Shown piece by piece: positions 1 to 35,411 of a stretch of 35,411 bases of DNA. A program made the position numbers and the translations under genes. How positions within the stretch are numbered: position 1 is the stretch's first letter; every line of letters starts with the position of its first letter. Location of the stretch: IMG/VR virus record IMGVR_UViG_3300042564_001225, positions 1 to 35,411 of that record. The stretch is one strand, 5' to 3'. This stretch comes from a virus. The notes beneath the pieces were generated by a model. That model made no database searches. It worked only from the letters and a program-made list of their open reading frames with translations, and was not told the DNA's origin.

Positions 1-407
1 ACGTGTCTTACGACTTCCGTTCGGCAACCGATGCAGCAGCATGGCGTACCCCAGCGAACTATGTAAATCCTGAAGGCATTTACAACGGTGAAATCGGAAT
101 GTTTGAAGGCGTTCGCTTCATGGAGTCCTCACGCGCTCCATTGTTTGCTAACGCATCCAACAACTCCGGTTCAAGCGGAACAATCGACGTGTACGGCACA
201 TTGATCATGGGTCGCCAGGCTCTCGCTAAGGGTGTTTCCCTTGGTGGCGAGTACGGCGCACAGCCAACGATCGTGTACGGCACAGTGACCGACCTCCTCA
301 AGCGTTTCCGCCCTGTGGGTTGGAAGCACTTCGTTGGTTACGGTGTGTTCCGTCAGGAAGCCCTCCGTCGCATCGAGTCGGCTTCGTCCATCGGCACAAA
401 CGCCTAA
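1..407 (+). CDS. Major capsid protein, N4gp56 family, C-terminal part (5' end outside window)
   Basis: The open frame runs into the window from the left; the GTG at position 3 is just an internal codon. The visible 134 residues contain the pattern usual near the end of N4gp56-type capsid proteins: IGMFEGVRFMESSRAP, then DVYGTLIMGRQALAKG, then RFRPVGWKHFVGYGVFRQEALRRIES. In this family these form the end of the HK97-fold shell protein that builds the icosahedral head. The gene stops at TAA and is followed 25 bases later by a strong hairpin terminator, so it probably ends the head operon, as expected for an abundant product. The family call rests on remembered C-terminal motifs. The N-terminal arm and most of the fold are not visible. 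Confidence 0.8.
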   Translation, partial: VSYDFRSATDAAAWRTPANYVNPEGIYNGEIGMFEGVRFMESSRAPLFANASNNSGSSGTIDVYGTLIMGRQALAKGVSLGGEYGAQPTIVYGTVTDLLKRFRPVGWKHFVGYGVFRQEALRRIESASSIGTNA

Positions 408-431
408 TAATTTCCGACAAGGAATTAGCAG

Positions 432-462
432 AAACCCCCTGCCTTCGGGCGGGGGGTTTTTG
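432..462 (+). terminator. Intrinsic terminator after the capsid gene
   Basis: A stem of 12 pairs (AAACCCCCTGCC against its complement, one G-T pair) closes a TTCG tetraloop and is followed by TTTTTG. It is a textbook rho-independent terminator and would isolate the capsid gene from the basic-protein gene downstream. Confidence 0.92.
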
Positions 463-466
463 TTTG

Positions 467-475
467 TGTTACGAT
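467..475 (+). promoter_or_regulatory. Extended -10 promoter (TGTTACGAT)
   Basis: TG, one base, then TACGAT lies directly behind the terminator and 31 bases before the ATG of the basic-protein gene. No clear -35 is seen; the upstream bases belong to the terminator stem. The same TGN-TANNNT pattern recurs before several other genes in the window. Confidence 0.5.
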
Positions 476-506
476 AAATACACCAACCCGATTTGGAGGA
501 AAAGAT

Positions 507-1022
507 ATGGCCGCTAAGAAGGCTCCCGCAAAGAAGATGGCAGCGCCTAGAAAGCCTGCTCCTAAAAAGACAAGCAATGTCGGTTCTGCTAACGCAGCGG
601 AAAAGCGCGCTATGGATAAGAAGAAGTCTTATTCCATTGCAAATCGCACTGATGCTGCTGGTCGTTCAGGCATGGGCGAAACCTTGACATCAAATGTTAC
701 CTATAAGGGGAAGGGTTATGGGAATATGCCTGCATCTGATACTGCTGCTGCTGCTGCTAGGGCTTCTAGTGCTGCTACAAGTGCTGCTAGAGCTGCTGCT
801 AAAAAAGCAGGCAAATCAGCCCTAATACCTAGTAGGTCTGGAGATGCTTATTACAAGAGTTTACGCAATGCTCAAAAGGCTGCAGGTTGGCGTATGGACC
901 CAGATAGACCTGGCGTTTATGTACCACCGAAGCAGAAGCCAGCATCTGCTGCGGATTTGCGTAAGAGGGAAGAACGAACCAAGGTAATTGCTGCAGCTCG
1001 TCGGAAGCGTTTAGGCAAGTAG
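507..1022 (+). CDS. Lys/Ala-rich basic virion-associated or DNA-binding protein
   Basis: A 171-residue, very basic protein. It has an H1-like N-terminus of AAKKAPAKK type (residues 1-22), a central poly-Ala segment encoded by GCT runs near 739-803, and a C-terminal segment KREERTKVIAAARRKRLGK. Such tails are known from histone-H1-like and nucleoid-binding proteins, so DNA binding or head-internal condensation is plausible but unproven. The segment GDAYYKSLRNAQKAAGWRMDP (about residues 112-132) looks folded rather than low-complexity. GGAGG at 495-499 sits 7 bases before the ATG, which fixes the start. It is a single-gene unit with its own promoter and terminator, next to the capsid gene, which suggests high and separately tuned expression. 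Confidence 0.75.
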   Translation: MAAKKAPAKKMAAPRKPAPKKTSNVGSANAAEKRAMDKKKSYSIANRTDAAGRSGMGETLTSNVTYKGKGYGNMPASDTAAAAARASSAATSAARAAAKKAGKSALIPSRSGDAYYKSLRNAQKAAGWRMDPDRPGVYVPPKQKPASAADLRKREERTKVIAAARRKRLGK

Positions 1023-1034
1023 TTCTTTCTAAGC

Positions 1035-1063
1035 AAAGCCCCCTGCTTCGGTGGGGGGCTTTT
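1035..1063 (+). terminator. Intrinsic terminator after the basic-protein gene
   Basis: AAAGCCCCCTGC pairs with the downstream GTGGGGGGCTTT through a TTCG loop (two G-T pairs) and runs into TTTTG. Its design is nearly the same as that of the terminator at 432-462. Confidence 0.9.
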
Positions 1064-1071
1064 GCTATTCT
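1063..1071 (+). promoter_or_regulatory. Extended -10 promoter placed for a leaderless transcript
   Basis: TG-C-TATTCT overlaps the T-tract of the preceding terminator. The -10 hexamer ends at 1071 and the ATG is at 1078, so transcription would start on or beside the A of the start codon. No Shine-Dalgarno exists between them. Confidence 0.55.
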
Positions 1072-1077
1072 CAACGC

Positions 1078-1335
1078 ATGGCAACATTCAGTCCCCCAAC
1101 AGACAACCTTGTGGCATGGGCCGACCGGTACGAAACAGGGATCTTTGCGGCGTTACGCCCTGGGCGACGTGGACGCAATGTGTTTAAAAAGACAGACGGA
1201 TCGTTTACTGAGAACCAGCCGTTTGACCCAGCCGAGATTGCTATCACCTACCACGGTGGTCATGTCCACACGCTGACCGCACAGGAAGAAGCAGACCTTA
1301 GGGATGCTGGCTACGGAGATTACATAACAACATGA
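1078..1335 (+). CDS. Small hypothetical phage protein
   Basis: 85 residues, no recognised domain. The start was placed at the ATG at 1078 because everything upstream is terminator hairpin and a -10 element. The gene has no ribosome-binding site and is probably read from a leaderless mRNA. It is mildly basic in the middle (RPGRRGRNVFKK) and ends in a HTLTAQEEADLRDAGYGDYI stretch. That tail resembles the short C-terminal element of many small head-proximal phage proteins, where an LTAxEExxLxxAGYG pattern is common. Its stop overlaps the next start by ATGA, so the two are translationally coupled. Confidence 0.75.
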   Translation: MATFSPPTDNLVAWADRYETGIFAALRPGRRGRNVFKKTDGSFTENQPFDPAEIAITYHGGHVHTLTAQEEADLRDAGYGDYITT

Positions 1336-1628
1336 AACACAGAGAGACACATCCAGGTTTGGATGTTGAGGGGTGCTTTGGATGTCGAGTTGCCGGTGTC
1401 AGTTTTGGTGCCAACGAATCAACCACCCGTGGGGCGCAAGTGAAAGCGATCAACCAGCGGGAAAAAGGTTGGAACCGTGATATGCCTGCGTATAAGCGTT
1501 TGCGTGAGCAGGGTTTGCAACCACGCCAAATTGACGGGGCTGCGGTATTGGAATCTTCTGCTACAGAGAAATGGCAGATTGAAGGCACAACTGTTGCTGA
1601 GGCTAAGCCGGTCAGTTCAGAGTCGTGA
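1332..1628 (+). CDS. Conserved small phage protein with CxxC motif
   Basis: 98 residues. Near the N-terminus it has GLDVEGCFGCRVAGVSFGA (about residues 9-27), a CxxC followed by hydrophobic residues, then a charged, probably helical middle (GWNRDMPAYKRLREQG) and a disordered-looking end. Similar proteins occur in actinobacteriophages, as I remember them, without assigned function. The single CxxC could bind metal only as a dimer or with other ligands. It starts by ATGA overlap with the previous gene and ends by GTGA overlap with the glycosyltransferase gene. Confidence 0.72.
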   Translation: MKHRETHPGLDVEGCFGCRVAGVSFGANESTTRGAQVKAINQREKGWNRDMPAYKRLREQGLQPRQIDGAAVLESSATEKWQIEGTTVAEAKPVSSES

Positions 1629-2707
1629 ACTATCAGTCTTGGCGGGGGTGTGAAGACCCGAAGTTTGGCTATGGTTCAATGCTTGAAGGGTTTGTCACGT
1701 CGCTTCCTAAGACGGTAAGCCTTGATCCGTTGGCTTCGACTGATGTCTATATGGGTACCCCTGATGGCGCGGGTGGCTGGCATGAAGGTCAGCACCGTGC
1801 GTGTTTCACAATGTGGGAGACAGATACTTTGCCTGAGTATTTTCTGCGTTGGCTGCCGAAGTATGACCAGATCATTGTCCCGTGTGAACATAACCGTGAG
1901 TTGTTTTCACGCCACCATGACAATGTGAGTGTTGTGCCGTTGGGTGTTGACCATCGGTTTTGGCGACCGATAGAAGTGGAACAGTCAGAGACTTTTCGGT
2001 TTCATGCTGGCGGATCGTTGTGGTTCCGTAAAGGTTTAGACATTGTGGTTAAAGCGTTCACAGCGTTGGGGTTACCTAACAGCGAGTTGCATATCAAAGC
2101 TGCTCCTCATGCCCGTGATACTCCTGACCGGTTTCCACCGAATGTGGTCATGCACCGTAATTGGATGACGATGGAAGCCCAACGGGAATGGTTCAACAAG
2201 GCTGATTGTTTTATTGCTGCGTCCCGTGGCGAAGGGTTCGGTCTGATGCCTTTGCAAGCCATTGCGTCAGGTATCCCTACAATCCTCTCAGACAGCACAG
2301 GACAGTCCCAGTTCGCTCATTTAGCCTTTGGGGTAGTTCCGTGTGGCAAATCCAAAGCAGAGTCTGTGGGGCTGTGGGACGAACCAAATCAGGCCGTCCT
2401 TGAAGAATTGATGGTCGAGGCGTACAACAACCGAGAAGCAAACCGTATCCGTGCAGCCAGTCAAATCTCGGCAACCAAAACATTCTCATGGGCTAACGCC
2501 ACCAAGAAACTCATAGCCACCCTGCCCACCGGTGAACTACTAGACAACCCAACCCACATCCCAGCAATCGTGATAATCCCCATGCAGGTACGTCGCAAAG
2601 TCAACGCCACCATTGGCAACAAACATTGGCTGATGACACCAGGTGAAACCTACGAAGTACCCGAAGATGTCCATCGAGTCCTTACCGAATCAGGGGCTGC
2701 GGTTTAG
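1625..2707 (+). CDS. GT-B (GT4-like) glycosyltransferase with small C-terminal domain
   Basis: 360 residues. The C-terminal Rossmann half of a retaining GT4-type enzyme is clear: PLGVDHRFWRP (105-115), GGSLWFRKGLDIVVKAF (129-145) and the nucleotide-sugar site RGEGFGLMPLQAIASGIPT (201-219). The usual E-x7-E pair appears as E203 and Q211, a substitution at a normally conserved residue. After about residue 300 there is an extra segment ending VRRKVNATIGNKHWLM then TPGETYEVPEDVHRVLTESGAA. It reads like the small beta domain of phage structural proteins and is not part of GT4 enzymes. The enzyme should transfer a sugar from an NDP-sugar, either to virion proteins or host surface glycans. Its position just before fibre genes favours glycosylation of fibres. 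The start is a GTG overlapping the upstream stop. Confidence 0.85.
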   Translation: MNYQSWRGCEDPKFGYGSMLEGFVTSLPKTVSLDPLASTDVYMGTPDGAGGWHEGQHRACFTMWETDTLPEYFLRWLPKYDQIIVPCEHNRELFSRHHDNVSVVPLGVDHRFWRPIEVEQSETFRFHAGGSLWFRKGLDIVVKAFTALGLPNSELHIKAAPHARDTPDRFPPNVVMHRNWMTMEAQREWFNKADCFIAASRGEGFGLMPLQAIASGIPTILSDSTGQSQFAHLAFGVVPCGKSKAESVGLWDEPNQAVLEELMVEAYNNREANRIRAASQISATKTFSWANATKKLIATLPTGELLDNPTHIPAIVIIPMQVRRKVNATIGNKHWLMTPGETYEVPEDVHRVLTESGAAV

Positions 2708-2715
2708 TGTAAGAT
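2708..2715 (+). promoter_or_regulatory. Candidate -10 element before the fibre genes
   Basis: TG followed by TAAGAT lies at the end of the glycosyltransferase gene. The ATG of the next gene is 10 bases downstream at 2725 with no Shine-Dalgarno between, so transcripts would be leaderless or nearly so. The TG is not separated by the usual single base, which lowers confidence. Confidence 0.4.
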
Positions 2716-2724
2716 ACCCCTGTT

Positions 2725-4258
<1,534 letters not shown>

Positions 4259-4259
<1 letters not shown>

Positions 4260-5269
4260 TGCCAATCAGACACGGGTTTATTGCTTCGTCTGTTGCACTG
4301 GCACCAACGGTTTCTTTATCGGCTGCAACCAACTTCAACCAATCAATAGCGACGTTAAACGCAACTGTTAGTGCGAACTTCTACTCAACAACAGTCAAGT
4401 TCCAATACAACACAACCAATAACTTTTCTTCATTTACCGAGGTAAACGCTGCCACTACGCCGATTACCGGTCAAAGCGTTTCTTCATACGCCAACATCAC
4501 TGGCTTGTCTGTTGGTACTACATATTATTTCCGTTGTGTAGCAACAAATGCTATTGGCACAACCACCACTTCTTCATCGTCGTTCACTACCTGGTCGTTG
4601 CAAACATTTAGCAAAACATCGACAGGGACTTGGAACTTCACCATCCCAACAGTCACCCCAACTGGCGGTTCTATTGTTGTCCCATCAATTACTTCTGTCC
4701 AGTTAGTCGGCGCAGGTGGTGGTGGATATAACCAAGGTGGCGGTGGCGGTGGTGGTGCGGGCTATGCGTCTGCATCATTAACTTTTGCTAGTGGTTCAAG
4801 CACGGCGATTTCTGTGGTGGTCGGAGCAGGTGGCGGTGGTGCATCAGCAGGTGGATCATCTTCTATCTCCAACCTTGGAGTTTCAGCTGCAGGTGGTTCT
4901 GGTTCAAGCACTGATATTTACACTGGTCGTGCTGGATCTAGCGGTTCAGGGAACCTTGGCGGAGTTGGTTATGGAGCCAATGACAAGAACGGCGCATTGA
5001 TTGCATGGGCAGGCGGCGGAGGCGGAGGCAACGCAGGTGGCGGTGGCAACGGCGATGGAACAAATGAAATTGGTGGCGGTGGCGGTGGAGCATCTTCCTG
5101 TACTTACGGTGGTGGAACATTCGGCGGTGGCGGCGGTGGTGACGGACGCAACGGTAACGGCGCAAGTGGTGGCGGAGACTATGGTGTTGGTGGTCAAGGA
5201 GAAGGAAGCGGATCTGGTTCAGCAGGTCGTGCGTACTTCCAATACTACGCAAGTACGGCATTAGCATGA
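4259..5269 (+). CDS. Fibronectin-III-like plus glycine-rich tail adhesin
   Basis: 336 residues. Residues about 15-110 look like an Fn3-type beta sandwich (YSTTVKFQYNTTNNFSSFTEV, then ITGLSVGTTYYFRCVATNAIG). A second beta region follows, and from about residue 150 there is a glycine-rich region with more than ten runs such as GGGGGGAGY, GGGGNAGGGGNGDG and FGGGGGGDGRNGNG. Poly-Gly-II helix bundles of this kind are known from the receptor-binding tips of phage adhesins such as S16 gp38, where the loops between Gly runs carry specificity. A role as distal receptor-binding protein on or beside the collagen fibre is likely. The start overlaps the fibre stop (TAATG), and its own stop overlaps the next gene (ATGA). 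Confidence 0.82.
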
Positions 5270-6294
5270 TTCAAACACAACCATTCTCAACAACAATCCT
5301 TACAACACACAGAGGATTCTTCATCCTTGACAAACTCCCCAAGTTTGCAACTGAAGTGGATGTGTGGATTCAAACACCAGCAGGTAACGAATCAGTTGAT
5401 TTCATTGATGTATTTGTTTTGCACGATGGAACATTGTTGGCTGCGTGGGTGCATCCGTTTCAAAAACTTCCGCTTCACAATCTGATTGCGTTCTGTAATG
5501 GCGTAACCCAGCCATTAAACCTTTACCCACTTGAACGAATCATTGATATTTATGATCGACCACTAGACGCAGGGCTTGGAACATTTAGTTTTACAAAGTC
5601 TGTCCCTGTTGGCAGTGGAGATTGGCGTTGCGACCGTGGTATGTACGGGGCAATTCAATTCACTAATGACAATCATTCCCGTGTTTTGGATGAAGTAAAT
5701 CAAATTGTTATTTACGAATCATTCTTAGGGGTGAACGGTATAGCCCATCTTGTATATCTTCAAGCAACAGGTAAGACACAGATCGCTGAAGAAAAAATTA
5801 ACAACAGCATTGCCCCCGTCACTGGCCGCACTCTTCAGGAAACTATGCGCCTCATCTACGAATGGTCAGTCCTCGCTGAAGAACCATTCAATAGTACAGA
5901 TGACGCAGCCATTGCATCTAAGACATTCCTTAATTCCCTTGGGTTCACCACCGAGGAACGCACAGCCCTAGCCTCTCTGCCCCCTATGCAGATCAGTAAC
6001 TACCTAGCAGGTAGCGAGACAGCGCGGGTTCGACCATCAAACATCCCCGCCTTAGATGACGCAATCAAGACAATGGTGTTCAAACGCATGGCTTCATCTT
6101 CTCTATCTGCCTTGTTCAAGATTCACGGCATTGAAGACACTTACGGTCTTGCTTCGCTAGAACAATCAGAACTTGACGCTGGTATCCAAAGGTTTAACGA
6201 CTACTACACCGAACCTGTTAGCCCCGCCGACAAGCCGTTCTTTGACAATCAAGTAAGATTCTTCAGGAACAAACAAACTGTTCTGAATCTTTAG
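5266..6294 (+). CDS. Tail-module protein of unknown function
   Basis: 342 residues, family not recognised. The N-terminal half is beta-rich (FFILDKLPKFATEVDVWIQTP, then VDFIDVFVLHDGTLLAAWVHP). The middle has SVPVGSGDWRCDRGMYGAIQF, and the C-terminal half is helical and charged. It is coupled by ATGA to the glycine-rich adhesin and lies before a glycosyltransferase, so a fibre-associated, chaperone or sugar-related role is possible. There are no signal peptide or membrane segments. Only gene position supports a structural role. Confidence 0.6.
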   Translation: MIQTQPFSTTILTTHRGFFILDKLPKFATEVDVWIQTPAGNESVDFIDVFVLHDGTLLAAWVHPFQKLPLHNLIAFCNGVTQPLNLYPLERIIDIYDRPLDAGLGTFSFTKSVPVGSGDWRCDRGMYGAIQFTNDNHSRVLDEVNQIVIYESFLGVNGIAHLVYLQATGKTQIAEEKINNSIAPVTGRTLQETMRLIYEWSVLAEEPFNSTDDAAIASKTFLNSLGFTTEERTALASLPPMQISNYLAGSETARVRPSNIPALDDAIKTMVFKRMASSSLSALFKIHGIEDTYGLASLEQSELDAGIQRFNDYYTEPVSPADKPFFDNQVRFFRNKQTVLNL

Positions 6295-6302
6295 GAGGGG
6301 CT

Positions 6303-7340
6303 ATGAAAATAGCGGTCTATACAATCGCTAAGAACGAGATAGCCCACGTCGCACGATGGGCCGAATCCTGCAAAGAAGCAGATCATCGGTTCATCCTTGA
6401 CACCGGATCAACTGATGGCACACGCCATGCAGCTATTGACTTAGGCATTGATGTTATGTCCCGCCAGTTTGACCCGTTCCGATTTGACCATGCCCGCAAC
6501 TTCGCCCTTGCCTGCCTACCCCACGACATTGATCTGTGTGTCTCGCTAGACATGGACGAGGTGTTAACCCCAGGTTGGCGACAAGAACTTGAATACATCG
6601 GGGTTGGGGCAAACCGTGTCACCCACAAAGTTGTCACCACCTTCAACGAAGACGGATCAGAAGGACAGTCATTCACGATTGGTCGAGTCCACGGTCGTCA
6701 TAGCCACACATGGAAATACCCGATCCATGAAGTCCTTATGCCTGTCTCCAGCGAGGCTTCTATCTACAGCGACAAGTTCGCTATTCACCATCACCCCGAC
6801 AACAACAAGTCTCGTGGACAGTATCTAGAGATGTTGAAGTTGGCAGCCGCAGAACAACCAAACGATGAACGGCTTCAGTTTTATCTAGCCCGTGAATACT
6901 TCTTCCACGATGAATACGCAATGGCTCAACACCATTTTTCTCGCCACCTAGCCATCTCCCAGTGGAACCCAGAACGGGCATCATCCCACCGGTACATGGC
7001 AAAGATGCGACCAGACTCTGCGGAACACCACCTGTACAAAGCGGTAGCCGAAGATCCGACCCGACGTGAAAACTGGGTGGCGTTAGCCAGCCTGTATTAC
7101 CACCGTGCAGACTGGATTCGTTGCGCGTCATCCTGCGAAATGGCATTGGCGATCACAGAACAACCAACTGATTATTTCTGTGAGGCTGAAGCATGGAATT
7201 GGTACCCGTATGATCTGGCAGCTATTTCTAATCATCACCTTGGGGACAAGGAGAAAGCATGGGCGTATGGCTCCGAGGCTTTGTCCCGAAACCCACAGGA
7301 TGAACGGCTTCAGGCGAACCTCACATGGTATCGGCTATGA
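6303..7340 (+). CDS. GT-A family 2 glycosyltransferase with TPR-like C-terminal region
   Basis: 345 residues. The start MKIAVYTIAKNE and ILDTGSTDGT (31-40) are the classic GT2 nucleotide-binding elements. SLDMDEVL (81-88) carries the metal-binding DxD (D83, D85). IHEVLMP and FAIHHHP follow as in the glycan-transfer core. From about residue 200 to the end, helical pairs (QPNDERLQFYLAREYFFHDE, then NWVALASLYYHRADWIRCAS) resemble tetratricopeptide repeats, common in GT2-TPR proteins that hold protein acceptors. It is the second, structurally unrelated glycosyltransferase in the fibre region. AGGAGGGG immediately upstream (6292-6299) is a strong ribosome-binding site. Confidence 0.88.
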   Translation: MKIAVYTIAKNEIAHVARWAESCKEADHRFILDTGSTDGTRHAAIDLGIDVMSRQFDPFRFDHARNFALACLPHDIDLCVSLDMDEVLTPGWRQELEYIGVGANRVTHKVVTTFNEDGSEGQSFTIGRVHGRHSHTWKYPIHEVLMPVSSEASIYSDKFAIHHHPDNNKSRGQYLEMLKLAAAEQPNDERLQFYLAREYFFHDEYAMAQHHFSRHLAISQWNPERASSHRYMAKMRPDSAEHHLYKAVAEDPTRRENWVALASLYYHRADWIRCASSCEMALAITEQPTDYFCEAEAWNWYPYDLAAISNHHLGDKEKAWAYGSEALSRNPQDERLQANLTWYRL

Positions 7341-7369
7341 TACGGCTGTCCCGTATTTAAGGAGCAACA

Positions 7370-7510
7370 ATGCCAAAGGTCGGAAACAAAGAATTTCCAT
7401 ACAACGCTAAGGGAATGGCTATGGCTAAGGCTGAAGCCAAGAAAAAAGGCATGAAGATGGACAACACCAAGAAGGCCCCAGTTCGTAAGGCCAAGGCTAA
7501 GAAGAAGTAG
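7370..7510 (+). CDS. Small Lys-rich basic peptide
   Basis: 46 residues: MPKVGNKEFPYNAKGMAMAK, then a Lys/Ala-rich tail ending RKAKAKKK. AAGGAG at 7358-7363 precedes the ATG by 6 bases, and the stop TAG shares its G with the GTG start of the next gene. Peptides beginning PKVGxKxFPYxxKG are widespread in phage head/tail modules, as I remember them, without firm function. The net charge suggests nucleic-acid contact. TATGAT at 7336-7341 could be a -10 element for this gene. Confidence 0.7.
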   Translation: MPKVGNKEFPYNAKGMAMAKAEAKKKGMKMDNTKKAPVRKAKAKKK

Positions 7511-8397
7511 TGGCAACACTAGGAACGGTTATTGACCGTACTGTACGACAGTTGTTGTCAGGGACGGTAGAGGAACGCAACAAACTAGCTGCGTCTGTTT
7601 CTGCGACCGCCACAACAGTTAGCGTCCAATACGACATGAAGGGCATCCGTGAAGGTGTCGTCATTCAGGTTGACGCTGAACTCATGTATGTATGGGAAAT
7701 CACTGTCGGCAACAAATCAGCAGTTGTCGAGCGTGGCTGGAACGGAACCACAGCGGTAGCCCACGCCAACAACAGCATCGTGGTTGTCGATCCGAAGTTC
7801 CCCCGCAACCAAATCATTGAGGCAATCAACGCCGAACTGGACGACCTTTCATCCCCGATGAACGGCCTATTCCAAATCAAGACTATGGACATTGATTACA
7901 ACGGTTCATGGACAATGCTCAACATCCCAACCACAGACACAATCATTGACTTGATATCAGTGTCTAGCCGGTATTTAACAACTGAATACCAGCAGATCCG
8001 CAGAGTACGCCTCATCCGTGACCTGCCAAACGATGACTTCAACTCAGGCTATGCCCTCAAGTTTGACGAAGATGTTTCAACCAGCCGAATCCACATCGTC
8101 TATAAAACACCGTTCACAAATGTTTCTACCGAATCACACAACATTCAAAACATGACAGGGTTGCCATCGTCTTGTGAAGACATCTTGATCATCGGCGCAC
8201 AGATCCGTTTGGTTAACCCACGGGAAGTGAAGCGCAACTTCACCGAATCACAGGGGGATACACGTCGTGCTGAGGAAGTCACAGCCGGTGCAGTGTCAGG
8301 ATCTATTACGAACCTGATGCGTATGCGCCGTGACCGTATCACCGCTGAAGCTGCAAAACTGCAACGCCAATACCCCACCATCCTTTCAAGGATTTAA
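7510..8397 (+). CDS. Head-tail connector / tail tube-like virion protein
   Basis: 295 residues, no membrane or signal sequence. The N-terminal part (to about residue 90) is beta-rich with VERGWNGTTAVAHANNSIVVV, a pattern seen in phage head-to-tail or baseplate-proximal proteins. It is followed by RNQIIEAINAELDDL, as in podoviral connector proteins of the tail-tubular class, and a helical, basic C-terminus. Position between fibre genes and the large tail protein supports a structural role. The GTG start (TAGTG overlap) is fixed by the preceding peptide gene. Exact equivalence to a T7 or P22 protein cannot be decided by eye. Confidence 0.65.
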   Translation: MATLGTVIDRTVRQLLSGTVEERNKLAASVSATATTVSVQYDMKGIREGVVIQVDAELMYVWEITVGNKSAVVERGWNGTTAVAHANNSIVVVDPKFPRNQIIEAINAELDDLSSPMNGLFQIKTMDIDYNGSWTMLNIPTTDTIIDLISVSSRYLTTEYQQIRRVRLIRDLPNDDFNSGYALKFDEDVSTSRIHIVYKTPFTNVSTESHNIQNMTGLPSSCEDILIIGAQIRLVNPREVKRNFTESQGDTRRAEEVTAGAVSGSITNLMRMRRDRITAEAAKLQRQYPTILSRI

Positions 8398-8400
8398 CCG

Positions 8401-10266
8401 ATGTCGGTGACTACCTTCACCTTGCCGTATGCAGGGACACCGCCGTACTTCTCAGGCACCTCGACATCTTCGCTGGTTCCTAACATTTTCCCTGTTGCTA
8501 TTGACGGTCGCCCGTACATGATTGATCAACGGTCAGGCAAGTTTCAGCGTGGCTATGAACAGCGTGTTCGTGATTCAACGGACGATTCCACAACCCCTGG
8601 TGAGGCAGCTATTAACCCTGGTGGTTTATGGCGACGTGGGCAGGACTCTTGGCATTTGGGTTCGGGTCAAATCTATGCGGATGTTGCCGAGTCTCAGGAC
8701 TATCGGTTCTATAAGTCCAAAGGTGTTAACCCTTGGGTGAAGGGTCAGTTGTCGTTGTTGAACACCACAAAGATTTCATTATCTTCTGCTGCCACTTCTC
8801 AGCACATGGTTGTGCAGGATGGCCGTGTGTATGTATCTCTTAACGGCGATGTTAAATACACAACTAATCCATTTGCATCTAGCCCTACATGGACCGACTG
8901 CACCGGTGAACCTGGTGGTTCATGTCAAGCAATGGCTACCGATGGCAATGATGTTTACCTTGCTTTCCCTTCTGATGGGGTACGCAAGATTGATACATCA
9001 GCAGCTGCAGGAACAATTAGTGGCACAAAGTTTGTCAACAGCAACGACAACTACTATATGTTGGGCTTCGCTAAGAACTTTATGTGGGGCGCACACGACC
9101 ACAAGTTAAGGACTATTGCCTCAGGTGGCTCGACCTCAGATCATATTGTCCCTGGCGACACAACCTTTACATGGGTTGGTGTAGCCACAGGACAAAACGC
9201 TGTGTACGCAGCAGGCTATTCAAGTAAAAAATCTCTTATTTACAAAATAACCATCAAAACAGACGGAACATTAGACGCAGGTGTTGTAGCCCTTGAACTG
9301 CCAACAGGTGAAGTAGTCACAGCAATTTCTGGTTATTTGGGATTTATTCTTATCGGCACAAACCAAGGTGTTCGTTTCTGTAGCACAGATTCGAACTCAA
9401 ATCTTGTCGCAGGACAACTCATCCCAACGACAGGATCTGTATATAAGTTCTCGTCTTATGACCGGTTCGTTTGGTTTACCTATTCAAACTATGACGGCAC
9501 ATCGGGTGGTCTTGGCCGTCTTGACCTGTCAGTCTTTACCGCACCGAACACCCCTGCATTTGCAACAGACCTGATGTACAACTCAACCGCCGACGTGAAA
9601 AGCGTTGTTGTATTTGTCGATCCAACATCAGGCGCATACAAGCATCTGTTTATGGTCAGTGGAATAGGTATCATTGCTGAAGATTCAACCAGTCTTGTTG
9701 CATCAGGCGAAATAGAAACAGGCACATGGCGTTGGGGTATCCCAGATCGCAAGTTCATCGCCAAAGTTGACACCCGCGCCACCCCGCTTATCGGCACCAT
9801 CACCCCGTATCTCAAGATTGACAACGGTGACTACCAGCAGTTAGCCACATGGCTTGAACAAAACGACACTGAAGTGACAGTTGACGGATCAGACGCTAAA
9901 GCCATTGAAGCAGCTTTCAAGTTCAGCCTGACCCGTAGCACAACCACTGTCTCGACTGGGCCGACCCTGACCCGTTGGATGGCGCGAGCCTACGCAGCCC
10001 CGTTCCGTTCACAAGTATTCGTAGTCCCCATCTTGTTGCACCGGTCAGTGAAGGCTCGCAACATTGAATACTTCTACGACGTAGAAGAACACCAGTCGTT
10101 CTTTGACAGTCTGATTTCATCCCCTCGTATCATCACCCTCCAAATCGGATCGTTCTCACATACCGTGATCGTTGAAGATGTTGCTTGGGATTCATCAGAT
10201 GCTTACGGAACCACATGGCAATTTGACGGGACGCTTGTTGTAACCTTGCGTTCGGTAGAAAACTAG
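8401..10266 (+). CDS. Large tail protein, probable beta-propeller (tail nozzle/hub)
   Basis: 621 residues, almost entirely beta. Repeated blade-like segments such as QHMVVQDGRVYVSLNGDVKY, AMATDGNDVYLAFPSDGVRK, NAVYAAGYSSKKSLIYKITI and YLGFILIGTNQGVRFCS suggest a beta-propeller. The C-terminal part contains YLKIDNGDYQQLATW and a final domain (VEEHQSFFDSLISSPRIITL). This size and composition match podovirus tail nozzle proteins and actinophage minor tail proteins; the assignment rests on architecture. It starts three bases after the connector gene. Confidence 0.68.
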   Translation: MSVTTFTLPYAGTPPYFSGTSTSSLVPNIFPVAIDGRPYMIDQRSGKFQRGYEQRVRDSTDDSTTPGEAAINPGGLWRRGQDSWHLGSGQIYADVAESQDYRFYKSKGVNPWVKGQLSLLNTTKISLSSAATSQHMVVQDGRVYVSLNGDVKYTTNPFASSPTWTDCTGEPGGSCQAMATDGNDVYLAFPSDGVRKIDTSAAAGTISGTKFVNSNDNYYMLGFAKNFMWGAHDHKLRTIASGGSTSDHIVPGDTTFTWVGVATGQNAVYAAGYSSKKSLIYKITIKTDGTLDAGVVALELPTGEVVTAISGYLGFILIGTNQGVRFCSTDSNSNLVAGQLIPTTGSVYKFSSYDRFVWFTYSNYDGTSGGLGRLDLSVFTAPNTPAFATDLMYNSTADVKSVVVFVDPTSGAYKHLFMVSGIGIIAEDSTSLVASGEIETGTWRWGIPDRKFIAKVDTRATPLIGTITPYLKIDNGDYQQLATWLEQNDTEVTVDGSDAKAIEAAFKFSLTRSTTTVSTGPTLTRWMARAYAAPFRSQVFVVPILLHRSVKARNIEYFYDVEEHQSFFDSLISSPRIITLQIGSFSHTVIVEDVAWDSSDAYGTTWQFDGTLVVTLRSVEN

Positions 10267-10275
10267 GAGAAAACA

Positions 10276-11415
10276 ATGGCTAAGAGTCGTCGGTCATATA
10301 AGGGCGCACCCGTCAGTAACACACTCGCATCGGGCGGGCTTGCTCAAGGTGCAACCAGCATCTCCCTCGCTAATGCCATGTCGGGTTGGCCGACAAGTTC
10401 AGCCCCGTTCTTTGTTGTGGTCAACCCTGGTACTGCCAACGAAGAAAAGATTTGCGTGATTTATGCGACCACCACAACTTTGACGGTGGTTGACGAGGAA
10501 GTCACGTCGGGCTGGTCTGCTTCGGCTAACGGTCGAGGAGTGGACGACACCACGGATCGTACACACGCAGGTGGTGCCACGATTTATCCTGTCTTTACGG
10601 CGTTGGAAGCGAACCAAGCGAACCTTCTTGTTTCTACCTATGCAAACGAAGGTGGCATTGTTTATCAGGGTTCGTCTAACCCAACCCAGTTAGCGATTGG
10701 CACAGCCGGTCAGGTGTTGAAGGTGAACAGTGGTGCGACTGCTCCTGAGTGGGGTCAAGTTCCTACCGCTGGTATCGCTGATGATGCAGTGACAGCAGCC
10801 AAGATTGCAGCTAACGCTGTTGGGGCTAGTGAAATTGCAACTGGTGCTGTCGGATCAGATGAATTGGCATCAACAAGCGTGACCCTTGCAAAGTTGGCTA
10901 CGGCTGTTGCTAATGCTCTTGTCCCTGTCGGAACTATTGCTATGTACGGTGGTGCATCTGCCCCTACTGGCTGGCTTCTGTGTGACGGCACATCGACCAC
11001 TGGCTACACAGCATTGGCCGCCATTGTCGGTAGTGCAACCCCTGACTTGCGTGGTCGTTTTGCTATTGGCGACAACGCCAGCCTGACCTTGTTGGGTACA
11101 GGTGGTTCAACCACTATCGGCACTAACAACCTACCAAGCCACAGCCACGCCAATACCGCCAGTGCATCAACATCAGTGTCTATTTCTGACCCTGGACACG
11201 AACATACTCTTGATGTATCAACCACAAGTGGTGGTATTAATGGTGCGCTTTACTTGGATGGTGGCACAGTACAGGCTGGCTATGTGAATAGTGCAACAAC
11301 AGGGATTACAGCCACGGCGACCACAACCGTCACGATGACCAACGCCGACACAGGCGGCGCAGAGGCTTACTTCCAGCCGTATTTGGCAGTCAACTACATC
11401 ATTAAGCACGACTAA
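10276..11415 (+). CDS. Tail fibre with phage tail-collar domain
   Basis: 379 residues. The hallmark collar motif is clear: PVGTIAMYGGASAPTGWLLC at about residues 216-235, then TPDLRGRFAIGDN, NLPSHSHANTA and the terminal EAYFQPYLAVNYIIKHD. These match the P-x-G-x-I-x-x-[FY]-x-G-x-x-[AP]-x-G-W and LPSHxH elements of tail-collar/short-tail-fibre proteins. Before the collar (about 165-210) is a DDAVTAAKIAANAVGASEIA repeat, a typical trimeric fibre-shaft segment. GGAG 5-8 bases before the ATG supports the start. It is the last gene of the tail module. Confidence 0.9.
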   Translation: MAKSRRSYKGAPVSNTLASGGLAQGATSISLANAMSGWPTSSAPFFVVVNPGTANEEKICVIYATTTTLTVVDEEVTSGWSASANGRGVDDTTDRTHAGGATIYPVFTALEANQANLLVSTYANEGGIVYQGSSNPTQLAIGTAGQVLKVNSGATAPEWGQVPTAGIADDAVTAAKIAANAVGASEIATGAVGSDELASTSVTLAKLATAVANALVPVGTIAMYGGASAPTGWLLCDGTSTTGYTALAAIVGSATPDLRGRFAIGDNASLTLLGTGGSTTIGTNNLPSHSHANTASASTSVSISDPGHEHTLDVSTTSGGINGALYLDGGTVQAGYVNSATTGITATATTTVTMTNADTGGAEAYFQPYLAVNYIIKHD

Positions 11416-11418
11416 ATC

Positions 11419-11427
11419 TGCTACTAT
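11419..11427 (+). promoter_or_regulatory. Extended -10 promoter for the lysis cassette (TGCTACTAT)
   Basis: TG-C-TACTAT begins just after the collar-fibre stop and lies 41 bases before the holin ATG. The leader contains AGGAGA (11457-11462) as ribosome-binding site. No convincing -35 was seen. Confidence 0.55.
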
Positions 11428-11468
11428 CCTCCTAGTCGCTGAAGGGGCTAACCACTAGGAGAACCCCA

Positions 11469-11738
11469 ATGCTGTCACTGAAGATTGCCAAGGATGTAGC
11501 AAGTCGTATCATCGCCTTGTTCATCATGTCGAGCCTCACAATCATCACGGGTTCCAGCATCATCAACTCGGTCGGCACCGGTGTCTCGATCCCACTGTGG
11601 TATTCCGCAGCTCTTGGTGGATTCCACGCTATCGCCGACGTGCTTGTCAATCTTGCCAAGGCTTCTCTTGACGGCAAGTTGGAAGCCCACGAAGTCGATG
11701 CTGCTTTCGGCGTGAAGCGTGACTCCGAGACTCTTTAG
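11469..11738 (+). CDS. Putative holin
   Basis: 89 residues. The first transmembrane stretch is about 11-35 (SRIIALFIMSSLTIITGSSI), the second about 41-62 (IPLWYSAALGGFHAIADVLV), and the C-terminal tail is charged (DGKLEAHEVDAAFGVKRDSETL). Small size, two membrane segments and position ahead of an endolysin fit a class II-like holin. A basic N-terminus precedes the first segment. It overlaps the next gene by 20 bases. Sequence alone cannot prove pore formation. Confidence 0.68.
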   Translation: MLSLKIAKDVASRIIALFIMSSLTIITGSSIINSVGTGVSIPLWYSAALGGFHAIADVLVNLAKASLDGKLEAHEVDAAFGVKRDSETL

Positions 11739-12933
11739 GGTCTTACTTTTTTTAGGGGCTTTCGCCGTCCTGCTTTCTTCTTCAGCCCAGGCTGAGGAGA
11801 ACACAGCGGGAATAAACATCACTGTTTATAACAACCGTTGGTACAACGCTGCCCCACCTTTACCTGGCAATGATCGCATTGTTGGCACAATGGTTGTTTC
11901 TGATATCAACCAAAACTTTGACAGCCAACCGTTGTTCAATATGTACGAAGACTTTGTTGTCAAGTACGAAGGCTTTATCACCGCACCCTGTACTTGCCCT
12001 GTTGAATTCATGGCGCAAGCCGATGACGGAACCAAACTGTATTTAGATGGCGAACTGATCACTAACGATTGGCGCGACAAAGGTGGTGGCGGATCTGTAT
12101 CGCAACCGGTGCAGTTCCAAGAAGGTGTGTCTAAACAGATAACTCTGTGGTTCTATGAGAACGGTGGCGCAGCGTGGGTTCAACTGTGGTGGATGGTTCA
12201 AAACGAGTGGGCAATCGTGCCTGACTCTGCATTTAGTACGATGGCCGTATGGACGACTACGACGATGGCAACGACAACATCTTCAACGAGCGAGCCATTG
12301 ACTACATCAAGTTCGTCAACATCATCCAGCACTACGACGACACTGCCCGACCCGCCCACGACGACATCGACTTTGAGCCTGGTGACTACGACTCTGCCGA
12401 GTACGACTACAACGGTCAGTCCGTCATCCAGTACGGCATCATCTACCTCCAGTTCGATAGTGCAGACGACGACTACGATGACCCCTACGACTTCCTCTAC
12501 AATCGTCTCAGAGGCGACCGTAAGCGTTCCAGAGGCTTCAAGTTCTACTTCAAGCCTACCGATAACCCCCGTGACGATTACGACGATACAGAATGGTAAT
12601 ACAGTTCCTGAGGTTGTGACCCCCGAACAAGCCGCCGAACTCGCCACCAGCCCCGAAGTCCTCGCCACCATCACCGGTGAACAAGCCACCGAAATCTTTG
12701 AAGCCCTCGTAGTAGAAGACCTCAACGAAGAACAACTCACCGCCCTCGTAGCTGCAGTACAAGACGCACCAACTGCCGTCCGAGAATCATTTGAATCCGA
12801 AGTCAACATCTTCAGCGGAGCAGTTGACTCCTATGTCCCACTCGGATCAACCGTCCCCGTTGGCACACGTCGCACACTTGTTGTTATGACCTTGGTGACC
12901 TCAGCGATGGTCATGCCAATCAAGCGAAAGTGA
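11719..12933 (+). CDS. Secreted PA14-domain protein with Ser/Thr-rich linker and C-terminal membrane anchor
   Basis: 404 residues in four parts. (1) A Sec signal peptide, residues 1-25, with hydrophobic RVLLFLGAFAVLLSSSAQA. (2) A PA14-like carbohydrate-binding beta barrel, about 30-175, with the diagnostic FMAQADDGTKLYLDGELI followed by KQITLWFYENGGAAWVQLWW. (3) A mucin-like linker, about 178-290, of TTTT, SSSTSSS and TTTTLP blocks. (4) A folded acidic segment PEVVTPEQAAELATSPEVLA (about 298-317) onward and a terminal hydrophobic helix with basic stop-transfer (TLVVMTLVTSAMVMPIKRK). The layout is that of an exported surface protein tethered at the membrane. The GTG start at 11719 keeps the signal peptide intact and overlaps the holin gene. 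Function could be lysis control, superinfection exclusion or sugar binding at the cell surface. Confidence 0.8.
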   Translation: MTPRLFRVLLFLGAFAVLLSSSAQAEENTAGINITVYNNRWYNAAPPLPGNDRIVGTMVVSDINQNFDSQPLFNMYEDFVVKYEGFITAPCTCPVEFMAQADDGTKLYLDGELITNDWRDKGGGGSVSQPVQFQEGVSKQITLWFYENGGAAWVQLWWMVQNEWAIVPDSAFSTMAVWTTTTMATTTSSTSEPLTTSSSSTSSSTTTTLPDPPTTTSTLSLVTTTLPSTTTTVSPSSSTASSTSSSIVQTTTTMTPTTSSTIVSEATVSVPEASSSTSSLPITPVTITTIQNGNTVPEVVTPEQAAELATSPEVLATITGEQATEIFEALVVEDLNEEQLTALVAAVQDAPTAVRESFESEVNIFSGAVDSYVPLGSTVPVGTRRTLVVMTLVTSAMVMPIKRK

Positions 12934-12939
12934 TAATGT
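12931..12939 (+). promoter_or_regulatory. Extended -10 promoter placed for a leaderless transcript (TGATAATGT)
   Basis: TG-A-TAATGT lies over the stop codon of the PA14 gene. The -10 ends at 12939 and the ATG is at 12947, so the expected start point coincides with the ATG. There is no ribosome-binding site in between. Confidence 0.55.
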
Positions 12940-12946
12940 AAAACCC

Positions 12947-13120
12947 ATGCGGAAACACCTCGGCTCCATAATTAGCCTGTCATTGTGGCTAACCAGCACC
13001 GCACTAATGCTCATCACCCTCTCAGGTGAAACCCTAAGCAAAGCACTAGTTATTAGCGCGATTGCTTTTGTTATCAACATCCTTGCCATCGTTGCAGGGG
13101 TCGCAATGGAAGAAGAATAA
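12947..13120 (+). CDS. Small two-helix membrane protein in the lysis cassette
   Basis: 57 residues. Two membrane segments are visible, about 7-25 (SIISLSLWLTSTALMLITL) and 33-54 (ALVISAIAFVINILAIVAGV), with a basic start (MRKH) and an acidic end (MEEE). The charge pattern suggests both ends face the cytoplasm. Between a PA14 surface protein and the endolysin, it may be a second holin or antiholin. The next ATG follows the stop after one base. Confidence 0.68.
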   Translation: MRKHLGSIISLSLWLTSTALMLITLSGETLSKALVISAIAFVINILAIVAGVAMEEE

Positions 13121-13121
13121 A

Positions 13122-13691
13122 ATGTCAAAGGCTTTGCCGTACAAGAAGTTGGTAGTTCCCGCTGGGCTGAAAGGCCAGATCAACGGTCGCCTCGATAAGA
13201 GCCTTCTTGTTGGTGTCAAAACCGGTGGCAAGATGTACAAGGAAGCAGCCGAAGCGTTCAACAAAATGTATGACGCAGCAATGGCCGCAGGTATCCAACT
13301 CCGCAACATCGGCGACTACCGTTCTTATGACGGACAGTTCGCAATGTTCATGGATCGCTACGAAGTAGCCAAGCCGAACGATCCACGCCTCGGCAAGAGA
13401 AACACAGTGACCCGCAAGTTTGACGGCAAGACCTGGATTCTTAAGAAGGGTAAAGCACCATCGGCTGCACCAGATCCGACAGGTAAGTCAGGTTCCAACC
13501 ACGGTTGGGGACTTGCGATTGACCTCGCTGTCGAAGGCAAGGGTGGCAACATTGTCGGCATGGCATCAGCGAAGAAGGGATTCAAGTGGATGTGCGAGAA
13601 CGCACCGACGTTTGGGTTCTACCTCCAAGGGGACAACATCAAGTCACCAGAGTTTGAACACTGGCACTGGCAGTGGTGTGACGGGAAGTGA
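13122..13691 (+). CDS. Endolysin, peptidase M15 (VanY-like) family
   Basis: 189 residues. The zinc-peptidase motif S-x-H-x-x-G-x-A-x-D is present as SNHGWGLAID (H127 and D134 as ligands), and the second motif as E179-H-W-H182, giving catalytic Glu and third zinc ligand. DYRSYDGQ (65-72) is the substrate-binding Arg region of D,D-/L,D-peptidases. The enzyme should cut peptide cross-links of peptidoglycan. There is no signal peptide, so it depends on a holin. The chosen ATG lies one base after the upstream stop, and longer in-frame starts would run into the preceding gene. It is coupled to the next gene by a GTGA overlap. Confidence 0.88.
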   Translation: MSKALPYKKLVVPAGLKGQINGRLDKSLLVGVKTGGKMYKEAAEAFNKMYDAAMAAGIQLRNIGDYRSYDGQFAMFMDRYEVAKPNDPRLGKRNTVTRKFDGKTWILKKGKAPSAAPDPTGKSGSNHGWGLAIDLAVEGKGGNIVGMASAKKGFKWMCENAPTFGFYLQGDNIKSPEFEHWHWQWCDGK

Positions 13692-13921
13692 CACTTGTAC
13701 AATCTCTTGGAATGGTGGCAGCTGTTGTTGCTTCCTGCGGTGTTATCTATCGCGGGTTTCTTCTTCCCATTTATCGGTGGGCAACTCGGCTAGATAAAGC
13801 CATTGCTTATGTCGAGATGAACATGAAGAACAACAGTGGTTCATCTATGCGTGATGCGATTGACCGTATCGAGAAGCGTTTAACAACAGTTGAGGATCAT
13901 GTGACGAAACCTCGACGGTGA
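13688..13921 (+). CDS. Membrane plus coiled-coil protein, possible second holin (DUF2746-like)
   Basis: 77 residues. One N-terminal membrane segment (about 2-30, QSLGMVAAVVASCGVIYRGF) is followed by RWATRLDKAIAYVEMNMKNN and an amphipathic coiled-coil end (IDRIEKRLTTVEDHVTK). One membrane helix, then a soluble coiled coil, directly after the endolysin, is the arrangement of DUF2746-like holin-associated proteins in actinobacteriophages. The GTG start overlaps the endolysin stop. Confidence 0.65.
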   Translation: MTLVQSLGMVAAVVASCGVIYRGFLLPIYRWATRLDKAIAYVEMNMKNNSGSSMRDAIDRIEKRLTTVEDHVTKPRR

Positions 13922-13927
13922 TATCAT
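13919..13927 (+). promoter_or_regulatory. Extended -10 promoter (TGATATCAT)
   Basis: TG-A-TATCAT overlaps the stop of the membrane/coiled-coil gene. The ATG of the next gene is 10 bases beyond the hexamer, giving a predicted leader of only a few bases. Confidence 0.5.
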
Positions 13928-13937
13928 CGGTCGTCTT

Positions 13938-14072
13938 ATGACACCACAAGATCTTGAAATCATCCTGAAGTACCTCGCCAAAACAGTTGTTCCCCAAGCG
14001 GATCACGATGCTTTCTTTCTTGCTGTTGAACGGTTGCGAGCCTTGCAAATAAAGGCAAATCGGGCTGCTTAA
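13938..14072 (+). CDS. Small hypothetical protein (44 aa)
   Basis: Reads MTPQDLEIILKYLAKTVVPQ followed by ADHDAFFLAVERLRALQIKA and NRAA. It is an all-helical amphipathic peptide with no known family. It is supported by an upstream extended -10 element, by its place between coupled genes and by plausible composition. There is no Shine-Dalgarno, so initiation would depend on a very short leader. Confidence 0.5.
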   Translation: MTPQDLEIILKYLAKTVVPQADHDAFFLAVERLRALQIKANRAA

Positions 14073-14081
14073 AACCTCTAC

Positions 14082-14087
14082 TACTAT
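14082..14087 (+). promoter_or_regulatory. -10 element TACTAT before the zinc-ribbon mini-gene
   Basis: TACTAT ends at 14087 and the ATG lies at 14094, the same geometry as at 1066-1078 and 12934-12947. There is no extended TG and no clear -35 here. Confidence 0.4.
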
Positions 14088-14093
14088 CAGGGA

Positions 14094-14207
14094 ATGACCT
14101 CCCCGAAGAACTGGCTCACCTGCCCCAACTGTGACTACGGATGGGATATAAACGAAGGCCGTCACTGCCCGACGTGCCGTGTTGAAGGAGAACCAGATGG
14201 AGAATAA
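14094..14207 (+). CDS. Zinc-ribbon micro-protein (37 aa)
   Basis: The protein is MTSPKNWLTCPNCDYGWDIN followed by EGRHCPTCRVEGEPDGE. Two CPxC knuckles (C10/C13 and C25/C28) separated by 11 residues form a classical zinc ribbon with little else. It is too short for most gene finders but has exact ligand spacing, and its stop overlaps the next gene by 11 bases. A role in transcription or protein contact is possible; nothing specific is visible. Confidence 0.68.
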   Translation: MTSPKNWLTCPNCDYGWDINEGRHCPTCRVEGEPDGE

Positions 14208-14466
14208 AAACTATCCCATTGTCTTGATTCACTGGGCTGACGCACACGCAGGTGAAAGCGGATGGCAAATCCTAGAGACATACGAAGACGATGGAGAAGT
14301 CATTGTCAAGACGGTCGGGTTCCTTGTACCGGCTGACGAACCAGGTGGCAAGAAAGATCATGTCACCGTGTGGCAGTCATACCACGAAGGCGAAGGAATC
14401 AACCCGTTCCATATCCCTGTCGGCATGATCCGCACCATGAAAACAATTTCAGATATTTCTATTTGA
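14197..14466 (+). CDS. Conserved hypothetical phage protein (89 aa)
   Basis: Starts at ATG 14197, 6 bases after AAGGAG; an in-frame GTG at 14179 has no such site. The sequence is beta-rich, with YPIVLIHWADAHAGESGWQI, VKTVGFLVPADE and HVTVWQSYHEGEGINPFHIP. This I-x-W-x-D-A...GW pattern recurs in small phage proteins of unknown function that I have seen elsewhere. The gene ends at the start of the promoter for the recombination operon. Confidence 0.72.
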   Translation: MENKNYPIVLIHWADAHAGESGWQILETYEDDGEVIVKTVGFLVPADEPGGKKDHVTVWQSYHEGEGINPFHIPVGMIRTMKTISDISI

Positions 14467-14491
14467 CTTTGATACACCCCGCCTGTATGTT
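14463..14491 (+). promoter_or_regulatory. -35/-10 promoter of the recombination operon
   Basis: TTGACT (14463-14468), a 17-base spacer, then TATGTT (14486-14491). This is the best sigma70-type match on the plus strand of the window. It is followed by a short leader with GAAGGGGAG (14512-14520) before the exonuclease ATG. A second weak element TGATACAC lies inside the spacer. Confidence 0.65.
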
Positions 14492-14524
14492 TCTGTCTAA
14501 CAGTTTCAACAGAAGGGGAGCCAC

Positions 14525-15481
14525 ATGGCTTTACATCGTTACCGTATTGAGAAGCCCGAACACGGCGGTCAAGATTGGTTAAACATCCGGTTCCGTGATG
14601 AAGACGGCAACAAGCGTGTATCTGCATCAGCAGTAGCTGCAATCTACGGGTTGCATCCGTTCGTGCGACGTGAGCAGTACGCAGCAGAACTACTTGGTGA
14701 TGTCGCACCGTCACCGATCCCACCTAACCCTGCGATGGAGCGAGGCAACCGTCTTGAACCATTCGTTCTTGAATGGGCAGTGGACAAGATTGGTATCCCA
14801 TACATCACACCTGAAGAAATGTTTGCGTGTGACTCACCGAACGGTGCGCGTATGGTGTCCACCCTTGACGGCTACTGGGAAGACGGCGATGACCGCAAGA
14901 TCCTTGAGATCAAAACCACCACCCGTAACTGGAACGGTGAACTGCCTGACTACTGGCGCATCCAAGGAATCCAACAGGCATTGTGTGCCGACACCAATGA
15001 AGTCATGTGGGCCATCTTTGACCCGTCCATGATCCTCCACCTGCACAAGCAGACCATCACACCGGCAGAGTTTGCCGAACATGTTTCTGCTGTCGAAACC
15101 TGGCTTAACGCTATCGAGTTAGGCATGATCCCTAGCGGTGTCAAGTGGTCGTATGAAACCATTCAGACCCGCTATCAGCGTTCAGTGAACCGTGTTCAAG
15201 AACTGCCCACTGAATCCAAAGAACTGTTTGACAGGCTCCGTCATGTGCGTAGCGAACTTGCTTCGTACAAAGAGATGGAAGACCAGTTGAAAGCAGAAAT
15301 CTGTGACATGATCGGTGACTGTGACACTGCTGTTATTGACGGCACCACAGTGGCTACATGGAAGACACAGAACCGTGAGTCGTTTGACGCTAAAGCGTTC
15401 AAACTTGCACACCCTGAGTTGGCTGCAACTTTTACAAAGCAGTCATCAACCCGCACATTCCTTTTGAAAGGGGACAAATAA
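14525..15481 (+). CDS. YqaJ-like recombination exonuclease (lambda exonuclease fold)
   Basis: 318 residues. It has the PD-(D/E)XK set of the YqaJ/lambda-exo group: GNRLEP with E78, MVSTLDGYW with D115, and ILEIKTTT with E128 and K130, preceded by the SASAVAAIYGLHPF (33-46) element typical of YqaJ proteins. The enzyme would resect one strand at DNA ends for annealing by the next gene's product. The C-terminal third has a helical segment rich in Glu/Lys. The stop and next start overlap by TAATG. The pair exonuclease plus annealing protein is a standard phage two-component recombinase. Confidence 0.9.
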   Translation: MALHRYRIEKPEHGGQDWLNIRFRDEDGNKRVSASAVAAIYGLHPFVRREQYAAELLGDVAPSPIPPNPAMERGNRLEPFVLEWAVDKIGIPYITPEEMFACDSPNGARMVSTLDGYWEDGDDRKILEIKTTTRNWNGELPDYWRIQGIQQALCADTNEVMWAIFDPSMILHLHKQTITPAEFAEHVSAVETWLNAIELGMIPSGVKWSYETIQTRYQRSVNRVQELPTESKELFDRLRHVRSELASYKEMEDQLKAEICDMIGDCDTAVIDGTTVATWKTQNRESFDAKAFKLAHPELAATFTKQSSTRTFLLKGDK

Positions 15482-16143
15482 TGGAAACACATAAGACAGT
15501 TGAGTTGAAAGATGTACTCAACAAATACGGAGTACCAGATCCAAAGATCATCGGCAAGTTGCCGAAGGGTGGTATGCAGCTTGACTTCGTTGGTCACGCT
15601 GATGTCACCAAGATGATCATCGAGATTGACCCTGAGTGGACATGGGAACCAGTGGCGTTCAGCACTGACGGCCTTCCTGCGTACCGTGTCGAGAACGGCA
15701 TGGCACACATGGCTGGTTGGCTTACCATCCACGGTGTACGTCGCCTTGGTATCGGATCGGTTGCACATAACAAGCCTGACTTGTTGAAAGAACTTGCATC
15801 TGACTTCCTTCGCAATGCTGCTATGCGTTTCGGTATCTGCCTCAGCCTGTGGACGAAGCAGGAATGGGACGACGTTGACCGCCCAGCACCGGCTCCAAAG
15901 ACCCAGCAGATTCCTAAGTCTCAACCACAGGATCATGCACCTATGAAGAAGCCACGGGCAATGACACCATTGTCTGCTGAACAGGTAGAGCAGTTCACTA
16001 AGGCTTGCGTTGACAAGGGCATTGACCCCAAGGTTGTAGCTGCTAACGCTGAAATCCCTGAAGGTCAGCAGTGGATGGAATCCCACCTCCCTGCATTGCG
16101 TAAGGCATACAAAGAACTTGCAGCATTTAAGGACGGTCAGTGA
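15481..16143 (+). CDS. Single-strand annealing protein (Rad52/Sak-like)
   Basis: 220 residues. The core is QLDFVGHADVTKMIIEIDPE, then WTWEPVAFSTDG, GWLTIHGVRRLGIGSV and ELASDFLRNAAMRFGICLSLW. The last element corresponds to the SDALKRAxRxFG helix of Rad52-type proteins. Residues beyond about 140 (PAPAPKTQQIPKSQPQ) form a flexible linker to a small C-terminal helical region. Coupling to a YqaJ exonuclease supports the function: pairing complementary strands during replication and concatemer formation. The precise superfamily (Rad52, ERF or RecT) is not certain by eye. Confidence 0.72.
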   Translation: METHKTVELKDVLNKYGVPDPKIIGKLPKGGMQLDFVGHADVTKMIIEIDPEWTWEPVAFSTDGLPAYRVENGMAHMAGWLTIHGVRRLGIGSVAHNKPDLLKELASDFLRNAAMRFGICLSLWTKQEWDDVDRPAPAPKTQQIPKSQPQDHAPMKKPRAMTPLSAEQVEQFTKACVDKGIDPKVVAANAEIPEGQQWMESHLPALRKAYKELAAFKDGQ

Positions 16144-16349
16144 TGATTGATTCAAAATCAGTTTGTATCCACCCTTCTCAGTACGAAGACATAGAAGCGA
16201 GGGAACAGTTAGAACGGATCATGCGTTTGGATTTGCCTGCTGGGGCTAAAGAACTTGATATGACTTGGAAATTATTGGTTGCAGCAGATGGATCACCAGG
16301 GAATGAACGCTGGTTGGGCCGTCTTGAATACAAAAAGGACGGTCAGTAA
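16143..16349 (+). CDS. Small hypothetical protein (68 aa)
   Basis: Starts at the ATG overlapping the previous stop (TGATG). Sequence features are an acidic first half (YEDIEAREQLERIMRLD) and a WKLLVAADGSPGNERWLGRL segment. No family recognised. Its place in an unbroken chain of overlapping genes supports reality. Confidence 0.65.
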   Translation: MIDSKSVCIHPSQYEDIEAREQLERIMRLDLPAGAKELDMTWKLLVAADGSPGNERWLGRLEYKKDGQ

Positions 16350-16531
16350 TGGCTAACAAAAGAACTGTTGACCCTGAGGCTTCAGAGGCTTCAGCACACA
16401 TCATTGGTATCAGAGTGACACCATCACAGTTGGAACAGATTGCTTTGCTGTGCCGTCAGCGCGGTGTCAAGCGTTCACAGTTGTTCCGTGACCTGGTGCG
16501 TACCGCTGTTGAAGAAGAACTGGCTAAGTGA
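16349..16531 (+). CDS. Ribbon-helix-helix (CopG/Arc-like) regulator
   Basis: 60 residues. A short beta strand IIGIRVTPSQLEQI (18-31) leads into two helices, LALLCRQRG-like and KRSQLFRDLVRTAVEEELA. That is the RHH DNA-binding fold, which acts as a dimer with the strand in the major groove. It may control the operon it lies in or the leftward operons. It starts by TAATG overlap and ends by TGATG overlap. Confidence 0.8.
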   Translation: MANKRTVDPEASEASAHIIGIRVTPSQLEQIALLCRQRGVKRSQLFRDLVRTAVEEELAK

Positions 16532-16704
16532 TGAGGAACTACAACCCGAATCGTTACCGCCAGCCCAGCACAGAAACTCGTTTGACTGATGCGTATGCAG
16601 CCCATGACCGGACACAAAAAGCACTTGACGATGCTCTTGCCCAGATCCGTGCGTTAGAGGCTGAGGTTGCACGACTTGAACGAGAGTTGGCTAACCGTGG
16701 CTAG
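16531..16704 (+). CDS. Small coiled-coil protein (57 aa)
   Basis: Reads MRNYNPNRYRQPSTETRLTD, then a long helix with heptads KALDDALAQIRALEAEVARL and ERELANRG. The start overlaps the RHH stop (TGATG). The next gene, also a coiled coil, overlaps by 8 bases. The two neighbouring coiled coils could form a hetero-oligomer. Function unknown. Confidence 0.65.
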   Translation: MRNYNPNRYRQPSTETRLTDAYAAHDRTQKALDDALAQIRALEAEVARLERELANRG

Positions 16705-16918
16705 ATACGAAGATCAACTTGACGAGATGGAGGAGAAGGTAAAACTTCTCCAGTTCCGACTTAAGCAGGCACGGCAAGAGGCTGAAGATTGGCGCAAGAT
16801 TGCCAACGCTTTAGCCCATGCCTTTGCTTTGCTGGATGAAAAGAAACCGCAGCCACAATGGATGAAGCAGTACTACAAGCAGTGGGAATCCAAACAGAAA
16901 GATTGGTTCGGTGTCTGA
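16697..16918 (+). CDS. Coiled-coil protein (73 aa)
   Basis: GTG at 16697 is preferred: a longer TTG-started form would overlap the upstream gene by 38 bases. MARYEDQLDEMEEKVKLLQF continues as RLKQARQEAEDWRKIANALA, a long amphipathic helix, followed by an aromatic, basic tail (WMKQYYKQWESKQKDWFGV). A DNA- or replisome-associated role is conceivable, but no family is recognised. Confidence 0.62.
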   Translation: MARYEDQLDEMEEKVKLLQFRLKQARQEAEDWRKIANALAHAFALLDEKKPQPQWMKQYYKQWESKQKDWFGV

Positions 16919-17216
16919 CCGGTGGAACCACGGTCGCTCGACATATCTCAAACATAAATGCCGATGCGAGATCTGTGTTGAAGACGCACGACTGTACCGT
17001 GCAACATACCGCAAGAGCGTTGTCAGGTTGGACGCTAACCATTTGGTTCTCCGACTACAACTAGACGGTCGAACTGGTGCAGTAGCAAACAGTCTTCTTT
17101 CTAAGTGGCGCAAGAGTGGCATGGATGTGTACAACGCTGACCGTTGGGCAGTGAAACTTGGATACCACCCCTTTGAAATATGGGGATCAGATTTTTATGA
17201 AGGATGCGAAGCATGA
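16911..17216 (+). CDS. Zinc-binding, helix-turn-helix-like actinophage protein
   Basis: 101 residues. The N-terminal WNHGRSTYLKHKCRCEICVEDARLY matches the HGTxSxYxxxGCRCxxC signature of small proteins found in actinobacteria and their phages; three Cys (C17, C19, C22) and a nearby His can bind zinc. The C-terminal part YNADRWAVKLGYHPFEIWGS resembles a DNA-binding helix pair that reads sites cooperatively. The GTG start overlaps the preceding stop. Possibly a transcriptional regulator; experimental function is unknown to me. Confidence 0.7.
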   Translation: MSDRWNHGRSTYLKHKCRCEICVEDARLYRATYRKSVVRLDANHLVLRLQLDGRTGAVANSLLSKWRKSGMDVYNADRWAVKLGYHPFEIWGSDFYEGCEA

Positions 17217-17548
17217 GTAAAGCAAAACAAAAAGGAACAGCTGCTGAAACAGCGGTAGTTAAATACCTGAAAGAGAACGGGTTCCCGTATGCGGAACGAC
17301 GTGCATTGACAGGCAACTACGACAAAGGTGACATCACTGGGTGTGGGCCGATCGTGTTTGAAGTAAAGAACCACGCCAAAATAGATTTGGCTGGCTGGAT
17401 CAAAGAACTTGAATCCGAAACTGTCAACGCACAGGCAACCACCGGTTGTGTTGTGGCTAAGAAGCGTGGCACCACAGACCCTGGTAATTGGTACGCAGTC
17501 ATGCCGTTTGAATGGATGGTGTGGTTAATGAAAGAAGCAGGTTTCTAA
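17213..17548 (+). CDS. PD-(D/E)XK nuclease, Holliday-junction resolvase type
   Basis: 111 residues. Conserved positions match the Hjc/VRR-like arrangement: KGTAAETAVVKYLKENGFPY with E12, GDITGCG with D40, and IVFEVKNH with E50 and K52. The rest forms a small alpha/beta fold with a helical end. It would resolve recombination or replication junctions before packaging. The ATG overlapping the previous stop (ATGA) was chosen; another ATG 9 bases upstream is possible. Confidence 0.82.
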   Translation: MSKAKQKGTAAETAVVKYLKENGFPYAERRALTGNYDKGDITGCGPIVFEVKNHAKIDLAGWIKELESETVNAQATTGCVVAKKRGTTDPGNWYAVMPFEWMVWLMKEAGF

Positions 17549-17646
17549 TGGCTGATTTAATTATCCAAATGATCCAACTTCTTGCAGTATTTTTCTGTGG
17601 GATATTCATAGGGGAGAAGTTGGGTGCAGATAACGATCGTTCTTGA
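17548..17646 (+). CDS. Tiny membrane protein (32 aa)
   Basis: MADLIIQMIQLLAVFFCGIF followed by IGEKLGADNDRS. It has one membrane helix (about 4-22) and a polar end. It starts by TAATG overlap with the resolvase. GGGGAG inside its end is the ribosome-binding site of the next gene, so one role may be translational coupling. Too short to assign. Confidence 0.5.
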   Translation: MADLIIQMIQLLAVFFCGIFIGEKLGADNDRS

Positions 17647-18127
17647 TGAGTACGAACTTGCCCATGCATCTATGGCTGGATGTCAAAGGCGTATCGCATC
17701 AATACAGAAACAACGGCCACAGTTCTACGGGTCAGAAGACCGAAAGAACTTTTGGCAGATAGACATCATCGGCATGATCGCTGAGTACGCGGTAGCCAAA
17801 GCGTTTAACTTGCATTGGCAACCAGCGACCAACCAAAAACTTTCTGATCTTGAAGGCGACGTTGGTACATACCAGATCCGTTCGACTGAACACATGACCG
17901 GTCATTTGTTTCTTCACCCGAAAGATAAACCTGCCAAGTACATCCTTGCCATTGTCAAGGAGAACAAAGTTTTGTTACGAGGCTGGATTGATTTAGCTGC
18001 TGGTTTAGAAATTGGTGAAATGAAATCCCCTGACACAGCATGGGTTAGGCAGGATCAACTCAACTCTTTCAGTGACTGGGATGACCCGATCTTTTGGTCT
18101 GCCACAGTTCGGGCTAGACTGACCTAA
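17624..18127 (+). CDS. Probable PD-(D/E)XK-like nuclease with variant active site
   Basis: 167 residues. Helix IDIIGMIAEYAVAKAFNLHW (46-65) with E54, then LSDLEGDVGTYQIRSTEH (73-90) with D79 and Q84-x-R86, then strands ILAIVKENKVLLRGWIDL. The order matches PD-(D/E)XK enzymes, where a helix Glu precedes D...(E/Q)xK; here the final Lys is Arg. It might be a nuclease with an altered core or an inactive DNA-binding relative. GTG at 17624 follows GGGGAG (17612-17617) by 6 bases. Confidence 0.55.
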   Translation: MQITIVLDEYELAHASMAGCQRRIASIQKQRPQFYGSEDRKNFWQIDIIGMIAEYAVAKAFNLHWQPATNQKLSDLEGDVGTYQIRSTEHMTGHLFLHPKDKPAKYILAIVKENKVLLRGWIDLAAGLEIGEMKSPDTAWVRQDQLNSFSDWDDPIFWSATVRARLT

Positions 18128-18147
18128 TCCGTTTAACAGTACCCCTT

Positions 18148-18171
18148 AGGAGGACTATGCCCCTTACTTGA
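18148..18171 (+). other. Perfect Shine-Dalgarno followed by a four-residue ORF
   Basis: AGGAGG (18148-18153) precedes ATG CCC CTT ACT TGA at 18157-18171, ending 25 bases before the lysozyme ATG. CCCCTTA is repeated at 18142-18148 and 18160-18166. It could be a leader peptide, a ribosome-standby site or the remnant of a deleted gene. Confidence 0.4.
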
Positions 18172-18196
18172 CCTGTCCCATGACGAAAGGAAAACC

Positions 18197-18658
18197 ATGC
18201 TCAAACGCATCTTCATCTCAACCACTGTCCTTATAACCCTCTCAAACCCCGCTGTAAGCCACGCAGACAGCACCGAAACCAAGTCCTGCCCCCAATACGA
18301 GGCAATGATCCGCAAGCACGGACTGCCCGTTAAAGAATTCTCTTTTTATATGTGGCGCGAGTCGAAATGTGAACCCAAAGCAATCGGCTGGAACTACCGA
18401 AGCGGTACCGACCACAACGACTGTGTGCTATCACCGGCGGCCACATACAAAAACTGCCGTGCTGTCCGTTCCTATGACATCGGGTTACTCCAGGTGAACT
18501 CAGGTCACAAAACCATCACCGCCCAAATTTGCAAGCGTCCACGTCGGCAGCTAATCAAATCCTTGACAGACCCCTCATGCAATCTAAAGGTAGCCAAATA
18601 CCTCTACGACAACGGCGGGTCAGCACACTGGGAAGGATCATCGGGGATACATAAATAG
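18197..18658 (+). CDS. Secreted lytic transglycosylase / lysozyme-fold enzyme
   Basis: 153 residues. A Sec signal peptide is clear: KR, then IFISTTVLITLSNPAVSHA (5-23). The mature enzyme has the goose-lysozyme/SLT pattern: YMWRESKCEPKAIG with catalytic E55 and SYDIGLLQVNSG (92-103), the usual GLxQxN. Four or more Cys (C31, C58, C76, C87) suggest disulfides outside the membrane. It should cleave glycan strands of peptidoglycan. GAAAGG lies before the ATG. It lies in the early/middle operon far from the M15 endolysin, so a role other than final lysis is possible. Confidence 0.82.
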   Translation: MLKRIFISTTVLITLSNPAVSHADSTETKSCPQYEAMIRKHGLPVKEFSFYMWRESKCEPKAIGWNYRSGTDHNDCVLSPAATYKNCRAVRSYDIGLLQVNSGHKTITAQICKRPRRQLIKSLTDPSCNLKVAKYLYDNGGSAHWEGSSGIHK

Positions 18659-18664
18659 TTCAAC

Positions 18665-18673
18665 TGTTACTGT
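18665..18673 (+). promoter_or_regulatory. Extended -10-like element (TGTTACTGT)
   Basis: TG-T-TACTGT between the lysozyme and HNH genes, 18 bases before the GTG start at 18692. Plausible, but without a -35. Confidence 0.35.
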
Positions 18674-18691
18674 GACCACAGGTAGAAACTT

Positions 18692-19114
18692 GTGGAAACA
18701 GTTACATACAAAGACAGCCTGCGCTTCTGGCGCAAAGTATCCATAGGCACACCCGACCAATGTTGGGAATGGCAAGGATCACGGAGAGGTGACAGTTACG
18801 GACAGTTATACGTCGCATACAAGCATCGTGCAGCACACCGTTTCTCCTTCTTCATGGCGAACTACTACTATCCACCGGTCGTAAGACACAAATGCGACAA
18901 TCGAGTATGTGTGAACCCCCATCACCTAGAAGGCGGGACACAAACAGACAACATGAGAGATGTCGTAGAACGAGGGAGACACTTCTATGCCAACAAAACG
19001 CACTGTCCACAAGGACATGAATACAACCAAGAAAATACTTACACCCGACCAAAAGGAAGTCGAGAATGTAGGGCCTGTCGTAAAAACCGAAAAAACAATT
19101 TGGTCTTGCAGTAG
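18692..19114 (+). CDS. HNH endonuclease
   Basis: 140 residues. Residues 1-25 give FWRKVSIGTPDQCWEWQGSR, the usual entry of phage HNH homing-type nucleases. The HNH core is AAHRFSFFM, then VRHKCDNRVCVNPHHLEGGT (about 64-83), with zinc Cys pairs. The end CPQGHEYNQENTYTRPKGSR followed by ECRACRKNR is a zinc-finger tail common to these enzymes. It nicks or cuts DNA near its own site. The start is GTG with a weak AGGTAG. Its last 98 bases overlap another reading frame. Confidence 0.88.
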   Translation: METVTYKDSLRFWRKVSIGTPDQCWEWQGSRRGDSYGQLYVAYKHRAAHRFSFFMANYYYPPVVRHKCDNRVCVNPHHLEGGTQTDNMRDVVERGRHFYANKTHCPQGHEYNQENTYTRPKGSRECRACRKNRKNNLVLQ

Positions 19115-19229
19115 CTGCGGAACAGCAGTAACATTATTCGTGCGGGTAATACACCCGCCCACACACATCTGTAGCAAAAAAGCAAACAGAATCACACCTT
19201 TAAAGAAAGAAGGGGAATCAAATGAGTAA
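19017..19229 (+). CDS. Putative zinc-binding protein overlapping the HNH gene
   Basis: 70 residues from ATG 19017. The second half, IWSCSSCGTAVTLFVRVIHP then PTHICSKKANRITPL, has CxxC and a PTHxC motif, the pattern of small zinc proteins in actinophages that I recognise in outline. It ends 8 bases inside the SSB gene. The first half lies on the HNH coding frame, so the true start may be lost or replaced. An in-frame ATG at 18987 is less likely. Confidence 0.5.
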   Translation: MNTTKKILTPDQKEVENVGPVVKTEKTIWSCSSCGTAVTLFVRVIHPPTHICSKKANRITPLKKEGESNE

Positions 19230-19629
19230 CCACATCACAATCACCGGCAAGGTCGGACAAGAACCTGAGTTGCGATACACACCAGGTGGGATGGCAATCC
19301 TTACCTTCTCAGTAGCCGACACATACGGCAAAGATGAGAAGAAGAAAACCACATGGCACAACATCACTGTCTTCAACAAGTTGGCAGAGAACGTCGCTAA
19401 CACCATCGGCAAGGGATCAACCGTCATCGTTGTTGGTCGCTACGAACAAGAAGAATTCACCAAGAAAGACGGAACCAAAGGCAAAGGTTTCAAGATCATC
19501 GCTGATGAAGTTGGCGCGTCATGTCGTTGGAACGCATGGGTACAGGACAACAGCGGTGCAGTCATGCAGCAAATCGGTCAGGTGTTCCCATCTTCCCGTG
19601 AAGTTTTGGTTGACGAAGAACCATTCTGA
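19222..19629 (+). CDS. ssb: Single-stranded DNA-binding protein
   Basis: 135 residues. An OB-fold SSB: HITITGKVGQEPELRYTPGG (4-23), AILTFSVADTY, TTWHNITVFNKLAENVANTI, GSTVIVVGRYEQEEFTKKDG. The acidic C-terminal tip DEEPF is the site by which SSBs recruit partner proteins. It binds ssDNA during replication and recombination with the exonuclease/annealing pair. The start follows AAAGAAAGAAGGGGA. The stop is at 19629, shared with the methyltransferase start region (TGATG). Confidence 0.92.
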   Translation: MSNHITITGKVGQEPELRYTPGGMAILTFSVADTYGKDEKKKTTWHNITVFNKLAENVANTIGKGSTVIVVGRYEQEEFTKKDGTKGKGFKIIADEVGASCRWNAWVQDNSGAVMQQIGQVFPSSREVLVDEEPF

Positions 19630-21311
19630 TGAAAGTTCTCTCGCTATTTTCAGGGGTAGGCGGGTTCGACATGGGGCTAGAAGCTGCTGGTATGACCACA
19701 GTTTTCCAATGCGAAATCGACAAACACGCACGATCCGTATTGGATTATCACTGGCCTGATGTCCCCAAATGGGACGACGTATCAACACTCACCGGCGCAC
19801 ACATCCTAGAGATGACTGGTGGGGTTGACCTCGTTGCATGGGGGTCACCATGTCAAGACCTGTCGCTCGCAGGTAAAAGAGCAGGACTAACCGGTGAAAG
19901 ATCTGGTTTGTTTCATCAAGGAATTCGTATCATCAAAGAACTAAGGGAGTTAACTAATGGATCTTCACCAACCTGGTCTATTTGGGAAAATGTCGTCGGG
20001 GCCTTATCGTCCAATGGAGGTGCCGACTTCGGGGAAGTCCTCTACGAAATGGATGAAGCAGGGGCGTGTTTCAGTGAGTGGTCAGTGCTGGATGCACAAT
20101 ACTTCGGAGTCCCCCAGCGACGAAGGCGCGTGTTCGTCACGACTTGTTTCGATTCTGATACCAGCCTCCGCTGTGCCGAGCCGTTACTTCCTGTCAGCCA
20201 AGGCTTGCGCGGGGATTCTGCGACGGGCGGAGAACAGGGGCAAGGTGCTACCCGAGAGACTCAAGATCGCATTGGAACAAGTGGTCAATGGGCAGCAGGA
20301 TCAACACCTGGCGGAATCCTAACTACCTCTGTCACTAGCAAGTGGCATAAGGGTACGGGTGGGCCGTCAGGTTCGGAGCATTACAACCTTGTTGTCGAGC
20401 CGATAGCGTTTGATACACAGTTTGGTTCCAACGCTGGCGTGTTTGAGGATCAGTCTCCGACGTTGAAGGCTTCGCAACAGCCACCTTCTGTGGCGTACCC
20501 GATTGATACCCGTAACGCTTTGCGTGATCCCGACAAGAGAGACGCAGTAAACCGGCAAGGACTGGGTGTAGGAGAAGACGGTGATCCATCGCCAACGCTG
20601 ACCCATATGTTTATTCCTGCTGTTGCGTACTCCATCCGTGAAGATGCCAAAGCAAACAACTTCTCTGCTACCGAAATAGAAACAGCCCGTGCATTACAGG
20701 CGTTGCAACCATCGGTGCAGTCACATCATGCACAGACATTCATCACGCAAGAAGTAACTGTGTTCGCACCATCGGCTGCCCGTAAAGGTGGACAGGTGTG
20801 GGAGGGAATCGTCCCAACGCTGAAAGCAGAAGGGAAACAAGGGGATAACACACCTCATGTGATCCAAGAGACTGACCCGTTGATCTTTGAGAACTCCTAC
20901 CGTGACGGCATACGCATGGGCAAACAAGGACTATCGCAAACACTCTCAGCAAAGATGGGAACCGGTGGACTTAACACCCCGATGATCGCTCAAGAAATAG
21001 AGACAGTCGTGATAGATCGTGCAGCTTTCAACCAAGGCACCAACGCAGCATACGATCCGTATATCAAGGAAGACGATGCGATGCCACCACTTGTTGCGCG
21101 TGGACCACACGCCATCGGGCATGGCACCCCGATGCTGGTTGTACGCCGTCTCACACCGCTTGAATGTGAGCGTCTCATGGGTTGGCCTGATAACCACACC
21201 TCACAAGGAACTAACGGAGTCATCTCCGACTCTCAACGGTTCAAGATGTGTGGTAACGGAGTCGCCTCGCCAGTAGCTGCATGGATTGCTAAACACATCC
21301 TCGCCGTATGA
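19629..21311 (+). CDS. dcm: DNA cytosine-5 methyltransferase with long repeat-built recognition domain
   Basis: 560 residues. Motif I is LFSGVGGFDMGLE (6-18). Motif IV is WGSPCQDLSLAGKRAGL with catalytic C75. Motif VI is IWENV (118-122). Motif VIII is FGVPQRRRRVF. Motif IX begins RRLTPLECERLMGWPDN, and motif X is CGNGVASPVAAWIA near the C-terminus. The stretch of about 330 residues between VIII and IX is unusually long and contains repeated SPTLKA/PTLKAEG-type units, each ending near P-x-V or P-x-I. The enzyme transfers a methyl group from SAM to cytosine C5, probably protecting phage DNA from restriction or marking it. No partner restriction enzyme is adjacent. Confidence 0.92.
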   Translation: MKVLSLFSGVGGFDMGLEAAGMTTVFQCEIDKHARSVLDYHWPDVPKWDDVSTLTGAHILEMTGGVDLVAWGSPCQDLSLAGKRAGLTGERSGLFHQGIRIIKELRELTNGSSPTWSIWENVVGALSSNGGADFGEVLYEMDEAGACFSEWSVLDAQYFGVPQRRRRVFVTTCFDSDTSLRCAEPLLPVSQGLRGDSATGGEQGQGATRETQDRIGTSGQWAAGSTPGGILTTSVTSKWHKGTGGPSGSEHYNLVVEPIAFDTQFGSNAGVFEDQSPTLKASQQPPSVAYPIDTRNALRDPDKRDAVNRQGLGVGEDGDPSPTLTHMFIPAVAYSIREDAKANNFSATEIETARALQALQPSVQSHHAQTFITQEVTVFAPSAARKGGQVWEGIVPTLKAEGKQGDNTPHVIQETDPLIFENSYRDGIRMGKQGLSQTLSAKMGTGGLNTPMIAQEIETVVIDRAAFNQGTNAAYDPYIKEDDAMPPLVARGPHAIGHGTPMLVVRRLTPLECERLMGWPDNHTSQGTNGVISDSQRFKMCGNGVASPVAAWIAKHILAV

Positions 21312-21469
21312 CCGACGAACAACAGCGGGAATGTAATCACTGCGGGACAGTAGCCAGGGCGTTACGAATTTGGACACGGGAAGAAATTGGGGCGTGTCAA
21401 TGTGTATGCCACGAGATCCGCAACCGTGTTACAAAAAAGACAACGAAGAAGGGGTCGCCCCGTGCATGA
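21308..21469 (+). CDS. Small Cys-rich protein (53 aa)
   Basis: ATGA overlap with the methyltransferase. It contains ECNHCGTVARALRIWTREEI then GACQCVCHEIRN. CxxC plus CxCxCH give enough ligands for one or two metals. It overlaps the WhiB gene by 8 bases, suggesting coupled expression. Function unknown; possibly a regulator partner. Confidence 0.6.
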   Translation: MTDEQQRECNHCGTVARALRIWTREEIGACQCVCHEIRNRVTKKTTKKGSPRA

Positions 21470-21731
21470 ATGGAGAGACAACGCCGAGTGTCGAGATGTC
21501 CGTGACCCTGCGATCTTCTTCCCCGACATACCATCGGGCGACGTGCGTGGGTTCTACTGGAATAAAGCACGGCAGTTCTGCGATGTCTGCACCGTGAAAG
21601 TTGAGTGTCTCATGTCGGAGCTGCCACACGAAGAACTAACCGGTCGCCGTAACGGGATGTGGGGCGGGCTAACCCCGAAAGAACGAGACGAATATGTCCG
21701 TGTCGCAACGCCCCTAATTTGGCGCAAGTAA
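21462..21731 (+). CDS. WhiB-family transcription factor
   Basis: 89 residues from GTG 21462, preceded by AGAAGGGG. WhiB hallmarks are C10 (NAECRD), then C40-x2-C43-x5-C49 in FCDVCTVKVECL, and the turn NGMWGGLTPKER. In this family the four Cys hold a 4Fe-4S cluster and the protein works with the principal sigma factor. WhiB genes are restricted to actinobacteria and their phages, so this is the strongest single host clue. It is the last gene of the rightward operon, ahead of a hairpin. Confidence 0.9.
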   Translation: MHEWRDNAECRDVRDPAIFFPDIPSGDVRGFYWNKARQFCDVCTVKVECLMSELPHEELTGRRNGMWGGLTPKERDEYVRVATPLIWRK

Positions 21732-21733
21732 AA

Positions 21734-21769
21734 GCCCTAGCCAGTGAGAAGGGGGACACCGGCTAGGGC
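21734..21769 (-). terminator. Hairpin terminator between convergent operons
   Basis: A perfect 9-bp inverted repeat, GCCCTAGCC and GGCTAGGGC, with an 18-base loop. On the minus strand it is followed by TTTTAC, so it should terminate the leftward operon. On the plus strand it lacks a T-run but lies just after the WhiB stop and may act there too. Confidence 0.65.
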
Positions 21770-21792
21770 AGTTACAGAGTATCAGATAAAAA

Positions 21793-22098
21793 CTATTTGC
21801 GTTTTATGATCTGGTAACTCGACTTGTAAGAGACGGAACAATTCTCTACTGCTCGCTCCGCTGCTGAACGATCGTGAAAGACATGGGCCATGCGTTCCGA
21901 TTTTGACCATCGCCACACTTCACGAGGGCAGTAGCAAAACCACTTGACCGGCACACCCGCAACCACCTGGGTGATCGTGTACCCTTCACGCTCCATTGCT
22001 AAGCACAGCGCGTCTATGCGGGCATCCTCACGCTTGCGACGTTGAGGCTCCGTTATGACATCCCATATTTCGATGAGACTATTAACGAATAGGCCCAC
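21793..22098 (-). CDS. Hypothetical protein of the leftward operon (101 aa)
   Basis: GTG at 22098 shares a base with the stop of the upstream gene (TAGTG) and follows GGAG. The sequence includes SLIEIWDVITEPQRRKREDA, then ALCLAMEREGYTITQVV and a WFCYCPREVWRWSKSERM segment with two Cys, then a helical end. Tryptophan- and Arg-rich; it may bind nucleic acid. No family recognised. Last gene of the operon. Confidence 0.62.
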   Translation of the reverse strand: MGLFVNSLIEIWDVITEPQRRKREDARIDALCLAMEREGYTITQVVAGVPVKWFCYCPREVWRWSKSERMAHVFHDRSAAERAVENCSVSYKSSYQIIKRK

Positions 22099-22283
22099 TA
22101 GAACGGCTCCGCTGTCCAGTAGCTGCCGTCTCGTCCCGTACACACGGGGCAGAGATCGACCTCGCCGTCATAGAACCAACCTTCGGGGAACCGTTCCACT
22201 CTGGCATCGGTTGGCGTTCCAATAGTGAACGGGATCGCCTCACCGTTGCATCGGTCGCACGAGATACGAATCTTCAACGCCAC
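22098..22283 (-). CDS. Small zinc-ribbon-like protein (61 aa)
   Basis: It has ISCDRCNGEAIPFTI near the N-terminus and VDLCPVCTGRDG near the C-terminus: two CxxC pairs about 33 residues apart, a treble-clef or zinc-ribbon pattern. GTG start with AGGAGG nine bases upstream. Function unknown. Confidence 0.65.
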   Translation of the reverse strand: MALKIRISCDRCNGEAIPFTIGTPTDARVERFPEGWFYDGEVDLCPVCTGRDGSYWTAEPF

Positions 22284-22579
22284 TGGCGCACCTCCTCGAT
22301 ATCTTTACGCATCCACGGCGCGAGGCAGTACACCCCGAACGCAAGCGGGACGAACGCCACCACTAGCTGCCCGTGGGCCTCGCCCCATGCCATTGCGGGG
22401 AAGGTCGCAAGGATCGACACGAACCCAACGATGGCACGGCTACGGGGCAGGGCATTGGATCGACCGGCGCGGGCGTTCATCGCCTGGCGACGTTCACGAA
22501 CCGTCAAGGGGCGGGGCATACCGTCACGGTCAAGCGATGACCGAACAGCGGGGTGGTTCGGGGAATAGTTGCGGGCCAT
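22274..22579 (-). CDS. Two-helix membrane protein (101 aa)
   Basis: A basic N-terminal half (LTVRERRQAMNARAGRSNAL) is followed by two membrane segments, AIVGFVSILATFPAMAWG and HGQLVVAFVPLAFGVYCLAP, then a short charged end. Starts by TAATG overlap. Could be a small inner-membrane protein active early in infection. Confidence 0.65.
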   Translation of the reverse strand: MARNYSPNHPAVRSSLDRDGMPRPLTVRERRQAMNARAGRSNALPRSRAIVGFVSILATFPAMAWGEAHGQLVVAFVPLAFGVYCLAPWMRKDIEEVRQWR

Positions 22580-22848
22580 TACTCGCCCCCTTCTAATGCG
22601 AGGCTAAAGGCGTGGCGGGTATCGGCTACCCATTCACCCGACACGGGGTCAAGGGTATGGGCCGAGGTGAGTGGCGTGATCTGGGCGATAAAGTCGCCTA
22701 GCTGCCACCGGATATTGTCTAGCCCTCGCCCTAGTTCTGCCCTATCCCACCGGTCGGCGTGTGCTTGCGCGTCCTCGATGAGACGGTACGCCTGCCCTAG
22801 CAGATCGTGAACCCTGGCGGGCGCGGTGTAATTGGTTGGTGTTGTCAT
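22579..22848 (-). CDS. Helical hypothetical protein (89 aa)
   Basis: Start ATG at 22848 is supported by AAAAGGAAA upstream and by ATGA overlap. The protein has a helix-rich middle RVHDLLGQAYRLIEDAQAHA followed by LGRGLDNIRWQLGDFIAQI. No family recognised. Confidence 0.62.
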   Translation of the reverse strand: MTTPTNYTAPARVHDLLGQAYRLIEDAQAHADRWDRAELGRGLDNIRWQLGDFIAQITPLTSAHTLDPVSGEWVADTRHAFSLALEGGE

Positions 22849-23000
22849 TGTGTTGTTTCCTTTTCTGTGTGTTGTTGTTGTTGTTCGATGTCCTGCCAAC
22901 AAGTAAGGCAGTACGAATAGTTCCACTTGTGAACCATGCGGTCAAGGGTGTGAGGCTCCCCGCATATATGGCACTCATTGAGAATGGGCGGGCGTTCCAT
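22845..23000 (-). CDS. Zinc-binding mini-protein (51 aa)
   Basis: MERPPILNECHICGEPHTLD, then YSYCLTCWQDIEQQQQ. Two CxxC pairs with about 20 residues between form a classic small zinc finger. The Gln run comes from repeated CAA codons at about 22870-22890. TAATG overlap at its start and ATGA at its end. Confidence 0.65.
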   Translation of the reverse strand: MERPPILNECHICGEPHTLDRMVHKWNYSYCLTCWQDIEQQQQHTEKETTQ

Positions 23001-23281
23001 TACTTGCCCGCATCCTGGTGTAGTCCTCGCATAATCGACAGTGCTGCCGTGCAGACATACTTCGGGGGAATAGGCAAGTCCCACCCCATTTTTTGGTCGG
23101 ATTCCTCCCCGTAATAGATCCCGCCCGAACACTGTCTAAATTCCTTGAGGTGTTCAGGTATCGCCCACACGGTGCGCGGGTGTTCGGGTGACCATTCCAA
23201 TTCCCAACCGCCGACCCGATACCGGCGACGATCGACCGACGTAGGCGGGGCGTGTTCGGTGCTTGCCCGTTGCGTTGACAT
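23000..23281 (-). CDS. Hypothetical protein (93 aa)
   Basis: Start ATG 23281, two bases after the upstream stop. Contains YRVGGWELEWSPEHPRTVWA, then an acidic middle and IPPKYVCTAALSIMRGLHQ. The beta-like first half and W-x-x-x-E-W pattern are not from a family I recognise. Confidence 0.6.
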   Translation of the reverse strand: MSTQRASTEHAPPTSVDRRRYRVGGWELEWSPEHPRTVWAIPEHLKEFRQCSGGIYYGEESDQKMGWDLPIPPKYVCTAALSIMRGLHQDAGK

Positions 23282-23283
23282 CC

Positions 23284-23457
23284 TCACGCTGTCACCCCCT
23301 GGAGATATTGGCGGAACAATGCGAGGGCCTCGCGCTTGCTGTAGCCGTAATAAGAACGCTGTACGCGGTAGCCCGAATAGCTGCCACCGACGACAGCCGA
23401 GATAGACCACCCGCCCGAAGGCTGTAGCCGTTCGGCGGTAATTGTTGGGCGGTTCAT
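23284..23457 (-). CDS. Hypothetical protein (57 aa)
   Basis: ATG 23457 overlaps the upstream stop (ATGA). The sequence is GGWSISAVVGGSYSGYRVQR, then SYYGYSKREALALFRQYLQG, a small beta-sheet plus helix of the sort that can bind RNA or protein. Short but codon-coherent, embedded in an overlapping chain. Confidence 0.58.
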   Translation of the reverse strand: MNRPTITAERLQPSGGWSISAVVGGSYSGYRVQRSYYGYSKREALALFRQYLQGVTA

Positions 23458-23639
23458 TGCAACGCCTCCCCGCACTCATCGCAAGTCATGCCCGCGTAGT
23501 CATCGGAGGCAAACACCGGCGCGGGTGCATCCTGGTGGTAGGTGTAAAATTGTGGGGCATGGGCGGGGCAGTAGGCGGAACCTTCAAAAGTCACGCCCAC
23601 TACCTCCCACGCATTGCGGAATAGTCCGTAGTAACTCAT
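23454..23639 (-). CDS. Small Cys-containing protein (61 aa)
   Basis: Contains EGSAYCPAHAPQFYTYHQDA and ends MTCDECGEALQ. One Cys near the middle plus a C-terminal CxxC could bind one zinc. ATGA overlap with the previous gene of the operon. Confidence 0.6.
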   Translation of the reverse strand: MSYYGLFRNAWEVVGVTFEGSAYCPAHAPQFYTYHQDAPAPVFASDDYAGMTCDECGEALQ

Positions 23640-23983
23640 GCCGATACCTCAACCTCATCGACATAGCCGACCCAAACGGCGACCGCACCCGTAGGCGTGG
23701 AACCGATGCGCCAATGTCCCAACCATTCGGCTGCCTCACAGTAACGACGTACCGCGTTCGCGTAGTTCTCGCCCGTGTTGCATGAGTCATCCCACTTCAC
23801 CGTTAGGCGTTGCGGATCGACACCCTGTGAGGGATTGTCCCACCGGCTCACCGTGATTCGACTCCCGCGGTGATTCGTTGGGCCGTGGTACTTGCATTGA
23901 ATTGTGACGCGGTACGATTCCGTTACCGCTACCCGTTGAGCGATGCGCCACGCCTCGCCCGCTTGTGTGTTATCTGTTTCCAT
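23636..23983 (-). CDS. First gene of leftward operon 1, hypothetical (115 aa)
   Basis: Start ATG 23983 is the one served by the GAAGGG ribosome-binding site. The sequence is beta-rich: YRVTIQCKYHGPTNHRGSRI, LTVKWDDSCNTGENYANAVR and AVAVWVGYVDEVEVSA. This resembles small nucleic-acid or protein-binding folds but no family is recognised. Expressed from the promoter at 24082-24111. Confidence 0.6.
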   Translation of the reverse strand: METDNTQAGEAWRIAQRVAVTESYRVTIQCKYHGPTNHRGSRITVSRWDNPSQGVDPQRLTVKWDDSCNTGENYANAVRRYCEAAEWLGHWRIGSTPTGAVAVWVGYVDEVEVSA

Positions 23984-23987
23984 TGTG

Positions 23988-24073
23988 CTAGCCCCTTCGC
24001 TAGTTGTGTGCGCCCCTTGTGGGCGCATCGTGGGCGGGAAGGCGGTGAACCTTCCGAGGGACTTCCCCGCCCG
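23988..24073 (-). promoter_or_regulatory. Structured leader with hairpin-loop ribosome-binding site
   Basis: The mRNA leader between promoter and ATG contains three stems. CTAGC/GCTAG (23988-24003) has GAAGGG in a 6-base loop. TGCGCCC/GGGCGCA (24009-24027) is perfect. A GC-rich stem joins 24032-24041 and 24063-24073. The Shine-Dalgarno thus sits in a loop, similar to the leader at 25121-25136. Confidence 0.5.
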
Positions 24074-24081
24074 ATGTCTTC

Positions 24082-24111
24082 ACAGTAATGCAACCGTGCG
24101 ACATATGTCAA
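24082..24111 (-). promoter_or_regulatory. Leftward promoter 1 with conserved spacer block
   Basis: On the minus strand TTGACA (24106-24111), 18 bases, TACTGT (24082-24087). The spacer holds TGTCGCACGGTT (24092-24103), identical to that of leftward promoter 2. Drives the operon 23983-21793. Confidence 0.72.
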
Positions 24112-24182
24112 GCATTATTTATTCCGCCCCAACGATGAACGCATACCGGCTAGATCTGGCCTTACCTGGTATTTAGCTGCCA

Positions 24183-24386
24183 TTACTTCACCGCCCACGG
24201 GTGACCATCGGGGATGGCGTGAGTGCGGAGCAATGCAACCGCATCGGCAATGGTTCGGAGATAATGCGCCTTTGCATAATCCGACATATCGGGGAGGTGC
24301 ATCGCCTCAAGATCGACCGACAACTCCGACAACACCGTGACCACCTCAACAACGGGGAGCCGTTCGGATTCTGTGAGGTATTCCAT
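24183..24386 (-). CDS. Small acidic hypothetical protein (67 aa)
   Basis: Starts by TAATG overlap. MEYLTESERLPVVEVVTVLS, then AHYLRTIADAVALLRTHAIP. Helical and acidic, no family. It is the last gene of leftward operon 2; about 100 bases separate it from the next leftward promoter. Confidence 0.6.
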   Translation of the reverse strand: MEYLTESERLPVVEVVTVLSELSVDLEAMHLPDMSDYAKAHYLRTIADAVALLRTHAIPDGHPWAVK

Positions 24387-24652
24387 TAGAGAACCTCCGC
24401 AACATTTAGATTCTCGTCAACGATGCTCAACCCGTGGGAGGCGAGGAACTCGGCGACCGCCTCAAGACTAAGTCGGGTGGCGACCTCCGCCCCCTGCCGT
24501 TGCGCCATCGCCCGTGCGATGACATTACGGACGGACTCGGTGAGAATGTCGGAAGGTTGGCACCCCGTGACCATATGGGCGATGACATCGGGAGCTGCCA
24601 CCCCACACTTGAGGCACAACGGTGTGCCGTGTCTGTCTGTTCGTGTCTTCAT
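24386..24652 (-). CDS. Zinc-knuckle protein (88 aa)
   Basis: The start is MKTRTDRHGTPLCLKCGVAA then PDVIAHMVTGCQ, with CxxC plus H and C ligands in the first 35 residues. A helical remainder follows (ARAMAQRQGAEVATRLSLEA). Possibly a metal-stabilised DNA-binding or inhibitor protein. TAATG junctions at both ends. Confidence 0.65.
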   Translation of the reverse strand: MKTRTDRHGTPLCLKCGVAAPDVIAHMVTGCQPSDILTESVRNVIARAMAQRQGAEVATRLSLEAVAEFLASHGLSIVDENLNVAEVL

Positions 24653-24954
24653 TAGTTGCCCCCAACCTTGAAGAATCCAACGACATCGGCAAATGTGCGA
24701 ACACTCTCCACGATGTCCCCGCCGTCATTGTCACGGGTGTAATAACCGAGGGTGACTTCTTCCCATTCTTCGGGGGTGGTTGGGGCTATCGCCTCACCGC
24801 CGACCGTGACCATGTAGTAATTGTCTCCATCGTTGAGGAAATAGGCATCGCAATTTCCGCCCGTCCAACCGTGAGTGAACTCGCACCCCGTGGCGGTGTT
24901 CAAGCGGGAAAGGTTCTCCTCCACCGCTTCCATGTAATCGCTATAGGTGTTCAT
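24652..24954 (-). CDS. Acidic hypothetical protein (100 aa)
   Basis: MNTYSDYMEAVEENLSRLNT, then GWTGGNCDAYFLNDGDNYYM and EEWEEVTLGYYTRDNDGGDI. Strongly acidic, Tyr/Trp-rich and beta-rich. Small acidic early phage proteins often mimic DNA or block host enzymes (known examples exist; none matched here). Ends with VGGN, the same coding end as its upstream neighbour. Confidence 0.62.
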   Translation of the reverse strand: MNTYSDYMEAVEENLSRLNTATGCEFTHGWTGGNCDAYFLNDGDNYYMVTVGGEAIAPTTPEEWEEVTLGYYTRDNDGGDIVESVRTFADVVGFFKVGGN

Positions 24955-25118
24955 TAGTTGCCCCCAAGCCCGAAATATGCCTCGCAGTCACCACACAAGG
25001 TTGCTGTCTTCGCTTGCTCCTCAGTCAAGTCACCATCGGGCATTAAGGCGCAAGCCTCACACCCAACTTCTGCCCACTCCCGCTCAGGTTCATTGAACCA
25101 TTCTCTCGCTGTCTTCAT
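24954..25118 (-). CDS. First gene of leftward operon 2, zinc-binding (54 aa)
   Basis: Start ATG 25118 follows GAAGGGG. MKTAREWFNEPEREWAEVGC continues ACALMPDG, then ATLCGDCEAYFG. C20/C23 and C44/C47 form two CxxC pairs. Longer upstream starts would run through the promoter and a proline-coding G-run, so they are rejected. Confidence 0.65.
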   Translation of the reverse strand: MKTAREWFNEPEREWAEVGCEACALMPDGDLTEEQAKTATLCGDCEAYFGLGGN

Positions 25119-25120
25119 TG

Positions 25121-25136
25121 TTCGCCCCTTCGCAAA
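25121..25136 (-). promoter_or_regulatory. Hairpin-loop ribosome-binding site of leftward operon 2
   Basis: In the mRNA, TTTGC and GCGAA pair (one G-U) around a 6-base GAAGGG loop just before the ATG. The loop sequence and size are the same as in the leader of leftward operon 1. Confidence 0.45.
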
Positions 25137-25162
25137 CTGTGCCGACCGAATTGCCGACATAG

Positions 25163-25193
25163 ACAGTATGGGGTAACCGTGCGACAATTGCAA
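25163..25193 (-). promoter_or_regulatory. Leftward promoter 2 with conserved spacer block
   Basis: On the minus strand TTGCAA (25188-25193) and ATACTGT (25163-25169) with an 18-19 base spacer holding TGTCGCACGGTT (25175-25186). An A8 tract lies upstream (complement of T's at 25219-25226) as a possible UP element. Drives the operon 25118-24183. Confidence 0.68.
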
Positions 25194-25280
25194 GCACCAT
25201 TTGCAAATTCTTTTAGATTTTTTTTCCGCACCACCAACAACGAAGACAAGGCGGAACGACACCCCGACCACTTTGCAGCT

Positions 25281-25297
25281 AACAGTCGGTGACTGTT
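25281..25297. repeat. 17-bp repeat, copy 1 (perfect dyad)
   Basis: AACAGTC-GGT-GACTGTT: a 7-bp perfect inverted repeat with a 3-base centre, a typical operator-like site. Confidence 0.55.
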
Positions 25298-25327
25298 CGG
25301 AACACACGTCGGCTGTTCGCAACGGTC

Positions 25328-25350
25328 GGGGAGGGGGGGGAGGGGGGTGG
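25328..25350 (+). other. G-run cluster with G-quadruplex potential
   Basis: G4-A-G8-A-G6-T-GG on the plus strand. Further G-runs follow at 25391, 25424 and 25448. The longest homopurine tract in the window; it may form a quadruplex or stall polymerases. Confidence 0.6.
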
Positions 25351-25399
25351 CAAGTCTCGCCCATAATGCTAGTTATGTCATTTATGGGGCAGGGGGTGG

Positions 25400-25416
25400 A
25401 ACAGCCGGTGACTGTT
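25400..25416. repeat. 17-bp repeat, copy 2 (imperfect dyad)
   Basis: AACAGCCGGTGACTGTT differs from copy 1 at one base and lies 119 bases away in the same orientation. Confidence 0.55.
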
Positions 25417-25957
25417 GGAGCAACTGGGGGTGTGCCGAGGCGCGTGTGGGGGGAGTACTGTATTACTGCTCACAGATGTTGTCACTCTTTTGTACCAGGT
25501 TGGCTAGGTGTTCGACTGTGTGACTGGGTGTGTTCACCAACCACTTAGAGTGACCGGTTTTCAAAGGCCCATCCGAAGCGTTGCACATTCACAGCGACGT
25601 GATCCGTGTTTCGCTGCGAACAACCGCTGTGCGAAGCACGAGGGCGTTAGACACAACTGGCTGTGTTGAAGACAAGCAAAGAGTAGATGGCTTTCCCCCA
25701 CGGTTTAGAACCACAAGAGTTCAAGGTCGCCGTAGCCAAGTTCTTTTAGCCGACACCTGTAAAGGATGGAATGTTTGGTCGTTCATTCAACGCTGCTTGT
25801 TCCTCTTACGCAACAGGGGATCAGACCATCTGTCTTCATTCTGTCTTGGTTGCAGGGAACATCTACCCTAGTTTCCTAGTGTGAAATGCCCCGCACCTTG
25901 CAACCGGTGTACAGCCTTGCTCGCTCTGACGCTTCCCAGCGTGGGAGTCTTTCTCTG

Positions 25958-25986
25958 TTGCGGTCTTGAGTGTAGCAGATTATGTA
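25958..25986 (+). promoter_or_regulatory. Candidate promoter of the packaging/head operon
   Basis: TTGCGG (25958-25963), 17 bases, TATGTA (25981-25986), 10 bases before the ATG at 25997. The leader would be only a few bases long and there is no Shine-Dalgarno. Confidence 0.45.
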
Positions 25987-25996
25987 GTGTTGCGGT

Positions 25997-26155
25997 ATGA
26001 AGAAAAAAGATGTTTGGGATAAACCGAATCCGAAGAAGAAGTCAACTCCGTTGTCTCCTGCACAGAAGAAGTCGGCGATGGCACGGGCAAAAGCAGCTGG
26101 TCGTCCGTATCCGAATCTGATCGACAACATGGCTGCTAGTCGAAAGAAGAAGTGA
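25997..26155 (+). CDS. Small Lys-rich protein (52 aa)
   Basis: MKKKDVWDKPNPKKKSTPLS, then PAQKKSAMARAKAAGRPYPN and LIDNMAASRKKK. The KKSAMARAKAAGRPYPNLID part is a motif common to small basic phage proteins next to terminase genes, as I remember them. Strong positive charge; DNA contact likely. Stop and next ATG overlap (TGATG). Confidence 0.68.
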   Translation: MKKKDVWDKPNPKKKSTPLSPAQKKSAMARAKAAGRPYPNLIDNMAASRKKK

Positions 26156-26415
26156 TGGCTCCAGATCCTCGTTTGAAGCGGGCTGGTGTTTCGGGGTTTA
26201 ATAAGCCAAAGGCAACACCAGATCATCCGTCTAAGTCGCACGTCGTTGTGGCAAAGGTTGGCGAGCAGGTGAAGACGATTCGTTTTGGGCAGAAGGGTGT
26301 GAAGGGTTCCCCTGAAGGATCAGCACGGAACAAAGCGTTCAAAGCAAGACACGCAAGCAATATCGCTAAGGGAAAGATGTCTGCTGCGTATTGGGCGAAC
26401 AAGGTGAAGTGGTAA
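26155..26415 (+). CDS. Conserved small phage protein upstream of terminase (DUF6321-like)
   Basis: 86 residues. It has a conserved pattern: KRAGVSGFNKPKATPDHPSK, VVVAKVGEQVKTIRFGQKGV, then KAFKARHASNIAKGKMSAAY and WANKVKW. The SFKARHxxNIxKGKxSxAYWAxKVKW ending is shared by proteins in many aquatic phages, which I associate with DUF6321, though the number is from memory. Function unknown; it lies directly before the terminase and could help in packaging or head assembly. Confidence 0.75.
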   Translation: MAPDPRLKRAGVSGFNKPKATPDHPSKSHVVVAKVGEQVKTIRFGQKGVKGSPEGSARNKAFKARHASNIAKGKMSAAYWANKVKW

Positions 26416-26427
26416 TCTTTAACCACG

Positions 26428-28407
26428 ATGGGAACTAAAAGAGCAGTTCCACCGGCAGACAAAGCAAAATTTTTTGCGTTGATAGCTGCAGGTCGGAATA
26501 TCAAAGATGCTTGTGCAGAGACAGGTGTTCATTACAACACTGGTACGCGCTGGATTAAACGGGCTAGGGCTTTAGAAGCAGCCCGTAAAGAAGCCGATCA
26601 TAAGGTGTCTTCAGGGGCAGGATCTGGTGGTCGCCAATCTGTCGCACACCATAACTTCATGGATGCCATTGATTTGCCATCTGCGATTCCTCACGACAAA
26701 CTTTCTGAGGAGGCGTTGAGGGGGCTTGAGGATTTTGATTTTTTCCGTACTTACTACCTTGGCCGTGTTCCGTCTCCGTGGCAGGTCGAAGCAGCTCTCA
26801 CATTGGTGGAGTTGTTGGAGTCTGAAGAAAAAGAATTTGTTGTTTTGAATGTTCCCCCTGGTGCGGGTAAGTCAACTTTGTTTCACGACGTGGCTGTGTG
26901 GGCGATTGTTCGTAACCGGCGTATCCGTGTGATGATCGGGTCGGTGTCTCAGAACATGGCGAAGATGTATTCTCGCCGTATCCGTGAAACGCTTGAGCGT
27001 GTGATGCCTATTGAACCTGACCCGATGATGGTCGAGAAGGGGTTAGCGGTCAACGCTGTCGGGTGTTTAACGATTGACTATGGAAGGTTTAAACCAGTTG
27101 ATAAAGGCGCGCTTTGGAGAGCAGAAGAATTTGTCGTTGAACAATTGGACGGGAACGGGCTTGACAATAAGGAGCCAACCGTTCGTGCCTATGGCATTGA
27201 AACAGAGTTCATTGGTCACCGTGCAGACCTGTGCCTTTTTGACGACGTGGCATCCCCAGATAATGCCCGTGAGTCGGTTGCCAGAGATAAGTTGCTGGAA
27301 CGGTGGGATGGTGTCGCAGAGGCTCGGTGCGACCCAGGTGGATTATTGGCTGTCGTTGGGCAGCGTCTTGGATCAGGAGATTTGTACGCACATTGTTTGG
27401 CGAAGGAAACTTACGACATTGATGACGACATTAACTATGACGGTTCGGATGTGGAAACCCCTGAGGATGTTGAGAATGGTCAACCGATCAGGCAGAAGAA
27501 GTACCGCCATATCATCTACAAAGCGTATTACGAAGAACTAGACACGGGTAAAGAGTCCAGATCGTTTAAATCAAAGCCGTACCCTGAAGGCCCACTGCTT
27601 GATCCGAAGCGTTTGCCGTGGAAAGACCTTTCGTTTATCCGTTACAACAAACCTGATGTTTTTAATGTTGTGTATCAGCAGGAAGATTTGGATATTGACT
27701 CTCGACTGGTTGATCGCACTTGGCTTACCGGTGGTGTTGGTAACGACGGGGTGATGTATAACGGTTGCATTGATAATGAACGCCTACCTGGTTACATACC
27801 TAACGGATTATCGCACCCACTGGTATCTATTGTCGCTGTTGACCCGTCCCCCACAATGTTTTGGGCGTTTGTTTGGATCATTTACCAGCCTGATTTGAAC
27901 CTGTACCACGTCGTTGACTTGGAACGCATCAAATTAACCGCTGAAGAAGTGCTTGGCTACGACACAATGACCGGCACATACTCAGGGATGATGGAAGAAT
28001 GGCAGGAACGCTCGGTTGAATACGGTTATCCCATCTCGCACTGGGTTGTTGAGATCAACGCAGCGCAAAGATTCCTTCTTGCCCACGACTTTGTACGAAA
28101 ATGGCAGTCAATGTGGCGGGTAAACATTATTCAGCACACCACTTCCCGTAACAAACTGGACGAAGCCCTCGGTGTTGAGGCGTTATTACCCCCTGTTGTC
28201 CGATCTGGTGCGATTCGGTTCCCCACTATGCGTGGAAACTGGAAAACTCTTGCAGCTGTTGACGAGTTAACGAAGTGGAGCAGGGATAAAAAGAACGGAA
28301 CAGACATTGTGATGGCGTTATGGATGGCAATTTTGAACCTGCCAAACCTGACCCAAGTAAAGAAGCCTCCTCGACAGTGGCGACCTTCATGGATGATAGG
28401 TGGATAG
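26428..28407 (+). CDS. terL: Large terminase with N-terminal helix-turn-helix
   Basis: 659 residues. An HTH comes first (KFFALIAAGRNIKDACAETG then VHYNTGTRWIKRAR, about 14-47), as in small terminase subunits. The ATPase follows: Walker A VPPGAGKST (142-150) and Walker B LCLFDD (268-273). RNase-H-like nuclease motifs are VSIVAVDPSPT with D472 and VVEINAAQRFL later. The enzyme pumps DNA into the prohead and cuts concatemers. No separate small terminase gene was found, so the HTH may supply DNA recognition. There is no Shine-Dalgarno; a small GTGGT/ACCAC dyad (26409-26426) sits right before the ATG. Confidence 0.92.
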   Translation: MGTKRAVPPADKAKFFALIAAGRNIKDACAETGVHYNTGTRWIKRARALEAARKEADHKVSSGAGSGGRQSVAHHNFMDAIDLPSAIPHDKLSEEALRGLEDFDFFRTYYLGRVPSPWQVEAALTLVELLESEEKEFVVLNVPPGAGKSTLFHDVAVWAIVRNRRIRVMIGSVSQNMAKMYSRRIRETLERVMPIEPDPMMVEKGLAVNAVGCLTIDYGRFKPVDKGALWRAEEFVVEQLDGNGLDNKEPTVRAYGIETEFIGHRADLCLFDDVASPDNARESVARDKLLERWDGVAEARCDPGGLLAVVGQRLGSGDLYAHCLAKETYDIDDDINYDGSDVETPEDVENGQPIRQKKYRHIIYKAYYEELDTGKESRSFKSKPYPEGPLLDPKRLPWKDLSFIRYNKPDVFNVVYQQEDLDIDSRLVDRTWLTGGVGNDGVMYNGCIDNERLPGYIPNGLSHPLVSIVAVDPSPTMFWAFVWIIYQPDLNLYHVVDLERIKLTAEEVLGYDTMTGTYSGMMEEWQERSVEYGYPISHWVVEINAAQRFLLAHDFVRKWQSMWRVNIIQHTTSRNKLDEALGVEALLPPVVRSGAIRFPTMRGNWKTLAAVDELTKWSRDKKNGTDIVMALWMAILNLPNLTQVKKPPRQWRPSWMIGG

Positions 28408-28409
28408 TG

Positions 28410-28418
28410 TGATACCTT
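28410..28418 (+). promoter_or_regulatory. Extended -10 promoter (TGATACCTT)
   Basis: TG-A-TACCTT lies between terminase and portal, 30 bases before the portal ATG. The leader carries AAAGGT as a weak ribosome-binding site. Confidence 0.45.
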
Positions 28419-28448
28419 TACACCCGTTGAATCTAGTAAAGGTCGCGC

Positions 28449-30281
28449 ATGAAATCAGTTGAGGAAATTGTTGATCTTTATCGTGAGCGTCATCAAAACC
28501 TTGGGCCGATCCTCCAGCAGATGCGTGAGGTACGCCGACTTGCTAACGGTGAAGTAGTTGTACCCCTGTCCGAGTTGGATCGTACTGCTCGTTCTTCTGT
28601 AGCGAACCTGTTTGTTCAGGGTCTTGACCAAATGGCTATGCGTGTCACCTCGACATCCCCTTCTCCGTATTTCCCTGCCCTGCGTGAAGGACAAGATCGC
28701 TCTATGCAACTTGCCCGTGACCGCAAGCGAGCCATGTTGTCCATGTGGGATCAAAACCGTATGAACCAAAAGGATCGCCGACGTGCGCGTAACTTCTTCG
28801 CCTACGCCTCAGCCCCTGTGTTCCTGAAGCCAAACTTTGATAAGCGACTTGTCGAATGGCACCTTCGTAACCCCCTTGATACCTTCGCTGCCCCCATCAC
28901 GGACGAATCAAACCCTGTCCCTGAGAATGTCATCTTCTCCTACAGCCGTCCGTATGCGTGGGTTATGCGTAACTACGGCCCATTGTTGAACGGTGTTCTT
29001 CGTGTTGGCAACCCAAACCCTGACGATCTGTTCACCATCCTTGAATATGTATGCGAAAACGAAATCGTTGTATTGGTGCTGGGATCAGAAAAAGATCGTG
29101 ACCCAATCACTGGTGGTGCCTACATGGGTCGTGCAGCGGTAGAACTGTCTCGTATGTCCAACCGTGCTGGTATGCCATTGGTTGTCAACCCCCAGCGTAT
29201 TACGCTTGACAAGCCCCGTGGACAGTTTGATGGTCTGCTCGGAATGTATTACACCCGCGCCCGACTTCAGGCTCTCACCGAGATTGCTATTGAGCGTGGC
29301 ATTTTCCCTGACGAATACCTTGTTTCTCGCCCAGGTGAAAACGCAGAAATCATCCAGATCGCCGATGGCAAGTCAGGACAGTTAGGTGTTGTCAAAGGTG
29401 GCGACATCCAAGTGCAACAGTTGAACCCTGGCTACAAAACAGACACCGCCTTGGATCGACTTGAACGCCAAGAGCGTTTAGAGGGTGCTATCCCTGCCGA
29501 GTTCGGTGGAGAATCAGGCACCAACATCCGTACCGGTCGCCGAGGCGATTCTGTTCTTTCAGCCACCGTGGACTTCCGAGTACAAGAAGCACAAGACACC
29601 CTTGCAGCTTCCCGTGTCGAAGAAGACAAAATTGCTATCGCAATCGAAAAAGCATATTGGGGTAACACCTCCAAGTCTTTCTTTATGCCTGGCACATCAG
29701 GTGGCATGAAGGACTACACCCCAAACAAACTGTGGGAAACAGACTTCCACTATGTCGCATACTCAGCTGCAGGTTCCGACGTGAACAACCTCGTTATCGG
29801 CTTGGGTCAGCGTCTCGGTGCAGGACTTATTTCTAAAGAATCAGCCCGTGAAGCAGACCCGTTGGTTGCAGATCCTGAGTTGGAAAAGGATCGCATCGTT
29901 GCCGAAGCAATCGAATCGGCATTGCTGTCCTCTATCCAGTCTCAAGCTGCAGATCCGAACGGCCCATACCAGCCTGACGACCTTGCTTTCATCGCTGATC
30001 GTGTTCTTCAAAACAAGATGTCGTTGCCTGAAGCAATTCAAGCAGCACAAAAACGCGCACAGGAGCGACAGGCAACACCTGCACCAACTGGCGCACCTGA
30101 AACACAACCAGGTTTGTCAATGCCAGGCATGGGTATGGAACAGCCACCGACTGCTCCGCAACCTGGCGGTATTGAAGGATTACTCGCACAACTTGGCGCA
30201 GGAGGTGGAGGACTCCCAGCACCTGCTGGACCGATGAGTTCACCATTACCTCCAATGCCACCAATGGGAGCAGGGGCTTAA
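28449..30281 (+). CDS. Portal protein
   Basis: 610 residues. Directly after the terminase, of portal size. N-terminal part: IVDLYRERHQNLGPILQQMR, VVVPLSELDRTARSSVANLF, AMRVTSTSPSPYFPAL. Residues about 95-250 alternate strands and helices. LDRLERQERLEGAIPAEFGG and SGTNIRTGRRGDSVLSATVD form the stem region. The C-terminal 90 residues are Pro/Gly/Met-rich and disordered-looking. In the virion it forms the dodecameric DNA channel and joins head to tail. Family inferred from position and pattern. Confidence 0.85.
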   Translation: MKSVEEIVDLYRERHQNLGPILQQMREVRRLANGEVVVPLSELDRTARSSVANLFVQGLDQMAMRVTSTSPSPYFPALREGQDRSMQLARDRKRAMLSMWDQNRMNQKDRRRARNFFAYASAPVFLKPNFDKRLVEWHLRNPLDTFAAPITDESNPVPENVIFSYSRPYAWVMRNYGPLLNGVLRVGNPNPDDLFTILEYVCENEIVVLVLGSEKDRDPITGGAYMGRAAVELSRMSNRAGMPLVVNPQRITLDKPRGQFDGLLGMYYTRARLQALTEIAIERGIFPDEYLVSRPGENAEIIQIADGKSGQLGVVKGGDIQVQQLNPGYKTDTALDRLERQERLEGAIPAEFGGESGTNIRTGRRGDSVLSATVDFRVQEAQDTLAASRVEEDKIAIAIEKAYWGNTSKSFFMPGTSGGMKDYTPNKLWETDFHYVAYSAAGSDVNNLVIGLGQRLGAGLISKESAREADPLVADPELEKDRIVAEAIESALLSSIQSQAADPNGPYQPDDLAFIADRVLQNKMSLPEAIQAAQKRAQERQATPAPTGAPETQPGLSMPGMGMEQPPTAPQPGGIEGLLAQLGAGGGGLPAPAGPMSSPLPPMPPMGAGA

Positions 30282-30659
30282 ATGGCAAAGCAGTATCCAA
30301 ACCGATCCGATCTTCGTAATGCCGGTGGCAAAGTAGCCAAGCAGGTAGCAACAGGTCAAACCTACGGCGAAGCAAAAAAGCAGATGGATGCACAGTCGGC
30401 AGTGCCGATGGCTGCAGCTCCTACCGATGCCCCGCCACAAATTCAACCTGGTCAGTTAGGTGCGTTTAACCGCCCAACAGAACGACCTAATGAACCTGTT
30501 ACCGCTGGTGCATCGTTCGGACCTGGGCCGACACCAACCACACAGTTCGCTGTCCCTACAAGCGATCCTGTTTTGACAGAGTTACGCGCTTTGTATTCTG
30601 CATACCCTTCTACAGAACTTGCGGATATGCTTGACTCGTATGTTCGTGAGGGGTATTAA
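30282..30659 (+). CDS. Small head-module protein (125 aa), function unknown
   Basis: ATG immediately after the portal stop. Three parts: a basic start (AKQYPNRSDLRNAGGKVAKQ), a Pro-rich low-complexity middle (APTDAPPQIQPGQLGAFNRP), and a helical end VLTELRALYSAYPSTELADML. It might be a linker, scaffold-like or portal-associated protein. No family recognised. TAATG overlap with the giant gene. Confidence 0.65.
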   Translation: MAKQYPNRSDLRNAGGKVAKQVATGQTYGEAKKQMDAQSAVPMAAAPTDAPPQIQPGQLGAFNRPTERPNEPVTAGASFGPGPTPTTQFAVPTSDPVLTELRALYSAYPSTELADMLDSYVREGY

Positions 30660-33600
30660 TGCCGATTTTTGAAGGCGACCCAGTCACACAAGACGCACGA
30701 TACAAAGCGTATTACGACCAACAAAAAGCAGAGCAAACAGCAAAAGAAACTGCAACCCCCGACGTTGCTACCCGTGCTTCACAAATCTATAAGGATGCTC
30801 CGTATATCCCTGCCTCTGTCATTATCTCTATGGCTAAAGCAGGTACTTCACCTAAAGCCGTAGCTGCAATTAAAAAGTCTGCGGCACAACAAACAGCAGG
30901 ACAGTTAGACCCAGCCAAGCCAAAGAAAAAAGGCTGGTTCCAAGAAGTTATTCACGACAATATAAAAGCAGCTTCTCGATGGAGTTTTGCTGGTCTGTCG
31001 CTTATTCCTGATCTGGTTCAAAACGTCGCTTCTCAAGCATTTTCTGGTAACGACCCAGCAGGGTTTGATGGTTGGTTTAAGTCCACCCAGTTAGGCACAT
31101 TGATGTCTAATACTCAAGAAGCCGGTGAAGGTTATTTCCTTAGCCAAAAGGCGATGGAAACACAGGCTGAGCGCGCACGTCGTGTCCGTGGAACAATCAA
31201 TGGTAGTGCTTGGACTATTGGCCGTGGGTCTGCTGAACTTGCTTTTACACCTGGTTCTAAGCCTTATTCAATTTTGTCGGGATTTGTTGACGCTGCCGTA
31301 CAAATCGGTACAGATCCAACGATGTACGCAGGTAAAGCGGTTAAAACAGCAAGGCTTGCTAAGGCAACATTGCCAGGTATTTCTGCGGTTGATGAAATTG
31401 AAAGTGCCGCAAAATTGGCTAAAGGTGTTGCGGGTTTAGGATCGGCAGACAGTGCAGCCTTTGAAGCATCAAAGTTTGGTCAATGGGTTTTGTCTGATAA
31501 CCGAGCAAAGCGTTTGGTTGCCCGTGTTGTCGAGGTTGCAAGCGACACCACAAAAACAATTGATGAAAAAACTTTGTTTATGTTGGAAAATATTGACGGT
31601 TTAGACACGGCTACTGCCAAAGCATTTGCTGAGGCTGATGACGAAGCAAAAGTTCTTGGTCTTCTTGGTACAGCCTCTGCTCGTTTAGCAACAAACCCTG
31701 CCGACGTTCTTCTCCCAACAGACATCAGAGACATTCGTCTTGCCAGATTTAGTGCGATGATCGGCGATGAAGCAAAGGAACGAATCCCTTTGTGGCGTTC
31801 ATTGAGAAACAGCCGTTGGTTTGAAACAATGCCTAAAGGTTCTGTCATCATCAACGGTACTGGTGCAGATAAAAAAGCAGCAGTTATTTCTTACGCCCGT
31901 TATCTGCGTGGAGCAGGTCTTGGTGACGAGACACAAGAGTTCAAGACAGTTATGGCAAAGGTGATTGAAGCCTATTCAAGTACCGATCCATCGACTGCCC
32001 GTGCTTCAGCAAAAGAAGCCTACGACCTAGTTATTGAAACCGTCTTTACGACTATTGGTGGCAAATCACCTGGCGCAACACAGTTCGCTCAAGAAGTTAT
32101 TGGCGCAGCCCGAAGCGCAAAAGCCCGTGTATTCCAAATTGACGAATACGGAAATGCCGATGACGGCGGAGCATTGCAGATCCTAAGGACTCTTTTGCCT
32201 GCGGATGTATTTGATGACATTCCTCTTAACATTCAAGACAAGGTTGTTATCAATGGCCCAGGTTCGTTGACTGAACTTGCAGACGACGTGGAATACCTCC
32301 CCGACTTCCGCCGTGTACGAGCATTGGCAGGCAATCCATTCTTTACCCGCAACACAGCAGGCAAGCAAAGAGCAGGAACAATTGCTGCCGAGTTTGTACA
32401 GCAAGAGATCTGGAAACCATTGGCTCTCGCCACCGGTGGATATGTGATGCGTAACATGATTGACGCACAAACCCGTATTGCCATGTCAGGAATGTCGGGT
32501 ATGTTCAGTCACCCGCAAGATTTCATTCTGTGGGTTCTCCGCAAAAAAGGAAACTTTGACATCACCGGTGAAGACTTCGGTGGTATTGCGGGGAACTGGA
32601 ATAAAGAACAAGACGAGTTTTGGAAAGCACTTACCTTTGATGTTCACAAGAACCTTGAGAACCCTTGGGGTGTAGAAGAAGCACTGTTCCGTAACGGCAA
32701 CTTCTCTATTGTTGACCGAGGCGACGATGCGGTTGCTCATGTCACTGGTTATGTTGACAACCTTGCATTGATCCACGCCGACCCCGTTTTAGTACAGATT
32801 GCACAATTAGGTTTAGAAAACCTCACTCAACCTGAACGCACACAGCGAATTGTTGATTGGCTGTATAAGCCTGACAACAGCGAACTTCTTGGTCAGTTGC
32901 GTAACTACTTTGCTGAAGGAATTAAATATGTTGACCCCACAACCGGTCAAGCAGGTCGAATCCGTATCGACCCAGCAGACCTTGACGATGCAGTCAACAC
33001 TTGGGTTGATCGACTGTCAGAGTTCAAAGTAGGAACAGTTGTAAAAGACAACGAGGATCTTCGTGTTGTGGCCGCCTACAACAAAGTCCCTTTAACTGTT
33101 GAATCGGCACCAGGCAAATTTGTCGCTGTTGCTACAGAGAATGTTGATATCAACGATATTGACCCCGCCGACATCCTTTCAGGTAACGGTGGCATCGGAT
33201 CTGTTGTTCGTCTTGCAAGCGGTGAAGAAGGCGTTATTGTCCGTCAAGTAACAACGTCGGCTGGTGTAGATGAATTTGTTATTCAGCCTGTCTATGCAGG
33301 ACCTGCATTTACAAAAGATGGTTTAGGTACACAGAACCTTCGCAATCTTCTTGACACTCTTGGTGGCGATCAGAAACTTGCCCCGAAAGTTAAAATTGCT
33401 CAGCGTGGTCGTGGCGACTCATCTGATCTTGGTAAAAAGTTTTTGCAAGTCAAAGACAGTGCGGTTGACTTCTTCTTCGTAAACCTTTATGGCAAGGCAA
33501 CCCAAGCACTTGAAAAGTCACCGGTGTTCCGCCAGTATTACTATCGAGAAGTTTTTCAAAACGCTGACCTTTTAGATCCTGCTGAGGCAGCTGCTTTGTT

Positions 33601-35281
33601 GCAACGGGCTAAACAATCTGCAACTGCTGCAAATATGAGCCTGAGCCGATACTTGGGTGGCAAAGATGTTGTTAACAAACTTGAAGAAGTTGCTGCAATG
33701 ACAGGATCTAAAGCCACTGGCACTGTTGAACAGTTGGACGACTACGCTAAAGCAGTTGCTTTACGCAATACAAAAGAACTTTTGTACAACGCCACAGAGC
33801 GTTCCAACCTTGAAGATGTTCTTCGCATTGTTGTACCTTTCGGTTCGGCATGGAAAGAAGTTCTCGGAACCTACGCAAAAAGCATTGTTGAAGACCCAAC
33901 CCGCATCCGCAAAGCACAAGTCATTTTTGATGGTGCAAGAAAATTTGATCCCGACAACAACGGTGAAGGTTTCTTCTACAAAGATGCAACAACCGGTGAA
34001 TACTCTTTCAACTTCCCAATGTCAGGTCAGTTATCAAAACTTTTGACAGGCGTTGAAGCACCGATGCAGGCACCTGTAAAGCGCATCTCAATTGGTCTTG
34101 GCGTTGTTCCGTCTATCGGGCCGATGGCTCAAATCGCTGCTTCTAAGATCATCCCTGATACCCCAGCGACCGATTCGATTGTTAAGTTTCTTTTGCCTTA
34201 TGGCAGAAAAGAAGGACTGTCTATTACCCCGTTGTGGATTCAGCGTTTCAATCAAGCATGGGAAGGTGATACGCAGAAACTTGAAACGGTGTACGGCAAC
34301 ACCTATATCGAGACTCTTCGTGCATTGTCGGCATCTGGCGAGTATGACCTTGCCGATCCGAACGAACAAGAAAAACTGTATGCCGATGCAAGAGGTAAAG
34401 CCCGTGCATTGACAGCACTTCGTGCATTGGGTCAGTTCTTTGGTCCAACGTCGCCAGCACCTGAGTTTAAAATTGAAACCATTAGTGGTGACTTCTATGG
34501 CACCCAGTTGGTGAAAGAGTTCCAAAAGCTGCAAGATCCCAATTCGGTTGGGGCTGATGGTGCAGCAGGTAACTACGACACAGCGGTAAGCCGGTTCTTG
34601 GACATCTACGGCAACGATGCTTTGTTGTACATTTCAAACAAGACAGAATCAATCGCTGGTGGTTTGGAAGCAACCGATGAGTTCGGTGACTGGGAACGCG
34701 GTGACGGCAAAGGCTTGATTAGTCAATACCCTGATGTTGCTGGTTTCATGGCACCAGGTGGTGACGACTTCTCTTTTGAGGTGTGGTCACGCCAGTTGTC
34801 AAAGGGTCGCCGTCGCCGTCTGACGGATCGTGAGATTGTTGAGTTGGCCCAGTACAAAGCTGCTTCTGCCCAGTACCGTGAGTTGCGTGACAAGTTGCCA
34901 CCACGACCTACTGCGGATCAGAAGCGTTGGCTTCGTCAGTGGCGTGAAAAACTAAACAAGGAATACCCTGGTTTCCCTGTTGTTGCCGAGTTCAACCCTG
35001 GTGAGTTCCCTAAGAAGTTGGAACAGTTGGATCGTCTTGTGAAGGATGACCGTCTGATTGGCAACGACGTGGCTGATGCAACTCGTCAGTATTTGACAGC
35101 CCGTGATGCAGCTGTTCAGCGTTATGTTCAAGCCGGTGGTGCAGCAGGTGGCTTCTCGACTGCTACTGCTGCGGCACCTTTGCGTGATTGGCTTGCTGGT
35201 ATCGGCAAGGCGTTGAAGCAGGACACCCCTGAGTTTGCTCGACTGTATGAAAGACTATTATCTAACGAGGTTGAAGAATGA
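30659..35281 (+). CDS. Giant virion protein (1540 aa), probable internal/ejection protein
   Basis: By far the largest gene, in the head operon behind the portal. Mostly helical, Ala-rich, without signal peptide. Visible features: a polar N-terminus with WFQEVIHDNIKAASRWSFAG, a hydrophobic stretch PLALATGGYVMRNMIDAQTR (about 581-600), and a conserved-looking LEDVLRIVVPFGSAWKEVLG (about 1048-1067) followed by YAKSIVEDPTRIRKAQVIFD. Then come beta-rich YSFNFPMSG and a Gly/Pro region, and a charged helical end. Size and place suggest an internal virion or ejection protein of the kind T7 gp16 or N4 vRNAP carriers represent. No catalytic motif of lysozyme or polymerase was seen. Confidence 0.65.
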   Translation: MPIFEGDPVTQDARYKAYYDQQKAEQTAKETATPDVATRASQIYKDAPYIPASVIISMAKAGTSPKAVAAIKKSAAQQTAGQLDPAKPKKKGWFQEVIHDNIKAASRWSFAGLSLIPDLVQNVASQAFSGNDPAGFDGWFKSTQLGTLMSNTQEAGEGYFLSQKAMETQAERARRVRGTINGSAWTIGRGSAELAFTPGSKPYSILSGFVDAAVQIGTDPTMYAGKAVKTARLAKATLPGISAVDEIESAAKLAKGVAGLGSADSAAFEASKFGQWVLSDNRAKRLVARVVEVASDTTKTIDEKTLFMLENIDGLDTATAKAFAEADDEAKVLGLLGTASARLATNPADVLLPTDIRDIRLARFSAMIGDEAKERIPLWRSLRNSRWFETMPKGSVIINGTGADKKAAVISYARYLRGAGLGDETQEFKTVMAKVIEAYSSTDPSTARASAKEAYDLVIETVFTTIGGKSPGATQFAQEVIGAARSAKARVFQIDEYGNADDGGALQILRTLLPADVFDDIPLNIQDKVVINGPGSLTELADDVEYLPDFRRVRALAGNPFFTRNTAGKQRAGTIAAEFVQQEIWKPLALATGGYVMRNMIDAQTRIAMSGMSGMFSHPQDFILWVLRKKGNFDITGEDFGGIAGNWNKEQDEFWKALTFDVHKNLENPWGVEEALFRNGNFSIVDRGDDAVAHVTGYVDNLALIHADPVLVQIAQLGLENLTQPERTQRIVDWLYKPDNSELLGQLRNYFAEGIKYVDPTTGQAGRIRIDPADLDDAVNTWVDRLSEFKVGTVVKDNEDLRVVAAYNKVPLTVESAPGKFVAVATENVDINDIDPADILSGNGGIGSVVRLASGEEGVIVRQVTTSAGVDEFVIQPVYAGPAFTKDGLGTQNLRNLLDTLGGDQKLAPKVKIAQRGRGDSSDLGKKFLQVKDSAVDFFFVNLYGKATQALEKSPVFRQYYYREVFQNADLLDPAEAAALLQRAKQSATAANMSLSRYLGGKDVVNKLEEVAAMTGSKATGTVEQLDDYAKAVALRNTKELLYNATERSNLEDVLRIVVPFGSAWKEVLGTYAKSIVEDPTRIRKAQVIFDGARKFDPDNNGEGFFYKDATTGEYSFNFPMSGQLSKLLTGVEAPMQAPVKRISIGLGVVPSIGPMAQIAASKIIPDTPATDSIVKFLLPYGRKEGLSITPLWIQRFNQAWEGDTQKLETVYGNTYIETLRALSASGEYDLADPNEQEKLYADARGKARALTALRALGQFFGPTSPAPEFKIETISGDFYGTQLVKEFQKLQDPNSVGADGAAGNYDTAVSRFLDIYGNDALLYISNKTESIAGGLEATDEFGDWERGDGKGLISQYPDVAGFMAPGGDDFSFEVWSRQLSKGRRRRLTDREIVELAQYKAASAQYRELRDKLPPRPTADQKRWLRQWREKLNKEYPGFPVVAEFNPGEFPKKLEQLDRLVKDDRLIGNDVADATRQYLTARDAAVQRYVQAGGAAGGFSTATAAAPLRDWLAGIGKALKQDTPEFARLYERLLSNEVEE

Positions 35282-35411
35282 GCGATAACAACACAAACAC
35301 AGACATAGATCTTTCGACCCTTCCTCCACTTGGGCAGGTTGGATCTGGCGGGTACACACTTCTCCCTACGGTCAAGTTGCCTAAAAGAACTGCCAAAGGT
35401 GCAGACAAATC
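35278..35411 (+). CDS. Start of next head-operon gene (3' end outside window)
   Basis: ATGA overlap with the giant gene. 44 visible codons: MSDNNTNTDIDLSTLPPLGQ, then VGSGGYTLLPTVKLPKRTAK and GADK. A polar N-terminus like that of scaffold, protease or structural proteins, but too short to assign. The frame stays open to the window edge. Confidence 0.6.
   Translation, partial: MSDNNTNTDIDLSTLPPLGQVGSGGYTLLPTVKLPKRTAKGADK

Follow-up and report, generated by a model that had tools for sequence, protein, structure and literature searches.

What reads the 12-nucleotide block shared by the two leftward promoters of this phage, and why it should recur in both, is the question that the locus raises. 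The window, the whole stretch of DNA analysed, is a linear virus record of 35,411 bases from an uncultured, actinobacterial-type phage belonging to a clade of uncultured WhiB-bearing phages. Its leftward genes occupy ~21.8-25.1 kb, between a rightward region encoding recE/recT, a ribbon-helix-helix (RHH) protein and WhiB on one side and the terminase on the other. A terminase search of IMG/VR matched 274 relatives, 80 of which were fetched. Among the records listed from a collection of annotated phages (50,697 records), terminase relatives were remote only (<60% identity over <=78% of the query), the best being ~26-32% identical over part of the length. Two leftward proteins used as queries against viral contigs found no relatives, nor did blastn of the leftward region against isolate phages.

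The block, TGTCGCACGGTT, is present in exactly two copies, both on the minus strand (24092-24103 and 25175-25186), as the earlier note had reported; simple arithmetic gives an expectation of ~0.004 per 35 kb for a random 12-mer, and allowing up to one mismatch across the whole record returned the same two copies only. Each copy sits between a -35 element and an identical TACTGT -10 in a sigma-A-type promoter on the minus strand. In the first promoter, P1, TTGACA (24106-24111) and TACTGT (24082-24087) are separated by a spacer of 18 bp; in the second, P2, TTGCAA (25188-25193) and TACTGT (25163-25168) are separated by 19 bp, so that the block lies in the same place to within 1 bp rather than exactly. 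TGCTTG, previously taken as an additional shared block, is instead where the two -35 elements begin (TGCTTGACA and TGCTTGCAA). A generic sigma-70 promoter scan of the window picked up neither P1 nor P2, because the scanner wants a closer match and a spacer of 16-18 bp.

We searched relatives for the block. The block together with CAAGCA matched four loci in 2.9 million viral contigs. Loci L004 and L013 represent a sister phage in which both sites lie at matching places and the first genes behind them are different; L003, L005 and L006, which this first scan also returned, lack promoter context and were judged chance matches. Loci fetched by terminase showed the same leftward promoter form again with the three central bases changed, and the 12-bp block is therefore not the conserved unit: it is an asymmetric, well-conserved portion of a 15-bp element, AANYGT-NNN-ACRNTT. 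The left half of this element was defined at 24 sites in the terminase-fetched loci, chosen solely for a -35 with ACGGTT correctly spaced from it, 20 of which carry YGT, with the other four resembling chance matches. In the window the element reads ATATGT-CGC-ACGGTT in P1 (24092-24106, minus strand) and AATTGT-CGC-ACGGTT in P2 (25175-25189, minus strand), each containing the block described in the earlier note.

When the whole viral contig collection was scanned for CTTGACAANYGTYNNACGGTT, 34 loci came back; in 33 of them a promoter is followed by a short leader, a ribosome-binding site of the GAA(A)GGG type and then a start codon. These loci encode proteins of the clade except for the short L092, whose contig also carries a terminase match (L014), and the outlier L101. 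Overall, ~50 non-redundant promoters with the 15-bp element were found in the WhiB-bearing clade, and dozens of relatives carry the element at the corresponding place in the promoter, with different genes behind it. Across 11 near-complete contigs there were 14 leftward element promoters, one rightward and none in shuffled sequence. Strict promoter-linked sites number two in the window and at most three per near-complete contig; a strict match is absent from the near-complete relatives G003, G009 and G018, although in G003 the element is present together with a -10 that is less typical. These counts leave aside another ~39 dyad matches in which no -35 was recognised; they include conserved coding or orthologous positions, and one of them, upstream of gene 18197, occupies a single orthologous place.

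Two other conserved sites were noted on the rightward side. The recE promoter (14463-14491) has a conserved spacer, TTGACN-TTGACACACCCCNNCTG-TANNNT, in the window and the near-complete relatives; it is unlike the leftward element and suggests a second regulator. At ~18113-18165, a conserved TAGACTGACCTAATCCGTTTAACAGTAC...AGGAGG-ACTATG leads into a very short open frame upstream of gene 18197, which reads MPLT-stop here and differs in relatives, where it is equally short.

The placement of the element within promoters is informative about how it might act. In loci not fetched by motif, offsets of the site, counted from the start of the -35, cluster at 4-6 (7, 27 and 11 promoters), with a second peak at 15 (13 promoters); most other offsets are rare, with a smaller group at -13/-14. 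In the first register the element overlaps the 3' end of the -35, and in the second its right half-site falls on the -10 position of a promoter with a 17-bp spacer. The two register centres are 10 bp apart, one helical turn, so the same face of the DNA would be covered. Two registers overlapping either the -35 or the -10 fit the pattern expected from a blocking repressor. The consensus is symmetric, with perfect dyads in nine promoters, but the two sites of the window are weak dyads (3-4 of 6 pairs). Half-site covariation beyond column composition was tested and none was found; together with the weak dyads, this means that recognition could be partly asymmetric. Because the covariation pattern fixes GT and AC, the 24 sites chosen by -35 and ACGGTT are the fairer evidence on the core. 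In our view GT-N3-AC with AA/TT flanks is supported, and recognition of the full dyad is probable.

The genes that these promoters precede are variable. The P2 operon comprises four small genes (24183-25118, minus strand; 24954-25118, 24652-24954, 24386-24652 and 24183-24386), none of which has a homologue in ten near-complete relatives. The first gene of the P1 operon (23636-23983, minus strand) encodes a 115-aa protein of phrog_3199 (unknown function) with a homologue in only two of the ten. Core genes, in contrast, are common to nearly all relatives, and the putative operator therefore fronts an accessory zone. Conservation of the element set against changing genes gives good support to the proposal, already made in the earlier note, that one regulator would control both leftward promoters. 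Other features of this region include two internal P2-operon genes, which begin in the overlap TAATG and are both preceded by GGGGGCAAC (24652-24672 and 24954-24974); at the gene ending at 24652, GGGGGCAAC forms a small hairpin with a G-rich loop, GGTTG[GGGG]CAACT. A 17-bp direct repeat, AACAGTCGGTGACTGTT, lies upstream of P2 and outside the predicted leftward genes (25281-25297 and 25400-25416, 94% identical).

We consider it likely that the 15-bp element is a repressor operator within leftward sigma-A-type promoters, serving to silence accessory genes, with an RHH protein as the likeliest repressor. A repressor bound to the element would cover the -35 and spacer, or the -10 in other promoters, and RNA polymerase would be excluded. 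A single protein could in this way silence a group of accessory genes that change fast and are probably early. Neither a tyrosine nor a serine integrase was found in the phages searched, and we therefore infer early shut-off rather than lysogeny. The evidence is comparative sequence throughout: it shows the element, its positions and promoter context, its recurrence over the clade, the variable genes behind it and the complementary stems, from which repression instead of activation, the timing, the identity of the binder and any function of the hairpins are inferred. In the resulting transcripts, a hairpin near the 5' end of the leader may protect the mRNA, and leaders would often add a short hairpin with the GAAGG ribosome-binding sequence in its loop.

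The leaders of P1 and P2 are predicted to be structured. The two GAAGGG loops of six bases reported just before the ATG are real, CUAGC[GAAGGG]GCUAG in P1 (23988-24003, minus strand) and GUUUGC[GAAGGG]GCGAAC in P2 (25120-25137, minus strand), with a second stem of 6 bp rather than the 5 bp described. Both hairpins occur in the minimum-energy and centroid folds, and both leaders fold better than dinucleotide shuffles (z = -2.75 for P1 and -2.43 for P2). Close to the predicted 5' end, both transcripts carry a further and stronger hairpin. In P2 it is folded from UGUCGGC/GUCGGCA (25140-25159, minus strand), with comparable hairpins in many relatives; in P1 the fold gives a structured leader (24009-24072, minus strand) with two strong hairpins (24032-24072 and 24009-24027). 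The P1 leader measures ~100 nt and holds two or three strong hairpins, and comparable leaders occur in L011 and L013. A search of 23600-25500 against Rfam, which included the P1 leader, returned nothing. Among 51 non-redundant first-register promoters of the clade, leaders are mostly 25-60 nt or ~100 nt; these 51 leaders have a mean z of -1.5 against shuffles, 34 of them falling below -1, and often a hairpin close to the predicted 5' end.

Hairpins that enclose the ribosome-binding site extend well beyond the two operons. On the minus strand we collected 120 distinct GAAGGG or GAAAGGG sites lying ahead of open frames and permuted them by exchanging upstream arms between genes: in 30 the loop is enclosed by a stem of 4 bp or more, compared with 5.5 by permutation (maximum 12 in 500), although permutation on related sequences overstates independence somewhat, near duplicates having been removed. 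Among 27 sites of the CC-GAAGG-GG subset, 17 also form both of the following two pairs, compared with 4.4 by permutation, and 0 of 2,000 permutations reached 17. The GC-GAAGGG-GC form found in the window has four distinct members only. Stem sequences differ between genes, and only GAAGG is constant. Judged from these counts, the hairpins are a clade-wide property and not a signature of two operons, and the earlier idea of a paired translational switch at P1 and P2 gives way to Shine-Dalgarno-in-loop hairpins at many leftward genes of the clade. They might be no more than a by-product of preferred sequences near GAAGG sites, with no role of their own, since the stems are short (~4 bp), thermodynamically weak and missing at many genes of the same phages; indeed, pairing ends after ~4 pairs, which makes the hairpins weak. 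Exchange of arms abolishes most of the pairing, however (30 versus 5.5, and 17 versus 4.4 of 27), so the two arms of a given gene are matched to each other, and we regard the by-product explanation as possible but doubtful. It is somewhat less likely again that an RNA-binding protein or nuclease, of phage or host, reads the GAAGG loop as a general translational switch alongside a single RHH repressor.

We next considered which protein might bind the element. The RHH (CopG-type) protein, of 60 aa (16349-16531, plus strand), lies just downstream of recE/recT in the rightward direction and matches PF01402 (E = 1.2e-5; 25.5 bits against a cut-off of 20.5). Of 22 contigs that carry the element or are related to it, 20 encode a homologue, and the two exceptions are records of ~20 kb; as RHH is a core gene, this co-occurrence is weak evidence for a role as binder. 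The N-terminal arm MANKRTVDP and R22 are invariant among 11 homologues, with overall identity down to 53%. In a structure model (mean pLDDT 77) the monomer shows the two helices of an RHH protein but no assigned strand, and a fold search retrieved mainly RHH proteins (MazE, CopG, NikR, AmrZ and Arc among them) at weak E-values, as is to be expected with 60 residues; phmmer against the PDB gave no credible relative. Tentatively, we put the RHH protein forward as the best phage-encoded candidate. The earlier note had named both it and WhiB as possible binders: both are conserved alongside the element, and WhiB fits the site less well, since a near-symmetric, polymerase-blocking site in two registers suits an RHH repressor better.

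Alternatively, a transcription factor of the host could recognise the operator, such as a FadR-type GntR repressor, and would tie the accessory genes to host physiology. FadR-type GntR operators have GT-N3-AC spacing with purine/pyrimidine flanks, and the core found here, present at 20 of 24 unbiased sites, is alike; the outer flanks differ in being AA/TT. No GntR protein (PF00392) was found in any of 21 phage contigs, so such a regulator would be the host's. However, when the full promoter form was sought in 84,980 bacterial and archaeal genomes, only four unrelated matches turned up, with the qualification that the pattern included the phage promoter context and that the host may lie outside the set, and a host binder need not be a GntR protein at all. 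We judge this explanation, and a host factor as binder, unlikely, although it is the strongest competitor to a phage-encoded repressor.

Still less likely is that the element is a promoter feature for an activator or a WhiB-sigma complex rather than a repressor operator. WhiB proteins act via sigma-A region 4 beside the -35, and the WhiB-family domain (21471-21689, plus strand; PF02467) scores above cut-off in 21 of 21 contigs. Yet the site overlaps the -10 in 13 promoters, which is unsuited to an activator at -35; the promoters are already near consensus at -35 with spacers of 17-18 bp; and the rightward recE promoter, with its different conserved spacer, lacks the element. WhiB itself is a poor prospect as binder. 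Finally, recent duplication of P1 and P2, whose identity would then carry no regulatory meaning, would explain the shared 12-mer, TGCTTG and TACTGT but is largely refuted, as leaders and genes look unrelated outside these motifs and diverged relatives keep GT-N3-AC while the central bases change.

Repression by a small RHH protein encoded with its sites would have good precedent in P22 Arc/Mnt, CopG, MazE and MatP. Short near-palindromic operators inside promoters are typical of Arc-type RHH repressors, and by analogy the element most likely works through Arc/CopG-type repression; the operator sequence is not known to resemble that of any other RHH repressor, and the pairing of RHH protein and operator is a candidate one. 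Among actinophages, the nearest parallels found are the stoperators of Cluster A and the SAS/ESAS of Cluster K, and each fails in a defining feature. As with the Cluster A mycobacteriophage repressor (L5, TipsytheTRex), a short repeated element is oriented with transcription and one regulator is proposed to serve several phage promoters. Stoperators are asymmetric 13-mers at >20 sites, also in short intergenic spaces, bound by a repressor of the HTH type that acts as a monomer (PMC9283540). The element described here is instead a near-symmetric, promoter-linked 15-mer with ~1-3 strict sites per phage, and HTH_3 (PF01381) was found in 0 of 21 contigs. A stoperator reading, with many sites outside promoters, is ruled out because strict promoter-linked sites are few and leftward. 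The Cluster K SAS/ESAS is a repeated element of unknown function at the ribosome-binding site of many phage genes; its sequence is conserved, and about half of the copies have an inverted repeat, 17 bp, upstream of the Shine-Dalgarno sequence (PMC3203893). In the present clade conservation is limited to the GAAGG loop, and the stem varies yet pairs; no SAS-like conserved 13-bp sequence was found at the Shine-Dalgarno sites, where stems differ between genes.

Taken together, the element defines a putative regulon in a large uncultured phage clade that has only remote annotated relatives, and names one repressor candidate, the RHH protein. CTTGACAANYGTYNNACGGTT provides a sequence handle on the accessory genes of this clade, which may include anti-defence genes. 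As a start signal, ribosome-binding hairpins whose stems vary yet remain complementary would be unusual, being conserved in structure and shared over many genes.
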